A stretch of DNA of 64,000 nucleotides, from contig CANJCO010000007.1 of the NCBI GenBank assembly GCA_947473045.1, positions 56,319-120,318 on the forward strand, read 5' to 3'. Source of the stretch: Myxococcales bacterium (GTDB lineage Bacteria; Myxococcota_A; Polyangia; Polyangiales; Polyangiaceae). This document shows positions 1 to 64,000 of the stretch, piece after piece (the stretch's first letter is position 1; each line of letters begins with the position of its first letter). Both the position numbers and the translations under genes were made by a program. Below the pieces are notes generated by a model. The model saw only the letters and a program-made list of their open reading frames with translations. It was not told the origin of the DNA and made no database searches.

Positions 1-174
1 TCACCGGCGCATCTGTAACGCGCCCGGACTTCAATCGCGGCCCGCTCGCTCACCGCAGCAGCCGTGGCGTGCAAGGTGCAACGCTGCCAGTCCTACAACC
101 GCCCACGCGTGCCGCTGCCGTGTTGTCAGCAGGGGCGCGCGGAGGCCGACCTATGGGAGCCACGAATTTCAGCC

Positions 175-960
175 ATGAAGATATTCTATGTTGGTGCGCT
201 GTTCGCGTTCGCCGCGATCGGCTGCGTCTCGAATGGCAAGTATGATGCGGCGGTCGCGCAGACTGCGGCGACGCAGGCCGAGCTGGACCGCAATCGCAGC
301 CAGTTGGCTCAAGCCGCGACCGATCTCGATCAGCGACGCGCCGAAGTCGAGCAGCGTCGCGCGGAGATCGCGCAGCTCAAGTCTGAAAACGCAGCTTTGG
401 CGAACACCAAGACCGCCAGCGGCGCGCGCATCAGCGAACTTCAAAGCAACCTCGCAGCGCTCGAGGCGGCTCAGTCTGCAGCCGCCGCGCGCGCAGCCCT
501 GTACAAAGATCTGTCGCTGCGCCTGAAGCGTCAAATCGACGATGGCGATCTCAGCATCGCCGTGCGTGACGGCCGCATGGTGCTGCAGCTCCCGAACGAC
601 GTGCTCTTCGATACAGGACGAACCGAGCTCAAGCCGGCCGGAAAGAAGGCCATCGAAGCGATCGCAGGAGTCATGAAGAGCCTAAAATCGAGGCATTTTC
701 AGATCGCGGGGCATACCGACAATTTGCCAATCAGCAACGCGGAATTTGCGTCCAACTGGGAGCTTTCGAGCGGGCGCGCGCTGCGCGTCGTGCACTTTCT
801 CATCGACAAGGGCGTCGACGCGTCCGAGCTGTCGGCGGCCGGTTACAGCGAAATCGATCCTGTCGCGAAAAACGATACGGCAGACGGAAAGCGGCGAAAC
901 CGGCGCACCGAGATTACCCTCCAGCCCAACATCGACGAGCTCGTGAAAGTTCCGCAGTAA
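175..960 (+). CDS. OmpA family lipoprotein/outer membrane protein with N-terminal coiled coil
   Basis: ORF 64..960; likely start MKIFYVGALFAFAAIGC (lipobox-like); Ala/Glu/Gln coiled coil; C-terminal OmpA signature (FDTGRTELKPAGKKAIEAIAGVMK...IAGHTDNLPIS...NWELSSGRALRVV...GYSEIDPVAKNDTADGKRRNRRTEI). Confidence 0.9.
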   Translation: MKIFYVGALFAFAAIGCVSNGKYDAAVAQTAATQAELDRNRSQLAQAATDLDQRRAEVEQRRAEIAQLKSENAALANTKTASGARISELQSNLAALEAAQSAAAARAALYKDLSLRLKRQIDDGDLSIAVRDGRMVLQLPNDVLFDTGRTELKPAGKKAIEAIAGVMKSLKSRHFQIAGHTDNLPISNAEFASNWELSSGRALRVVHFLIDKGVDASELSAAGYSEIDPVAKNDTADGKRRNRRTEITLQPNIDELVKVPQ

Positions 961-1060
961 GCCGCACGCTTTGCGCGGTGCAGGCGGACGCAGACGGCAG
1001 CGCGGGCTCGCCTCTGCGTCTGCCCCTTTTTGTACTGTCGAAGCGCGCGCGGGCGGCGGC

Positions 1061-1393
1061 TCAGCGTCGTCGCGCTTGAAGCTGGCACGAGACGATCGGC
1101 CTGAACTCGCGCGAGGGAGAGCCTTGCCGCGTGACGACCTCGGCAGAGGCGTGCGCGGCGAGCGTCACCGCGTTTTCCTGCGCGTCGACGTCGGTGGCGA
1201 CCGTGCACTGCGCCGGCGCGTCGCACTGGCTCTCGAGGTGCACGACGTGATCGTAGCCATAGGGTCGATAGCGGGCTTCGGGCCAATACCGAACGCACGT
1301 GGCGGCCGCCGGCGCCGCGGGCGGTAGCGGCCCGGCGCCGCCGCACAGGAAAGCGGCAGTCAAGGCGACTGACATCAAGAGGCTGCGCAACAT
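1061..1393 (-). CDS. small secreted hypothetical protein
   Basis: in-frame start MLRSLLMSVALTAAFLCGGAG (signal peptide) inside longer ORF 1061..2053; 110 aa with Cys pairs. Confidence 0.55.
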   Translation of the reverse strand: MLRSLLMSVALTAAFLCGGAGPLPPAAPAAATCVRYWPEARYRPYGYDHVVHLESQCDAPAQCTVATDVDAQENAVTLAAHASAEVVTRQGSPSREFRPIVSCQLQARRR

Positions 1394-1656
1394 CCGCCCA
1401 CAGCATTGCAAAGATTTCGCCAGCGGCGAACGGTCAAAACCCGAAGCGTAGGCAAATCGGCGCGCATCGAGCGAAGGGCGCGAGCGGTCCGCCGTGTGCA
1501 ATCGGTATCGGCCGTACTGTCGCAGGCGCGCCCGGGGGATCCGGGGCTCGAGAGAGCGCCGATGAGGCCCGCGGGGTTCGACTCCCCGGCCTGCGACCCT
1601 CTCGCGCTCGCGCAGCTGCGCGGCATCTCCTACCCGAACCCAACCGGAGCTGATCC

Positions 1657-1878
1657 ATGAACCCAGGCCAACCGACCATCGACGACGCATCGTTTTGCAT
1701 CGGCTGCGGCGCCGAAATGTGGCCGGCTCTCGACCGCGCCTTCGCCTGCGGCCCCGACGCCTTTCTGTGCTTCGAGTGCGCTGAACGGCGCGGCGGCGTC
1801 TATGAGGCGGACGAAGACCGCTGGACCGAGGCCCCGGACGTGGCGGACCTGCCCGACGAGCGGAGGCCGCACCCGTGA
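1657..1878 (+). CDS. small zinc-ribbon-like hypothetical protein
   Basis: 73 aa; two CxxC knuckles (FCIGCGAEM, LCFECAERR). Confidence 0.55.
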   Translation: MNPGQPTIDDASFCIGCGAEMWPALDRAFACGPDAFLCFECAERRGGVYEADEDRWTEAPDVADLPDERRPHP

Positions 1879-1933
1879 TTGGCCGGCGCGAGGGACCCCA
1901 GGCACCCGGGAGAGCGCGAATGACGCGCAAACG

Positions 1934-1955
1934 AAAACCCCCTCGAGTGGGGTTT
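1934..1955 (-). terminator. putative intrinsic terminator downstream of tRNA-Val
   Basis: aaaacccc-ctcgag-tggggttt stem-loop, T-rich on the minus strand, about 40 nt after the tRNA 3' end. Confidence 0.5.
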
Positions 1956-1995
1956 CCACGGGAGGGGGCCAATACCGGTTTTGCCGGATAATTCG

Positions 1996-2067
<72 letters not shown>

Positions 2068-2185
2068 AAGCGAGTGGCGGAAATACCGCCCCGGGCAAAG
2101 TCTGTCAAGCGCCTATCGCAAGGGGCGCGCCTCGCGGAACAGCAGGCGCTCACGGGGCCGCTTTACCTGCGCGCCGGGCCTTGCG

Positions 2186-4255
2186 ATGCTGCCGCCCGTG
2201 AAGAGCCGATATCAGACCGCCGAGGCGCAGGCGGCGCTTGAACTTCATGGCCCCGACGTGACCCTGGCGCAGCGCACGTACACGGCGCGGCTGCTGGGCG
2301 CCGATCCGGCGCTGGTGCTTCACGGGGGCGGCAACACGAGCGCGAAGGCGACGCGGACGGACCGGTTCGGGCGTCCGTTCGATGCATTGTACATCAAAGG
2401 CTCCGGGTGGGATCTGGCGACGATTCTGCCGCCCGGGCATCCTGCCGTGCGCCTCGCTCCGCTGCTCGAGCTGCGCGCGCTGCCGTCGATGAGCGACGAG
2501 GACATGGTCGCCGAGCTGCGGCGTAACCTGGTCGACCCGTCTGCCCCGACGCCGAGCGTCGAGACGCTGCTCCACGCATTTTTGCCGATGCGGTTCATCG
2601 ATCACACGCACGCCGACGCCGTGCTCGCGCTCGTCGACCAGCCGGATGGCGAAGCGATCGGCAGGAGCGTCTACGGCGACGCGATGGTGTGGGTACCCTA
2701 CGTGATGCCGGGCTTTCAGCTGGCGCTGCGCACGGCCGAGGCGTACGAGGCGGCAGTCGGGCAGGGGCGCACGCCGAGCGTCATTGTCCTCGAGCGGCAC
2801 GGCGTGTTCACCTTCGGCGAGTCGGCGCGCGAGAGCTACGAGCGCATGATCGACGCCGTCTCGAGCGCTGAGCGGGCGATCGCGCAGCGGCGTCGGAGCG
2901 TGAGCGCGGCGGCGGCGCGCTTCGATGCAAGGGCGGCCGCGATCGTGGTGCCTGCGCTTCGGGGAGCGCTCGCGCGCGCAGCCGCGATGCCGGCCGAGCG
3001 CGGACCGGTGGTGCTGCTCGATCACGACGACGCGACGCTGTCGTTTCTCGCGCGCACCGACGCCGCGACGCTGGTCGCGACTGGCTGCGCGACCCCCGAT
3101 CACGTGATTCGCACAGGCCCCGAGGCGCTCTTGCTGCGCGACCTCGAGCTGCGCGACGCCGGCGCGCTCGCTCTTCGCTTCGACGCGGCCGTGTCGGCGC
3201 ACGCCCGCGCCTACGACGCCTATTTCGCCGCCATGTGCGCGGCGAAGGGCGTGACGAAGGACAAGCTCGCGTCGTGGCCGCGGGCGGTGCTCGTCGAAGG
3301 CGTCGGCCTTTGCGCGATCGGTGCGACGATAGAAGAGGCGCGCGTCGTATCCGATATCTACCGGCACACCATGACGGTGATGACCGACGCCGCCGATATT
3401 GGCACTTACGAGCCTGCCACGCGGTCCGATTTGTTCGATATGGAATATTGGAGTCTGGAGCAGGCGAAGCTGAAAAAGAGCGCGCCGTCCCGGCTGGCAG
3501 GCGCGATCGCGCTCGTGACCGGCGCGGGCAGCGGGATCGGGGCGGCGACGGGCGCGGCGCTCGTGTCGCTCGGCGCGCACGTGGTGCTGACCGACCGCGA
3601 CCTGGGCGCTGTGCGGGAGCTCGCGGATCGGCTTGGGGCGCGCGCATCGGCCACTGTTTGCGATGTGACCGACGCGGGCTCGGTGCAGGCGGCGATCGAC
3701 CACGCGTGCGTCACGTTCGGGGGCCTCGACGTGGTCGTCTCGAACGCAGGTACTGCGCCCGAGGGCCTGCTGGGCACGCAGGCGGGGGCTGATGCTCTGG
3801 CGCGAAGCCTCGAAATCAATTTGCTGTCGCACAACTACGTCGCGCGCGCCGCAACTGCCGTGTTCGAGGCGCAGCGCACCGGAGGTTGTCTGCTGTTCAA
3901 CGCCAGCAAAAGTGCCTTCAATCCGGGGCCGAAGTTTGGCCCTTATGCCGTCGCGAAGAGCGCGCTGATCGCGCTCATGCGTCAGTACGCGGTGGACTAC
4001 GGCGGGCTCGGCGTTCGCGCCAACGCCGTCAACGCCGATCGCGTCCGCACGGGTTTGTTTTCAGGCGGCGTTGCCGAGAGCCGCGCACGCGCCCGCGGCC
4101 TGTCGATCGACGACTACTTTTCGAGCAACCTGCTGGGTCGCGAGGTGCTCGCGAGCGACGTCGCGCAGGCCTTCGCTTACTTCGCCGAGGCCCGCGCCAC
4201 CACCGGATGCGTGCTTACCGTCGACGGCGGCAACGCGGCTGCCTTTCCGAGATAG
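2186..4255 (+). CDS. bifunctional aldolase/short-chain dehydrogenase
   Basis: N-terminal class II aldolase motifs (VLHGGGNTSAKA; IDHTHADAVLAL) fused to SDR domain (ALVTGAGSGIGAATGAALV ... NAGTAPEG ... YAVAKSALIALMRQYAVDYG). Confidence 0.88.
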   Translation: MLPPVKSRYQTAEAQAALELHGPDVTLAQRTYTARLLGADPALVLHGGGNTSAKATRTDRFGRPFDALYIKGSGWDLATILPPGHPAVRLAPLLELRALPSMSDEDMVAELRRNLVDPSAPTPSVETLLHAFLPMRFIDHTHADAVLALVDQPDGEAIGRSVYGDAMVWVPYVMPGFQLALRTAEAYEAAVGQGRTPSVIVLERHGVFTFGESARESYERMIDAVSSAERAIAQRRRSVSAAAARFDARAAAIVVPALRGALARAAAMPAERGPVVLLDHDDATLSFLARTDAATLVATGCATPDHVIRTGPEALLLRDLELRDAGALALRFDAAVSAHARAYDAYFAAMCAAKGVTKDKLASWPRAVLVEGVGLCAIGATIEEARVVSDIYRHTMTVMTDAADIGTYEPATRSDLFDMEYWSLEQAKLKKSAPSRLAGAIALVTGAGSGIGAATGAALVSLGAHVVLTDRDLGAVRELADRLGARASATVCDVTDAGSVQAAIDHACVTFGGLDVVVSNAGTAPEGLLGTQAGADALARSLEINLLSHNYVARAATAVFEAQRTGGCLLFNASKSAFNPGPKFGPYAVAKSALIALMRQYAVDYGGLGVRANAVNADRVRTGLFSGGVAESRARARGLSIDDYFSSNLLGREVLASDVAQAFAYFAEARATTGCVLTVDGGNAAAFPR

Positions 4256-4262
4256 CGCCCAG

Positions 4263-6188
4263 CTAAAAGCGCATCGTCAGCTCGAGCCGTGCGCCCTCGA
4301 AGGCGGGAAATATTCGGCATACGCCGCTGACGCACTTCAATCCGCCGCGCTGCTCGCCGACGAATAACTTGATATTCGAGTCACTCTTGAATTTGTAGAC
4401 GACCGACGCGTTCGGATACCAGGTGGGCAACGCTACCTTGGAAGTATATTCAAACCCGGTCGTGAATATCCATTTGGGCGCCAGCTTCAGCGCAACGTAG
4501 TTTTCGCCCTCGAACCAGCGCGTAGCGACGGCCTTGCCGTTCGCAGTCTCTGCGTAGTTTTCGTCGGCCTGATAGCGCATGCGATTGCGGCCTACGAGCT
4601 CGAGCGAAGCCGGCCCGCGCAGCGCTTTCGACACTGCCTTTCCGAGATAGGCGCTGACGGTATATTCAAAGTCTTCCTGCCGCAGATAAGGCGTGCCGTC
4701 GCCGCGCATATCGTTGCGGGCGTTGACGAGCGCATACACGTACGAGCGGCTCTGATCCCAGTCGAGCTGAATGCCCGCGGTTCCGTCCCATACGTAGTTG
4801 GTCGCGCGATCGGGCGTCTTGGCGTACGCGCCCACCACGTCGCCGTGTTTGTCGCAGCTGGCGCCCGACTGCTCGCTCTGGCTCACCTCGTAGATGCCCT
4901 GCACGTACGTAAGCAGGTGCTTGTTCATGCGCACGTCGGTGCGCAGTCTGCCGCCTGTGGCGCACGCGTTGAAGTCGTTGGTGCCGAGGTTGTCCTGCGT
5001 GAGCACCTCGGTCGTGGGCGGCGCCGAGTACGAAACGAACGAAAACGCAGGCGCCTTGCCCGCAGCGACGCTGGCCACCACGGGTCTGAAGTTGCGGTAG
5101 CTCTTGAACTCGAAGGTGTTGGTCACCGGGCCGTAGCTTCCGGAGTACGAACCGTAGATCGCGCTGCCCTGAGCCTCCGCGCCGTTGCGCTCGGGTTCGA
5201 AGTCGAAGGTCCGCCGCTGGATCGCGCCCACGGCGTAGAGGTTGCCAAACTTGCCGAGCCTGGGGATCTCGACTGACTGCGCGACCATGTCGACGGTGTT
5301 CGCGCGGCGGGTGGGGGCGCCGTCGTTGAGCGTCGACAGCCACTGCTTCGTCGAGGCATCGTCGCAGGTGCCGAACGCCGTCTCGCCGAGGCTCGCGTCG
5401 CCAGTGTTGAACCGGCCGCTGGCCGCGTCGTAGGCATAGGGCGCGCACCGCGTGAAACGAACCGCGCTCGTCGACAGGACGATCGGCGATCCTCGGCCCG
5501 CCTGCAGCTCGGCGCCGATGACGCGATCGGAGCCGAACACCGGGTTGGGAATCGACGGATCGCTGTTCAGCTGCGACAGCTGCGGCGTGCGCTGCAAAAA
5601 GAGCATCTGCCCGCTTGCCTCATCGACCCGCGAAGGGTTCATGAAGCCGCCGACTGCGGTGACCGTGAAGGGGCCGCGCGAGACCGCGAGCTTGGCGCCG
5701 CGCACCGTGTTGTCGATGCCGAGGTCGTCCATCTTGCGCATCGAGATCAGCAGACCTCGTGCAAACTGCACGTATGCGTCGCCGACCGTGGCCTCGATGC
5801 CTGCCGCGTTGTAGGTAAGAAATACCTTCGCGGGATAGAGGGTCTGCGGAAAGCGCTGGGAGTCGGCCAACGTCTGCGACTGCGCGGCGTTGTCGCCGTA
5901 CGCGTCGTGCGGCTGCCGCCACCAGAGCGACGAATCGAGGCGCACCCCGAGCGTGAAGTGCTGCCATGACAGGGCCGCGTTGATGCGGTTGACCCAGTAG
6001 CCAAATCCGCCGTCGCCCGGGCTCTCGCCTTGAGTCGTGCGAGGGTCGAAGCGCTGCACCAGGATGCTCGCCTCGGTGACATCGAGCTTCAGCGGCTTCT
6101 TGTCGATAGAAGGCAAATCGAGGGCGCTGGCGCTTGATGCGCACATCACCCCGATCGCGGCCCCGAGCAGCGCGACGTTCTTATTCAC
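4263..6188 (-). CDS. outer-membrane beta-barrel-like protein of unknown function
   Basis: 641 aa, N-terminal signal (MNKNVALLGAAIGVMCASSASA), alternating amphipathic strands, C-terminal aromatic ending ARLELTMRF. Confidence 0.7.
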   Translation of the reverse strand: MNKNVALLGAAIGVMCASSASALDLPSIDKKPLKLDVTEASILVQRFDPRTTQGESPGDGGFGYWVNRINAALSWQHFTLGVRLDSSLWWRQPHDAYGDNAAQSQTLADSQRFPQTLYPAKVFLTYNAAGIEATVGDAYVQFARGLLISMRKMDDLGIDNTVRGAKLAVSRGPFTVTAVGGFMNPSRVDEASGQMLFLQRTPQLSQLNSDPSIPNPVFGSDRVIGAELQAGRGSPIVLSTSAVRFTRCAPYAYDAASGRFNTGDASLGETAFGTCDDASTKQWLSTLNDGAPTRRANTVDMVAQSVEIPRLGKFGNLYAVGAIQRRTFDFEPERNGAEAQGSAIYGSYSGSYGPVTNTFEFKSYRNFRPVVASVAAGKAPAFSFVSYSAPPTTEVLTQDNLGTNDFNACATGGRLRTDVRMNKHLLTYVQGIYEVSQSEQSGASCDKHGDVVGAYAKTPDRATNYVWDGTAGIQLDWDQSRSYVYALVNARNDMRGDGTPYLRQEDFEYTVSAYLGKAVSKALRGPASLELVGRNRMRYQADENYAETANGKAVATRWFEGENYVALKLAPKWIFTTGFEYTSKVALPTWYPNASVVYKFKSDSNIKLFVGEQRGGLKCVSGVCRIFPAFEGARLELTMRF

Positions 6189-6200
6189 GATCGCAGAACG

Positions 6201-6785
6201 CTACTTGGCGGGCGCGCTCTGGCCAAGAACCTTCAGCACGTCGGCGGCGACTGCATCTTCGTCGCCCGGGTTGTAGCCTTCGCGCACGACCGCCACGCGA
6301 CCCGCCTTGTCGATGATGACCGACAGCGGCGCGCTCTTGCGAGGGTTGTAGGTGCTGGCGATGCTGGAGTCTTCGTCGAGCAGCACCGGAAACGTCATCT
6401 GGTTTCGCTTCGCGAAGCTGGGCACGTCGGCGATCGACTCGGGGCCGTCCATCGACACCGCCACGACCACGAAGCCCTCGGCCTTGTGCTGGTCGTAGAG
6501 CTTCTGCAGGTGCGGCATTTCGGCCAGGCACGGCTGGCACCACGTGGCCCAGAAGTCGATGAGAATCACTTTCTTGCCGAGCATGTCGCTCAGCCGAAAC
6601 GTGTTGCCGTCGACGTCGCGCGTGGTGAAGTCGGTCGCCTGGGCTCCGCTCTTCGCGGTCGCCGCGCCCGGTTCACCTACGGCCGAAGGGGCTCCCCCGG
6701 AGGTCCCGCAACCGGCGCCGCAAAGCGCGAGCGCCGCGACGATCGCTGCGCCCGTACCCGCGCGACAGATGCCCGCGAAGCTCAA
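6201..6785 (-). CDS. TlpA-like thioredoxin-family lipoprotein
   Basis: Trx active site FWATWCQPCLAEMPHL; signal/lipobox ALALCGAGC; TTG start overlaps stop of upstream gene (TTGA). Confidence 0.8.
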   Translation of the reverse strand: MSFAGICRAGTGAAIVAALALCGAGCGTSGGAPSAVGEPGAATAKSGAQATDFTTRDVDGNTFRLSDMLGKKVILIDFWATWCQPCLAEMPHLQKLYDQHKAEGFVVVAVSMDGPESIADVPSFAKRNQMTFPVLLDEDSSIASTYNPRKSAPLSVIIDKAGRVAVVREGYNPGDEDAVAADVLKVLGQSAPAK

Positions 6786-7510
6786 TGGAAGCTGATCTTG
6801 GCGACCAGGCCCGAGATCGTCGTCTCGAGGTTCGGATCGTAGCCGAGCTCGGTCTTGAGGATCTTCATGGTCGTCGCGTCGACGTCGGCATTCCAGGGCA
6901 CCGCTGCGCCGCTGAAGAAGCTCGCGAACGCGGTGGGGCCGTTGTCGAGCACCTGGGTGAAGTTCGAAGCGTGGTCGCTGACCCAACCCTGAAGGTCGAG
7001 CACGGTCGCGCCCTTACCGGGGGTGAAGCCGTCGATGAGCGCCTGAAGGAAAACGACGCCCTTCGACTCGAGGTTCGCGGCGACGCCGGTGCCGGTGCGC
7101 GCGCCGTCCTTGTAGCCCGACATAATGGACGTCTCTTCGTTGCAGGGGCCGCACCAGCGCGAGGCTGCGCTCAAGTGAATGAGCTTCACCGTGCCGTTCT
7201 TGCCGTCGGGGTTGAACAGGTCCGCGAGCTGAATCGTGGTCGTCTTGGTGGTGTCGACGACGCCCGCGGTGTTGGCCGCGCGGTAACCCACGAACTTGAG
7301 GTTCGGGATCACGGTGCCGACCACGTGGCCGAGGTTGGCCGTGGGGTAGGCGACGCCGTTGGGGTTCTTGTCGCCGGTGCCGCCGCCGTTGCCCGTGGGG
7401 CCGGTGTCTTGCGGGGCGGGCGTTCCGGTTCCTGTCGTGTCGGTCGAGCTGCACGCGGCGGCGGCAATGGAGAGTGCGGAGACGACGGCGATGGAAAGGA
7501 GCTTCTTCAT
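6782..7510 (-). CDS. thioredoxin-fold lipoprotein (redoxin-like)
   Basis: MKKLLSIAVVSALSIAAAACSS lipobox; SAASRWCGPCNEETS active-site motif. Confidence 0.75.
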   Translation of the reverse strand: MKKLLSIAVVSALSIAAAACSSTDTTGTGTPAPQDTGPTGNGGGTGDKNPNGVAYPTANLGHVVGTVIPNLKFVGYRAANTAGVVDTTKTTTIQLADLFNPDGKNGTVKLIHLSAASRWCGPCNEETSIMSGYKDGARTGTGVAANLESKGVVFLQALIDGFTPGKGATVLDLQGWVSDHASNFTQVLDNGPTAFASFFSGAAVPWNADVDATTMKILKTELGYDPNLETTISGLVAKISFH

Positions 7511-7759
7511 GGTGGCAACCTCGGGGATAGGATTGATTACGGTACGCCGGTCGCGCCCGTCGTCAAGCTCGGGCCGCCCAAAGTGGCGAGGGTTTCGCTC
7601 GCGCCGCAAATGCCCAATGGTGGCGGAAATTGGCGGATGCGTGAGCGATTTAGGTGAGGCGAGGCCCCGGCCGCATGGTGTAGCGTGGTTGAAAGTCGAG
7701 GCACCGTCACCGGCGAGCGCCTCGCTCACGCGGTCGCCATGCTGGAGAGAGATCATCGC

Positions 7760-8911
7760 ATGCAGTCCATGATTCGTTCGTCTGCCAAGTGGCTCGGTAT
7801 GTCTGCTGCCATCGGCGCGGCCCTCGCTGCGTGCTCGAGCACCCCCGCGAGCCCTCCCCCAGCGGGAGTTACTTGCGACGACGCAGCGTGCGGCAAGGCC
7901 GGCAACGCGTGCATCACCGGTTACGCCACGGCCGACGCCGAGAAGGCGGCGGACCCGAAGGCGATGGCGCTCGCTTGCCGCAGGCCGTGCGATGTGACCG
8001 ACTCGGACGTCGGCCTGTCGGCGCAGGACAAGTGCCCCACCGACTACCACTGCAGCGCCGGAGGGACGCGCAAGGCGGACGGCACTGCGGTCGCGTACTG
8101 CGTGAAAGATCGGACGCCCTACGGCGGCACCAAGGGCCAGTGGGGCACGAGCTGCAATCCGCAGCAGGGCTACGACGTCAACCCGGCCTGCGACAGCGCC
8201 AACAACTTCTGGTGCTACGCAAACGCCCCCGACGACGGCAGCGCCATTTGCACCCAGTTCCAGTGCGCCGACGATTACGACTGCCGGGGCGGCTACTTCT
8301 GCGCCACGATCAATCAGGGGCCGAACGCAAAGACCACGAGCCGCAGCTACGGCAAAGACGCGGTCACGACGGCCTGCCTGCCGCGCGCGTGGAACCTCTG
8401 GCCAGGGTCGTACTGCGCGACGTGCAAGACCGACGTCGACTGCCCGCTCAACAACGGAAACCCGCAGCACTGCGTCGGCGCGGACGGGGCCGGCGGCGCC
8501 GAGAAGATCTGCGCGGTCGACTGCGCCAGCGACAAGAGCTGCAACCTCGACCAAAAGTGCATGACGACGAGCGAAGGCGTCAACGGCTGCGTGCCCCGCG
8601 CGGCGACTTGCAAGGGGGCTGGCGACTTCTGCTCGCCTTGCCGCAGTGACGCCGACTGCACCGACGGGTTTTGCACGGCCGCCGACTACTCCACGGAACG
8701 TTTCTGCACCAAGAAGTCGGGCAAGCCGTGCTCTGTGACGAACAACATGCTGACCTCCGACTGCCCCGGCAAGCCGGCCGACGGCTCGAGCGCGGCGGGC
8801 GTGTCCTGCTACTACCGCTCCACCGACGGCCAGCTGCGCGACCAGTGCATCGGCCTCGTGGCGTTCGGCGGCAGCGCGGCGCCGGGCTGCTGGACGGTTC
8901 CCCGCAAGTAG
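7760..8911 (+). CDS. Cys-rich lipoprotein of unknown function
   Basis: in-frame start MQSMIRSSAKWLGMSAAIGAALAACSS; repeated Cys motifs (DxDCxxGxFC, CRSDADCTDGFC). Confidence 0.75.
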   Translation: MQSMIRSSAKWLGMSAAIGAALAACSSTPASPPPAGVTCDDAACGKAGNACITGYATADAEKAADPKAMALACRRPCDVTDSDVGLSAQDKCPTDYHCSAGGTRKADGTAVAYCVKDRTPYGGTKGQWGTSCNPQQGYDVNPACDSANNFWCYANAPDDGSAICTQFQCADDYDCRGGYFCATINQGPNAKTTSRSYGKDAVTTACLPRAWNLWPGSYCATCKTDVDCPLNNGNPQHCVGADGAGGAEKICAVDCASDKSCNLDQKCMTTSEGVNGCVPRAATCKGAGDFCSPCRSDADCTDGFCTAADYSTERFCTKKSGKPCSVTNNMLTSDCPGKPADGSSAAGVSCYYRSTDGQLRDQCIGLVAFGGSAAPGCWTVPRK

Positions 8912-8914
8912 CGA

Positions 8915-11900
8915 TTACTGCGCGCCGCTCGTCTTCTTCGTGAAGGCGAGCGTCAGCGCGGGCAGGATCAGCAGCGTTAGCAGGGTCGACGTAACCAGAC
9001 CGCCCATCACTACGGTGGCGAGCGGTCGCTGCACTTCCGACCCGGTGCCCGTGGCGATCGCCATCGGCAGAAAGCCGAGCGCAGCGACGATCGCCGTGGT
9101 GACCACAGGGCGCAGGCGCTCGTGCGCGCCTGCCCTCACGGCCTGGAGGGTGTCGGCGTTGGAGCTGAGCTTCGCGCGGATGGCGCTCAGCAGCACCACA
9201 CCGTTGAGCGTGGCCACGCCAAACAGGGCGATCATGCCGACCGCGGCCGAGATCGAGAGCGGCAGATCGCGGGCGGTGAGGGCGAGCAGTCCGCCGCTCG
9301 CAGCGACTGGCACGTTGAGAAAAATGAGGAGGGCGGAGCGCACCTCTCCGAAGGCGAAGTAGAGCATCGCGAAGATCAGCGCGAGGGTCAGCGGGACGAC
9401 GATCGCGAGCCGCTCGGTGGCGCTGACGAGGTGCTCGTACTGGCCCGTCAACGCGAAGTAATAGCCGGGCGGGAGGCGCATCGCGTCGAGCTTTTTCGAC
9501 AGCTCGCGCACGAACGACGCGAGATCGCGGCCGCGGACGTTCGTCTCGATCTGCACGCGCCGACGGGCGTTTTCGCGCCCGATCAGCGCGGGGCCGTCGC
9601 TCGTGGTGAGCGTCGCCACGTCGCCGAGCGTGGCCTTGCGACCCCCCGGCAGCAGCAGCGGCGCACGCGACAGCGAAGGTTCGTCCGGCATCGGCGGCGC
9701 GTCGGCTTTGAGCACGACATCGAACCGCCGCTCGCGCTCGGCGAGCTGACCGAGGCGCCTGCCCGCGCGCAGACTCTCGGTCATCGCCGCGATGTCGGAG
9801 GCGGTCACCCCGAGGCGGCCCATGCGCGCCGGATCGGGGCGCACCGACACTTGTGACAGGCCGCTGAGCGGCTCGCTGCGCACGTCGACTGCGCCCGAAG
9901 TCGACGCAAGCGCGTGCTTGACCTCCTCGACGATGCGCGAAAGCGTCGCGAAGTCGTCGCCGTAAATCTTGATGCCCACATCGCTGCGGGTGCCGCCGAG
10001 GAGCTCGTTGGCGCGCATCTCAATCGGCTGCGTCCAGCCCAGGGCCGCCCCGGGGAGCGCGCGCTGCGCGGCGGCGTCGAGGCGGGCGACGAGGGCGTCG
10101 GTCGTGCGCGCAGTCGTCCACTGACTCCGGGGTTTGAGGATGACAAACACGTCGCTCTGCTCGAGGCCCATGATGTCGGTGGCGACATCGGGGCTTCCGG
10201 TGCGCGAGATCACGCGGCGGACTTCGGGAAATTGCGCCAGGGCAGCCTCGATTTCGCCCGTTCCGCGCGCAGCTTCTTCGAGCGAGACGCTTGGCGGGCG
10301 GGTGAGCTGAACGACGAGATCGCCCTCTTCGAGTCGCGGCGTGAACTCGGCGCCGCGCGTGCTGCCTGCGATGACGCCGATCGCCGCGATGACCCCAGCC
10401 GCGACCATGGCGAGCTTCGGGTGGTGGAGCGAGCGGTCGAGCAGCGGCGCGTAGACCTTTCGAAGCGCGCGCACGACTGCGGGCTCGCGCTCGTGCATCT
10501 TGCGGAGCACGAGCGAGGCCAGGGCGGGTATCCACGTGAATGACAGCACGAGCGCCGTGCCGATCGCGAACAGCACCGTGATGGCCATCGGGCGAAACAT
10601 TTTGCCCTCGACGCCTTCGAGCAGCAGCACGGGCACGTACACGATCGCGATGATGAACACGCCGAAGGCGACGGGGCGGCCCACGGCGTGACCCTCGTGC
10701 ACGAGCGCTTCGCTCGCCGACAGCTTCTTCGCGGCCATGGTGGCCAGCGCGCCCTCGACCACCACCACGGCGCCGTCGACGACCAGCCCAAAGTCGATCG
10801 CGCCGAGGCTCATCAAGTTGCCGGTTTGTCCCGTCGCGCGCATCAGCGCGAACGCTCCGAGCATCGACAGCGGGATCGCAGTGGCCACCGCCAGCCCCGC
10901 GGCCGCGTCGCCGAGCAGCACGAGCAGCACGATCGCGACGATGACTCCGCCTTCGAGCAGCGACCTCCTGACGGTGCCCAGTACGTCATCGACGAGCGCC
11001 GAACGATCGTAAAAAGACTCAATTTTGGCGCCCGCGGACAGTCTTCGCTCGATCTCTGCGAGGCGCACCTTCACCGCCGCGACCACGTCGTGCGCGTTGC
11101 CGCCGGCGACCATTTGCACCATCGAGTAGACGGTCTCGCCCTTGCCGTCGGCCGTGGCGACGCTCTGACGAAACGCCGATCCGTCCCGCACCGTGGCCAC
11201 ATCGTGAACCGTCACGGGCGCGCCACCGGGTCGCGTGGCGACGATCTGCGAAGCGACATCGGTGAGCGTGCGGTACTGCCCGTCGACGCGAACGAGCACC
11301 TGCTCTCCTCCGCGCGAAAGTGCGCCTCCGCCCGTCGCCACGCCGCCCGCTTCGACCGCGCGTTCGAGGTCGGCCAGCGAAAGCCCGAGCGCGTGCAGAT
11401 CCTCGGGGCGCGCGCGCACTTCGACCTCGCGCACTTCGCCGCCCCACGAGTTGACCTCGACGACGCCCGGCACCGTCTTGAGCGCGTAGGCGATGTCCCA
11501 GTCGAGCAGCGTGCGTACTTCGCGCGCGTCGTGCCCGGGCCAGCTCACCGTGAAGTGGTAGACTTCCCCGAGGCCGGTCGAAAGCGGGCCCATTTCGGGC
11601 CTTCGCGCCGCCGCAGGCACGGCCTCGCGGGCTTGTGGGAGGCGCTGCGCGACCAGCTCCCGAGCGGTCATCAAATCGACTGAGTCGTCGAACACGATGG
11701 TGACGGCGCTCACGCCGGCGCGGGAAATCGATCGGACGACGCTCGTGCCGGGAAGCCCGGCCATCGACAGCTCGACGGGGCGGGTCACCAGTTGTTCCAT
11801 CTCGATCGGCGACAGGCCGGGTGCGTTCGTGAGCACCTGCACTTGAACGTTGCTGATGTCGGGGACCGCGTCGATCGGCAGCGTCGCGTAGCCGCGCACC

Positions 11901-11980
11901 CCTACGAGGATGAGCGCGACGGCCAGGAGCGCGACAATCAGCCGGTTTTTCGTCGACCACAAAACCAGCTGCGCGATCAT
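8915..11980 (-). CDS. czcA: CusA/CzcA-family heavy-metal efflux RND transporter
   Basis: start MIAQLVLWSTKNRLIVALLAVALILVGVRGYATLPIDAVPDISN; SLGAIDFGLVVDGAVVVVEGAL (D-D-E pattern of CzcA-type pumps); ATGA overlap with adaptor gene; about 1021 aa. Confidence 0.93.
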   Translation of the reverse strand: MIAQLVLWSTKNRLIVALLAVALILVGVRGYATLPIDAVPDISNVQVQVLTNAPGLSPIEMEQLVTRPVELSMAGLPGTSVVRSISRAGVSAVTIVFDDSVDLMTARELVAQRLPQAREAVPAAARRPEMGPLSTGLGEVYHFTVSWPGHDAREVRTLLDWDIAYALKTVPGVVEVNSWGGEVREVEVRARPEDLHALGLSLADLERAVEAGGVATGGGALSRGGEQVLVRVDGQYRTLTDVASQIVATRPGGAPVTVHDVATVRDGSAFRQSVATADGKGETVYSMVQMVAGGNAHDVVAAVKVRLAEIERRLSAGAKIESFYDRSALVDDVLGTVRRSLLEGGVIVAIVLLVLLGDAAAGLAVATAIPLSMLGAFALMRATGQTGNLMSLGAIDFGLVVDGAVVVVEGALATMAAKKLSASEALVHEGHAVGRPVAFGVFIIAIVYVPVLLLEGVEGKMFRPMAITVLFAIGTALVLSFTWIPALASLVLRKMHEREPAVVRALRKVYAPLLDRSLHHPKLAMVAAGVIAAIGVIAGSTRGAEFTPRLEEGDLVVQLTRPPSVSLEEAARGTGEIEAALAQFPEVRRVISRTGSPDVATDIMGLEQSDVFVILKPRSQWTTARTTDALVARLDAAAQRALPGAALGWTQPIEMRANELLGGTRSDVGIKIYGDDFATLSRIVEEVKHALASTSGAVDVRSEPLSGLSQVSVRPDPARMGRLGVTASDIAAMTESLRAGRRLGQLAERERRFDVVLKADAPPMPDEPSLSRAPLLLPGGRKATLGDVATLTTSDGPALIGRENARRRVQIETNVRGRDLASFVRELSKKLDAMRLPPGYYFALTGQYEHLVSATERLAIVVPLTLALIFAMLYFAFGEVRSALLIFLNVPVAASGGLLALTARDLPLSISAAVGMIALFGVATLNGVVLLSAIRAKLSSNADTLQAVRAGAHERLRPVVTTAIVAALGFLPMAIATGTGSEVQRPLATVVMGGLVTSTLLTLLILPALTLAFTKKTSGAQ

Positions 11981-13152
11981 TGCAGCTCGGCCTTGAGCAG
12001 CTCGCCCTTCAGCAGGATGGCGCCGACCGTGACGACGCGCTCGCCGCTGGCGAGGCCCGACTCGATCGCGACGTCGGCGCCGTAGACGCGACCTGGACGC
12101 ACGCCGCGCGCGATGAACTGCCCGGCGGAGGCGCCGGCGACGAACACGGTGGGGGTGCCGCGGAGATCCGTCACGGCTGCTTCGGGGACGAGTAGAAACG
12201 CCGCGCCGGCGTCGGTGGCCGCGCTCGTCGGGACGCCCACCTCCACGAAACGTCCCGAAGGCAGCTCGGGGCAGCTGTCGTCGAGGGTGATGCGCAGGGG
12301 AATATTGCGCGCGTCGTCGACGATGCCGAGGTTCGCGGTCACGGCGGCGCCGCACTCGCGCGACGGATCGACCGACGCCGAGCGGGGGCGCACGCGCACG
12401 CGCGTTCCCGCCGTCGCTGCGGCTTCGAGCGTCTCGGGCAGCCTCGCCATCACGACGCGCGCCGACCGCGCCACGATATGAAGCAGCGGCTTGTCGGTGG
12501 AGACGGGCGCTCCGAGGACGGCGGTCCGCGCGGTCACGACACCGTCGATGGGAGACCGAAGCGCGACGCGCGTCGGCGCGAGCGGCGCCTGCGCGTCGGA
12601 CGGCGAGACCTCGGCGCCTCCGAGGCTCGCGAGCAGCGTGCGTGCGGCCATCCAGTCGGCGCGAGCGGCGGCGTCTTCTGCGCGCGCCTCGTCGACGGCC
12701 GATTTGCTCGTGGCTTGCCGCGTCTCGAGCTCGAGCTGACGCGACAGCGCCAGCGCCGCGAGCCCTGCGCGGCTACGGGCGCGAAGTACGTCGGCGCTGG
12801 CCCGTCCGACCTCGGGTGCGTCGATCGTGGCGACGACTTGACCGTGCTTCACGGCGTCTCCGAGCGCGACCTCGAGGGTGGCGACCCGCCCCGGCGACAG
12901 CGACGTCACGTCGGCCTCGCCACGCTCACCGGGCACGATCTCGCCCGGGATCCACGCGCCTTCGCGTGGCGCGCGCAGCTCGGCGGTGCCGATCTGCACC
13001 CGTCCCTGACGGATCAGGGCCGCATCGATCGTCACGCTCTGCGCGGTGTGCGGGCCGGCCTCGGACTCGATGGCTGCCGGCGCGGGGGTTGGCGCCGGGG
13101 CGCTCTTGCATCCGCAGAACACCGCGAGGGCCGCCAGGGCAAAGCGCTTCAT
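11977..13152 (-). CDS. czcB: efflux RND transporter periplasmic adaptor subunit
   Basis: lipobox LAVFCGC; HlyD-type motifs (PGRVATLEVALGDAVKHGQVVATIDAPEV; ALRSPIDGVVTARTAVLGAPV). Confidence 0.9.
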   Translation of the reverse strand: MKRFALAALAVFCGCKSAPAPTPAPAAIESEAGPHTAQSVTIDAALIRQGRVQIGTAELRAPREGAWIPGEIVPGERGEADVTSLSPGRVATLEVALGDAVKHGQVVATIDAPEVGRASADVLRARSRAGLAALALSRQLELETRQATSKSAVDEARAEDAAARADWMAARTLLASLGGAEVSPSDAQAPLAPTRVALRSPIDGVVTARTAVLGAPVSTDKPLLHIVARSARVVMARLPETLEAAATAGTRVRVRPRSASVDPSRECGAAVTANLGIVDDARNIPLRITLDDSCPELPSGRFVEVGVPTSAATDAGAAFLLVPEAAVTDLRGTPTVFVAGASAGQFIARGVRPGRVYGADVAIESGLASGERVVTVGAILLKGELLKAELQ

Positions 13153-14396
13153 GGTGCGTCTCCGAGGAGATCGCCGACGGTGAGGAGCAGGCGGGTGTCC
13201 GCGCGTTGAATTTCAGCGGCGGCGTGCAGCGATCGCTCCCTGGCTGCGAGGAGCCGTTGTCTTGCGAAGGCGAGCAGCGTCGCGTCGCTGGTGCCGGCTT
13301 CGAGCTGGGCGCGCGCCATCTCCGCCGCCGATTCGAGCGGCGCGAGGGCCCGTCCCAGCGCCGCGTGCGTCTCCCGCGTGTGCTGGCATTCGTGCACCGC
13401 GAGGGCGACCATTCGTGCGAGATCGGCGCGCGCCAGCTCGAGCTCGCGCCCAGCCACCGACGCCGCGCCCATCTGCCGCGCCGACTCGTAACCTCCAGGG
13501 TTCGCGAACGGCAACGGAAACGCCACGATCGCTGACCATATCGAGTCTCCGGTGCCCTCGTGCGTGTACGATGCACCCAATCCGAGGGTCGGCGCCTGCT
13601 GCGCGAAAGCCAGCGCAGCATCGCTCGTCGCGAGATCGCGCCGGGCGGCGGCCAGCGGCAGCAGCGGCGAGCGCTCGAAGGCCGTGCGCAGCGCCGCGGC
13701 GCCGTCGAGAGGCGGGTCCTTCGGAGCCTCGAGCGAGCCGCCGGGATCGATCGCAGCGTCGGGCGGCAGTCCCATCGCAAAACGCAGCTCGCTCATCGCC
13801 TCGGTGAGCATTCCCTCGCCATCGAGCTCGTTTGCGTTGGCCAGCGCAAGCTCTCCCTGCGCCATCGCGATTTCCGAAGGCATACCGGTGCCGGCGGTCA
13901 CCCGCGCGGCAGCGAGTCGTGCGAGCGTCTCGGCCTCGAGCGTCGACGCTTTTCGAAGCGCGAGCAGCTCCTCGGCTTCGCGGGCGGTCGACCAGGCGAT
14001 CGCCGCCCGCCCCGCAGCTGCCTGTCGCGCGCGCGAGACGTCGGCGTGGGTGGCTGCGAGCAGCGCGTGCGCCGAGTCGGCGCGCCGAGCGGCAACTCCG
14101 CGAAGCGAGATGTCCTGCACCAGACTCACGCTGGCCTCCAGACCTCCGCCGATCGATGACGCGCGGTGACCGCCGGTGGCGAGGCCGCGCGGCGAGTGCA
14201 CCAGCAGCGCGCCGGATTCGCTGAGCGCGTCGCGGTAGCTCGCGTCGGGCGCGCGTGCGATCGCCACGCCCGGACCGCGATCGGCGCCTTGTCGCGTCGC
14301 TGCGTCGCGGCTGAGCTCCTGCGCAAGCGCCGGCGCGCTCATCAGGATCAGCCACGCGCCAGTGAGTATCCCGACCAATCTCCGCACGGCCCTCAC
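13149..14396 (-). CDS. czcC: TolC-family outer membrane efflux protein
   Basis: signal VRRLVGILTGAWLILMSAPALAQE; repeated helical TolC/OEP pattern; overlaps czcB; start (GTG 14396) is inferred within ORF 13149..14459. Confidence 0.82.
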   Translation of the reverse strand: MRAVRRLVGILTGAWLILMSAPALAQELSRDAATRQGADRGPGVAIARAPDASYRDALSESGALLVHSPRGLATGGHRASSIGGGLEASVSLVQDISLRGVAARRADSAHALLAATHADVSRARQAAAGRAAIAWSTAREAEELLALRKASTLEAETLARLAAARVTAGTGMPSEIAMAQGELALANANELDGEGMLTEAMSELRFAMGLPPDAAIDPGGSLEAPKDPPLDGAAALRTAFERSPLLPLAAARRDLATSDAALAFAQQAPTLGLGASYTHEGTGDSIWSAIVAFPLPFANPGGYESARQMGAASVAGRELELARADLARMVALAVHECQHTRETHAALGRALAPLESAAEMARAQLEAGTSDATLLAFARQRLLAARERSLHAAAEIQRADTRLLLTVGDLLGDAP

Positions 14397-14489
14397 ACTA
14401 GCTGGCCCGTCGCGGCGTGGGTACGGGGCAAATGCGGCCCGTGGTCCGCCCTTGCCCAATGTCAGGCAAGCGCTGCGGCGCAGGTGCAG

Positions 14490-15530
14490 CTATTGCGCGC
14501 GGCTGTCGACGCGGGCGCTCATCAGGTCGCCCCAGCGGACGCGCTCGTCGGCTGCGGCGAGCAGCAGCCAGATCGATCCGGCGGTCGCCGTGAGCGTGCT
14601 CATCGGCACGTCGAGCTCGCCCCGACCGACGAGTGCGAGGGCGGCGGTGGCGGTCAGCACCGTGACCTGCCGCGGAACCAGCGCGACGGCCAGCGCGAGG
14701 GTCATCGACGTGAGCGTAAAAAACGCGGGGAGCGAGTCGATGAGAAACGGCCGCGGGGTGGGCGAGCCGTGCAGCGCGGTATGCAGCGAGGACTGCCAGA
14801 TCGGCGCGTCGCTCGAGGCGCCACGCGCCGCCGCCCACACGAGGGCCATCGCCGCGCCGGTCGCCAGCAGGGCTCCCAGCTGGCCCATCCCTCGTCCGCG
14901 GGCGCTGATCCACGTCGCCGCCATGAGCTGTGACAGGGCCGTGAGGCCCAGCGCGACCGTCGCCAGCGCGCGCGCCCACGTATAAAGCGCAGGTCGATCG
15001 GCCCCGAGGTTTGCAAGCTCCCATGCAAACAGGTGGGCGGTCGACGCGAGCGCGGCGCCCAGCAAAACGAGCGCCGGTGCCCGCGTGTGCGACGCGCGCA
15101 AGCCGACTTGAGCGGCGATCATCGCGAGCGCAGTCGACGCGAGCATCATGGGCGCGAGCAGCAACGGCGGAAGGCTGTGTGCGGCAGAGGCGATGCCCAA
15201 AATAAGCGCCACTCCCGTCAGCGCGATGCAAGGTAGGCGAACCGTCAGGCCGAGCTTCGCCGCGCGCGCCAGATCGAAGGCCCCGGTGGTCGCGAGCGCG
15301 CTGATCAACACTGCGGCGCCCACGGAGGCTACGGCGCAGGCGCGTTCCCACAGCAGGACGGTGGCGTCGGACGCGTTGCTTCGCAACCCGGGGACCACGA
15401 CGACGCCGAGCGCGGTCGCGGCGACGGCCACGAGCACGCTCGCGCGCAGCAGCCACGCGCTGCGGAGCACCGGTGAGCTGAGCCTGCGGTAGGAGTCAGC
15501 GGAGCGCGAGCTGGGGGCGGGCGCGCTCAT
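14490..15530 (-). CDS. polytopic integral membrane protein of unknown function
   Basis: 346 aa with about 10 hydrophobic segments; start inferred from 4-bp overlap with upstream stop (ATGA). Confidence 0.65.
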   Translation of the reverse strand: MSAPAPSSRSADSYRRLSSPVLRSAWLLRASVLVAVAATALGVVVVPGLRSNASDATVLLWERACAVASVGAAVLISALATTGAFDLARAAKLGLTVRLPCIALTGVALILGIASAAHSLPPLLLAPMMLASTALAMIAAQVGLRASHTRAPALVLLGAALASTAHLFAWELANLGADRPALYTWARALATVALGLTALSQLMAATWISARGRGMGQLGALLATGAAMALVWAAARGASSDAPIWQSSLHTALHGSPTPRPFLIDSLPAFFTLTSMTLALAVALVPRQVTVLTATAALALVGRGELDVPMSTLTATAGSIWLLLAAADERVRWGDLMSARVDSRAQ

Positions 15531-16702
15531 CAAAATCCGACCGTGAGTTCCGCGACGGCTTCCTGGCGATCGCGCAGCTCGCCCAGCGCAGTCAGCGACT
15601 TCGTGCCACGAAGCAGCGCGCTGGCCTTTACGCGGTGCCGCCACGCATACAGGTTCGCGACTGCCGATAAGCTGCGCTGGTCGCTGGCGCCGTCGCCAAA
15701 CTCCCGCGTCGTCGACCACACGTCGCCCCGCAGCCCGAGCTCCACGCCCTGCAGGGCCCACGGAAACCGGTACGCGAGGTCGAGCGTCAGCGCACGCTGG
15801 GTGACGTCGGGGGCGACGCCGGGGGTCACGCCAACACCGATCACGCCTTCGGCGCAGACGTACAGGCCGCGATACGCGAGGGTGACCGCCGCGCTTGCTG
15901 CGCGCGTCGATCCGTTCGGACCGGTGCGACCGAGGCCGCCCACCGATAAGCCTCCGCGCAGCGACCGCGCCTCGTAGTCGTCTTTGAAAAAGGCGCCCTC
16001 GGCGGGCAGCGCCATCCACGGCGTGAGCTCGACGCGGCCAGTGAAGAGCGCGCTTGATCCAACCTCGGGGGAGCCTGCGCCTCCTCCCGAAAACGCGCCC
16101 GCCGCGAACGAAAACAGGCCGTAGTCCTCGTGCATCACGGCTCCGGCGCGCCGGTCGGGCAGCATGCTCGGGACGGGACCTCTGCCGAGGTTCTGGCGGT
16201 CGGCGCGCCACGCGATCGGCGCCTCCAAAAAGACCTGACGCGTCTCGTCGACCATGGCGTGGCGGGTGAACGGCACGCGCAAAAAGCCTGCGCGCAGCTG
16301 AAACATGCGCGCGTCGAAATTGGCGTAGGCCTGCGCCACGGGGGTCTTCGCTCCGGCCGGGGTGAGGTCGTCGATGAGATCGGTCGAGACGTGCGCGGTC
16401 AGGGTGGTGAGCAGCGCTACGTCGAGCCCGACGCGCACGCGCCGGATCGACAGCCCCGCCGAACGCTCGAAGTCTCCGCGCGCCGGGGTGCGCGTGGCCT
16501 CCCCCGCGGGAAGGGCTGCGCGCAGCTGCATCGACGCGCGGGGCGTCAGCGCGAGCGACGCGTCACCGGAAGCAGGCGTCAGCGTTAGCGCAGGCTCATC
16601 ATCGCGAATGTGGGCGACGTCGCCGAACCCGTCCGCGCGGGCGCCGGTGGACAGCGCGAGGATGCATGCAGAAGCGAGCGAAGAGGAAATGAACCGGCGC
16701 AC
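15530..16702 (-). CDS. phosphate-selective porin-like outer membrane protein
   Basis: signal MRRFISSSLASACILALSTGARA; beta-barrel pattern with RRVRVGLDVALLTTLTAHVSTDL...AYANFDARMFQLRAGFLRVPFTRHAM, C-terminal AELTVGF. Confidence 0.7.
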   Translation of the reverse strand: MRRFISSSLASACILALSTGARADGFGDVAHIRDDEPALTLTPASGDASLALTPRASMQLRAALPAGEATRTPARGDFERSAGLSIRRVRVGLDVALLTTLTAHVSTDLIDDLTPAGAKTPVAQAYANFDARMFQLRAGFLRVPFTRHAMVDETRQVFLEAPIAWRADRQNLGRGPVPSMLPDRRAGAVMHEDYGLFSFAAGAFSGGGAGSPEVGSSALFTGRVELTPWMALPAEGAFFKDDYEARSLRGGLSVGGLGRTGPNGSTRAASAAVTLAYRGLYVCAEGVIGVGVTPGVAPDVTQRALTLDLAYRFPWALQGVELGLRGDVWSTTREFGDGASDQRSLSAVANLYAWRHRVKASALLRGTKSLTALGELRDRQEAVAELTVGF

Positions 16703-16727
16703 GGGGCCGACGCTAGCACCGCCGGCG

Positions 16728-18476
16728 TCAACTGTGGCGCTGGTTGCCGGTCACCGGCATGGCGCCCTCGCGGACGTCGGTTCCCTGAGCCGGCGCGCGG
16801 GGCTCCTGGCCCTTCATCCCGGGGACAGGGAGCGGAAGTGACGGCGATGGCGGGGTCGGCGCGCCGCCCGCGGGCGTGTTCAAAATGAACGGATGCGCGT
16901 TCATCGTCGAGCAGGCGAACACTTCGTCGCGGTGGAATTCCCAGTGGAGGTAGACGTTGCCGTCGGGCGAGACGATCGCGCCTGGAGCGGCTCCGAACGG
17001 AGAGGCGCGCTGCACCGAGTCGAGGGCGGCGATGTCGAACGCGGTGACGCCGCTGTGCTTCACGATGCCCATGCGCATGACCTGTCCGTCGCGTGTGAGC
17101 ACGATTTCGAGGCGCGTCATCAGCTTGGCGTCGCTCAGCGCATGGCCGCTGGGCAGGCCCGTGAGGGAGCCGAGGAACGTGTCGGCAAAAATCGGGTGGA
17201 TGCGCCCGTGGATTCCGTTGATGTAGGTGGCAAAAGGCGACGCCGCCGTGTTGAGCGCGGTTTGGTTGCCCGGCTTGACGCTCGCCACGTAGTTCTCGAT
17301 CGCGCTGCGCCATCGCTCGAAATTCGATGCTTGAAACGAGCCCCGGTGTTCGCTGATGCGTCGCTCGCCGTCGGCCCGTCGTTCGCGCTGCAGCTCGTCC
17401 TGCCCGACTACGGCGACCACGCCAAGGTGGGTGAGGTTGAGGTTGACGCGGCCCGGCCCCGGGTTGCCGCCGAGCCCGAAGGCGCGAGGCTCGGGACCTG
17501 CGGCCTGTTGCATGCGGAAACTCGAACCGGGACCGCCGTTCGCGGAGGCTCCTGCCCCGGCGTTCGGGTTGGCCAGATTGAACGACCAGCCTCCGGCCGC
17601 GGCGGCCTGCACGTCCGGCGACGCGGGGGCGGCGGCTCCGGCAGGGTCGACCTGCGCAGCGGCGATGGGGGAGGCCTGGGACGGGCGGCCGTCGCCTCCG
17701 GAGCGCGGAGCCTGGGGCGCGTCGGGCCCCTTGATGGCGACGGCTCCCATGGCCCGGTCCGGCGGCGGCGTGCGCTGCAGCTCGATTTCGGCGCCGTGCT
17801 CGCCAGGAGCGCGCTCGCGATCGCCGCGGTGCGCTTCGCTCTCGGCGACCTTGGCGTTCTCGCTGTCGCCGGGGGCCTTGCTCGCGTTCTGGTGGTTGCC
17901 CGCGGGCGTGGGCCGCTCGTCGTCCCGGTCGTGGGAGGTGACCGTGGCGACCTGCTCTTCGTCGACATGGTTGGCTTCGTCGCCCAAAAAGCGCGCGCGC
18001 GGGTTGTCTTCCTGGGCCGGTTTGACGTGCTGCCGCACGGCGATGCGTTTGTCGGGCCGCGGCTGCGGGGGCTCGACCACCGGCGGGGTCACTGCCGGCT
18101 TCACGGCGACCGCAACCTTGGGCTCCGGCTTCGGAGGCTCGGGCTTCTTTGGCGCTTCGGTGGGCGCGGGCGGCGGCGGAGGCGGCTTGAGCTCGGGCTT
18201 TTTGGGGGCGGGCGCCTGAGGCGGTGGCGGCGTGGGTTCGACGGTCGCAGCGGGAGCCAGATCCGGCGAGGCCGCGACTTCGAACGACTGCTCGGTTTCG
18301 CGTACCCGCTCGCGCACCAGATCGCCGAGCTCGGAGAGCGCCTTTTTGTCGTCGTGCGCGACCGCGACTTCGTAACCCGACACGCCGAGGCCGAGGTGAA
18401 CCCACGCGGCCACCGACGACCACAAAATGAGAATGAGCCCGGCGGGGATCGCTGCTGTCTTGACGTCGCGACTCAT
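16728..18476 (-). CDS. TonB-family energy transducer-like protein
   Basis: start MSRDVKTAAIPAGLILILWSSVAAWVHLGLG (single TM); long Pro/Lys-rich spacer; C-terminal TonB-like region (LEIVLTRDGQVMRMGIVKHSGVTAFDIAALDSVQRASPF). Confidence 0.7.
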   Translation of the reverse strand: MSRDVKTAAIPAGLILILWSSVAAWVHLGLGVSGYEVAVAHDDKKALSELGDLVRERVRETEQSFEVAASPDLAPAATVEPTPPPPQAPAPKKPELKPPPPPPAPTEAPKKPEPPKPEPKVAVAVKPAVTPPVVEPPQPRPDKRIAVRQHVKPAQEDNPRARFLGDEANHVDEEQVATVTSHDRDDERPTPAGNHQNASKAPGDSENAKVAESEAHRGDRERAPGEHGAEIELQRTPPPDRAMGAVAIKGPDAPQAPRSGGDGRPSQASPIAAAQVDPAGAAAPASPDVQAAAAGGWSFNLANPNAGAGASANGGPGSSFRMQQAAGPEPRAFGLGGNPGPGRVNLNLTHLGVVAVVGQDELQRERRADGERRISEHRGSFQASNFERWRSAIENYVASVKPGNQTALNTAASPFATYINGIHGRIHPIFADTFLGSLTGLPSGHALSDAKLMTRLEIVLTRDGQVMRMGIVKHSGVTAFDIAALDSVQRASPFGAAPGAIVSPDGNVYLHWEFHRDEVFACSTMNAHPFILNTPAGGAPTPPSPSLPLPVPGMKGQEPRAPAQGTDVREGAMPVTGNQRHS

Positions 18477-18589
18477 GGCTTTTTGGGGGGCGCCTCGGTG
18501 CACCCGCCCGCTCGGAGAGGCGAGGGCTGTGAAACGCTAGCACGCCATCGGACGCCCACCAGCGCGCTTACGAAATGCCTGCTTACGGC

Positions 18590-19426
18590 TCAGTCCGCGT
18601 CGGGGCGCGCGGCCTCCGCCTGGTCGCCTCCCTGAATCGCGCGCAGCTCCGGAGAGCGCGAAAGCTCGCTCCAAAGCCCCCACGCGCGAACGCGCCTGTC
18701 GAGGTAGATCACCCGCTCTGCGCACCGCGCGATCGCTTGCAGGTTGTGGGTCACCAAAATGGCGGCGATGCTCTCCGAAGCGCTCAGCTCCGCCATCAAA
18801 TCAATGATCGCAGCGCGCCCGCCGACGTCGACGCCCGCGGTGGGCTCGTCGAGGATCAGCACCTCCGGCCTGGTGACCAGCGCGCGCGCCAGAAACACCC
18901 GCTGCGTCTCGCCGCCCGACAGATCGCGCATTTGAGCCTGATGCAGCTTCGCCGCGCCGGTGCGGGTGAGGGCGGCCATGGCCAGCGTGCGCTCGTCGTC
19001 ACGGATGCGCATCGGCCACGTCCCGCGCAGGTTTGCCACGACGACTTCGAGCGGGGTTGCAGGAAAGTCCCGATCGAAGGCCTTGCGCTGCGGCACGTAG
19101 CCGATGCGCCTGCGCCCGCGCTCGGGGTCTTCGCCGCGAATGAGCACCGCTCCCGAGCTGGGCTTGAGCAGCCCCAGCATCACCTTGAGCAGCGTCGACT
19201 TGCCCGCGCCGTTCGGACCACAAAGGCAGAGAAATTCGCCTACGGGAACATGAAACGAGATGTCTTCGAGTACGGCTTTCGTGCCGAAGCGAACGGTGAC
19301 CTCGCGCACTTCGAGCACCCTCGGAGCGTCGGCGGGCGGGGGCGTCCCCGGCGTGACGCCGCCGTACTGTCGCGAAGAGGCGGAGATTGAGACGGGCGGG
19401 GCATCTCGCATAGGCAAGGCGCTCAC
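18590..19426 (-). CDS. znuC: metal (Zn/Mn-type) ABC transporter ATP-binding protein
   Basis: Walker A GPNGAGKST, signature LSGGETQRV, Walker B LILDEPTAGVD; ZnuC/MntB-like QRKAFDRDFPATPLEVV. Confidence 0.88.
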   Translation of the reverse strand: MSALPMRDAPPVSISASSRQYGGVTPGTPPPADAPRVLEVREVTVRFGTKAVLEDISFHVPVGEFLCLCGPNGAGKSTLLKVMLGLLKPSSGAVLIRGEDPERGRRRIGYVPQRKAFDRDFPATPLEVVVANLRGTWPMRIRDDERTLAMAALTRTGAAKLHQAQMRDLSGGETQRVFLARALVTRPEVLILDEPTAGVDVGGRAAIIDLMAELSASESIAAILVTHNLQAIARCAERVIYLDRRVRAWGLWSELSRSPELRAIQGGDQAEAARPDAD

Positions 19427-19455
19427 GATACCGCGATCGTCGCTCCGCGACTCAC

Positions 19456-19629
19456 CTAACAGGCCGTTGAAGAACGGCCTGTTAGCAGGCCGTTGAAGAA
19501 CGGCCTGCTAGCCTTTCATCTCGGGGAGGTATGCACCTCCCCGCCCCGAAAAACGCGGTTTTTCGGGGTCCCCACCCCACGCAATTGGCTTCGCCAATTA
19601 CTATCAGGGTGTTTTTCAACACCCTGATA
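19456..19629 (-). repeat. multi-hairpin interspersed repeat, copy A (inverted relative to B, C and D; duplicated terminal hairpin)
   Basis: core matches copy B except GGCGAAGCC vs GGCGTAGCC; hairpins ctaacaggccgttGAAGaacggcctgttag, ggggaggtATGCacctcccc, ccccgaaaaaCGCGGtttttcgggg, attggcTTCgccaat, tatcagggtgttTTTCaacaccctgata. Confidence 0.95.
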
Positions 19630-19680
19630 ACAGGCCGCGCGGCGGGGGCCGCTGCCCGGGGCGGGCGACCCACACAAACG

Positions 19681-19708
19681 CAAAACGCCCGCCTTGGGGG
19701 GGCGGGCG
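19681..19708 (-). terminator. putative intrinsic terminator of the 19815..20591 gene
   Basis: cgcccgcc/ggcgggcg stem followed by TTTTGCGTTTG on the minus strand. Confidence 0.55.
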
Positions 19709-19814
19709 CGGGTTGCGCGGCGATGGACCTCACGAACGTCCGGCGTCGCGGTCGTCGCGCGCCATCGCCAGGTTGCGTCGCGGCAGGGAGCGCAGTCGGC
19801 AGACGCGAGCTCCC

Positions 19815-20591
19815 TTACGAGGCGATCGCCGTCTCGTGCAACGCTCCGGTCGGAGCCGGCAGCGCGGGTGCGGCAGGCGAAGCGGGCGATGCGGAGGCGC
19901 CCGCGGGCGTCTTGGCGGCGCGGGCCCTTCGCTTGCCGATCCCCATGCGAATCAGCAGGTCGCGTCGCTTGATGACGACGCGGGCGCACTCGCTCCAGTC
20001 GAGCACCCATGCCCGGAGCGCCAGCACCGGGGCCGCGCGGTCGGGCGTCGGAGCGGCGGGGGCAGCGACGCTGTGGCTCTCGACGAACGCTGCGCGCTGC
20101 AGCATCTCGGCCCGCTCCGAGGCGGTGATGCCGCGCTCATCGAGGGTGGCGAGCGCGGCGTGGTCGGCCTTGCGCGAGGCCTTGCGATCCTGCGCATTTT
20201 CGAGGTCGGCCAGGCGACCCAGCACCAGTCGCGCGGCGATCACTGCGGTGGCGCCGGAGCCGGGCACGACGCCTTCGAACACGAAGGCCGCCTGGGCGGG
20301 ATGAAGGCGCTGCAGCGCAGCGCGCGCGACCGGAAATGCCACCGCCTGCCAGCGCTCGAGCCGTGCGATCGCTTCGGCGACCGGGATCTGCGCCGTCGCG
20401 GGCGAGTGCGAGGGAGCCATCGCGCCGAGCAGCAGCGCGTATCCCTCCCGCAAGTCGGCGTCTTTGAAGCCGACGGACGCCATGGCCGCGCGAACGGTGC
20501 CGTCGGTGCCCACTGTGCGCAAAAACTGGGAGGCGCGCGTGACAACCGGATCGAGGGCGGTGCGCGAAACAGACGAAAGTGTGAGGTGCAT
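19815..20591 (-). CDS. hypothetical protein
   Basis: start MHLTLSSVSRTALDPVVTRASQFLRTVGTDG; Ala-rich helical 258 aa; own terminator downstream. Confidence 0.65.
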   Translation of the reverse strand: MHLTLSSVSRTALDPVVTRASQFLRTVGTDGTVRAAMASVGFKDADLREGYALLLGAMAPSHSPATAQIPVAEAIARLERWQAVAFPVARAALQRLHPAQAAFVFEGVVPGSGATAVIAARLVLGRLADLENAQDRKASRKADHAALATLDERGITASERAEMLQRAAFVESHSVAAPAAPTPDRAAPVLALRAWVLDWSECARVVIKRRDLLIRMGIGKRRARAAKTPAGASASPASPAAPALPAPTGALHETAIAS

Positions 20592-20686
20592 GATCGATAA
20601 CCCTGGAGTGGCCGGCGCCTTGATTGACGCGCGGCATGCCCACCCATCGATGCCCGCGCAGCAAGGTTGCGAAAAAAGTGACAGAC

Positions 20687-20732
20687 CCTTACGGGATGGT
20701 CCCCCGACCTTGTCGTAAGGTAGGGGGACCAT
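20687..20732 (-). promoter_or_regulatory. strong hairpin with an alternative pairing upstream of the 19815..20591 gene
   Basis: ATGGTCCCCC...GGGGGACCAT plus ACCTT/AAGGT; competing CCTTACG (20687-20693)/CGTAAGG (20714-20720). Confidence 0.5.
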
Positions 20733-21131
20733 GCGCGCTGCGCTTCGGACCATGCGAGCTCGGGCGGCAAACCATGGGCGCATTCGCGGGGCGGCGTCCG
20801 GTTTCGCCGGGGGTGGCGCGATACGGCGCAAAATTGGGCGTCTGTTGAGCGATGCGCTTCTCAAGCGCGCGCAGCGGGGCGCCTGGCGGGCGGACGAAAG
20901 AGGCGGACTGCGCGGCGCTCCGGCGGCCGCTGCCTGAAAAAATGGCCTATTTCCGCGCGTCGTCATGCCTTCGCGGCGAGCCCACATGGTCACGGTCCGG
21001 CGCGGGCGGCGTCTGCGCAGCGCCGCGCGAATCGATCGCGGGCCGCAGCGCTTCGCACAAGCCGCGCGCGATGCGCCGGATCGGCCGCCGCGGAGCCTGG
21101 GGCGCGCGTCGGACCCGCCCGCGCAGCGCCC

Positions 21132-22067
21132 TCACTTCATATATTTTTCGAGCGAGGCCACGTCCGCGCGCAGCAGCTTCTCGTAGCTGTCGACCTCGGG
21201 GCCGCCGCCCACGGGATCGAGGGTGCCGAGCGGAATGTGGGAAGCCTCCGCGATCGTCTTGGCGGGCCTCGGATCGAGCTGCGGCTCGCTGAAGATGGCG
21301 GTGACCTTCTTTTGCGCCACGACCTTCAGCACGGCCTCTAGGTATTCGCCGGTAGGCGTTGAGCCGGGAAACGGCTCGATGACGGCCACGATGTTGAGTT
21401 TGTAGCGCTCGGCGAAATAGCCGAACGAGCCGTGGAAGGTGATGAAGTCGCGCGTCTTCCAAGCGGCGGTGCGCGCCGCGATTTCTGCGTCGAGCTTGTC
21501 GAGGCGGGCGCCGAGCTCGGTGGCGCGCCTTCGGTAGTCGTTCGAATGTGCGGCATCGACCCGGCCGAGCTCGTCGCCGATCGCCTTGACCATGACCCGC
21601 GCCCGCGACGGATCCATCCACACGTGGGGATCGACTGCCCCCTTGTCGTGATCGTGATCGTCCTCGGGCACGGCTTTGTGGGCCGCTTCATCGCCTACGG
21701 CGTCTTCGAGCACGGTGCGCGTCGGGACGCGCTCGCCCACCTTGAGCACCCGCGCGGTCGGAGCTGCGTCTTTCATCAGCCGGTCCATCCACGGATCGAG
21801 GCCGAGGCCGACCATCACGCCGAGCTTCGACGCGGCGACCTCCTCGATTTCTTTCGGGGTTGGATCGAACGTGTGTTCGCTGCGTCCGGGGGGGAGCAGG
21901 AGCGACACATCGGCGTCCGGGCCGGCGACTTCACGCACCAGATCGTAGAGCGGGAAGATCGACACGGCGACTTTCGTGCGCGCGCTCACCTTCGGCTTGC
22001 ATCCGTTGCCGCCGGTCGACGCCGCCGCCGCGAGCGCCATCACAAATAGCAGGCTCAGCTTTTTCAC
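21132..22067 (-). CDS. znuA: metal ABC transporter substrate-binding lipoprotein (ZnuA/cluster A-1 family)
   Basis: lipoprotein signal; SIFPLYDLVREVAGPDADVSLLLPPGRSEHTFDPTPKEI; acidic His loop DDHDHDKGAVDPHVWMDPSRA; FHGSFGYFAERY; FSEPQLDPRPAKTIAEAS. Confidence 0.88.
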   Translation of the reverse strand: MKKLSLLFVMALAAAASTGGNGCKPKVSARTKVAVSIFPLYDLVREVAGPDADVSLLLPPGRSEHTFDPTPKEIEEVAASKLGVMVGLGLDPWMDRLMKDAAPTARVLKVGERVPTRTVLEDAVGDEAAHKAVPEDDHDHDKGAVDPHVWMDPSRARVMVKAIGDELGRVDAAHSNDYRRRATELGARLDKLDAEIAARTAAWKTRDFITFHGSFGYFAERYKLNIVAVIEPFPGSTPTGEYLEAVLKVVAQKKVTAIFSEPQLDPRPAKTIAEASHIPLGTLDPVGGGPEVDSYEKLLRADVASLEKYMK

Positions 22068-22077
22068 CCTGCCGAGG

Positions 22078-22226
22078 CTAGCAGGGTGTTGAAAAACACC
22101 CTGATAGTAATTGGCGTAGCCAATTGCGTGGGGTGGGGACCCCGAAAAACCGCGTTTTTCGGGGCGGGGAGGTGCATACCTCCCCGAGATGAAAGGCTAG
22201 CAGGCCGTTCTTCAACGGCCTGCTAG
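22078..22226 (+). repeat. multi-hairpin interspersed repeat, copy B (complete reference unit)
   Basis: ctagcagggtgttgaaaaacaccctgatag ... ctagcaggccgttcttcaacggcctgctag with three internal hairpins; fills most of the divergent intergenic region. Confidence 0.95.
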
Positions 22227-22295
22227 CGCACCCGGGGAGCATTTTCGCCGCCGCTTGACGCGAATTCAAGGCGACGCCTACTGTGCCGGGCGCCC

Positions 22296-23036
22296 GTGCC
22301 GAAGCCGTTCCGTTCGACTCCTCCCCCCGACTCCCGCCCGCGGCCCGCGCGCGCGAGCATCGCTGCGCATGCGCCGTATGCTGCGCCGGAGGTCTTCGGT
22401 CACGACGCCGTCGCGAAGATCGCGAGGGCGCTTCCGCTGGCGGAGCGCCTCTATGCCAACATTCGCTTTTCGATTCTGCGCCCAAAGCTCCTCAGCGTGA
22501 TGGACCTGCTGCTGCCCGACTCGGGGCGCATTCTCGATGTCGGGTGCGGGTTCGGGCTGTTTGCAGCGTACTTCGGCCAAACGCAGCCGAAGCGCCACAT
22601 CGTGGGCATCGACCCGGACGCGCGGCGGGTGGCGCTCGCGGGGCGGGTCTCGGCGCGCCTTGGGCTAAGCCACGAGTTCGTCGCCGGCGACGTGCGTACC
22701 GCCGAACTCGAAGGCCCATTCGACGCAGCCTACGTGCTCGATGTGATGCACCACATTCCTGCCGCCGATCAGGCCGGGGTGCTCGAAGGGCTGCGCGATC
22801 GGCTCCCGCGCGGCGGCGTGCTGCTCATCAAGGACATCACCACCGAGCCGCATCACCAGCTGGTGTTCACCGAGCTGCTCGACCGCGCGATGGTCGGCTG
22901 GCACGAGCCGCTCGCCTACCGGCACCATCAGGCTTGGGGCGAGATGCTCGAGGACATGGGGTTTCACGTGCGGATCGTGCGCGTGCCCGACGTCTTGCCG
23001 TACCCGCACGTGGTCATCGCGGCCACCCGCGACTGA
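22296..23036 (+). CDS. class I SAM-dependent methyltransferase
   Basis: motif I ILDVGCGFGLFAAYFG, DAAYVLDVMHHIP. Confidence 0.85.
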   Translation: MPKPFRSTPPPDSRPRPARASIAAHAPYAAPEVFGHDAVAKIARALPLAERLYANIRFSILRPKLLSVMDLLLPDSGRILDVGCGFGLFAAYFGQTQPKRHIVGIDPDARRVALAGRVSARLGLSHEFVAGDVRTAELEGPFDAAYVLDVMHHIPAADQAGVLEGLRDRLPRGGVLLIKDITTEPHHQLVFTELLDRAMVGWHEPLAYRHHQAWGEMLEDMGFHVRIVRVPDVLPYPHVVIAATRD

Positions 23037-23135
23037 CGACGTCACCCACTTACCAAACGGCTGAGGCGTGTTACCTTGCTTGCGCTGTAGGTAGGGTTCG
23101 TAAGGGCGCGCTGGCGCCACGAGGCGACGTTCACC

Positions 23136-23885
23136 GTGGGCGTATTGCAGTTTTTCATCGCTTGGGCGAACGCGCCGTTCACGGTCGCCGGAGGCATCGC
23201 GATCGCCTTCGCGCTCTTGCAGGCGTCGGGGCTTCTCGGGCTGATCGCGGGGGGCGACCACGAGGCCGACGCTGACCACGATCTCGACCACGACGTCGAC
23301 GCCGCGCACGACGCGGGCGGCGACAGCGAGGGTGACCACGACGGCGGCGCTCAGCACGCCATGCTGGGCGCGCTTGGCGTGGGGCGGTTGCCGTTTTCAC
23401 TGATCTGGCAGACGTACGCGCTCGTGTTCGCCATGACCGGCCTGGGCCTCAACGCGCGCTTCGGCGCTGCCGTTTCGGGCGTGCCGCTCGTCTCGCTGGC
23501 GTGGACGCTCCCGGCCTCGCTCGCCGCGGGCTACGGCGCGGTCGCGCTGCTCGCGAAGGTGCTCGGGCCCGTGTTCTCGTCGAAGAAAGAAGAGGCGACG
23601 AGCCGCGCGCAGCTGGTCGGCTCGCTCGGGGTGGTCATCTCTTCGAGCGTCTCGCGCGCGTTCGGCGAGGTTCGCATCCGCGATCGCTCCGGCCACGATT
23701 TGCGGGTCGTCTGCAAGCTCTCCGAAGGTGCCCGCGCGCCGAAGGAGCACGAGCGCGTCGTGGTCGTCGAGATCGACGCTTCCGGCGCGCTGCTCGTCGC
23801 GCCGATCGACGACGCCGCCGCCGAGCTGCCCGAACACGATGCGTCCGAAGAGGCGCCCGCCGCGAGCGAGCGCCGCGCCCGATAG
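23136..23885 (+). CDS. NfeD/YqiJ-like OB-fold membrane protein with His/Asp-rich segment
   Basis: TM segments, C-terminal OB-like region (AQLVGSLGVVISSSVSRAFGEVRIRDRSGHDLRVVCKL), HEADADHDLDHDVDAAHDAGGDSEGDHDGG, immediately upstream of flotillin. Confidence 0.72.
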   Translation: MGVLQFFIAWANAPFTVAGGIAIAFALLQASGLLGLIAGGDHEADADHDLDHDVDAAHDAGGDSEGDHDGGAQHAMLGALGVGRLPFSLIWQTYALVFAMTGLGLNARFGAAVSGVPLVSLAWTLPASLAAGYGAVALLAKVLGPVFSSKKEEATSRAQLVGSLGVVISSSVSRAFGEVRIRDRSGHDLRVVCKLSEGARAPKEHERVVVVEIDASGALLVAPIDDAAAELPEHDASEEAPAASERRAR

Positions 23886-23931
23886 CGCAGCGACGCCTAC
23901 TGCTGACTGACCGTAACCGAAGGAGAAACTC

Positions 23932-25938
23932 ATGCCGCAAGCTGGTGATGCAAACCTGATCGTTATTGGAGGCGCCGTAGGGGTCGGCCTCGTGCTGCTG
24001 CTCACCGTGTTTACGGTCATCTCCCGCTTCTACCGCCGCTGCGGGGCTGACGAAGCGCTCGTGCGCACCGGCTCGGGCGGCAACAAAGTCGTCATCGGCG
24101 GCGGCGTGCTCGTCTACCCGATCCTCCACCAGCTGCTGCAGGTCTCGCTGCGCAGCGTGAAGCTCTCAGTCGAGCGCAGCGCGAAGAACGCGCTCGTGAC
24201 CGCCGACAAGATCAAGGCGAACGTCACGACCGAGCTGTACATCAAGGTCGAGCCCATCGCTGACGACGTGCTCGCCGCCGCGCGCAGCTTCGGTGAGCGC
24301 AACCTCGACCAAAACGTCATCGCCGATCTCATCGAGGGCAAGCTCACCGACGCCCTTCGTTCGGTGGCTGCCAATCAGACCTTCATGGCCCTTCACGCCA
24401 ACCGCAAGCAGTTCGCGGAGCGCATTCAGGAGGTCTTGAGCGAGGAGCTCAAGAAGAACGGTCTCACGCTCGAAAACGTCTCGATCACTGCGTTCGCGAT
24501 GGTTCCGGTGAAGGACCTCGACCCCAACGACGTGTTCGACGCCGAAGGCCTGCGCGCCATCACCGAGAGCGTGCAGACCAACCGCGAGAAGACCAACCAG
24601 ATTCAACGCCAGAAGGAAAACGAGATTCAGGCGCAGAACGTCACTGCGCGCATGAAGCAGCTCGAGCTCGATCAGCAGCAGAAGCAGAGCGAGGCCGATC
24701 AGGCGCGCAGCGTGTCGGAATACGCGTCGATGCGGGCCACCGAGACCGCGAAGGCCATCTACATCCAGGAGCAGTCGCGCGACCTCGCGGGCTACGAGCG
24801 GCAGCGCGCCGTCGAGACCGGGCGCATCGAGCAGGAAAAGGGCATCGCCATCGCGATGGCGTCGAAGCAACGGGCCGAGCGTGAGGCTCAAATCGAAGCT
24901 GAGAAGGGCCAGCAGGCCGCCGAGATCGCCAAGCAGCGCGTGATCGAGGCTGCGACGATCGAAAAGGAGAAGGTCGTTCAGGCCGCTGAGGTCGACCGCC
25001 AGAAGGCGCTCGAGGCCGCGAACATCGACCGCGAAAAGGTGGTCGAGGTCGCGCGCATCGTCAAGCAGATCGCCATTACGCAGAACGAGGAGGCGCAAGC
25101 GCGCGCCTCTGCGGCGAAGGCGATGGCCGTGGTCGACGAAGAGACCGCGAAGCAGGCCATCATCACCGTCGAGGTCACCGCCAAGGCTGAGCGCGACAAG
25201 GCGATTCAGGTCATCTCGGCGCAGGCCGAGGCCGAGGTCAAGCGAGCGCTCGCCGAAGGCGAAGTAGCCAAGGCGCGCGCGATGGCCGACGCGGCGCTCG
25301 CCAGGGCGAAGGGCGATGCTGCCGTGGTTCAGGCGGGCGCAGAGGCTGACGCCACGAAGCGTAAGATCGACGCCGAGGCGAAGGCCAGCGCAGCGGAGAA
25401 GGAAGCCGAGGCGACGGTGCTGCTCGCAAACGCCGTTGCGCGCAAGGGCGAGGCGGAGGCCGGCGCGCGTCGCAAGCTGCTCGAGGCCGAAAATCAAGTC
25501 TCGTCGCGCGTCGTGATGCGCGACATGATCCTCAAGGCGCTCGAGGTCATGCCCGACGTGGCCCGCGAGCTCATGGCGCCCGCGAAGGCGATCACCGAAA
25601 TCAAGGTGCTGCAGACCAGCGGCATGGGAGGTGGCGGCGGCGGCGGCGGCGCTCCGGCGCTCGGCGCGATGAGCCCGATCCTCAAGACCGTGCTCGAAGC
25701 CGGCGCGGCCTACCCGCTCATGCGCGAGCTCATGTCGTTCGCGCAGTTCGACAAGGACAAACTCGGCGAAAAGGCCAAGAGCCTGATCGGCGAGCTGGGC
25801 AGCGAGCTGACCGCCGCGGTCTCGGGCCCCGATGCCTCCGACGCGGTCGATTCGCCGCAGACGTCGCGCGGCATTGAAGTGCACGAAGTGCCGCATCCCG
25901 CGCCGCACGCGGCGGGCCGCCCGGCGCCGGGCGCCTGA
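23932..25938 (+). CDS. flotillin (SPFH domain) family protein
   Basis: N-terminal TM, SPFH region (YPILHQLLQVSLRSVKLSVERSAKNALVTADKIKANV), long Ala/Glu coiled coil, poly-Gly linker, C-terminal helix. Confidence 0.92.
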   Translation: MPQAGDANLIVIGGAVGVGLVLLLTVFTVISRFYRRCGADEALVRTGSGGNKVVIGGGVLVYPILHQLLQVSLRSVKLSVERSAKNALVTADKIKANVTTELYIKVEPIADDVLAAARSFGERNLDQNVIADLIEGKLTDALRSVAANQTFMALHANRKQFAERIQEVLSEELKKNGLTLENVSITAFAMVPVKDLDPNDVFDAEGLRAITESVQTNREKTNQIQRQKENEIQAQNVTARMKQLELDQQQKQSEADQARSVSEYASMRATETAKAIYIQEQSRDLAGYERQRAVETGRIEQEKGIAIAMASKQRAEREAQIEAEKGQQAAEIAKQRVIEAATIEKEKVVQAAEVDRQKALEAANIDREKVVEVARIVKQIAITQNEEAQARASAAKAMAVVDEETAKQAIITVEVTAKAERDKAIQVISAQAEAEVKRALAEGEVAKARAMADAALARAKGDAAVVQAGAEADATKRKIDAEAKASAAEKEAEATVLLANAVARKGEAEAGARRKLLEAENQVSSRVVMRDMILKALEVMPDVARELMAPAKAITEIKVLQTSGMGGGGGGGGAPALGAMSPILKTVLEAGAAYPLMRELMSFAQFDKDKLGEKAKSLIGELGSELTAAVSGPDASDAVDSPQTSRGIEVHEVPHPAPHAAGRPAPGA

Positions 25939-26423
25939 TGGCGGGCGGACCCACGGCAGGCGCGCTGAAGGCTTCGGACCTCGGCGCGCTCGCCGCCCTC
26001 GCGCTCGGAGGAGCCGGGCAGGGCGGCATGGACGTGAGCTTCACGGGCTTGAAGCGCAGCCTGCGCGAGGCCGTCGCCGGCGATCCGCTCGACGCCCTCG
26101 TGGTCACGGTGGTGGGCGGCGCGTTCCTGTTTTATCTCGCCGAAAAAGACGACAACCCCAAGTGCGCCACCTACTGGGACGCGCTGGTCTACGTCTCCAC
26201 TTGCCTTTCGGTGGGCTACGCCGACGTCTTCGCGCGTACCGATGCGGGCAAGGCGATCGCCACTGCGCTCATGACCATCGGGCCGTCGCTCGCCGCCAAG
26301 GCCCTCGACGACCCGGCGCGCGTGCGGGCCGAGGAGAGCGCGAAGGCGCTCGCAGTGCAGCAGGCCATGGTCGACAAGCTCGAGGCCATTCTTGTCGAAC
26401 TTCGCAAAGGCGCGCATCCTTAG
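25938..26423 (+). CDS. two-TM K+-channel-pore-like (Ion_trans_2-like) membrane protein
   Basis: TM1 VVTVVGGAFLFYLAEKDDNP, pore helix/filter-like TYWDALVYVSTCLSVGYADVFARTDAGKAIATALMTIGPSLAAKALD; start overlaps flotillin stop (TGATG). Confidence 0.7.
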   Translation: MAGGPTAGALKASDLGALAALALGGAGQGGMDVSFTGLKRSLREAVAGDPLDALVVTVVGGAFLFYLAEKDDNPKCATYWDALVYVSTCLSVGYADVFARTDAGKAIATALMTIGPSLAAKALDDPARVRAEESAKALAVQQAMVDKLEAILVELRKGAHP

Positions 26424-26473
26424 CGCCGGGCGCTCGCCGGTCGGGCGCGTTCGATGAGGAGCCCTGGGGCACG

Positions 26474-27883
26474 TTGAATCCCGCGTCGACGCTCACCATC
26501 GTATCGTCCGTGCTCGCCGTGGCGATCGCCCTGCTCGCGTGGGGCGTGGCGCGTGCGCCGAGCTACCGCGCGATGCGCTACCTCGCGGTTTCGTCGTTGC
26601 TGGCGGCGTGTTTTTCGCTGGCGAACATCGGGGTGACCCTCACCGCGCGCGCGTCTGTGCTGGTGCCGCTCGGGCGCGTTTCTCTGTCGATGGCGTCTTT
26701 TTGGGGCGCCGGCTGGACGGCGTTCGGCGCGGCGCAGCGTGGGCGCCGGATGACGCGCTTCGAGCGCGGGCTGTCGCTCGGAGCGCTCGCGTTCGGCCTG
26801 GCCGCCCTGGTGCCGGGCTGGCTCGTGTCGAACGAGGTGCTCAGCCGCCCTGTGCCCTGGCTCGGCCTCGTGTACACCGACGCGGTGCCCACGCCGGCGG
26901 GGATGGCCTGCTACTTCTATTACTGGTTTTCACTTGCCAGTCTGCTCGTGAAGTACGTCGTCGATCGCCGAACGGTGGCGCTCGCGCCGCGCGCGCACAT
27001 TCTCGGGTTTTCTGCGCTCGTGATCACCGGTCTCAACGACAGCCTCGCCGCGTCCGGAGTTACCCGTCTTCCTTATCTGCTCGACGTCGGACTCTCGGTG
27101 CTCGTGCTGTCGGTCGGCGGTGCGCTCACTGCGCGCTTCGTCAGCGAGGCCCGCGCGCGTGAAGTGGCCGTTTCGCAGCTGCGCGACGCGCAGGCGGAGC
27201 TCGTGGCGCGCGAGCGGCTCGCCGCCGTGGGCGAGCTTTCGGCCGTGGTCGCCCACGAAGTGCGCAATCCGCTCGCGATCATCTTCAACGCGGTCGCCGG
27301 CTTGCGAAAGGTGCCGATCGAAGCGGTCTCGGGCCATCGCCTGCTGTCGATCGTTCAGGAGGAGTCCCACCGGCTCAATCGAATCGTCACCGATCTGCTC
27401 GATTTCAGCCGCCCGCAACCGCCGCAGCGTCGCGCGACGTCGATGCCCCAGCTCGTGGCGACCGCGATCGACGCGGTGAGCACTGCTTCGGAGGGGGCTC
27501 CCGAAGCCTTCGATTTTGAGTGTACCGACGATTTTCCGTCCGTTTCGTGCGATCCCCACATGGTTCGGCAGGCCGTCATCAACCTGCTGCAAAACGCCGT
27601 GCAGGCGACCGCCCGCTCGCGCCCCGTGCGCGTGCGCATGGCCCTCGCCGCGGGCCGCGTCGAGGTGCGCGTGATCGACGACGGCGCCGGCGTCGCGCCC
27701 GAGGTCGCGAGCAAGGTTTTCGCGCCGTTTTTTACGACGCGCGCAATGGGCACGGGGCTCGGACTTTCGATCGTTCAGCGCGTCGCCGAGCTGCACGGCG
27801 GCGATGTGTCGCACGAGCCGACCCCTGGCGGCGGGGCGACCTTCGTGCTTCGGCTGCGCTGCGGCGCGCCCGAAGCTGCGTAG
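26474..27883 (+). CDS. membrane sensor histidine kinase (orphan)
   Basis: multiple N-terminal TMs; H-box VVAHEVRNPLAIIFN; N-box NLLQNAVQA; G-boxes DDGAGVAPE, GTGLGLSIVQ; TTG start inferred. Confidence 0.85.
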   Translation: MNPASTLTIVSSVLAVAIALLAWGVARAPSYRAMRYLAVSSLLAACFSLANIGVTLTARASVLVPLGRVSLSMASFWGAGWTAFGAAQRGRRMTRFERGLSLGALAFGLAALVPGWLVSNEVLSRPVPWLGLVYTDAVPTPAGMACYFYYWFSLASLLVKYVVDRRTVALAPRAHILGFSALVITGLNDSLAASGVTRLPYLLDVGLSVLVLSVGGALTARFVSEARAREVAVSQLRDAQAELVARERLAAVGELSAVVAHEVRNPLAIIFNAVAGLRKVPIEAVSGHRLLSIVQEESHRLNRIVTDLLDFSRPQPPQRRATSMPQLVATAIDAVSTASEGAPEAFDFECTDDFPSVSCDPHMVRQAVINLLQNAVQATARSRPVRVRMALAAGRVEVRVIDDGAGVAPEVASKVFAPFFTTRAMGTGLGLSIVQRVAELHGGDVSHEPTPGGGATFVLRLRCGAPEAA

Positions 27884-27904
27884 GCGCGTGCTAGGAAGCC
27901 CGAC

Positions 27905-28876
27905 ATGAGAGTTGTCCGCGTCGACGCCCATGCGCCCGAGGCGAGCGCGATCGAAGCGGCCGCGCGTGAGCTTGCGCGGGGGCAGCTCGTGGCGTTTCCG
28001 ACCGAGACCGTCTACGGGCTGGGGGCGCGCGCGTCCGATGCCGCGGCCGTCGCGAAAATCTTCGCGGCAAAGGGGCGCCCCGCGTCGCATCCGCTCATCG
28101 CCCACGTGCTCGGCGAGCACGACGCGCGTGCGCTCGCTCGCGCGTGGCCGGAGCGCGCATCGGCTCTGGCCGCCGCGTTTTGGCCCGGTCCGCTCACGCT
28201 CGTCGTCAGCCGGGCGGCGCACGTCGCAGACGCGATCACGGCAGGCGGCGACTCGGTGGCGCTGCGGGCGCCCTCGCATCCCGTGGCCCGCGCGCTGCTC
28301 GCGGCTCTTGGGGAGCCGATCGTCGCGCCGAGCGCGAACCGCTACCAGTCGCTTTCGCCCACGCGCGCCGAGCACGTCGTCTCCCAGTTCGAAGGGGCCG
28401 AGTGGCTGCTCATCGACGCCGGGCCGTGCGCCGCGGGAATCGAGTCGACCGTGGTCGACGTGCGGCCCCCCGTCGCGCGCGTGCTTCGACCGGGATCGGT
28501 CACCCTGGAGGCGCTGCGCGCGGTGCTCGGCGCGGTGGACTTCGCGCCGGGGCAGGTCATCGCGAGCGGCGCCATCGCCTCTCCCGGCATGGACGCACGC
28601 CATTATTCGCCCCGTGCGCGCCTCGAAGTCGCGACCTCGCGAGCGGCTGCGATCGCGCGCGCCGAGGCAGGTGCGGCGCTGGTGCTGTTCGGCGAGGGCG
28701 GGCCGGTCGACGCACACCGCCTGCCGGCCGATCCGCACGACGCCGGCAGTGCGCTCTACGCCTTGCTTCACGCGCTCGATGCGGCGGCGGTGGCCACGAT
28801 CGTCGTCGAGCCGCCGCCCGCCCGGCCTGGCTGGGAGGCAGTGAGCGACCGCCTCGCGCGTGCGTCGGTGCGGTGA
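27905..28876 (+). CDS. tsaC: L-threonylcarbamoyladenylate synthase (TsaC/Sua5)
   Basis: GQLVAFPTETVYGLGARASDAAAVAKIFAAKGRPASHPLIAHV; PSANRYQSLSPT; GIESTVVDV; C-terminal Sua5 domain SPGMDARHYSPRA. Confidence 0.92.
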   Translation: MRVVRVDAHAPEASAIEAAARELARGQLVAFPTETVYGLGARASDAAAVAKIFAAKGRPASHPLIAHVLGEHDARALARAWPERASALAAAFWPGPLTLVVSRAAHVADAITAGGDSVALRAPSHPVARALLAALGEPIVAPSANRYQSLSPTRAEHVVSQFEGAEWLLIDAGPCAAGIESTVVDVRPPVARVLRPGSVTLEALRAVLGAVDFAPGQVIASGAIASPGMDARHYSPRARLEVATSRAAAIARAEAGAALVLFGEGGPVDAHRLPADPHDAGSALYALLHALDAAAVATIVVEPPPARPGWEAVSDRLARASVR

Positions 28877-28905
28877 ACTCCGGCGGCGACGCCGGCGGGG
28901 CGCTT

Positions 28906-28951
28906 GCTACCGAAATCCTTTAGCCCTATAGGGTTTCGCTTTCGAGGTAGC
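28906..28951. promoter_or_regulatory. operator-like nested dyad upstream of ridA-marR operon
   Basis: perfect palindrome CCCTATAGGG (28924-28933) inside outer GCTACC...GGTAGC arms (28906-28911, 28946-28951), ending 2 nt before the ATG at 28954. Confidence 0.45.
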
Positions 28952-28953
28952 GC

Positions 28954-29358
28954 ATGTCGAAGGTGATCACTCCCGCCCGGTTTCCGAAGCCCCGCGGCTA
29001 TTCCAACGGCGTGATCGCGCCGGCCGGCCGCACGCTCTACGTCTCCGGCCAGATCGCCTGGGACAAGGACGCCCGCATCGTCAGCCCCGACTTCGCGACC
29101 CAATTTCTCCAGACGCTCGACAACGTCATCGCCGTAGTGCGCGAGGCCGGGGGCGGCACCGAGCACATCGTGAAGCTGCTCGTGTTCGTGACCGATCTCG
29201 AAGCCTACCGCGCGGCCACCGGGTCGATCGGCGCCGGCTGGCGCGAGCGTATGGGTCGCTGGTATCCGGCGATGAGCCTCGTCAAAGTCGCGGGGCTGCT
29301 CGAGCCGGGCGCGATGGTCGAGATCGAGGGCGTCGCGGTGCTGCCCGAGGGCGCATGA
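28954..29358 (+). CDS. RidA family protein
   Basis: YSNGVIAPAGRTLYVSGQIAWD...QTLDNVIAVVREAGG...VKVAGLLEPGAMVEIEGVAV. Confidence 0.9.
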   Translation: MSKVITPARFPKPRGYSNGVIAPAGRTLYVSGQIAWDKDARIVSPDFATQFLQTLDNVIAVVREAGGGTEHIVKLLVFVTDLEAYRAATGSIGAGWRERMGRWYPAMSLVKVAGLLEPGAMVEIEGVAVLPEGA

Positions 29359-29828
29359 CCGCCGCTGCGAAGGGGCGCGACGCCGCGCAGATTTCAGCGG
29401 TCGACACGAGCCTGTGGGTGCGCCTGCTGGGATGTCACAACTTGATGCTCGGCGAGCTGCGCAAGAGCTTCGAGGGCGAAGTGACGATGGCCCGCTTCGA
29501 CCTCATCGCCAACCTTGATCGCGAAGACGGGCTCACGCTCGCGGAGCTGTCGCGCCGCATGCTCGTGACCGCGGGCAACCTCACCGGGCTGGTCGACCGC
29601 TCCGAGCGCGACGGGGTGGTGGTGCGCAAGTCCGACGCGGGCGACAAGCGGCTCGTGCGGGTCTGGCTCACGCCCGAAGGGCAACGCCTCGCGCGCGAGC
29701 TCATCCCGGCTCACGCCGCGCGCATCTCGAAGCTGCTGAGCCCTCTCGCCGCCGACGAGCGCCGCGATCTGCGCCGCCTGCTCGGCAAGCTCCGCAGCTC
29801 GCTCGCCGAGGGGCACGAAAAGACATGA
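29355..29828 (+). CDS. MarR family transcriptional regulator
   Basis: wHTH: RFDLIANLDREDGLTLAELSRRMLVTAGNLTGLVDRSERDGVVVRKSDAGDKRLVRVWLTPEGQRL. Confidence 0.92.
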   Translation: MTAAAKGRDAAQISAVDTSLWVRLLGCHNLMLGELRKSFEGEVTMARFDLIANLDREDGLTLAELSRRMLVTAGNLTGLVDRSERDGVVVRKSDAGDKRLVRVWLTPEGQRLARELIPAHAARISKLLSPLAADERRDLRRLLGKLRSSLAEGHEKT

Positions 29829-30652
29829 CCATCTCCGCCAAAAGCTTCAAATACAGCGTTGAAGACGGCGTCGCGACGATCACGCTCGATCGCGCCGACC
29901 GCCTCAACGCGCTCACCTTCGCCATCTACGAAGAGCTCCGCGACACCTTCGCGGCGATCGATCACGAGCCTGAGGTGCGCGCCGTCGTCATCACGGGTGA
30001 GGGTCGGGCGTTCTGCTCGGGTGGCGACGTCGAGGACATCATCGGCGAGCTGTTCAGCCGCGACATGCAAGGCATGCTGGCGTTCACGCGGGTCACCGGC
30101 GCGCTCATCGCGAACATTCGAAAAGTGAGGCGGCCCGTCGTCGCTGCGGTCAACGGGACATGCGTCGGCGCGGGCGCGGTCATCGCGCTCGCGAGCGACT
30201 TTCGCGTGGCGAGCGAAGGCGCGAAGTTCGGATTCATCTTCCCGAAAGTGGGCCTGTGCGGCGCCGATATGGGCGCGGCCTACCTCCTGCCGCGGGTCGT
30301 CGGGCTCGCGCACGCGAGTGAGCTGCTCTTTTTGGGTGACATCATCGGCGCCGAGCGCGCGCTGGCCATCGGCCTCGTCAACCGGGTCGTGCCCAAAGAG
30401 GCGTGCGTCGCCGAGGCCACCAAGCTCGCGCGCAGGCTCGCGTCGGGCCCCGCATTCGCCCACGCGATGACCAAGCAGATGCTCGAGAGCGAGCACACGA
30501 TGGGTCTCGCGGAGGCCATCGAGGCCGAGGCGCAGGCTCAGGCCATTTGTATGATGCACGGAGATTTTCGGGCGGCCTTCGATGCGTGGCAGGGCAAGCA
30601 GCCCATTCGCTTTCAAGGCGCCTCGCTCGATTTTCAGGACAAACCCACTTGA
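29825..30652 (+). CDS. enoyl-CoA hydratase/isomerase family protein
   Basis: crotonase motifs ITLDRADRLNALTF, ITGEGRAFCSGGDVEDI, NGTCVGAGAVIALASDFRVASEGAKFGF. Confidence 0.92.
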   Translation: MTISAKSFKYSVEDGVATITLDRADRLNALTFAIYEELRDTFAAIDHEPEVRAVVITGEGRAFCSGGDVEDIIGELFSRDMQGMLAFTRVTGALIANIRKVRRPVVAAVNGTCVGAGAVIALASDFRVASEGAKFGFIFPKVGLCGADMGAAYLLPRVVGLAHASELLFLGDIIGAERALAIGLVNRVVPKEACVAEATKLARRLASGPAFAHAMTKQMLESEHTMGLAEAIEAEAQAQAICMMHGDFRAAFDAWQGKQPIRFQGASLDFQDKPT

Positions 30653-30660
30653 GCGCGAGC

Positions 30661-31803
30661 ATGGCTGTTCCCGCATTTGCCGAGTCGATGGCGATGTTTC
30701 TGGGGCCCGAGCACGCGGCCCTCGCGGCGCGCCTCACGCCGTTCGTCGCGGGGTGGTCGATTGCCGATCACGACGCGCACCGGGCGGTTGCCAATCTGCG
30801 CGAGGCCGGCGCGTTCGGACTCGTGGTCCCGCCGGCGAATGTGCCTGGCGCGCGCGTCGATGTTCGCGGCCTGTGCGTGGCCCGCGAGCTGATCGGCTAC
30901 GCGTCGCCGCTGGCCGACTCGATCTTCGCAGTGCAGGGGCTGGGCTCGCATCCGATCGCGATGACGCCCGATTTTCCGGGGCGCGAGGCCATCCTCACCG
31001 AGGTTGCGTCGGGGGCCCGCGTTTGTGCGTTCGCGCTCACCGAACCCGAGGCTGGCAGCGACGTCGGCTCGATGCAGACGCTCGCGCGCCGCGACGGCGA
31101 CGCGTGGGTGATCGACGGCGACAAGCTCTACATCTCGAACGCCGGCCTCGCGCATCACGCCATCGTGTTCGCGAACGCCAATCCGGCCCTCGGCAAGAAG
31201 GGAATCAGCGCGTTTTTGGTTCCGACCGATGCGCCGGGCCTCACGATCACGCGGGTGCCGATGTCGCTCGACCACCCGCTCGGTCGCCTCGAAATGCGGG
31301 GCTGCCGCGTACCCGCCAGCGCGCTCGTGGGCGAAGTCGGACACGGCCTGCGCCTCGCGCTCGGCACCCTCGACGTGTTTCGCACCAGCGTTGGCGCCGC
31401 TGCGTGCGGCATGGCGCGTCGCGCGCTCGACGAGGCCAAAAACAGGGTTCGCGCCCGCGTTCAGTTTGGCAGGCCGCTCGCCGACTTTCAGCTCACCCAG
31501 GCGGCCATCGCCGACATGGCCACCGAGCTCGACGCCGCCCGGCTGCTCGTCTACCGCGCCGCATGGCACAAAGATCGCGGCGAGCGCGCCGCGGTCGAGG
31601 TAGCGATGGCCAAGATGTTCGCGACCGAGGCTGCGCAGCGCATCATCGACCGCGCGGTGCAGCTGTTCGGCGGGCTCGGCGTGGTCGCAGGCACGGTCGT
31701 CGAGCAGCTCTACCGCGAGATCCGCCCGCTGCGCATTTACGAGGGCACGACCGAGATTCAGAAGCTCATCATCGGTGGCGCGCTGCTCGGCCCGGAGGCA
31801 TGA
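30661..31803 (+). CDS. acyl-CoA dehydrogenase family protein
   Basis: [56 protein letters not shown]...[22 protein letters not shown]; alternative TTG start at 30649 overlapping upstream stop. Confidence 0.92.
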
Positions 31804-33302
31804 GCCTCTTTCAGCCACTGCGCGTGGGGGCGACGACGCTCCCCAACCGCCTCGTGCTGCCCGCGATGGTCACGCGCCTGTCGGCCGAAGACGGCGTGGT
31901 CAACGACGCGATAACTGCAAGATACACGCGTTTTTCGCGCGGCGGCGTCGGGCTCGTCGTGGTCGAGGCGATGGCCGTACACGCCTCGAAGAGCGGCCCG
32001 CTGCTGCGCATCTCCGACGACGCGTTCAAGCCGGGGCTCACCGAGCTGGCTTCGCGATGCCACGACGCGGGGCCCGGCAAGGTGATGCCGCAGATCATCC
32101 ACTTCCTGAAGGTCGCCCGCTCGGGCTGGCGGCAAACGGTCGACATGCTCTCGCCGGGCGACCTCGACGCGATCGTCGAGGCGTATGGCCGCGCAGCTGC
32201 CCGCGCGCGCGAGTGCGGCTTCGACGGCGTGGAGCTTCACATGGCTCACGCGTATACGCTTTCGTCGTTTCTTTCCCGCGTGAACGCCCGCCGCGACGCT
32301 TACGGAGGCTCGCTGGCCGGGCGGCTTCGCCTCCCGCTGCGTGTGATGCAGCGGGTGCGCGCGAGCGTCGGCGACGACTTCACCGTCGGCGTGCGCTTCC
32401 TTGGTGAAGAGTGCATTCGCGGTGGCTACACTGTGCTCGACGCAGGCCCGATCGCCGTCGCGCTCGCGCAGGCCGGCGCCGATTACATTTCGCTCTCGGC
32501 CGGCGGAAAATTCGAGGACGCGCGCGCCATCGAGGGCGAGCCCCCGTATCCGTACACCGGGTACTCGGGCGATCGCTGCATGCCGGGAGCGACCTATCCC
32601 GACGGGTGCAACCTCTACATTCCCGACGCGGTTCGCGCTGCCGTTCGCGCAGCCGGGTTCGACACGCCCATCGTCGCCGTGGGCAAGATCGCCACGCAGG
32701 CGCTGGCCGAGCAGGTCGTGGCGCGCGGGCAGGGCGACCTCGTGGGCATGGCGCGTGCGCTGCTCGCCGACCCCGACTTGCCGAGCAAGTGGCGCGCCGG
32801 CCAGGAAGACCGTGTCGTGCGCTGCGTCTATGGCAACGTCTGCAAGGCGCTCGACGAGAACTTCAAACGTGTAACGTGCACGCTTTGGCCCAGGGGCAGG
32901 AGTGACGCGCCCGAGAGCGACGATGCCGTGGCCCCCGAGTGGTCGCCTGCCGGCTCGCAGGTTCGCGCCGAGCTCAAAGAGGGTCGCGTGGTTGTGCGCT
33001 GGAGCGCCGCCACCGACAACGAGGCAGTGTACGGCTATGAAATTCTCCGCGCGGAGGGCGCCGGCATTTTGTTGCACTATGCAAGTGTCCGCGGCGCGTC
33101 GCTGCGCTTCGAAGACGCGCGCGTGCTGCCGGGAGCGCGGATGCGCTACGCCGTGAGGCCGTACGATCTGGCCGGAAACCGGGGCCCCCTTTCGCCCGTG
33201 ACCGAGCTTGTGCTCCCTTCTGAGTTTGCGCCGGCCCAGCCCAGGCCGGCGGTGTCGAACAACCCGGCCGCATCGGGCGCGTGCGGCGGAAGCATGTCGT
33301 GA
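31800..33302 (+). CDS. NADH:flavin oxidoreductase (OYE family) with C-terminal fibronectin-III-like extension
   Basis: [82 protein letters not shown]; tail [24 protein letters not shown]...[22 protein letters not shown]. Confidence 0.85.
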
Positions 33303-33310
33303 GGTCACCC

Positions 33311-34033
33311 GTGACGCGGCTGTCGGTGAACGTCAACAAGATCGCAACGCTCCGAAACAGTCGCGGCGGCGACAATCCCAACGTGCTGCGCTTCGCGCTC
33401 GAGGCCGAGCGTTGCGGAGCGCAGGGCATTACCGTGCACCCGCGCCCCGACGAGCGCCACATTCGCTACGCAGACGTGCGCGAGCTACGCGGGCGCGTGA
33501 CCACCGAGCTGAACATCGAGGGCAACCCCCGCGAGCCGAAGTTCGTCGCGCTCGTGCTCGAGACGCGGCCGGCGCAGGTCACGCTCGTCCCCGACGCCGA
33601 GGGGCAGCTCACCAGCGATCACGGCTGGGATACGGCGGTCCACGAGGCCTATCTGCGGGAGGTAGTCGCCCAATTTCGCGAGGCGGGTGTTCGCACCTCG
33701 CTGTTCGTCGACCCGCGCGTCGACATGATCGAGGGTGCGGCGCGCACGGGCGCCGAACGGGTCGAGCTGTACACCGAGGCCTACGCCCGCGACTACCACG
33801 CGGGTCGCGACGCCGCGGTCGCCCCTTACGTGATCGCTGCAGCCCGCGCAGGCGAGCTCGGCCTTGCCCTCAACGCAGGCCACGATCTCGATCTTGCCAA
33901 TCTCCGCTTCTTCGCTGAGCGCGTCCCGGGCTTGCTCGAAGTCTCGATCGGCCACGCGCTGGTCGCTGACGCCCTTTATCTGGGCCTGCCCGAGACGATT
34001 CGGCGTTATCGCGCCGAGCTGGATCCGAAGTAG
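33311..34033 (+). CDS. pdxJ: pyridoxine 5'-phosphate synthase
   Basis: [89 protein letters not shown]. Confidence 0.95.
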
Positions 34034-34038
34034 CTCGG

Positions 34039-35361
34039 CTACCAGGTGCCAGTGGCGCCCATCGTCATGCCGCCCTTTACAGGCGCGAGCGACAGCTGAA
34101 AGGGAGGCGTCCACGCGGCGGTTTTGGCCGTCTTTTCGCCGTTGTCGCCGAGGGTAAAAATCGTGGCGAGCGCAAGGCCCGCGACGCCGCCGATGGCGTT
34201 GGCGACGAGGCCGTGCTTCGGGTCTGAATCCGAAAACGCGTACACGAGATAAATCGGCGTAGTGGCCAATACGCCCGCGCCGAAGCCGATCCATTGCCAC
34301 TTCATGGTATCGCTCGAAGGCACGTATCCGGTCAGCGAAGCGATCCCCGCGCCGGCGATACCGAGGTTCATCGCGACGAGTCCGCCGATCGCCGCGCCGT
34401 TCCAGGCGCAGTAGCGATCCGAAGCGTAGGGGCTGCTGCTGTCGCACGTGCCGGTGATTCCGGCGCCAAAGAGCGAGCCAGCGAGGGCGCCCCAGCCTGC
34501 GCCGCTCGAGATGAGGGCCATGCTCTGCGGGGCGGGTTGTCCGAACTCGCCGAACAAATATCCGCCGACGCCGCCGACCGTCGCCGTCACCCATGTGAGC
34601 GACGCGTTGCCGCCGAACGCCCACTGGTTGGACGAAGCGCGGGTGAGTTGCCAGTTGGTGCCCGCGATCGCGATGCCCTCCATCGCGCCCAGCATCAGGC
34701 CTGTGCCGACGGAGGCCGGCACGCCTTTGTGAATGCGGCCAACGTTGTCCCAGATCGCCATTCCCGCGGGAACCGCGACGCCGAACGCGATGGGCGCGAT
34801 GATCGCGAGGCCAGGATCGTCGACCTTCCCGAGGGCATCGATCCACACGCCGGTGCCGATGCCATAGCCGACGCCTGCGCCGTACATGAATGCAAGCTCT
34901 CCTGAGCCGCGCAGTCCGTCGTCTGCTTTGGGCGGCGGCGGGGGCACGGGCGGCGGCACCGGCTGACCGGGATAGGGCTGCTGCTGGGGATATCCCTGCG
35001 GTTGTGGCTGACCGGGAAAGGGCTGCTGCTGGGGATATCCCTGCGGCAGTGGCTGACCGGGATAGGGCTGCTGCTGGGGATATCCCTGCGGTTGTGGCTG
35101 ACCTGGATAGGGCTGCTGCTGGGGATATTGGGGGGCTTGCGCCTGTCCGGGGGGCACCTGCCCCGGCTGCTGCGGATAGCCCTGCGGCGCGGCAGAGGGC
35201 TGCGGCAACGGCTGCAGCGCGGGGGGCGGAGCGGGCGCAGGCGGCTGGGTCGAACCCTGCGGCGGCAAGTATCCCTGCGGCGGCGCGTCGGCCTGTTGCG
35301 CGATCGCAGCGGGGGCCACGGAGAGAAACGCGATCGCGGCGAGCAGCGGAGTGGGCTTCAT
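34039..35361 (-). CDS. membrane protein with Pro/Gln/Tyr-rich repeat region, unknown function
   Basis: signal peptide; YPGQPQPQGYPQQQP repeats; multiple Gly/Ala-rich TM segments. Confidence 0.75.
   Translation of the reverse strand: MKPTPLLAAIAFLSVAPAAIAQQADAPPQGYLPPQGSTQPPAPAPPPALQPLPQPSAAPQGYPQQPGQVPPGQAQAPQYPQQQPYPGQPQPQGYPQQQPYPGQPLPQGYPQQQPFPGQPQPQGYPQQQPYPGQPVPPPVPPPPPKADDGLRGSGELAFMYGAGVGYGIGTGVWIDALGKVDDPGLAIIAPIAFGVAVPAGMAIWDNVGRIHKGVPASVGTGLMLGAMEGIAIAGTNWQLTRASSNQWAFGGNASLTWVTATVGGVGGYLFGEFGQPAPQSMALISSGAGWGALAGSLFGAGITGTCDSSSPYASDRYCAWNGAAIGGLVAMNLGIAGAGIASLTGYVPSSDTMKWQWIGFGAGVLATTPIYLVYAFSDSDPKHGLVANAIGGVAGLALATIFTLGDNGEKTAKTAAWTPPFQLSLAPVKGGMTMGATGTW
34961..35128. repeat. 45-bp in-frame tandem repeat (about 3.7 units)
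   Basis: units beginning ggctgacc(g/t)ggga at 34961, 35006, 35051 and 35096; encodes 15-aa repeat. Confidence 0.93.
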
Positions 35362-35402
35362 CGGTCGCGCAACTTACCGCAGCCCGGGGCGATTGCCCAC
35401 GC

Positions 35403-36437
35403 TCACGCGAGCGCGATGCGCAGGCGTTCGGCCATACGGCGGCACGCGTCGCTCGCTGCGGTGATGGCCCCGGTCATGCTGAAAAAGCCGTGAATCATGC
35501 CGGATTCGCACGTGTAGTCGACACGTACCCCTGCCGCGCGCAGCTTCTCGGCATACGCCTCTCCCTCGTCGCGCAGTACGTCGAAGCCTGCGGTGACGAT
35601 GACCGCAGGCGCGAGGCCCGCGAAGTCGTCGTTGAAGAGCGGCGAGCCCATCACGTCGCGCTCGTCGGCGGTCGATCGGAGATAGTGCCCGAGAAACCAG
35701 CGCACGCGCTCGGAGGTAAGCATGAAGCCCTCGCCGAACTTTTTATGGGAGGGCATCGACCGCGTCATGTCTGCGCCCGGATAAATAAGAAGCTGTGCGC
35801 TCGGCTGCGGAGCTCCGCGCAGTTTCGCGAGGTGGGTAATCACCGCCGCGATGTTGCCTCCCGCAGAGTCGCCGCCGACTGCCACCCGGGTGGCATCGGC
35901 GCCAAGCTCGGCCGCGTTGGCCCGCGCCCACAGGTAGGCGGCATATCCATCGAGCGGGGCGGCGGGGAATTTGTGCTCCGGGGCCAGCCTGTAGTCGACC
36001 GACAGCACCATGCAGCCGCTGTCGTGCGCGAGGCGTCGCGCCGCGCAGTCGTGTGACGCGACGCTGCCGAGCACCCAGCCGCCGCCGTGGAAAAATACAA
36101 GCAGCGCCGGTCGCGGCCCGGCGGTTTTCGGTGTGTAGACCCGCGCGTGCAGATCGCCCGCGTCGCCCGACACGAGCAGCGCCCGCTCTGCGGCCATTTC
36201 GATGCGCCGCGGTGCCACGCTGGCCGAGTCGAGCTCCATGGCCGCGCGCGCCTCGGCGACCGACGCGGAGTCGCGAATTCCGAGAATCTTCACGGCGCGC
36301 AGAATCACGCCGAGCTGCGGGTCGAGGTCGAGGCCGTCGCGGCTCACGGCGCCGCCTGCCATCGCGTGCAGCACGGGGGTCGGGGCGCTCAGCAGCGCAC
36401 GAAGCAGGGCATCACGCGCATCGCGGGCTCGACTCAT
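35403..36437 (-). CDS. alpha/beta hydrolase (hormone-sensitive-lipase-type esterase)
   Basis: LVFFHGGGWVLGS oxyanion motif; VAVGGDSAGGNIAAV nucleophile elbow; SGMIHGF. Confidence 0.9.
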   Translation of the reverse strand: MSRARDARDALLRALLSAPTPVLHAMAGGAVSRDGLDLDPQLGVILRAVKILGIRDSASVAEARAAMELDSASVAPRRIEMAAERALLVSGDAGDLHARVYTPKTAGPRPALLVFFHGGGWVLGSVASHDCAARRLAHDSGCMVLSVDYRLAPEHKFPAAPLDGYAAYLWARANAAELGADATRVAVGGDSAGGNIAAVITHLAKLRGAPQPSAQLLIYPGADMTRSMPSHKKFGEGFMLTSERVRWFLGHYLRSTADERDVMGSPLFNDDFAGLAPAVIVTAGFDVLRDEGEAYAEKLRAAGVRVDYTCESGMIHGFFSMTGAITAASDACRRMAERLRIALA

Positions 36438-36488
36438 CGCCGCCAGTCTACTGCGTGTTTGCGCCGAGCGGAGCGCTGTCGCGCGAGC

Positions 36489-37223
36489 CTATGGTGCGAG
36501 GCGGTAGAACGGGGGCAGGCCTTTCGCGCGGCCTCCCCAGGCAAGCGTCAACGATGCGCCGGCAAGCCGCTCGGTCGCGCGATCGCCGATCCAGACCCAG
36601 GTTTGCTCGGTAAACACGCCGAGCGCGATGCGCGCGCCCCCCACCTGGACCGACGCGCTCACCAGCGCCTGCGGCGACAGGCCGCCGATCGCGAAGCCTC
36701 CGCGGCCGAAGTGCAAGTCGAACCCGTGCAGCCCGACGCGCGCGCCGAGCTCGAACCGGCCCAGACGCACGCCCGCTCCCCAATCGTAATAGCGCAGCCC
36801 GAGCACGAAGTGGTCGCTGCCGTCGAAACGCAACGTCTCTTCGACCGAAGCGCGCACGAAGAGCGGGCGCTTGACCGTTGCGATCGTCTGACCGAACCCG
36901 ATTCGTCCGCCGACGCGAACCTCCCGGGTCTCGGCGTCCCGGCTCGACATGAGCGCTGCGGTCGCGGTCGCCTCGCGCGGCGCGAGGAACGGGTCGAGCA
37001 GCACAAATGGCTTCCAGAGCACCTTTGGATGCGCGGGCACCCGGGCTGCGTCCGCTTCGTCGGCGCTGGCCCCGGAAGCCGTCAGAAGCAGCCATCCGGC
37101 GCATGCGAGCGTGAGCGGACGGGACCGCTTCGGTTGATTCTTCAAGTTGAGCCATGATACGGCTGGGCCGCGTTTGGTAGGTTCACCAAATCGCGATTGA
37201 CCCCGCTTTGGGGGAGGGACCAC
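36489..37223 (-). CDS. secreted hypothetical protein (beta-barrel-like)
   Basis: signal-like LTLACAGWLLLTASGASA; alternating strand pattern; true start uncertain and internal to the ORF. Confidence 0.55.
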   Translation of the reverse strand: MVPPPKRGQSRFGEPTKRGPAVSWLNLKNQPKRSRPLTLACAGWLLLTASGASADEADAARVPAHPKVLWKPFVLLDPFLAPREATATAALMSSRDAETREVRVGGRIGFGQTIATVKRPLFVRASVEETLRFDGSDHFVLGLRYYDWGAGVRLGRFELGARVGLHGFDLHFGRGGFAIGGLSPQALVSASVQVGGARIALGVFTEQTWVWIGDRATERLAGASLTLAWGGRAKGLPPFYRLAP

Positions 37224-37228
37224 TCAAA

Positions 37229-37558
37229 ATGAAGAACGCTATCGTCAGCATCCTCGCCATTGTCACCCTGGGCTTCTCCGTCGGCGGCTGCGCCATGGCG
37301 AGCGGTGGCAACGCCGGCGTGATGGGCCAGCTCTATTCGTCCTACAAGGCGCCTGGCGCCATCGGCAACGGCGCCGTGGGCGCGAAGTCCGCCAAGGCCT
37401 GCGCTTCGTCGATCCTGGGCGTCTACGCCAGCGGCGACGCTTCGGTGTCGGCCGCGCAGAAGGAAGGCGGCATCGCCCAGGTCACGCACGTCGATCACGA
37501 CAACTTCTCGATCCTCGGCATTTACGCGTCGACCTGCACGATCGTCGAAGGCAACTGA
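37229..37558 (+). CDS. TRL-like family small lipoprotein
   Basis: MKNAIVSILAIVTLGFSVGGC lipobox; GAVGAKSAKACASSILGVYASGDASVSAAQKEGGIAQVTHVDHDNFSILGIYASTCTIV. Confidence 0.8.
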   Translation: MKNAIVSILAIVTLGFSVGGCAMASGGNAGVMGQLYSSYKAPGAIGNGAVGAKSAKACASSILGVYASGDASVSAAQKEGGIAQVTHVDHDNFSILGIYASTCTIVEGN

Positions 37559-37584
37559 GCCCGCGGGGGCTCACGCCTCCATCC

Positions 37585-37633
37585 GCGGGGTTCGGGTCCG
37601 ATAAAACGGACGCGGACCCCGTTTCCTTTTTTG
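37585..37633 (+). terminator. intrinsic terminator
   Basis: cggggt..gtccg-ataaaa-cggac..accccg stem followed by TTTCCTTTTTT. Confidence 0.7.
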
Positions 37634-37752
37634 TGCGCGCGCACGGCTCGCGCGGAGCTTCGCGCGGTGTGCTAGGCTGACTGGCAGTTTCAGTCTTCGT
37701 TACGGTCGCCGGTGCCCCGCATTCGCGACTCTTTTGCCCCCACCGGAGCATC

Positions 37753-38730
37753 ATGCGCGCTCAAGTCATTGGCTCCGCTGCGGCGGCCACGGTTCTTCTC
37801 AGCTTTCTCGTCTACTGCAGCCCCTCCGACAGCGTGCCCGTCGACGCCGACGCCGGATCGGACAGCGGCGCCGTTTGCGACGACAGCGGCGCCAACTGCC
37901 CCTGCGATCCGGCCAAGAACAAGACGCCAACCGACTGCTACACCGGTCCGCGCGGCTCCAACGGCAAAGGCACCTGCCTCACGGGCAAGCGCACGTGCGT
38001 TCCCGACGGCAATGGCAGCGGCACCTTCTCCGCGTGCGTCGGTGAGGTCATTCCGGTCGCCGAGATTTGCGACTACATCGACAACGACTGCAACGGCGTA
38101 ATCGATGACGTGGCGGGCACTTCGGCGCTTTCCGCCGACGCCGGCGGCGCCACCCCCATCGACAACTGCCAGTCTCCGGGCTGCGATCAGGCTCACCCTG
38201 ACGGCGGCATCGACTGCTTCGCGGGGGCCGCGCGCAACGCGTGCAAGGCCGGAAACAAAGTCTGCGGCGCTGGCCGTCAGCTCACGTGCAAGGCCTACGG
38301 CGACATCGTTCCGCAGGCCGAGGTGTGCAACGGCTGGGACGACGACTGCAACGACCAGGTCGACGACGGCGTCACCGACACGGGTAAGTGCGACATCGAA
38401 GACGGCGGCGTGTGGCCGCCGGGCCAAAACCCCTTCGACGGCGGCATGCCCACCAAAGTGCTCGGCGAGTGCGTGCACGGCCAGAGCGATTGCCAGGACG
38501 GCGGTCTCGTGTGCCAGCCGAGCCAGCCCACCAGCGAAGTGCAGCAGTACGGCGCGGGGTGCGACGGGAAGGACAACGACTGCAACGGCAAGGTCGACGA
38601 CCACGCCTGCAGCGACTCGTACGACGTTCAGTACGGGCAGACGTACTGCTGCGAAGACTTCGGGTACTTCGGATGCGATACGCTCGCGAATCAGCAGTAT
38701 TACTCGGGCGGCTGCAAGCCCGCGAACTGA
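37753..38730 (+). CDS. lipoprotein with MopE-type putative metal-binding motifs
   Basis: three DxDxDCNGxxDD-type motifs: YIDNDCNGVIDDV, GWDDDCNDQVDDGV, GKDNDCNGKVDDH; signal peptide. Confidence 0.82.
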   Translation: MRAQVIGSAAAATVLLSFLVYCSPSDSVPVDADAGSDSGAVCDDSGANCPCDPAKNKTPTDCYTGPRGSNGKGTCLTGKRTCVPDGNGSGTFSACVGEVIPVAEICDYIDNDCNGVIDDVAGTSALSADAGGATPIDNCQSPGCDQAHPDGGIDCFAGAARNACKAGNKVCGAGRQLTCKAYGDIVPQAEVCNGWDDDCNDQVDDGVTDTGKCDIEDGGVWPPGQNPFDGGMPTKVLGECVHGQSDCQDGGLVCQPSQPTSEVQQYGAGCDGKDNDCNGKVDDHACSDSYDVQYGQTYCCEDFGYFGCDTLANQQYYSGGCKPAN

Positions 38731-38785
38731 GCTCGGCGCGCAACGGGGGGGCGGCCAGCAGCAAACAGGTGTAAAGTAGCGGTCC

Positions 38786-39193
38786 ATGCGCGCTGCCTGT
38801 TGCCTGTTCGCCGCTGCTTTGATGGTTGCTTGCGCCACGCCCGCGCCCCGGCCGACGGAGGCACAGAGCGTTGTCGTCGCTGCCGCGTCAGGTGCTGCGC
38901 TCCCGAGCAGCGCTGCAGCCGTCGAGCCCGCGTCGCCAGCCGATGCGACTGCGTCGTCGCCGAAGCTGTGCGGTTGCGGCCTGTGCGAGCCCCTGCCCAG
39001 CGCCGACGCGTGCAAGAGCGACGCAGATTGCGCCCCCGAGGGGCCGTGTCATGCCAAAGCCTGCGTGGCGCTCGCCAAATCGAAGCCGCGCACCAAAGAC
39101 GTCATGTGCACCCAGGAGCTGCAGTGCGCCAGCGCCGACGTCAACGCGTGCGGGTGCGTGAAGGGCTTTTGCGCCCTCTACAAGAAGCCCTGA
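38786..39193 (+). CDS. Cys-rich lipoprotein, unknown function
   Basis: MRAACCLFAAALMVAC lipobox; CGCGLCEPLPSADACKSDADCAPEGPCHAKAC. Confidence 0.65.
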   Translation: MRAACCLFAAALMVACATPAPRPTEAQSVVVAAASGAALPSSAAAVEPASPADATASSPKLCGCGLCEPLPSADACKSDADCAPEGPCHAKACVALAKSKPRTKDVMCTQELQCASADVNACGCVKGFCALYKKP

Positions 39194-39216
39194 CGACTTC
39201 GTAGTAAGAGGCGCCC

Positions 39217-40071
39217 ATGATCGCCTTTTACGGAATGGGGCTGCTGGGTTCGAACTTCGTGCGCGCGCTGTCGCGGCGAGGCGAGGCCGTGCAAGTGTGG
39301 AATCGCAGCGAAGCGAAGGCTCGCGCGCTGGAGGTGCTGCCCGGCGTGACGGCGTGTTCTGATCCCGAAGAGGCTGCGCGGGGCGCGACGCGCCTGCATT
39401 TGACGCTCAGCGACGACGCCGCAGTGGACGAGGTGCTCGCGCGCGCCAGACCCGCGATCGCACAGCGGGCCGTCATCGTCGATCACTCCACGACGACGGC
39501 GAAGGGGGCAGCCGAGCGCGCGCGGATATGGGCCGAGCGCGGCGCTCCGTATCTGCACGCGCCAGTATTCATGGGTCCGCAGAACGCCCATGACGCCACC
39601 GGCCTGATGCTCGCGTCCGGCCCACGCGCGTTGTTCGACTCGGTGTCGGGCGAGCTCGCCAAGATGACCGGAAAACTGCATTTCATGGGCGAATCTCCCG
39701 ACTCCGCCGCAGCGTTCAAGCTGATGGGCAATCTCTTTCTCATGTTCTTGACCGAGGGGCTCGCCGATATGTTGGCGCTCGGCAAGGCGATGGGCGTCGA
39801 GCCGGCGCAGGCGGCCACCCTGTTCGAAATGTTCAATCCCGGAAACTCGATTCCGGCGCGCATCAAGCGCATGACCGATGCCTCGTTTTCGGCGCCCTCG
39901 TGGACGCTCGAAATGGCGCGCAAAGATGCGCGGCTGATGATCGACGAGGCGGGCAGGGGCGGCGTGACGCTGCCCGCGCTCCCGGCGATTGCCGCTCACA
40001 TGGACGCGCTGATTGCCCGCGGACACGGGGCCGATGACTGGACGGTCATCGCGTCCGATTTCGTGAAGTAA
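39217..40071 (+). CDS. NAD(P)-dependent oxidoreductase (3-hydroxyisobutyrate dehydrogenase-like)
   Basis: IAFYGMGLLGSNFVRAL Rossmann start; VDHSTTTAKGA; KLMGNLF; MARKDARLM. Confidence 0.87.
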   Translation: MIAFYGMGLLGSNFVRALSRRGEAVQVWNRSEAKARALEVLPGVTACSDPEEAARGATRLHLTLSDDAAVDEVLARARPAIAQRAVIVDHSTTTAKGAAERARIWAERGAPYLHAPVFMGPQNAHDATGLMLASGPRALFDSVSGELAKMTGKLHFMGESPDSAAAFKLMGNLFLMFLTEGLADMLALGKAMGVEPAQAATLFEMFNPGNSIPARIKRMTDASFSAPSWTLEMARKDARLMIDEAGRGGVTLPALPAIAAHMDALIARGHGADDWTVIASDFVK

Positions 40072-40085
40072 CGGGCCTCTTCGGA

Positions 40086-42230
40086 TCAGCCTGCGAGGCG
40101 CTTGCTCGGCGGAGGCGTGAGCGTGCTGCCGCGCGTCGGCACGTGCGCGCTCGACTTGTTGCGCCCGGTGCGCTTGCTGACGTACAGCGCCTCGTCGGCG
40201 GCCTTGAACATCGACTCCCAGTCCTTGCCGGCCTCGGGGAACGTGGCGATGCCGAGCGAGCACGTGACGTTCACGGGCCCCTTGTCGGAGTGGAAGGTGG
40301 TCTTGCCGAGCTCTTCGCGAATGCGCTCGGCGAGCAGCATCGCGCCGGCCTCGTCGGTCTGCTCACAGAGCACCACGAACTCCTCGCCGCCGAAGCGCGC
40401 GACCATGTCGGTGGTGCGCTTCTGGCGCTTGAGAATGTCGCCGAGCCCCTTGATGACGACGTCGCCCACGTCGTGACCGAACGTGTCGTTGACCTTCTTG
40501 AAGAAGTCGATATCGGTCACCAAAAGGCTCATTTTTCGGCCGAATCGAGCGCTCGCAGCGATCTTCTTCTTGCCCTCTTCGAGCATCGCCCGCTTGTTGA
40601 AGAGCCCGGTGAGGCCGTCGGTCGTGGCCATCGTCTCGAGTTTGTGGACCATACGCGCGTTGGCGAGCGAGACGGCGAGGTGGCTGGCGAGAACCTCGAG
40701 TGTCGGGCGTACGCTGTCGCCGAAGGCGTGCCGGCGTCGCGCGCCGAGGATGAGCGTGCCGAGCGGTCGGTCGTGGAGCACCAGCGGCAGCACGAGCAAA
40801 CTGGGTATCTTCGGCCACGGATAATTGCGTGTCAGCACCACCTGACGATCGCCGTCGTATTCTCCTTTGTACGGGAGCGGAAAGCGGTTTTGCACCACCA
40901 TCGAGACGAGCCCCGAGTTGTGCTGAAACTTCGCTCCGACGAGGTCGTCGACCTCTCCGTTTTCGCTCGTGGCGGCCACGACCTGGTGGAGCTTGGCGGT
41001 GTCGTCGTAGAGGGTGACCATCGCCAGATCGAAACTGGCAATCTCGCGCGCCGCGCGCACGGCCGCGTCGAGCACTTCTTTCTCGCTTAGGGCGGCACCG
41101 AGCGCCTGCGCTGCGCGATAGAGCTTTCCCTGCTCGACCTTGGCGCGCTCCAGCTGCACGAAAACACGCTCGTTTTGAATCGCCCGCACGCAGAAGCGCG
41201 CGGCCTGTTGCACGAGCTCTTCTTCGTGCGGCGTAAACGGATCGGCCGTTGTGCGGTCGACCGCGAGAATGCCGCGTAGATTGCCATCTTCGAGCGCCGG
41301 AATGGCCAGCAGAGACCGAATTGGCGACGGGCCGTCGTAATAGGGAACTTTGAACGAGGGGCGAAGGTTCGACAGCGCGACGCGCTCTTTGTTGAGCGCG
41401 ACCGCCGCGAGCACGCCGTCGCCGACGGGAAACGGCGCGTCGTGAATCGCGTCGCTCTCGGTCGACAGCTCGCTGATGCGCAAGTGCGTGCCGCGCGTGT
41501 TTTGCCAGAGCATCACCGCCGTGTGCAGGCCGAGCGTGCGGCGCAGCAGATCGAGCGCGTAATGCACTGCCTTTTGGATCTCCAGCGCGCTGGCGCGCTC
41601 GAGGCGGTCTTCGCTCTTGTTCTCGCCTGCGCCGAGCAGGCGGTAGCTGCGCGCGTCTTCCTTGATCTTCGCGAGCTCGGCGTCGAGCTTGCCCTGTGCC
41701 GCGTGCCGGATGCGAACCACCTCGGCGCGCACTACGACCGTGCTCGCGAGCGCGAAGGTGGCCAAAAATGACGCCCGCGCGACCATGGGCTCGACCACCG
41801 GCTCATGCAGCGAAAACGCGCGCACCGAGGCTTCGAGGGCGAGGATGTACAGGCCCGTCTGCACGATGGCCAGCGGCCGCGCGACCGCGGCGACCAGCGC
41901 CATGAGCAGGTAGACGGAGGCGGCCCACGGGCCGTCGACCCCGCCGGCGAACCGCTGCACGACGATCATCAGCAGCAGCCCGGAGAGCATTCCGACGTCG
42001 CGCTCGATGTAATGCGCGTCATCACGCTTCGAGAGCTTCTGCACGACGCGCGCGATCAGCAGCGATGCGGCCGTAGCTGCGGCGATCGCCGAGTCGATAC
42101 CGACGTGGCCGCTGCGCACCGCGAACACCCAGTAGGCGCCGAGGCCGCACGACACGATCGCGCCAACGGACGTTCTGCCGAGGCTTCTGACGCTGAGGGT
42201 CGCGCGGACGAGAGGATCCATGCCGTTCAT
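40086..42230 (-). CDS. GAF-domain diguanylate cyclase with N-terminal TM region
   Basis: two GAF-like regions; DGLTGLFNKRAM...DIDFFKKVNDTFGHDVGD...RFGGEEFVVL; I-site RTTD five residues upstream of GGEEF. Confidence 0.9.
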   Translation of the reverse strand: MNGMDPLVRATLSVRSLGRTSVGAIVSCGLGAYWVFAVRSGHVGIDSAIAAATAASLLIARVVQKLSKRDDAHYIERDVGMLSGLLLMIVVQRFAGGVDGPWAASVYLLMALVAAVARPLAIVQTGLYILALEASVRAFSLHEPVVEPMVARASFLATFALASTVVVRAEVVRIRHAAQGKLDAELAKIKEDARSYRLLGAGENKSEDRLERASALEIQKAVHYALDLLRRTLGLHTAVMLWQNTRGTHLRISELSTESDAIHDAPFPVGDGVLAAVALNKERVALSNLRPSFKVPYYDGPSPIRSLLAIPALEDGNLRGILAVDRTTADPFTPHEEELVQQAARFCVRAIQNERVFVQLERAKVEQGKLYRAAQALGAALSEKEVLDAAVRAAREIASFDLAMVTLYDDTAKLHQVVAATSENGEVDDLVGAKFQHNSGLVSMVVQNRFPLPYKGEYDGDRQVVLTRNYPWPKIPSLLVLPLVLHDRPLGTLILGARRRHAFGDSVRPTLEVLASHLAVSLANARMVHKLETMATTDGLTGLFNKRAMLEEGKKKIAASARFGRKMSLLVTDIDFFKKVNDTFGHDVGDVVIKGLGDILKRQKRTTDMVARFGGEEFVVLCEQTDEAGAMLLAERIREELGKTTFHSDKGPVNVTCSLGIATFPEAGKDWESMFKAADEALYVSKRTGRNKSSAHVPTRGSTLTPPPSKRLAG

Positions 42231-42277
42231 CGGAGGTATCAGCCCGCCCGACGCCCGGCCAAGTTTCCACTATAAGG

Positions 42278-43231
42278 GTGCGCGTGTACCCCACCCCGTC
42301 TCCGCAGCGCGTCGTCGCGCGGCCTCCGCCCGACTCCACTCCGGGCCGCAGCGTCGCCGCGCCCGCCACCTGGGCGCTCATCGCGCTCAACGTGATCGTG
42401 TTCGCCGGTCAGCTTCGCGTGGGCGGCCTTCACGGGCTTCAGGACATGAGCGAGGCGGTCCTGCTCGCGTTTGGCGCCAACCACGCTGGCGCGACGCTCT
42501 ACGAGGGGCGCTTCGAGACGCTGCTGTCGTCGTGCTTCGTGCACGGATCGCTGATGCACATCGCCTTCAATTTGCTGGCGCTGCGGCAGGTCGGGCCGTT
42601 CGTCGAGCGCGCGGTCGGCGCCTCGCGCATGCTGCCGATGTACTTGCTGTCAGGTGTGGTCGGCAGCGTCGCGAGCACCTTTTCCGGATGGATTTCGGGC
42701 GGGCAGCACATCAGCGTGGGCGCGTCGGGAGCGATCTGCGGCCTCATCGGCGCCGGCGCGGTGCTCGGCTACCGCATCGAGGGGCGGGGCAGCCCGGTGC
42801 TGCGCCAAATGGGCGGCTGGCTCGTGTCGCTGCTGGTGATGGGCCTCGCGGTCACCTTTCTGTTTCACGCGATCGCCGGGCACGGCGGAGGCTTCGACAA
42901 TGCCGCGCATGCGGGCGGTGCCGCTGCGGGCGCGGTGACTGCGTCAGTGTGGCGCCGCGGAAACATGCATGCTGCACCTGTTCGCGCGGCGATCATCGGC
43001 CTGTGCGGCGCGCTGCTTGTCGCTACGGCCATCCGTGTTTACCGGTTCGACCTCAATGATCCGTTCGCGACGTTTACCGTCGACGACCGGGTCGTTTACG
43101 CAGCGCGCGCGCTCGATCAGGGGCGTTGCGACGACGCGCGCATGGCGCTTGATTCGCTCGAGCGCCTCACCCTGCGCGCGCCCGAGGTCACGATGGTCGA
43201 GCAGACGTACAAGGCTCGCTGCTTTCGCTGA
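42278..43231 (+). CDS. rhomboid family intramembrane serine protease
   Basis: SCFVHGSLMHIAFNLLALRQVG; ISVGASGAICGLIGA (GxSG); His in AHAGGAAAGA TM. Confidence 0.88.
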   Translation: MRVYPTPSPQRVVARPPPDSTPGRSVAAPATWALIALNVIVFAGQLRVGGLHGLQDMSEAVLLAFGANHAGATLYEGRFETLLSSCFVHGSLMHIAFNLLALRQVGPFVERAVGASRMLPMYLLSGVVGSVASTFSGWISGGQHISVGASGAICGLIGAGAVLGYRIEGRGSPVLRQMGGWLVSLLVMGLAVTFLFHAIAGHGGGFDNAAHAGGAAAGAVTASVWRRGNMHAAPVRAAIIGLCGALLVATAIRVYRFDLNDPFATFTVDDRVVYAARALDQGRCDDARMALDSLERLTLRAPEVTMVEQTYKARCFR

Positions 43232-43238
43232 GCGCGTC

Positions 43239-44495
43239 TTATGGCCGCGTCGCGATCGCCACGAACGTCGCCGACGACGTGCCTGCGACCGCCGCGGGCG
43301 GACCGAACTTCGCGCCGTCGAAGTGCGCGAGCTCGACGCCGCCGGCGAGCTTCGCGTAGGCGATGACGGCCGCGTCCGCGCAGATGCCGGCCGCGAGCGA
43401 CGGGGGCGAAGCGATCGTGGGATTCGATACATACAGCGCCGCGGGCGCCGTCCACACGGGGCTCTTCGCTGGATCGTAGACGCTGAAATAGGGCTGCTGA
43501 TTCGACCCGCGATAGGCCAGAAGCGCCCGTCCGGAGCCCATCGGAGCCAGAGCGAGCGCGTCGCTTGAAAAGGCGTTTACGTCGACGAGTACGGGATTGC
43601 TGTCCCATACGCCGCCGCTGCGCGCGACGCTCATGATCTTGAAGTCGCCTTTGCGCAGGTACACTGCGAGCAGCTCCTGCGTGCCGCCGGTGAGGGCGAC
43701 CACCGTTGGCGGCAGCGTCTTTTCGATAGCGGCGTTCGGTTGCTGATGCGGCGACTGCCAAAGCGAGTTCTTCCAGGCAAGATCGTACAGAAAGTAATTG
43801 TCGCCCGACTGCACGAACTCAAGCTCGCTGCCCGCGGCCGCGATTGAGGCGCCCGACGGTCCGAACGCCTGATTGTTGCCGCCACCGCCCACCGGATCGT
43901 CGGCGACGTCCCACGCGCCGCCTGAAAATTGGCGATGCTCGAATTTGAAGTTTGCGTCGTGATAGGCGAGGTGCGTGGTGCCCGCGAGGGTGGCGAGCGA
44001 CGGGGCGTCGATGGTCGCCTTCGCGTTCGGTACGGCGGCGGCCGACGACCATGCGTTCGAGTAGACGCTCGACGCGAGCAGACCGTTCGACGCGCGAATC
44101 GCTGCGACGAAATTCGCGCCGCTCGGGGCAATCGCGATGCGATCGATCGCGCTGCCGCTCACGGGAATCACGGTGGGTACGCCGTTGCCCGACGCTCCGC
44201 CGCCCGCGAGCGATGCGGCGCTTCCCGCCAGGAGCACAGTCGCGCCGGCCCCGCACCCGGGCGGCCCTGCGTCGCTCGCTGCATCGACGGCGGGCGCGGC
44301 GTCGCCGGCGGCGTCTGCGGCGCCCGTATCGATCGCCGCGTCGCCTGCCGCCTTGCCGCTGTCGGCCTGCGCGGCGCTGTCGGCGCCCTCGCCGGCGTCG
44401 GGGATGATCTCGACGCCGTGCACTTTGGGAGAACCCTCGGTCGCGCAGGCGACAAAGTAGAGGCAGGCGATCGCGTTGAGGTGCGCAGTACGCAT
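43239..44495 (-). CDS. hypothetical secreted/lipoprotein
   Basis: N-terminal lipobox IACLYFVAC; Ala/Asp-rich linker then repetitive beta-propeller-like segments. Confidence 0.7.
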   Translation of the reverse strand: MRTAHLNAIACLYFVACATEGSPKVHGVEIIPDAGEGADSAAQADSGKAAGDAAIDTGAADAAGDAAPAVDAASDAGPPGCGAGATVLLAGSAASLAGGGASGNGVPTVIPVSGSAIDRIAIAPSGANFVAAIRASNGLLASSVYSNAWSSAAAVPNAKATIDAPSLATLAGTTHLAYHDANFKFEHRQFSGGAWDVADDPVGGGGNNQAFGPSGASIAAAGSELEFVQSGDNYFLYDLAWKNSLWQSPHQQPNAAIEKTLPPTVVALTGGTQELLAVYLRKGDFKIMSVARSGGVWDSNPVLVDVNAFSSDALALAPMGSGRALLAYRGSNQQPYFSVYDPAKSPVWTAPAALYVSNPTIASPPSLAAGICADAAVIAYAKLAGGVELAHFDGAKFGPPAAVAGTSSATFVAIATRP

Positions 44496-44971
44496 CCCGA
44501 CATCATACCGCGGCCGCGCCCGCCGTTGCTACGACTCGCGCGCTTAGTTAGGGCTTGGTCTGCCGCCGCGCCGGTCGAGCGCGTGACGACTTCGAGCGGA
44601 ACCGACTGCGAAGGCGTGACGGTCAAGGGCGCACCCGCCGTATGAAGCAGTGATATCGAAGTAACTGGCGAGCACGCCGCTGCTCCGAGACAAGCAAGTA
44701 GACCTAAGGTTCGTGTTGCCAGCATGAGCTTCAGACTTCGCAACATGCGCGCCAGACTTCTTTACGAGGCAATTGCTGCAGGTTTTCGCTCCCGCGGCTC
44801 GCGGCTGGCGGGCGCGTGGGTCGCGCTGGCGCACTTCGCCGTGTCCCGGGCGCCAGCGCGTCCCGCGGAGGATCGGCAGAGCGGTGGCGTGAGCCTCACG
44901 CGCCCTGCCGCCAGCGCGTCGTCACGTCGCTGCCGGTTGGCGACGGCCGCCGGCGACGCTAGCGTGATCCG

Positions 44972-46078
44972 ATGCTCACGATCCCGAACGGAATGGCGCG
45001 CGTACCCGACTTCGACGAGGCCCGATCGCTGCGCGGGCAGGCCGAGCGGCTTCGGAGCGTCGTGCGCGCGGCCGCGGGTCTGCGCGAGCGCTTCGCAGCG
45101 GGGGCGTCGGTTGTCGCGCTCCGAACCCTTCCGCTGACCACCTTGCCGTATCCAACGAAGTACGCGCTGCAAGGCGCGGCGGGATCGCTTTCGCCGTTCG
45201 TGCGTTTTACGCACCGCGCGACGCTCGTGCAGTTTCTTCAGGGCGGAGCGCTCAAGACCCTGCTCTTTAATCCTACCGACATCGAGGCGGCGCGCGCGAC
45301 GCCCTATTTCGCCGACATCGCGCGTCGGTTCGGGGCGCTCGAGCCGCTGCTGCAGAAGCGGTTTCCAACGCTCGAAGCGCAGCTCGCGTCGCTCGGCCTT
45401 GGCGTGGCTGACATCGACTACGTCGCGTTCGACCACTTCCACACGCAGGACCTGCGCGGGCAGCTCGGCACTGATGACGGCCTGCACCATGCGCGCTTTC
45501 CCAACGCGACGCTGCTGGCGCCGAAGCGCGAGTGGGACGACTGGCAGGACGTGCATCCGATGCAGCGCGCGTGGTTTATCAAAGACGGCCGGCGCGGGGT
45601 TCGCACCGATCGCGTGGCGTTGACCGATGCCGACCTGCTCCTCGGTGAGGGGGTGATGTTGGTGCGCACGCCGGGCCACACGGTGGGCAATCAAACTCTG
45701 TTTCTCAATACCGATTCGGGCGTCTGGGGCATCAGCGAAAATGGCACCTGCGCGGACAACTGGTCGCCGCGCGACAGCGCGATTCGAGGCGTCGCGTCGA
45801 CGGCGCGGGCGCAAGATCTGGACGTGCTCCTCAACGCCAACACGCCCGAGCGCGGCGGCGATCAGTATACGTCGATGATGCTCGAAAAGACGCTGGTCAG
45901 CCGCGTGAAGGCGGCGCCAACGTTCGTGCAGATGTTTCCGTCGAGCGAGATCACTGCGGGCGTGCTGATGCCGCTCAGGCCCACCTGGGTGCACCGGACG
46001 ATCGCCATGGGCACGGTATCGAAGCCGACGGCGACGCGCGCCGAGCCGGGCGCCGAGGTCAGCGCGGCTGGTGGCTGA
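44972..46078 (+). CDS. metallo-beta-lactamase-fold-like hydrolase
   Basis: VADIDYVAFDHFHTQDLRGQLG, VMLVRTPGHTVGNQTLFLNT, GISENGTCADNW; variant HxH motif. Confidence 0.7.
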   Translation: MLTIPNGMARVPDFDEARSLRGQAERLRSVVRAAAGLRERFAAGASVVALRTLPLTTLPYPTKYALQGAAGSLSPFVRFTHRATLVQFLQGGALKTLLFNPTDIEAARATPYFADIARRFGALEPLLQKRFPTLEAQLASLGLGVADIDYVAFDHFHTQDLRGQLGTDDGLHHARFPNATLLAPKREWDDWQDVHPMQRAWFIKDGRRGVRTDRVALTDADLLLGEGVMLVRTPGHTVGNQTLFLNTDSGVWGISENGTCADNWSPRDSAIRGVASTARAQDLDVLLNANTPERGGDQYTSMMLEKTLVSRVKAAPTFVQMFPSSEITAGVLMPLRPTWVHRTIAMGTVSKPTATRAEPGAEVSAAGG

Positions 46079-46343
46079 ACCAGTAGGCGCTGACCGCTAC
46101 GAGCACGCCGAGCGCCAGCAAAAATAGCCATTTCATCGCAGGATCGGGCCGGGTTCGCGCGATTAGCGCCTCGGCCGACGCGCGCACTTCGAAGTTGGAC
46201 GCCTCGCGGGCGAGCGCGGGGCCTACGCGCTGCACCGAGCGGTAGTCGCCGGCTTCGAAGGCGCGCTCCAGCTCGCTCAACCGGTTGTTGTCGGGACCCG
46301 GGCTCACCGCTGCAAGCTTGCCACACGCGCCCGCCGGCGTCAC
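46059..46343 (-). CDS. small tail-anchored hypothetical protein
   Basis: short helical domain and C-terminal TM (MKWLFLLALGVLVAVSAYWF); overlaps both neighbours slightly. Confidence 0.55.
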   Translation of the reverse strand: MTPAGACGKLAAVSPGPDNNRLSELERAFEAGDYRSVQRVGPALAREASNFEVRASAEALIARTRPDPAMKWLFLLALGVLVAVSAYWFSHQPR

Positions 46344-48166
46344 GCGTGGGCGGCTGCGCGGGCAGGGGGCGGATCGTCCTGATAGCCCTGAGCCTGAAGC
46401 GCGAACATGGTCGCGTAGCGTTCGCCCCGCGCCACGAGCTCGCCGTGCGTGCCCGACTCGACCACGCTCCCGCCTTCGATGACCACGATGCGATCGGCGA
46501 GCCGCGCAGTGGGGAAGCGATGCGAAATCAGGATGCTCGTCTTGCCCCGCGTCAGGGCGCGAAAGCGCTCGAAGACCGCGTGCTCAGCCTCGGCGTCGAG
46601 GGCCGACGTGGGCTCATCGAGCACCAGAATGTCAGCCTCTTCGCGCATAAAGGCGCGGGCCAGCGCGATCTTCTGCCACTGGCCGCCCGACAGCTCGACG
46701 CCGTCCTTGAACCATTTGCCCAGCGGCGCATCGAGCCCTCCCTTTGCGCCCGCCACCACGTCGCCCGCCCCGGCCTGGGCCACCGCGCGCTCGACCTGCG
46801 GCCGTTCGCCGATGGCCTCGACGCTGCCGACGCCGACGTTCTCGGACAGGGGCAGTTGGTATTGATTGAAATCTTGAAAGATGACCCCGATGCGCGCGCG
46901 CAGCGCCGGAAGCGCCCACTGCGCGAGATCGATCCCGTCGAGCAGCACGCGACCTTCGGTTGGCGAATACAGGCGAGTAAGCAGCTTGATGAAGGTGGTC
47001 TTGCCGGCGCCGTTGCGCCCCACGATCGCGAGGCTCTCGCCCTCGGGGATGAAAAGATTGATGTCGCGAAGGGCCCAGCGGTCTGTGCCCGAATAGCGAA
47101 ATCCGACGCCCTCGAACCGCACCCCGCGCTCGCTGCCCGCGGGTCGTGAAACCGGTGACAGCGGCGGCGGCGAAGTGCCCGTTTCGAAGTCGAGAAAGGC
47201 AAACAGGTTTGACATGTAAAGGTTGTCCTCGAACATGCCCCCGAAGCCTGAAAGCAGCGATTGAAAGGCCTGCTGGCCCTGCCGAAACGCCACCATGTAG
47301 AGCGTCATTTCCCCCAGGCTGATGCGCCCGCGCGCCGCGGCGAGGGCCATCGCCGCATAACAGCCGTAGAAGCTCACCGTCGCGAGCAGCGACAGGGCGT
47401 AGGCCCAGCCCGACCTGCGCGTGGCGAGCCGCCAGTCCTCGCCAAAGAAGCGCTCGCCCAGCTCGCGGTACCGGCCGAGAAACAGCGGCACCAGACCAAA
47501 GAGCTTCATCTCTTTTGCGTGCTGGTCGTTCGCGAGGGCGTATTCGAGATACATCAGTCGACGCGATTCGGCAGACCGCCAGTTGCGGATGCGAAACGAC
47601 TGACCGGAAAAGCGCACTTCGGCGACCGTGGACGGGACGGCTGCGAGGCCCAGCACCAGCACGGCCCACGCGCCGTATCCGAGCAAAAACGACGCGTAGC
47701 CGGCGAGCGTAAGGGCGCTCTGCACCAGACCGAAGCTGCGCGTGACCATCGACAGCGGACGCACGCTCGCTTCTCGCCGTGCCCGGGTGAGCTTGTCATA
47801 CAGCTCGGGATCTTCGAAGTGCGTCAGCTCGAGCGTGCCCGCCTTTTCGAGAATGGATAGATTGATATCGAGCGACAGTCGCGCGCCAAGCACCGAGCGC
47901 AGCAGGCCTTGGGCTTGCGAGGCGAGCGCCAGGGCCGCCACGAGCCCAAGCTCAACGACGACCCATCGGAGCGCGGTCGCCTCGGAGCGCGCGACCACGG
48001 CGTCGACTATGCGCTTGCCGGCCCACGCCATGCCGAGCGGCAGGCCCGCCGACGCAAGCGCGCCCGCAGCCAACGCGACGGTCATGGCGCGGGACGAGCG
48101 CCACACCAGCGCAGTGGTGCGCGGCACGTAGGCGAACGCGCTGAGGGCGGAGCGTGGGGACCACAA
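46340..48166 (-). CDS. ABC transporter ATP-binding/permease protein (exporter type)
   Basis: TM domain plus Walker A GRNGAGKTT, signature LSGGQWQKIALARA, Walker B ILVLDEPTSALDA. Confidence 0.92.
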   Translation of the reverse strand: MWSPRSALSAFAYVPRTTALVWRSSRAMTVALAAGALASAGLPLGMAWAGKRIVDAVVARSEATALRWVVVELGLVAALALASQAQGLLRSVLGARLSLDINLSILEKAGTLELTHFEDPELYDKLTRARREASVRPLSMVTRSFGLVQSALTLAGYASFLLGYGAWAVLVLGLAAVPSTVAEVRFSGQSFRIRNWRSAESRRLMYLEYALANDQHAKEMKLFGLVPLFLGRYRELGERFFGEDWRLATRRSGWAYALSLLATVSFYGCYAAMALAAARGRISLGEMTLYMVAFRQGQQAFQSLLSGFGGMFEDNLYMSNLFAFLDFETGTSPPPLSPVSRPAGSERGVRFEGVGFRYSGTDRWALRDINLFIPEGESLAIVGRNGAGKTTFIKLLTRLYSPTEGRVLLDGIDLAQWALPALRARIGVIFQDFNQYQLPLSENVGVGSVEAIGERPQVERAVAQAGAGDVVAGAKGGLDAPLGKWFKDGVELSGGQWQKIALARAFMREEADILVLDEPTSALDAEAEHAVFERFRALTRGKTSILISHRFPTARLADRIVVIEGGSVVESGTHGELVARGERYATMFALQAQGYQDDPPPARAAAHA

Positions 48167-48334
48167 GGCCGGCGCAACATAAGGCGGGCCGCGCGGTTCG
48201 TCACTGGCGCAGGCGCGCGATTGGCTGCACTCCGCAAGTTTCGCGCGCGGCTGCGTCGCCGCGGGCGGGCCACAAACGCAGCGCTACGGTGCGTGTCAGC
48301 CGCACGAAACGAAAAAAGAACCGGGGGGCCGAAC

Positions 48335-49288
48335 ATGTCGCGACACGATTGGTTTACGCGCGAAGAACGCGCGCAGTTCTGGGACGATGACATCTCGCTG
48401 TTCGAGGCCGCGCACGCGCGTCTCGAGGCAGAACGCGAGCAGCTGCCCGACAAGCCCGAGGAGACCACGCTCGCAACGGTGCGCGCGCTCTGGCACCTCG
48501 CCAGCGGCGTTCACGTGTCGGCCCGCCGCGCGACCCGCGAGCCGCTGCGGTCGCTCGATCCGCCGCAGCGCAGCACGTTCGGGTCGCTCGTGGCGCGGCG
48601 CCTCGAAGGCGTGCCGCTTCCGCACTTGACCGGTCGTCAGTGCTTCATGAATCTTGAGATGATCGCCGGGCCGGGAGCGCTCATCCCGCGCGCCGAAACC
48701 GAGCTGCTCGCGCGCGCCGCGATCGACCTCACCAGTCGCCTGTCTCCCGACGCTCCGCTGCTCGTCCTCGACGTGTGCACTGGCGCCGGCAACGTGGCCT
48801 TGGCTATAGCCCACGCGTCTCCCGACGCCTGTGTGGGAGCGGCCGACCTGTCGCCCGACGCCGTGGCGCTCGCGCGCGAAAACGTCGCACATCTCGGAAT
48901 GGCCGGCCGCGTTGTCGTGCAGCAGGGCGATCTGCTCGCGCCGTTCGATACCCGGCAGCATGTTGGCAGGGCTGACCTGATCACCTGTAATCCGCCCTAT
49001 ATCTCTACGAGGCGCGTATCGGCAATGCCCAAAGAGACTGCGAAGCACGAGCCGACGCTCGCGTTCGACGGCGGTCCGCTGGGACTGCGCGTGCTGCAGC
49101 GCTTCATCCGTGAGGCCCCGCGATACCTCAAGCCGGGAGGCTGGATGGTATTCGAGGTGGGTCTTGGACAGGGTGAGCCGATGCTTAAACGTATGGAGTC
49201 GACGGGGGCGTTCGAATCGGTGGAGTCGGTGCGTGACGCCGCCGGAGATGTGAGGGTCATCATGGCGAGGCAGGGCGCCGCGGCGTAG
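48335..49288 (+). CDS. PrmC/HemK-like N5-glutamine methyltransferase
   Basis: VLDVCTGAGNVALAIA; ITCNPPYIS (NPPY); PRAETELL. Confidence 0.85.
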   Translation: MSRHDWFTREERAQFWDDDISLFEAAHARLEAEREQLPDKPEETTLATVRALWHLASGVHVSARRATREPLRSLDPPQRSTFGSLVARRLEGVPLPHLTGRQCFMNLEMIAGPGALIPRAETELLARAAIDLTSRLSPDAPLLVLDVCTGAGNVALAIAHASPDACVGAADLSPDAVALARENVAHLGMAGRVVVQQGDLLAPFDTRQHVGRADLITCNPPYISTRRVSAMPKETAKHEPTLAFDGGPLGLRVLQRFIREAPRYLKPGGWMVFEVGLGQGEPMLKRMESTGAFESVESVRDAAGDVRVIMARQGAAA

Positions 49289-49394
49289 CGCAGCAAGCCG
49301 GCGCGCCGGTCGGGGGTCGCCTGGCTGAACTTCGCGCCGAGCGTCGCCGGGCGGGCGTAAAGACCCCGCCGGGCGGTGCGTGTACAATCGATTG

Positions 49395-51470
49395 ATGTCC
49401 CTGCCCGTCGGCACCCCTGCGTTCGTATTCAGCCTCGCGGCGATCGTCGCCGTCTGCCCTTCGTGCAGCCTCTCGCAACCCGCGCCGGTGCGCGCGTGGT
49501 TCGTCGCGCCGGCGACGCTCGAGCAGCTGAGCGAGGCGTCGTTTCTCGACCACCCGTGGCCGAGCGATGCGCGCCGTGAGGCCGACGGCACGATTCGCGT
49601 CGAGGGCCTCTACAACCCGACGCACAACCCGATCGTCGCGTCGTATGTTGGCGTCACGAAGTCGCTGCTGCGCGGGTTCTCGCCGACGGCCGCCGCCTAC
49701 CTGCGCTTCGACGGCGCGCTCGATCCCACCTCGCTTCCGGCGACACCCCCCGGCAGCCTCTCTGTCGACGCTGCGGTGCAGCTCATCGATGTCGACGAGG
49801 CGTCGCCCGAGCGTGGGCAGCGCAAGCTTGTGGAGTGGCACTGGCAAGCGAACGACGGAGTCTACTGGCAGCAAAATACGCTCGCTGTGGCCCCGGCACG
49901 CGGATATCCGCTTCGGGCCAATACGCGATATGCCATTATCGTGACCAATCAGGTACGCGGAGCCGGCGGGGCCGCTGTGCTGCCGAGCGACGACCTGCGC
50001 CGGGTGCTGGGCCTGACGGGCGGCTCTGCCGCTTCGGACGCAGTCGCGGCTGCGTTTCGGCCCGCGCTCGCGGCCCTCGATTCGCTGGGGGTCGGGCGTC
50101 CGACGCTCGTGCATCTCACGGCCTTCACGACGGGCGATCCGGTCGGCGAGCTCTTCTCGATTGCCGACGACGTGCGCAGCCTCGTGCCTGCGCCGACTGC
50201 TGCTGCGGCGAGCTGGGCGGCCAAGGAAGTGCGCGGCCGGTATGACGTTTACGAGGGTGTATACGGGCCCGCGCCGAACTATCAGTCGGGCGATCTCTCC
50301 ACCGGGTTTGATCACGAAGGTGGCGGCTTCGTATTCGACGCGCAGGGGCACGCGGTCTTGCAGAGCACCTTCGATATGCGCTTTACGCTCGTGGTGCCGA
50401 ATGCCTATTTGTGTCCGCCGCCTGCTGCCGGCTATCCGGTTGTGCTCTACGCGCACGGAACGGGAGGCGATTACCGTTCGATCGTGAACGAAGGACACCC
50501 GGTGGGCGATACGCTCGCCCAGCAGTGTCTCGCCTCGATGGGCGTCGACCAGATTTTTCATGGCGTTCGCCCGGGTGCGCCTCCGTCGGGCACTCCCCGG
50601 GCGGCGGCCGAGGGCATCACCGAGCTGCGGTTTTTCAACTTGAACAACCCGATCGCCGCGCGCACCAACGGGCGCCAGGGGGCCATCGACGTGGTGCAGC
50701 AGGCGCGCCTGTTCACCGAGTCGAAGCTGAGCGTTCCTGCGAATGATGGCGGCGGTAATCCTCTGTCGAGAACGGGAAAGCCGATCGCGTTCGATCCTTC
50801 GCGGGTGCTTTTTTTCGGCCATTCGCAGGGCGGAGTGAACGGTCCCCTCTTTCTCGCGGCCGATCCCCAGTCGCGGGGCGGCGTGCTCAGCGGCGCGAGC
50901 GGAATGATCACTGTTGCGCTGCTCGAAAAGACCCAGCCCACTCCCAGCGTGGCGGGGGCCGTCCGCGCGCTGCTCGGCCTGAGCGCGAGTGACTACGACC
51001 AGGAGCTCGGCGCATTTCATCCGGTCATCAACCTGGCGCAAATGCTCGTCGATACGACCGATCCGATTAATTATATGCCCTACATCATATCGCATCCGCG
51101 AAGGGGCATGCTGCCCAAGAGCATCTACCAGACCGAGGGCATTGGCGACGACGGCGTCGGCGACAGCTACGCGCCGCCGCACGGCATCGAGTACGCGTCG
51201 GTCGCGATGGGGCTGCCGCGTCAGCTGCCGGGCGTGCGCCCGATCGACGCCGCGTCGTGGAGCGGGATTGGTGACGTCGCGATTGGCGCGGGCGGCCTGA
51301 GTGGCAATTTGGGCGGCGGCCTCGCGAGCGGCGTTCTCGCGCAGTTTCCCCCTGCGCCGGGCAGCGACGGCCATTTCGTCGTGTTTGACGTGCCCGAGGC
51401 GCGCCTGCAGGCGTCGGTCTTTTGCCGCAACCTCGCGGGCGATCCAAAGGGACGCGTTCCGGCGCTGTAG
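49395..51470 (+). CDS. secreted alpha/beta-hydrolase-like lipoprotein
   Basis: lipoprotein-like N-terminus; VLYAHGTGGDYRS; nucleophile elbow FFGHSQGGVNG. Confidence 0.75.
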   Translation: MSLPVGTPAFVFSLAAIVAVCPSCSLSQPAPVRAWFVAPATLEQLSEASFLDHPWPSDARREADGTIRVEGLYNPTHNPIVASYVGVTKSLLRGFSPTAAAYLRFDGALDPTSLPATPPGSLSVDAAVQLIDVDEASPERGQRKLVEWHWQANDGVYWQQNTLAVAPARGYPLRANTRYAIIVTNQVRGAGGAAVLPSDDLRRVLGLTGGSAASDAVAAAFRPALAALDSLGVGRPTLVHLTAFTTGDPVGELFSIADDVRSLVPAPTAAAASWAAKEVRGRYDVYEGVYGPAPNYQSGDLSTGFDHEGGGFVFDAQGHAVLQSTFDMRFTLVVPNAYLCPPPAAGYPVVLYAHGTGGDYRSIVNEGHPVGDTLAQQCLASMGVDQIFHGVRPGAPPSGTPRAAAEGITELRFFNLNNPIAARTNGRQGAIDVVQQARLFTESKLSVPANDGGGNPLSRTGKPIAFDPSRVLFFGHSQGGVNGPLFLAADPQSRGGVLSGASGMITVALLEKTQPTPSVAGAVRALLGLSASDYDQELGAFHPVINLAQMLVDTTDPINYMPYIISHPRRGMLPKSIYQTEGIGDDGVGDSYAPPHGIEYASVAMGLPRQLPGVRPIDAASWSGIGDVAIGAGGLSGNLGGGLASGVLAQFPPAPGSDGHFVVFDVPEARLQASVFCRNLAGDPKGRVPAL

Positions 51471-51482
51471 CGGTCGGGCCGA

Positions 51483-53306
51483 TCAGAACAGCCCGGCGAG
51501 CGGCCCACCCCTTGCTGCGAGGTCGTCGACGCGGCGGCTGACCGCTGGGTCCTCGACGAGCGGCGGGGCGTGATGCGGCTTGATGCGGGCATCGATGACC
51601 ACGCTGCCGCGGCAGCCCCACGCTTTGTCGCGCACGAACGCGCCGATGCCGCGTACGTCGATTGCAGGATTGCTTCGGGTGAAGGTCACCCACAGAAAGT
51701 TGCTGGCGGTTCTGGCCGCAAATTCCGAGTCGTCGACGAGCACGATGAGCGGCAATCCCGAAAATGACGGCTCATCGTAAGCGGCGCAGAATCGTTCTGC
51801 GCTCTCGCCGCCGTCGAACGGAGGCGCGGTCACCACCACAACGCCCGGTATCGCGACGCGCGGTGCGCTGAAGCCGGCAGGAAGCGTCAGCGAAGCAGGG
51901 AGCGACGTGGCCAGTGTGCGACGCTTTTCGCCAGCCGCCGCAATCACGACTTTCGAACCTTGATTGAGGCCCGATCCCGAATAGTCGAGCGTATCGATGG
52001 TCGTATTGCAGAAAAAGTGCAAGTCGCGGGTAGTGTCGACGCGCTCGAGCACGTGCCGAAAGTAGGCCACGATATCGTGAATGTCGAGGTCGGGCGCGTC
52101 CTGCTCGGCGGCGATAATCAGGTATTTCGCGAGTGACATCTGGCCTTGTCCCAGGATGGCGCTGGCTTGCGTCAGCAGCTCCATCGGGCGCCTCTCGCGG
52201 GCATAGGGCACATAGCGCTCGCTGCCGATCGCGAGCAAAAGCGGGTGCACGCCCGCTGCGTCGACCGCGTGCACGGCCTTCACGCCGGGCAGCACGGTGG
52301 GCACGAGCGGCCCGGTGATGGCGTGAATCAGCTGGCCGAACGCCGTGTCTTCCTGCGGCGGTCGACCCACGACCGTAAACGGCCATATTGCGCCTTCGCG
52401 GTGATGCACGCGCTCGACGTGCAAAACAGGGAAGTCGTGCGTAAGCGAATAATAGCCAAGGTGATCGCCAAACGGGCCCTCGGGCTTGGTTTCGTTTGGC
52501 TCGATCCAGCCTTCGATGCAGAAGTCGGCGTCGGCGTGCACATAAGGCCCTGCGGGCGAGCGCGCGAGGCGAACGGCGCGCGCTCCGAGGGCGCCGGCGA
52601 ACGCGATCTCCGGCAGCCCCTCGGGCAAGGGCATGACGGCGGCGACGGTCATCGAGGGTGGGCCGCCGACGAACACGCTCACGCGCAGGCGCTCGCCTCG
52701 CCTCCCTGCCGCCGTGTGGTGCACGCCGAGCCCGCGGTGAAGCTGATAGTGCAGGCCCGCCTCGCGATCGGGCGCGTACTGGTTTCCGGCCAGCTGCACG
52801 CGGTACATGCCGAGGTTGGAGCGCGCCCAGCCCGGCGCGTCGGGGTCTTCGCTGTAGACCTGCGGCAGGGTGACGAACGGCCCTCCGTCGCGCGGCCACG
52901 AGGTGATCTGCGGGAGGCGCGAGAGGGTGGTCGCGTGGGCGTAGACTGCCGGCTTCGACACGAAGCGCGGCAGCAAGTGCGTCGCGGCGAGCGGAGCGCG
53001 GGCCGCGAGCAGGGGAGCGCGCCACAGCGAAGCAGGGTCGGCCTTGCCCATCACGAGCGCGCGCACGCCCTCGAGGCCATCGCGAAAGATGTATTTTGCA
53101 CGCTCCAGGGTGCCGAACAGGTTCGAGACGGCGGGAAAATCGCAGCCGCTGAGGCGCGAGAACAAAATCGCGGGGCCGCCCGCGGCATACACGCGGCGCT
53201 GAATTTCTGCGGCCTCGAGGCAGGGATCGATCGGCGTGTCGATGCGCACCAGCATGCGCTTTCGCTCGAGGTCGCTCACGCACTCAGTCAGCGACGCATA
53301 ACTCAT
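51483..53306 (-). CDS. ubiD: UbiD family decarboxylase
   Basis: PAILFSRLSGCDFPAVSNLFGT; PEGPFGDHLGYYS; GSKVVIAAAGEKRR; 607 aa. Confidence 0.88.
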   Translation of the reverse strand: MSYASLTECVSDLERKRMLVRIDTPIDPCLEAAEIQRRVYAAGGPAILFSRLSGCDFPAVSNLFGTLERAKYIFRDGLEGVRALVMGKADPASLWRAPLLAARAPLAATHLLPRFVSKPAVYAHATTLSRLPQITSWPRDGGPFVTLPQVYSEDPDAPGWARSNLGMYRVQLAGNQYAPDREAGLHYQLHRGLGVHHTAAGRRGERLRVSVFVGGPPSMTVAAVMPLPEGLPEIAFAGALGARAVRLARSPAGPYVHADADFCIEGWIEPNETKPEGPFGDHLGYYSLTHDFPVLHVERVHHREGAIWPFTVVGRPPQEDTAFGQLIHAITGPLVPTVLPGVKAVHAVDAAGVHPLLLAIGSERYVPYARERRPMELLTQASAILGQGQMSLAKYLIIAAEQDAPDLDIHDIVAYFRHVLERVDTTRDLHFFCNTTIDTLDYSGSGLNQGSKVVIAAAGEKRRTLATSLPASLTLPAGFSAPRVAIPGVVVVTAPPFDGGESAERFCAAYDEPSFSGLPLIVLVDDSEFAARTASNFLWVTFTRSNPAIDVRGIGAFVRDKAWGCRGSVVIDARIKPHHAPPLVEDPAVSRRVDDLAARGGPLAGLF

Positions 53307-53399
53307 GATGCGCTGAATCTAGGAAAGCCGGGACGGCTTGCCCAGCCTGCTCGTCGGTGTACGCTGAAAGTTCAAGCGGATCTCGCCGGAGGCATTCAC

Positions 53400-54530
53400 G
53401 TGGCATTCTTCTTCAAGCGCACCCCTCCGCCTCCTTCGAGCCAGCCGCCGCCCGCGGCGCCCGAGAAGACCTCCGAGCCGCCTGCCGATATGCTCTCGCC
53501 CGAGCACGAGCTCGAGACGGCCGTAGAGTCGGCGGCCGAGCTGGTTCGCGCGCTCGGACAGGGCGGCTTCGACACCGACGATCTTCCTGCGGCGACGCTC
53601 GCGCAGCAGTGCGAAGCGTGGGCGCAGCACCTGCTGATTTACGCCGAGGCGCCCGAGCTCGGCGCGCAGAAGGGCGTCAAGCCGAAGCGTCAGTGGCGAG
53701 CGCTGGTGCGGTTCGTGTCGCAGCGCAGAAAATCCGAGCAGCGCTTCGTGACGCAGTCGCAGTCGACGCTGCGCGACGCCGTGTGGACCTTCGTGCGAAC
53801 GCTCTCGCGCGTGCTGACGACCGACCGCGGCGCCGACGAGCGGGTCGCCTCGCAGCTCAGTCGCCTGCGCACCGCCGCCACGAGCCCGTCGCCCGATGAG
53901 CTTCGCCGCGAGGTGTCGTTCGCTGTCGACGCCATCGAAGAGGTCATGCGCGAGCGGCAGGAGATCGCGGCGCAGCAGGCGAAGGAGATCGCGACCCGCA
54001 TGAAGTCGCTGACGGTGGAGCTCGAGGAAGCGCGGCGCGAAGGCGCAGTCGACGCCCTCACCAAGGTGCCCAACCGCCGCACGTTCGACGAGCACGTCGA
54101 GCGCGTCGCCGATCTCGCGACGGTGGTGGGCGCGCCCGCGACGCTCATCATGCTCGACATCGACGCGTTCAAATCGATCAACGACACCTTCGGACATCCC
54201 GCGGGCGACGCGGTGCTGCGCAACGTGGCCGACGCGGTTTCACGCATCTGCAAGCGCAAGGGTGATCTGGTGGCGCGTTACGGAGGCGAAGAGTTTGCCG
54301 TAGTGCTGTCGGACACCTCGCTCGAAGACGCGTGCGTGCTGGCGGGCCGCACGCAGGCTGCGATCCGCGCGGTGAGGGTCGGCGAGGGCGACAGCGCACG
54401 GAGCGTGACGGCGTCGTTCGGCGTGGCGCTGATCACGCCGGGCGAGACGGCGTCCGCGTGGATCGCCCGCGCCGACGCGGCGCTCTATGTCGCGAAGGCC
54501 AGCGGCCGCGATCGGGTCGAGGTCGGCTGA
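53400..54530 (+). CDS. GGDEF-domain diguanylate cyclase
   Basis: DALTKVPNRRTFDEHV...DIDAFKSINDTFGHPAGD...RYGGEEFAVVLSDTS; I-site RKGD; GTG start inferred. Confidence 0.88.
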   Translation: MAFFFKRTPPPPSSQPPPAAPEKTSEPPADMLSPEHELETAVESAAELVRALGQGGFDTDDLPAATLAQQCEAWAQHLLIYAEAPELGAQKGVKPKRQWRALVRFVSQRRKSEQRFVTQSQSTLRDAVWTFVRTLSRVLTTDRGADERVASQLSRLRTAATSPSPDELRREVSFAVDAIEEVMRERQEIAAQQAKEIATRMKSLTVELEEARREGAVDALTKVPNRRTFDEHVERVADLATVVGAPATLIMLDIDAFKSINDTFGHPAGDAVLRNVADAVSRICKRKGDLVARYGGEEFAVVLSDTSLEDACVLAGRTQAAIRAVRVGEGDSARSVTASFGVALITPGETASAWIARADAALYVAKASGRDRVEVG

Positions 54531-54626
54531 GGCCGTTTCCTTCTGTAAATTTCTCGCGCGGCCCCCGCGTTGTGTACTCTTCACGAAGCCGCAGGCTCGA
54601 TCGAGCCGCGCTTGGAGGATACGACG

Positions 54627-54725
54627 ATGCCCAAGGGACAAGAGAAGTTGAAGAAGGAAAACAAGCCGAAGCTCACCGTGAAGGAGAAGAAGGCGAAGAA
54701 GAAGGAAAAGGCTGCGAGCAAGTGA
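54627..54725 (+). CDS. Lys-rich micropeptide (32 aa)
   Basis: ATG with upstream GGAGGA RBS; MPKGQEKLKKENKPKLTVKEKKAKKKEKAASK; not in the supplied ORF track (too short). Confidence 0.65.
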   Translation: MPKGQEKLKKENKPKLTVKEKKAKKKEKAASK

Positions 54726-54897
54726 GCCGAACGCGAGCGCAGCCAGCGTAGCCTTCGCTACTTCGCACGCGCCTCGCCGCCTCACGATCAGCGCCTCGCG
54801 CTCCCTTCCGCTCGCCGACCTCGCATAGGAGGTCGAGCCTGCGGTGCGGAGCTGCGAGGCGTCTTCTTTGGTGCGACGCGCGCGCGCAGCGGCTCGT

Positions 54898-57897
54898 TCA
54901 AACGGGATCGCGGCGGCGCAGCAGCACGAACAAGATGACCATCATCACGAGGGTCATCGAAAACAGGATGCCGATCGGAAGGCCCGTCATGTTCCAGTTC
55001 ACGAAGCCCCACGCGCCCGGCATGGTGGCGCTCTCGACTTGAGCGACGGCGCACTGAAAATGCCCGCTCTGGATGAAATCGGGCGGGCTCGAAAGCGTCG
55101 GCTGGTGCAAGTCGATGAGCCACGCGGCCTGATTGCGAATCGCGTAGCGCTCCTGGGCGATCGCGCCCTCGAAGCCCCAGCGGGCCGGCATCGCGTACAT
55201 GAGCGGGCCGAGCATCGGGTTGGTGGTCATCGGGACCATGAGGCCGCCGAGCACGATCTGCGGGATGAGCGCGATCGGTGTGAGCGCCATCGCGGCTTCG
55301 GCGGAGGCCACCACCGTCGACAGCAGCAGTCCGAGCGCGGCCGCGTTCATCGACACGGCGACCATCGACGCGAGCTCCATCACAAACGCCGGAGCGCCGC
55401 CCTCGAAGCCGAGTGAGAAAAATACGATCCCGAGCAGCATGGTGCACTGGAGCACGCAGACGAGGCTCAAGATGATGTACTTGCTCATCACGTAGTTGAA
55501 GAGCGACAGGTTCACCATGCGCTCGCGCAGGTAGATCGAGCGCTCGGTGACGATCTCGCGCGCGGCGTTGCTCGTGCCGAACCAAACGCACGAGACCACG
55601 ACGAAGAACATCGCCGCAGTGTGGTCGGTGGTGGGGTTCATCTCCTTCAGGAGGTTGCCGGCGTTGCTGGTTGTCTGCGGGTTGCGGTTCGCGAGCTCCT
55701 GCAGCGCGCCGAGGCACCAAAACGGGATGGCCGATCGCTGTCCGCCGAACACGACCGCGAGCATGATCCCGATCACCGGGGCCTGCAGAAACATGATGGC
55801 CGCGCCGGCCCGATCGCGGATCTTGACCTTCCAGTACCGCGACATCAGGAGCATCAGCTGGCGCGACAGGGGCGTCGACGCTCTGGCCGGCGTGCCGCGC
55901 GCTGCGGGCTCGGTTCCGACCGCTCGCCGCCCGGCGTACATCTGCTGAAATACGGGGTTTTGATCGTGAAAGAACTCGGCCCGCCACTGCCTCGCGGCGT
56001 CGAGCCGCGCCGGCGCCCTCGGCGTGCTCGGGTCGCGCGTCTTCATCTGGTCGAGCACTGCGCGCTCACGCACGCTGAGCATGTCGAACATGTCGCGTGG
56101 GGTGTCGATGCGCGTGACGTTTCCGGTATAGCTCGCCCGGTACGGGCTGCCGGGACGCTCGATGATCGAACCGAAGAAGCGATAGGCCGCGTCGCCGGTG
56201 GGGCCGAAATAAGTCGGTATACCGCCATAGCCCATGATGAACGCGAGATTGAATTTCTCGAATTCGTCTTTAGCGGGCTGGTGAATCGTCATGACGATGG
56301 TCTTGCCGGTCTTCTTGGTGAGATCGGCGAGCAGGGTAATCAGCGACGTCGTGTCGTCGGCGGCGAGACCGCTTGTGGGCTCGTCGAGAAACACGATCAC
56401 CGGATCGGTCACCAGCTCGAGGGCGATGTTCACGCGCTTGCGCTGCCCGCCCGAAAGCACCTTTTTCTCAGGCTTTCCGATCTGCAGGTTCTTCACGCCC
56501 TCGAGGCCGAGATCGCGCAGCGTCTGCTCGACGCGCTGGTTGATCTCCTCGTCGGAATAGTCTGGCGGCAGGCGGAACTGAGCCGAGTACTTCACCGCCT
56601 CGAACACGGTCAACTCGGGATGAACGATGTCGTCCTGCGGCACATAGCCAATCGACCCGCGCAGCGCATCGTAGATGGCATACAAGTCTTCGCCGTTGAT
56701 GCGCACTTGCCCGGCAGTGGGGGGCAAATAGCCATTGAGCGTCATGAGGAGCGTCGTCTTGCCCGCCCCGCTGGGACCCATCAGCGCGATCATGTCGCCG
56801 GGCAGGGCCTTGAACGACACGTGATCGAGCAGGGTCTTCATCGACCCCGGGTTGTCGCGATCGGGAACCTCCAAAAATAGGTCCCACGCCTCGATTTCAT
56901 ACAGCGGCTTGCCGGCCCACGAGGCCTGCTGATCTTCGACGACGACGTTGACCTGCTGCCCGGCGATCTGAATGAGCAGCGGCATCGGGCCGATGAGGAC
57001 CTTCTCGCCGTGCTGGACCGGTACGCGCTGCCCGGGCGGAATGCGTTGCCCGCGCGCGAAGGTGCCGTTGGCGCTGCGCAGGTCTTCGAGAAAGAGCTGA
57101 CCGCCTTCTTGAACGATTCGGGCGTGGTGCGACGAGACTTGCGGGTGCGCGACCACGATCTTGTTGTCGGGAGTGCGGCCGATCGTGATGATGCCCCCCG
57201 CGCCCTGCATCGCCTCCATGCTGAGCTCGCCGATCACCGTGCGGTGGCGGCGAGCCGCCCCTTCCTGAGGCGCCGGCGCTGCGTGCGCGACCTCGGGCTG
57301 CGGTGGGACCGGGGGCTGCGCGGAGACTGGACCGCCCGACGCGGCGGCCTGCGCCAGCTGCGCCAGGAGCGCCACGGACACGGGCACGGGACCGAACGCG
57401 ACGAGGCCGTTCGGGTCGATGGGCACAGGCTGGTTGGGCGCGATCGGCTGCGGGCCGCCGACGTACGTGCCGCTCGTCGATCCGTGGTCGACGATCATCA
57501 TGCGATCGAGCATCACGGTCGCGTGCAGGGCGCTGATCGCGGCGTGCGCGATGACGACGGACGCACGCATCGGGTCGCGCCCGATGATCACGTGCCCGCG
57601 CTGCGCCGGCGCCTGTCCTTGACTCATGAGCATGCATACGAGGGCAGGGTGGCCGAGCGGCACCTGCACCTGACCGACGACGAACGCGGTGCGGAAGTCG
57701 AACGGCACAGGCTGCTGCGCGGGGACGGGGCCGCCGTTCGCGAAGCTCGTGCCATGGCCCAGGTCCACGAACAGCAGCAGGCCGCCCTGCTTGACGACGC
57801 GGGCGTGATGGGGAGCGACTCCCGGCCCCTGCAGCACGATATCTGCATCGGGAGCGCTGCCGATGGTGATGTGTTCGCGACCAATTCCGGGGATCAT
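54898..57897 (-). CDS. ABC-2/ABCG-type transporter with three N-terminal FHA domains
   Basis: three FHA repeats (GREHITIGSAPDADIVL, VIIGRDPMRASVVI...TSGTYV, ITIGRTPDNKIVVAHPQVSSHHARI...SANGTF); Walker A GPSGAGKTT; LSGGQRKRVNIALEL; ABC2 membrane domain. Confidence 0.92.
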   Translation of the reverse strand: MIPGIGREHITIGSAPDADIVLQGPGVAPHHARVVKQGGLLLFVDLGHGTSFANGGPVPAQQPVPFDFRTAFVVGQVQVPLGHPALVCMLMSQGQAPAQRGHVIIGRDPMRASVVIAHAAISALHATVMLDRMMIVDHGSTSGTYVGGPQPIAPNQPVPIDPNGLVAFGPVPVSVALLAQLAQAAASGGPVSAQPPVPPQPEVAHAAPAPQEGAARRHRTVIGELSMEAMQGAGGIITIGRTPDNKIVVAHPQVSSHHARIVQEGGQLFLEDLRSANGTFARGQRIPPGQRVPVQHGEKVLIGPMPLLIQIAGQQVNVVVEDQQASWAGKPLYEIEAWDLFLEVPDRDNPGSMKTLLDHVSFKALPGDMIALMGPSGAGKTTLLMTLNGYLPPTAGQVRINGEDLYAIYDALRGSIGYVPQDDIVHPELTVFEAVKYSAQFRLPPDYSDEEINQRVEQTLRDLGLEGVKNLQIGKPEKKVLSGGQRKRVNIALELVTDPVIVFLDEPTSGLAADDTTSLITLLADLTKKTGKTIVMTIHQPAKDEFEKFNLAFIMGYGGIPTYFGPTGDAAYRFFGSIIERPGSPYRASYTGNVTRIDTPRDMFDMLSVRERAVLDQMKTRDPSTPRAPARLDAARQWRAEFFHDQNPVFQQMYAGRRAVGTEPAARGTPARASTPLSRQLMLLMSRYWKVKIRDRAGAAIMFLQAPVIGIMLAVVFGGQRSAIPFWCLGALQELANRNPQTTSNAGNLLKEMNPTTDHTAAMFFVVVSCVWFGTSNAAREIVTERSIYLRERMVNLSLFNYVMSKYIILSLVCVLQCTMLLGIVFFSLGFEGGAPAFVMELASMVAVSMNAAALGLLLSTVVASAEAAMALTPIALIPQIVLGGLMVPMTTNPMLGPLMYAMPARWGFEGAIAQERYAIRNQAAWLIDLHQPTLSSPPDFIQSGHFQCAVAQVESATMPGAWGFVNWNMTGLPIGILFSMTLVMMVILFVLLRRRDPV

Positions 57898-58045
57898 GAT
57901 GCTTCACGTCTATCAGCGCCGGCTCTTGCGGACGGCCTTTTTTTTTGCGGCGATCGCGGGGGTAGCGGCGGTCTGGCCCCGTGTTCGCGCTCTTCCTCGC
58001 GCTCCTCCCGTCACCGGCCTCGCGGTCACGCGGCGCATCCTCGCT

Positions 58046-58937
58046 TCAGTCCGCGAGTACGTCGTCGACCGAGGCCGCAGTGACGGCCCGCGCTACCCAT
58101 TCGCGCAGCACCGTCACGTCGTTGCACGCGGCGATGCGCCCCTCGTGATCGGCAGTCAGTGTGAGGCCACGCGTGCGCAAAATCACCCGAAGCGCATCTC
58201 GCTCGCCTTCGCCGCGTCCGGCTTCGCGCCCCTCTTTGAGCCCCTTTTCGAGCCCCTGGGCGATGCCTTTTTCGAGCGCCTGATAGTAAAATGGATTGGT
58301 CGGGACGTAATTCGCGAAGTTCAATTCAGCCTCCAGAGCGAGACGCGCCGCGGCGCCGAGTGCAGACCAGATGACATCAAGATACACCACGTCGCGGTCA
58401 TCCGGCAGCGCGGGCAGCACTTGAAGCGCAGCGCGCGCGACGGCGAGGGCATCGGGCCCTTTCGCGTGCATCCGCGCCGACAGTACCGCCAAGTACGGAT
58501 GGGCCAGCGCCTCGGCGACATCCGTTACCCGAGGCACGTCCGCCGGCCCGATCACGAGCGGCCGCCACTCGTTGTACGGATCGAGCTGCACCGGTCTGCG
58601 CGCCCACGCGGCCACGGCCTCGTCTACGGCAATCACGACCACGACGGCGGGACACCGATACCGGCTTCGTGCCGACATCGCGTAAGACGGCATCGAATAG
58701 AGTTTATCCGCGTCTGCGCTGAGTTGAATTTCGGCAATCAGCACCACGTCGGGAGATTGCTGATTACCGAACGAGACTACGAGATCGGCCCGAAGCTCGG
58801 GCGCCGTGAGCGTGGCGTCGCAGACTTCGGCCTCGCCGGCGGTCGATGGCCACGCCGAGCGACGCGAGCAGGGTGCGGAGCAGCGACGGATCGCTGCGGA
58901 TCAGCTCGATCAGCACTTCGTGGTCCGTAGTCGGCAT
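58046..58937 (-). pseudogene. frameshifted Rpn/PD-(D/E)XK nuclease family (putative transposase-like) protein
   Basis: N-terminus MPTTDHEVLIELIRSDPSLLRTLLASLGVAIDR in one frame, continuation AGEAEVCDATLTAPELRADLVVSFGNQQSPDVVLIAEIQLSADADKLYSMPSY... in another; break near 58830-58850. Confidence 0.75.
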
Positions 58938-59618
58938 GACGGTCGGTGACCCAGCAGGCCGCGTGCCATGCGCGATCGTACTGATTTCAGGGAGATCGCG
59001 ATTGGGTAGGGTGGCCGGGCCAGCGCGGGGCCGTCCGGGGGCCAGGCCTCGCACCTGATTCACTGTGATGCGAACGCCGGGGCGCCGAGCGCGCGGCGCT
59101 GCGGGTGATGACGTGGCTTTCGAAAACGCGGCTACGCCAAAGGCGACGTCTCCGTGTCGTTCGAGGAGAGGTCGTCCACGAGGCAGATTTCGGCCGCGAT
59201 GCCGCTGACATCGAACGTCTGGAGCCAGCGCGTGCCGAGCTCGGTTAAGCTAAGCGCTTGGCTAACACAAAGAACGACCACAGGCGGCGCCGCTGGGCTC
59301 AATCGCGGGGGACAAAGGCGGGACGAACGACATGGGGTCGTCGGACGGTCGTTGGGCCAGCGGCGGTCGAGCGGTCCGAGACGGTTGGAGCGTGCCCGAG
59401 CCGATGCCGGCTGCGCTCCGGCGACGGCTGCTGCGCGTCAACCGCGCGGCCACACGGAGGAGCTCGCGTGCCGCGACACGTTGCGCCAGGCTGGCAGAGT
59501 GGTGCAGGCCCGATCCAGCGAGACGATCCACACGCCCCGCCCACGACCACGCGGCTGCGGGAAATGCTCGCGATTGTTCGTGGCACGACCGGTGCAGCGC
59601 TACGTTTCAGGAGGATTG

Positions 59619-60404
59619 ATGAAAACGATGCTGCTCCGGCCCGCGGGCCTTTCCGCCGCGCTTCTACTCGGATGTGTGCTCAGCGCCCTCGGCTGTTCGG
59701 CGGCGGTCGAAGGGCCCACGGAAGCGCCCACCGGCGCGTCCGCGGAGGAGGCCCTCACCGGGAGCTTCCCCGTCGGAACCCGGTTCCACACGACGGATGG
59801 GGTCAACCTCCGTGCTGCACCCAGCGTGCAAGGGGCTGTCCTGAACGTCATCCCAGCAGGGACCACCGTGCTCTGCGCGTCGGCCCAACCGAAGAGCGGC
59901 TGGTACGGCGTGACCTACCTGGGCAAGACGGGCTGGGTAAAGGCTGAATTTCTCGCGAACGGCCCCTCGAGTGGCGCCCAGAGCGGCGGATTCACGCGCT
60001 CGCAGGTCTACCAGATCGCGCGCACCCACATGCGGCCAGGCGCCGAGCGCGTGGCCGAGGATTTTCTGGATCCCAACCTCACGACCCAGGCTCTCGTCAA
60101 CGCGGTGGGCTGGCTGGCGACCCACAGCCCGCCAAGCTGGGAGATCAGCGCGATCAACTCGAACCACCACTACGATCCGGCAGCGCACTCGGGCGGCTAC
60201 GCGCTCGACCTCTACAACACGAAGCCGAGCGACGACGCGCGCTTCGTGCAGCTGGTCGATCAGGATCCGTACGTCGTCGAGGTCGGCCTGTCGGGCGACT
60301 ACACGGGGCAGCGGAGCCGAATTTCCGGCATGTATCTCTTTATCGAAAACGCGCCCACGCACGTGCACCTGGCCGTCAAGCAAGCGTACGGTTCGTTCCA
60401 GTAG
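59619..60404 (+). CDS. secreted lipoprotein with bacterial SH3 domain
   Basis: MKTMLLRPAGLSAALLLGCVLSALGC; SH3b pattern TTDGVNLRAAPSVQGAVLNVIPAGTTVLCA...GWYGVTYLGKTGWVKAEFL; GGAGG RBS. Confidence 0.85.
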   Translation: MKTMLLRPAGLSAALLLGCVLSALGCSAAVEGPTEAPTGASAEEALTGSFPVGTRFHTTDGVNLRAAPSVQGAVLNVIPAGTTVLCASAQPKSGWYGVTYLGKTGWVKAEFLANGPSSGAQSGGFTRSQVYQIARTHMRPGAERVAEDFLDPNLTTQALVNAVGWLATHSPPSWEISAINSNHHYDPAAHSGGYALDLYNTKPSDDARFVQLVDQDPYVVEVGLSGDYTGQRSRISGMYLFIENAPTHVHLAVKQAYGSFQ

Positions 60405-60574
60405 CCCTCTCCCAGCGCCTCTGCGCGACCTCGCGACAGCGCAGAACGGATGTTGGCTTCACCCTGCCCAACCCGGATGCTGCAGGCGCGCATCGCTGTC
60501 GCAGCGGTCGGCCGTCGCGGTCGCGCCCGCCAGGACTTCTTATGTGCCCACCCCCACGCGGAGGCGGGTGGGCC

Positions 60575-60751
60575 CTACCAGGGTGCTCGAAAAACACCCT
60601 GCTAGCAGGGTGCTCGAAGAACACCATGGTAGGGACTGGCGAAGCCAATTGCGTGAGGTGGGGACCGCGAAAAACCGCGTTTTTCGGGGCGTTGAGCTGA
60701 ATACCTCCCCGAGATGAAAGGCTAGCGGGCCGCTCTTTGACGGCCTGCTAG
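60575..60751 (+). repeat. multi-hairpin interspersed repeat, copy C (diverged; duplicated opposite terminal hairpin)
   Basis: ctaccagggtgctcgaaaaacaccctgctagcagggtgctcgaagaacacc...ctggcgaagccaattgcg...cgaaaaaccgcgtttttcgggg...gagatgaaaggctagcgggccgctctttgacggcctgctag. Confidence 0.9.
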
Positions 60752-62154
60752 ATCCCTTCGAGGTGCTTGCGGAAGTGTCGCATGACCCAGGCGTGAACCG
60801 GCGCCTGCGTCAGGATGTAGACAATCCAAGGCAGCGACGGAACGAACTCCTGGATCGCAGCGAGCGTGTAGCGCTTGTTCGCGACTTGTCTGAACTCGAG
60901 CCACCCGGTCGTGGTCGTCTTCGAGAGCAGGCCGCCGACAATGTGAAACTTGTCTCGCGTGTGATCGGGGCCGAGGTCGATGAGCTCGAGGATGAGCAGC
61001 GGGCGACTGACGAGCGCGAGGGAGAACGTGATTCGACTCGATCCGGGCGACCGCTCGACGCGAATGAAGGGCTTCAGAAACTCGGGCAGCCAGCGCATGT
61101 ACGCGTCGGACACGAAGCGGGCGTCGCGGTTGGGGAGCGACGGCAGGCGCTGGATCGAACGGACCGTAGGCGCGACGTGCTTTTTCGGCCGGGTGCGGGG
61201 CCGCGTGCGGGCTACGTCGACACGACCGCCGGCGTCGGAGCGTCGGAGGGTCTCCGTGAGCATGCTGGCGAACGTGGCGTACTTCACGTAGCGGGCGATC
61301 TCGGGGCGCGGCTGCAGCCGTGGGAGGTCGCACTGCAAGCTGTCGATGAGCGGCGCGACGAGCTCGTACGAGGCGCCCGAAAAGAGCTGCACCCAGCGCT
61401 TGGAGAAGCCGGTCGAAGCGATGGGCACCGGGACCATTCGCCGCCGCTTTCCGAGCGCCGCGGCGGTGTCTCGCAGGAGGTCCTCGTAGCAGAGCGACTC
61501 ACCGTTCACGACGTCGAACGTTCCCCCGACGAGCGCGGGATCTTCGAGCGACGCTGCAAGCACGGCGACGACGTCGTCGAGGAAGATCGCCTGCCCGGAG
61601 CTCTTCGTCCATTTTGGCAGCACCATCCACGGTAGCCGCGACACCAGCGAGCGCAAAATCTCGAACGAGCTGCCGCCCGGACCGACGACCATCCCCGCAC
61701 GAAGACAGGTGACCGGGATGTCCGCGGACTGGAGCACGCCTTCGACTTCGAGTCGGCTCGCGAGGTGCTGGCTCACGAACCCGGAAGGGGGTACGAGGCC
61801 GCCGAGATAGACGATTTGCTTCACGCCCTGCTGCGCGCACGCCTTGGCGAAGTTGTCGGCAAGCAGGAGGTCGGTGTCGTGGAAGTCCCCTTGAAACAGG
61901 CGCGACGACGGCATCATCGAATGCACGAGGTAGAACGCGACGTCGACGCCGCGAAGCGCCGCCTGGGTGCTCGTCGCCGAGAACAGGTCGCATTCGCGCC
62001 ACGTCGCGCCCGGCGAAGGCGGTCGCGCGCTGCGCGTCAAGCCGACGACGTCGTAGGCACCGCGCAGCTGCTCGATGAGGTGCGATCCGACGAACCCAGT
62101 CGCACCGGCGACCGCGATCGTCCTGCGCGCGTTCGTCGCGTTGGCGGAGCTCAC
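60748..62154 (-). CDS. NAD(P)-binding epimerase/oxidoreductase-like protein
   Basis: TIAVAGATGFVGSHLIEQL; FYLVHSM; C-terminal extended domain; GTG start overlapping upstream stop; stop TAG formed at repeat boundary. Confidence 0.85.
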   Translation of the reverse strand: MSSANATNARRTIAVAGATGFVGSHLIEQLRGAYDVVGLTRSARPPSPGATWRECDLFSATSTQAALRGVDVAFYLVHSMMPSSRLFQGDFHDTDLLLADNFAKACAQQGVKQIVYLGGLVPPSGFVSQHLASRLEVEGVLQSADIPVTCLRAGMVVGPGGSSFEILRSLVSRLPWMVLPKWTKSSGQAIFLDDVVAVLAASLEDPALVGGTFDVVNGESLCYEDLLRDTAAALGKRRRMVPVPIASTGFSKRWVQLFSGASYELVAPLIDSLQCDLPRLQPRPEIARYVKYATFASMLTETLRRSDAGGRVDVARTRPRTRPKKHVAPTVRSIQRLPSLPNRDARFVSDAYMRWLPEFLKPFIRVERSPGSSRITFSLALVSRPLLILELIDLGPDHTRDKFHIVGGLLSKTTTTGWLEFRQVANKRYTLAAIQEFVPSLPWIVYILTQAPVHAWVMRHFRKHLEGI

Positions 62155-62906
62155 CGGGACCGCACCGTGCCGAGGCCGCCGTCGACGCCGAAGACTTGCC
62201 CGGTCACCCAGGACTGCGCAGGATCGAGCAGAAACTCGAGCATTCGCGCGACGTCGTCGGGCTGGCCGACGCGACCCAGCGCGTGCATGGCCTGACTCGC
62301 GCGGAGCGACGCTTCGTTCGACACGATGCGCGCCGACAGCGGCGTATGAACGAGTCCCGGAGAGACCACGTTCACGCGAACGCCGCGCGGCGCATAGGTC
62401 GCGGCAGCGCTGAGCGCCAGCCCGACGATCCCCGCTTTCGCAGCGGCGACCGCTTCGTGATTGGCGAGGCCCACCCGCGCTGCCGCGGACGACACGAGCA
62501 CCAGCGAGCCGCCTCCGCTCCGCCCAAGGATGGGGGCCGCGGCCCGCGCGACCGAAAACGCCGTGCCGAGGTTCGCCCCGAGCACCTGCTCCCACTCGGC
62601 TGCCGAGGTCATGTGCGCGGCCTTGAGCAGGATGGATCCGGCGAGGTTCACGACGCCGTCGAGGCGCCCATGCCGCGCGAACGCATGGTCGAAGGCGGCC
62701 GCGGTCGCGTCGAAATCGCGCGCGTCGAACGGCGCGACGTCGCCGCCCACCCGACCGGCAAGCTCGCGCAGAGGCGCCTCGGATCGTCCGCCAAGCACCA
62801 GCCGAAACCCGCGATCGCGAAGCCGCGAGCACAGCGCGGCGCCGATCCCGCCGGCGGCGCCCACAACGAACATCACGCGCTCTTGCGCTGTAATCGGCTC
62901 TTGCAT
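62151..62906 (-). CDS. SDR family oxidoreductase
   Basis: VMFVVGAAGGIGAALCSRL; NLAGSILL; GFA-type VNVVSPGLVHTPLSARI; VTGQVFGVDGGLGT. Confidence 0.88.
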   Translation of the reverse strand: MQEPITAQERVMFVVGAAGGIGAALCSRLRDRGFRLVLGGRSEAPLRELAGRVGGDVAPFDARDFDATAAAFDHAFARHGRLDGVVNLAGSILLKAAHMTSAAEWEQVLGANLGTAFSVARAAAPILGRSGGGSLVLVSSAAARVGLANHEAVAAAKAGIVGLALSAAATYAPRGVRVNVVSPGLVHTPLSARIVSNEASLRASQAMHALGRVGQPDDVARMLEFLLDPAQSWVTGQVFGVDGGLGTVRSR

Positions 62907-63144
62907 GGCTCTCCGTCGGGTCAGCGGGCGAGCTGCGCGTGCTCTGCGCACATCACGCCCTGTGGACGAACGCTACGATGCACGCAGCAAGCGCCCTGCG
63001 TCGTCTCCGCGCATCGACGGTCCACAAAAGAAAATGGCCGGGAGGGTGGCCGCTGCGGAGTTGTGCGCCATCTTGCCCGCGGACCGGTCGCAGCGGGGCG
63101 CTCTGCGGGTCAGCCGGCACGGCTCAACGCCGCGGGCGAATTCG

Positions 63145-63816
63145 CTACTCCTTCCAGCCCAAAACCGCGCCTGTTGCCGCTCGGCCGCCGTGCTCCGCCA
63201 CGTCGTTGTGGGTCATCGTCACGCGGTCGAAGTCCCAACCCCGAAGCGGCTCCAGCGAGCGCAAGAAGGCTTTGCGGTCGCGGATCAAGGCGCGGAAAAG
63301 CAGGGTCTGTCCCGGCGCCTTGTCGACGCCGTTCATCCACGCGAAGCCGCCGGTCAGGCCACTGCGTCCCGGCAGGTAGAAAAGGAAGTCGGTGGTGATC
63401 AGCGTGCGCGACGGGGCGTGAAGCAGCAGCACCTCATTGGAGGACGGCGTGCCCTCGATCGGTAGCAGTTTCAAGTCAGACCCGAAGTCAGGCACAGCCC
63501 CCGGCGCCACAACGCCGGTGACCGTCAACGCGGGCTGCTTGCGGGGCACACCCGGGCTTCCCCACACTTCAGCGTCAGGGAATTCGCGCTGCCAGGCGCT
63601 CGCATGCAGGTGGTGGAAGTCGTTGGGGGCGAGGATCCAGCGCACGCGACCAAGCGCCCGCACCTCCGTTAGCAACTCCGGCGTGGGCTTGACGGGCGAA
63701 TGCACCAGCAGGTCTCCATTGACCCGCGCGATGACCATGCGCGCGCCCACTTGCATCCCAAGCAGGGAAAGGGGGACGGCAACGGTCCAAAGGTCAGCAG
63801 CGAGCAACTGAAGCAT
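63145..63816 (-). CDS. DUF4336-like/metallo-hydrolase-like protein
   Basis: RVRWILAPNDFHHLHASAWQREFPDAEVWGSPGV; TLITTDFLFYL; start MLQLLAADLWTVAVPL. Confidence 0.68.
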   Translation of the reverse strand: MLQLLAADLWTVAVPLSLLGMQVGARMVIARVNGDLLVHSPVKPTPELLTEVRALGRVRWILAPNDFHHLHASAWQREFPDAEVWGSPGVPRKQPALTVTGVVAPGAVPDFGSDLKLLPIEGTPSSNEVLLLHAPSRTLITTDFLFYLPGRSGLTGGFAWMNGVDKAPGQTLLFRALIRDRKAFLRSLEPLRGWDFDRVTMTHNDVAEHGGRAATGAVLGWKE

Positions 63817-63880
63817 GATGATTCCTGATGGAATGTGGTTTCTCTGACGCAGGGTCGGAAAAACGAAGCCAGTTTCCCCG

Positions 63881-64000
63881 AGCACCCTGCTAGCAGGGTG
63901 TTGAAAAACACCCTGATAGTAATTGGCGAAGCCAATTGCGTGGGGTGGGGACCCCGAAAAACCGCGTTTTTCGGGGCGGGGAGGTGCATACCTCCCCGAG
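63881..64000 (+). repeat. multi-hairpin interspersed repeat, copy D (runs off window end)
   Basis: ctagcagggtgttgaaaaacaccctgatagtaattggcgaagccaattgcgtggggtggggaccccgaaaaaccgcgtttttcggggcggggaggtgcatacctccccgag: matches the core of A. Confidence 0.95.

Follow-up and report, generated by a model that had tools for sequence, protein, structure and literature searches.

An abundant hairpin repeat in a Polyangiaceae genome, probably a MITE moved by an IS5-family transposase, with a core that appears on several unrelated ends

The repeat described here is probably a MITE of about 148 bp that an IS5-family transposase moves in trans, and its core is most likely a functional passenger. In the proposed mechanism, each end of the unit would be a palindrome built from the IS terminal repeat CAGGNNGTTGAARAAC, and an IS5-family transposase would join the unit ends into YTAR sites, duplicating 4 bp. 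Insertion at the end of a gene would recreate the stop codon and hence be tolerated. Between the ends would lie a core of about 85 nt (hairpin H2, a G-rich linker, and hairpins H3 and H4), a passenger acting where it landed, usually just after a gene. The general view of the initial annotation, that this is a palindromic, non-autonomous repeat mobilised in trans, is supported; the class of mobile repeat that it named is taken up below.

The window, which is the whole 64,000-nt stretch of DNA that was analysed, lies on contig C7 of the source genome (G000; 138 contigs, 5.15 Mb). Its relevant features, taken from the sequence, a repeat search, Pfam, the predicted fold and the alignment of copies, are as follows.

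18590–19426, minus strand: znuC (ABC_tran; Pfam)
19457–19630, minus strand: copy A with its flanking 4-mers (sequence, repeat search)
19457–19460: outer 4-mer of copy A, CTAA
19461–19482, minus strand: extra terminal (right) hairpin of copy A, CAGGCCGTTGAAGAACGGCCTG (sequence)
19627–19630: other flank of copy A, ATAA (TTAT on the minus strand)
19815–20600, minus strand: hypothetical gene separating znuC from znuA; Pfam gives no match and the start is uncertain
21132–22067, minus strand: znuA (PF01297; Pfam)
22078–22226, plus strand: copy B with its target duplication, CTAG at 22078–22081 and at 22223–22226 (sequence, repeat search)
22082–22103, plus strand: H1, left terminal hairpin, CAGGGTGTTGAAAAACACCCTG (sequence, fold)
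22109–22125, plus strand: H2, core hairpin, AATTGGCGTAGCCAATT (AATTGGCGAAGCCAATT in the majority of copies) (fold, alignment)
22126–22138, plus strand: linker GCGTGGGGTGGGG, conserved and unpaired (alignment)
22140–22164, plus strand: H3, core hairpin, CCCCGAAAAACCGCGTTTTTCGGGG (fold, alignment)
22166–22185, plus strand: H4, core hairpin, GGGGAGGTGCATACCTCCCC, then GAGATGA (fold, alignment)
22201–22222, plus strand: H5, right terminal hairpin, CAGGCCGTTCTTCAACGGCCTG (sequence, fold)
60579–60601, plus strand: extra hairpin immediately upstream of the third copy
60602–60751, plus strand: third copy, of an older subfamily, about 88% identical (repeat search)
63890–64000, plus strand: fourth copy, cut by the contig end, which is also the window end (repeat search)

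An inverted pair of about 150 nt had been described as bracketing znuA and the hypothetical gene. The repeat search of the window recovers it, with arms of 147 nt (19483–19629 and 22079–22225) that are 99% complementary and have 2449 nt between them, and inspection of the sequence finds the hairpins where they had been placed and CTAG-type tetranucleotides at both unit ends. Copies A and B were also said to have the same core in opposite orientations. Copy A is not just B inverted, since to the regular unit it adds the one extra terminal hairpin at 19461–19482, which has TTAG (19483–19486) in common with the regular right hairpin. In copy B, H1 is the IS5-type terminal inverted repeat CAGGGTGTTGAAAAACACCCTG and is self-complementary, ATAG lies between H1 and H2, and the sequence 3' of H4 reads GAGATGAAAGG, then CTAG (22197–22200), then H5. 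Folded as single-stranded DNA, copy B reaches −61.1 kcal/mol, as compared to −28.3 ± 3.1 for shuffled sequences (z = −10.6). The unit, with its length of about 148 bp and no transposase gene, fits the 50–500 bp size of MITEs. The right CTAG of the third copy (60748–60751) includes the stop codon of a minus-strand gene.

In five relatives (G001, from the same genus, and G011, G015, G043 and G048) znuC is directly beside znuA, and in G001 the two genes abut. In the window they are separated by about 1.7 kb, occupied by the hypothetical gene and copy A, and so a stretch of that size has entered and split the operon. To this extent the suggestion of a cassette insertion or rearrangement holds, but not with the pair of repeats as the boundary of the cassette. 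Only copy A lies within the gap, not copy B. The outer 4-mers of the two copies, CTAA and CTAG, differ, so the copies are separate insertions, each with its own target site, and G001, too, has near its znuA the methyltransferase that lies on the far side of this gene in the window, which indicates that znuA did not move with the repeats. The inverted arrangement of the copies around the block, together with the splitting of genes that are adjacent in five relatives, might bring to mind a composite transposon or cassette that carries znuA and the hypothetical gene and ends in copies A and B. Given the mismatched 4-mers and the neighbour kept in G001, this is scarcely credible, and as stated it is refuted by the conserved neighbourhood; nor does one duplication enclose the pair. 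The absence of the unit between znuA and znuC in relatives is seen only at the level of synteny; a comparison of DNA with G001 yielded no base-exact empty site for G000 copies, as the alignments do not span them. At the same locus in G001 (C795, L250, about 3250–3405), a different CTAG-bounded hairpin repeat lies exactly at the znuC stop, where G000 has none. The window also contains a strong inverted repeat, GGTCCCCC...GGGGGACC, at 20690–20735, upstream of the hypothetical gene.

The initial annotation had considered that the unit might occur in only four places. Counted over the whole G000 genome with the core pattern GGGGAGGTGCATACCTCCCCGAGATGAAA and up to 3 mismatches, the unit has at least 152 copies, 81 of them forward and 71 of them reverse; the reversed-pattern control gives none. 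I read 117 copies with their flanks, of which 103 were long enough for comparison: 49 of these are identical to the consensus and 66 are within one mismatch of it. A second, older subfamily has many differing positions in an ungapped comparison, partly owing to small length differences. The true copy number may be higher or lower than the count, since 82 of the 117 copies are at contig edges, on 68 contigs. At least 68 of the 138 contigs break off at a copy, where the neighbours are uncertain, and this explains the poor assembly of the genome.

Some arrangements of copies deserve mention. Tandem copies with one common YTAR are found at C11:46068–46215 and on C53, C58, C62, C25, C75 and C60 of G000; they look as if a second unit had entered the duplication of the first, and several copies have extra terminal hairpins. 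Only 2 of 198 terminal hairpins look truly solitary (in copy-bearing stretches, small contigs and comparison regions, a sample biased to copies), and the solitary hairpin is rejected as a real mobile unit on that account. Solitary palindromes of 22–28 bp with the IS5-type end and no core occur in G007 and G011 (L067, L068, L075, L079 and L088). Another genus has one copy with 98% identity to the unit of G000, at the start of a short contig (G006 C52, CANJMI010000052.1, positions 1–118; L062), which reflects either a recent transfer or a misbinned contig.

The 4-mers flanking the units of G000 on the left and right are nearly all YTAR, the target motif of IS5 (PMC10359306), or one change away from it. 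The left and right 4-mers are identical in 21 of 45 copies, compared to 9.2 expected, a number reached in 1 of 20,000 permutations (p = 5e-5), and differ in the remaining 24. The identical ones are CTAG (8), TTAG (6), CTAA (4), CTGG (2) and CCAG (1), and the presence of both TTAG and CTAA means that both orientations are found in G000.

The initial annotation noted that no transposase is present. This is so beside the pair, but elsewhere in the genome, on C83, there is an IS5-family element with matching ends (CTAA-CAGGACGTTGAGAAAC ... GAATTTCAACACCCTG-CTAA). Its transposase, of 366 aa, scores 273 bits against NF033581 (NCBIfam transpos_IS5_4; cut-off 140) and matches PF05598 and PF01609. Unit ends of the CAGGNNGTTGAARAAC type match the ends of IS5-family elements in G000 and in two relatives, and the terminal repeats CAGGNNGTTGA are common to the unit, the C83 element and its homologues there. 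The homologue in G043 reads CTAG-CAGGCTGCTGAAAAAC ... GTTCTTCAGCAGCCTG-CTAG (ends also given as CAGGCTGCTGAAAAAC and CAGGCTGCTGAAGAAC), and that in G019 reads CAGGCTGTTGAAGAA ... TTTTTCAACAGCCTG (ends CAGGCTGTTGAAGAA and CAGGCTGTTGAAAAACC, with CTAG and TTAG). Among the MITE ends of this type are CAGGGTGTTGAAAAAC and CAGGCCGTTGAAGAAC in G000, CAGGCTGATGAAAAC in G001 and CAGGCTGCTGAAAAAC in G005 and G077, these last two starting with the IS end of G043. The fit between the MITE and C83 ends within G000 is imperfect, about 13–14 of 16 positions, and a single IS5 copy was found as against at least 152 MITEs. From the likeness of these ends I infer that a C83-type IS5 transposase may mobilise the G000 unit in trans. 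No transposase of the C83 type was found in G001, G005 or G022, so other enzymes or lost partners have to be assumed there. An IS701-family element (NF033540, 385 bits), at positions 1–1540 of L090 (G000 C54), sits in a CTAG flanking a MITE, with CTAG on both sides. It was considered as the driver and rejected: its ends, CACTACTTTGACA, are unlike the unit ends, and it has merely inserted beside a copy.

The core, about 85 nt consisting of a small hairpin, the linker GCGTGGGGTGGGG and two further hairpins, varies less from genus to genus than the ends do. With a covariance model restricted to the core (92 positions, 21 pairs), matches were obtained in 28 of the 108 genomes, and 16 of the 48 genera, of the family to which the source genome belongs. 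Among 379 genomes sampled across the phylum, 10 have the core, all of them from that family, and none outside it. Public records give the core-bearing genomes as Polyangiaceae, Labilithrix, Myxococcales or Minicystis rosea; a copy (L274) is present in Minicystis rosea DSM 24000, a carrier available in culture. In 80 distinct matches (before duplicates were removed there were 94 rows, 17 of them weak matches that were mostly reverse-strand readings of palindromes), 95.7% of the cells pair, and 19 of the 21 pairs have changed on both sides. There are 188 cells changed on both sides; shuffles give 58, and slid controls no more than 39. The linker, unpaired in the model, has columns conserved at 90% or more in 67 distinct cores, save one at 76%. 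In H3 and H4, G.U cells (11) are as rare as A.C cells (9), and given this lack of strand bias the compensatory changes do not argue for an RNA form. The unit was said to match no described family, and for Rfam this is borne out: Rfam 15 gives no match above the gathering score and nothing credible at permissive thresholds. Viral carriage was rejected, as a degenerate core pattern has no matches in the viruses of IMG/VR. Matches outside Myxococcota in the pattern scan (Burkholderiales, Roseobacter) were rejected as single H4-like palindromes rather than the core.

The core is found on no fewer than four sets of ends that are unrelated to one another, and many copies adjoin a stop codon directly. 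CAGG-type ends are found in G000, G001, G005 and G077. In G022 and G068 the ends are TGA-AGRGCTGTCRA ... TCGACAGCTCT-TGA, with similar ends in G116; in G023, G102 and G103 they are CTAG-AGCGACAAACGG ... CCGATCGGCGTT-CTAG; and in G085 and G090, CTAA-ATCAGCGAGCG ... CATGCTCGGTCAT-TTAG. The short forms of these three types are AGRGCTGTCRA (G022), CTAG-AACGCCGATCGG (G023) and CTAA-ATGGGCCGAGC (G090). Some cores in G002, G035 and G086 have no recognisable ends. The genus label g5 is mixed, including G005 with CAGG ends and G085 and G090 with another type. In most copies from G090 and G085 (L194–L207), the inner and outer tetranucleotides of the right terminal hairpin vary in step (CTAA/TTAG, CTAG/CTAG, CTGA/TCAG, CCAA/TTGG), and the palindrome stays perfect.

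As for position relative to genes, in about 19 of the 23 scorable copies of G022 the upstream gene ends, in frame, at the TGA of the left edge, and the orientation is the same every time; the copies of G068, G085 and G116 behave likewise at stop codons. One clean case of an empty site was found: at a locus where G022 carries the element following TGA, the junction in the relative G064 runs on without a break, ...CCAGATTGAGTCACTTG. In G000, a simple codon model puts an in-frame stop codon at 19 of 64 left edges and at 18 of 77 right edges, in comparison with 3 of 40 YTAR sites at stop codons in the window. CTAG, TTAG and CTAA contain TAG or TAA, so that a stop codon is recreated and insertions at gene ends are tolerated. 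Selection against insertions in coding regions is enough to explain the bias towards gene ends; it does not by itself explain the fixed orientation in G022.

The initial annotation raised the known class of REP/BIME repeats; on that view the mobilising enzyme would be a RAYT (Y1 HUH) transposase with hairpins of single-stranded DNA as its substrate. REPs are palindromes of 20–40 bp tagged with GTAG or CGTC at one end (PMC3733652), and like the unit they are found at gene ends, with mobilisation in trans proposed (PMC3733652). The string of hairpins, the intergenic location and the high copy number agree with this, as does the G022 element, which keeps to one side of TGA and to a single orientation, like IS200/IS605-like elements, and whose genome has one weak Y1 match. 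Against it, the units of G000 are 148 bp long, have YTAR on both sides in place of a GTAG or CGTC tag, and have target duplications. No match to the Y1 transposase (PF01797), a search that had been proposed from the start, was found in G000, and across the family Y1_Tnp occurs in 7 of 28 core-bearing and 31 of 80 core-free genomes (Fisher p = 0.25), hence without association. For G000 the REP/RAYT assignment is not supported; it is disfavoured, and I consider it very unlikely.

If the unit is instead a MITE with IS5-type ends, there remains the question of what the core does. That the inner part was kept across 16 genera while the ends were swapped suggests that it does something, and it is likely that different transposases have each taken up the core as a functional module. 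The role I would favour is that of a 3'-end element, or of one affecting DNA structure or binding protein, which would act at gene ends at the level of DNA or transcript. A more specific proposal, in which the core is a Polyangiaceae-specific module whose linker binds a host factor or forms a hairpin/G-rich switch at gene ends, repeatedly recruited and spread by no fewer than three or four transposition systems unrelated to one another, and kept by selection while its ends are replaced, can be put forward only tentatively. It is quite conceivable, if short of probable, that this is an ordinary old MITE family, its core kept without function by recent descent or spread and by hairpin-templated repair. 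Such repair alone could produce compensatory changes in palindromes, and by keeping palindromes perfect without selection it provides the strongest rival account of the core; the pairing changes without strand bias and the near-identity of young copies agree with it. However, from one genus to another the ends, which transposition requires, are entirely different although the interior is retained, the unpaired linker is as conserved as the stems, which templated repair does not explain, and some copies (G035, G002 and G086) have no recognisable ends. A structured RNA transcribed with the upstream gene (a 3'-UTR element, attenuator or sRNA) would suit G022, G068, G085 and G116, where core and upstream gene share a strand and the stop codon of that gene falls right at the left edge. 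The lack of an excess of G.U over A.C, the two orientations in G000, the absence of any Rfam match and of any T-run 3' of the hairpins in the sequences inspected make this rather unlikely.

A MITE depends on its ends to move, and its interior can usually decay without constraint. The unit, with its inside kept across 16 genera and its ends replaced, makes it possible to ask whether the cargo of bacterial MITEs is under selection. It also offers a test of the effect that a repeated structured element at stop codons has on mRNA ends or on chromosome structure.

There are precedents both for a MITE whose partner IS resides in the same genome (RUP/IS630) and for the conservation of intergenic repeats inside one bacterial group (CIR). 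The literature provided no description of this unit or of one core on MITEs with unrelated ends, which is weak evidence, as subscription papers were poorly covered. MITEs of the Correia/NEMIS, ERIC and QMITE type resemble the unit in their size (50–500 bp), terminal inverted repeats, target duplication and stable stem-loops, and differ in that one core on unrelated ends is not described for them in the text consulted (PMC10969869). The CIR repeats of Caulobacter and its relatives are intergenic, about 110 bp long, with a paired structure conserved between species of one group (PMC2229807); they carry GANTC and have no clear MITE ends, whereas the G000 unit has clear terminal repeats and target duplications. 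RUP of Streptococcus pneumoniae, an intergenic repeat of about 107 bp in about 108 copies, is a MITE mobilised by IS630-Spn1, and like the unit it has ends in common with a resident IS and near-identical copies (PMC2229807). RUP goes with IS630 and TA; the unit, in contrast, has IS5-type ends and YTAR, and a core kept across genera on several types of ends.
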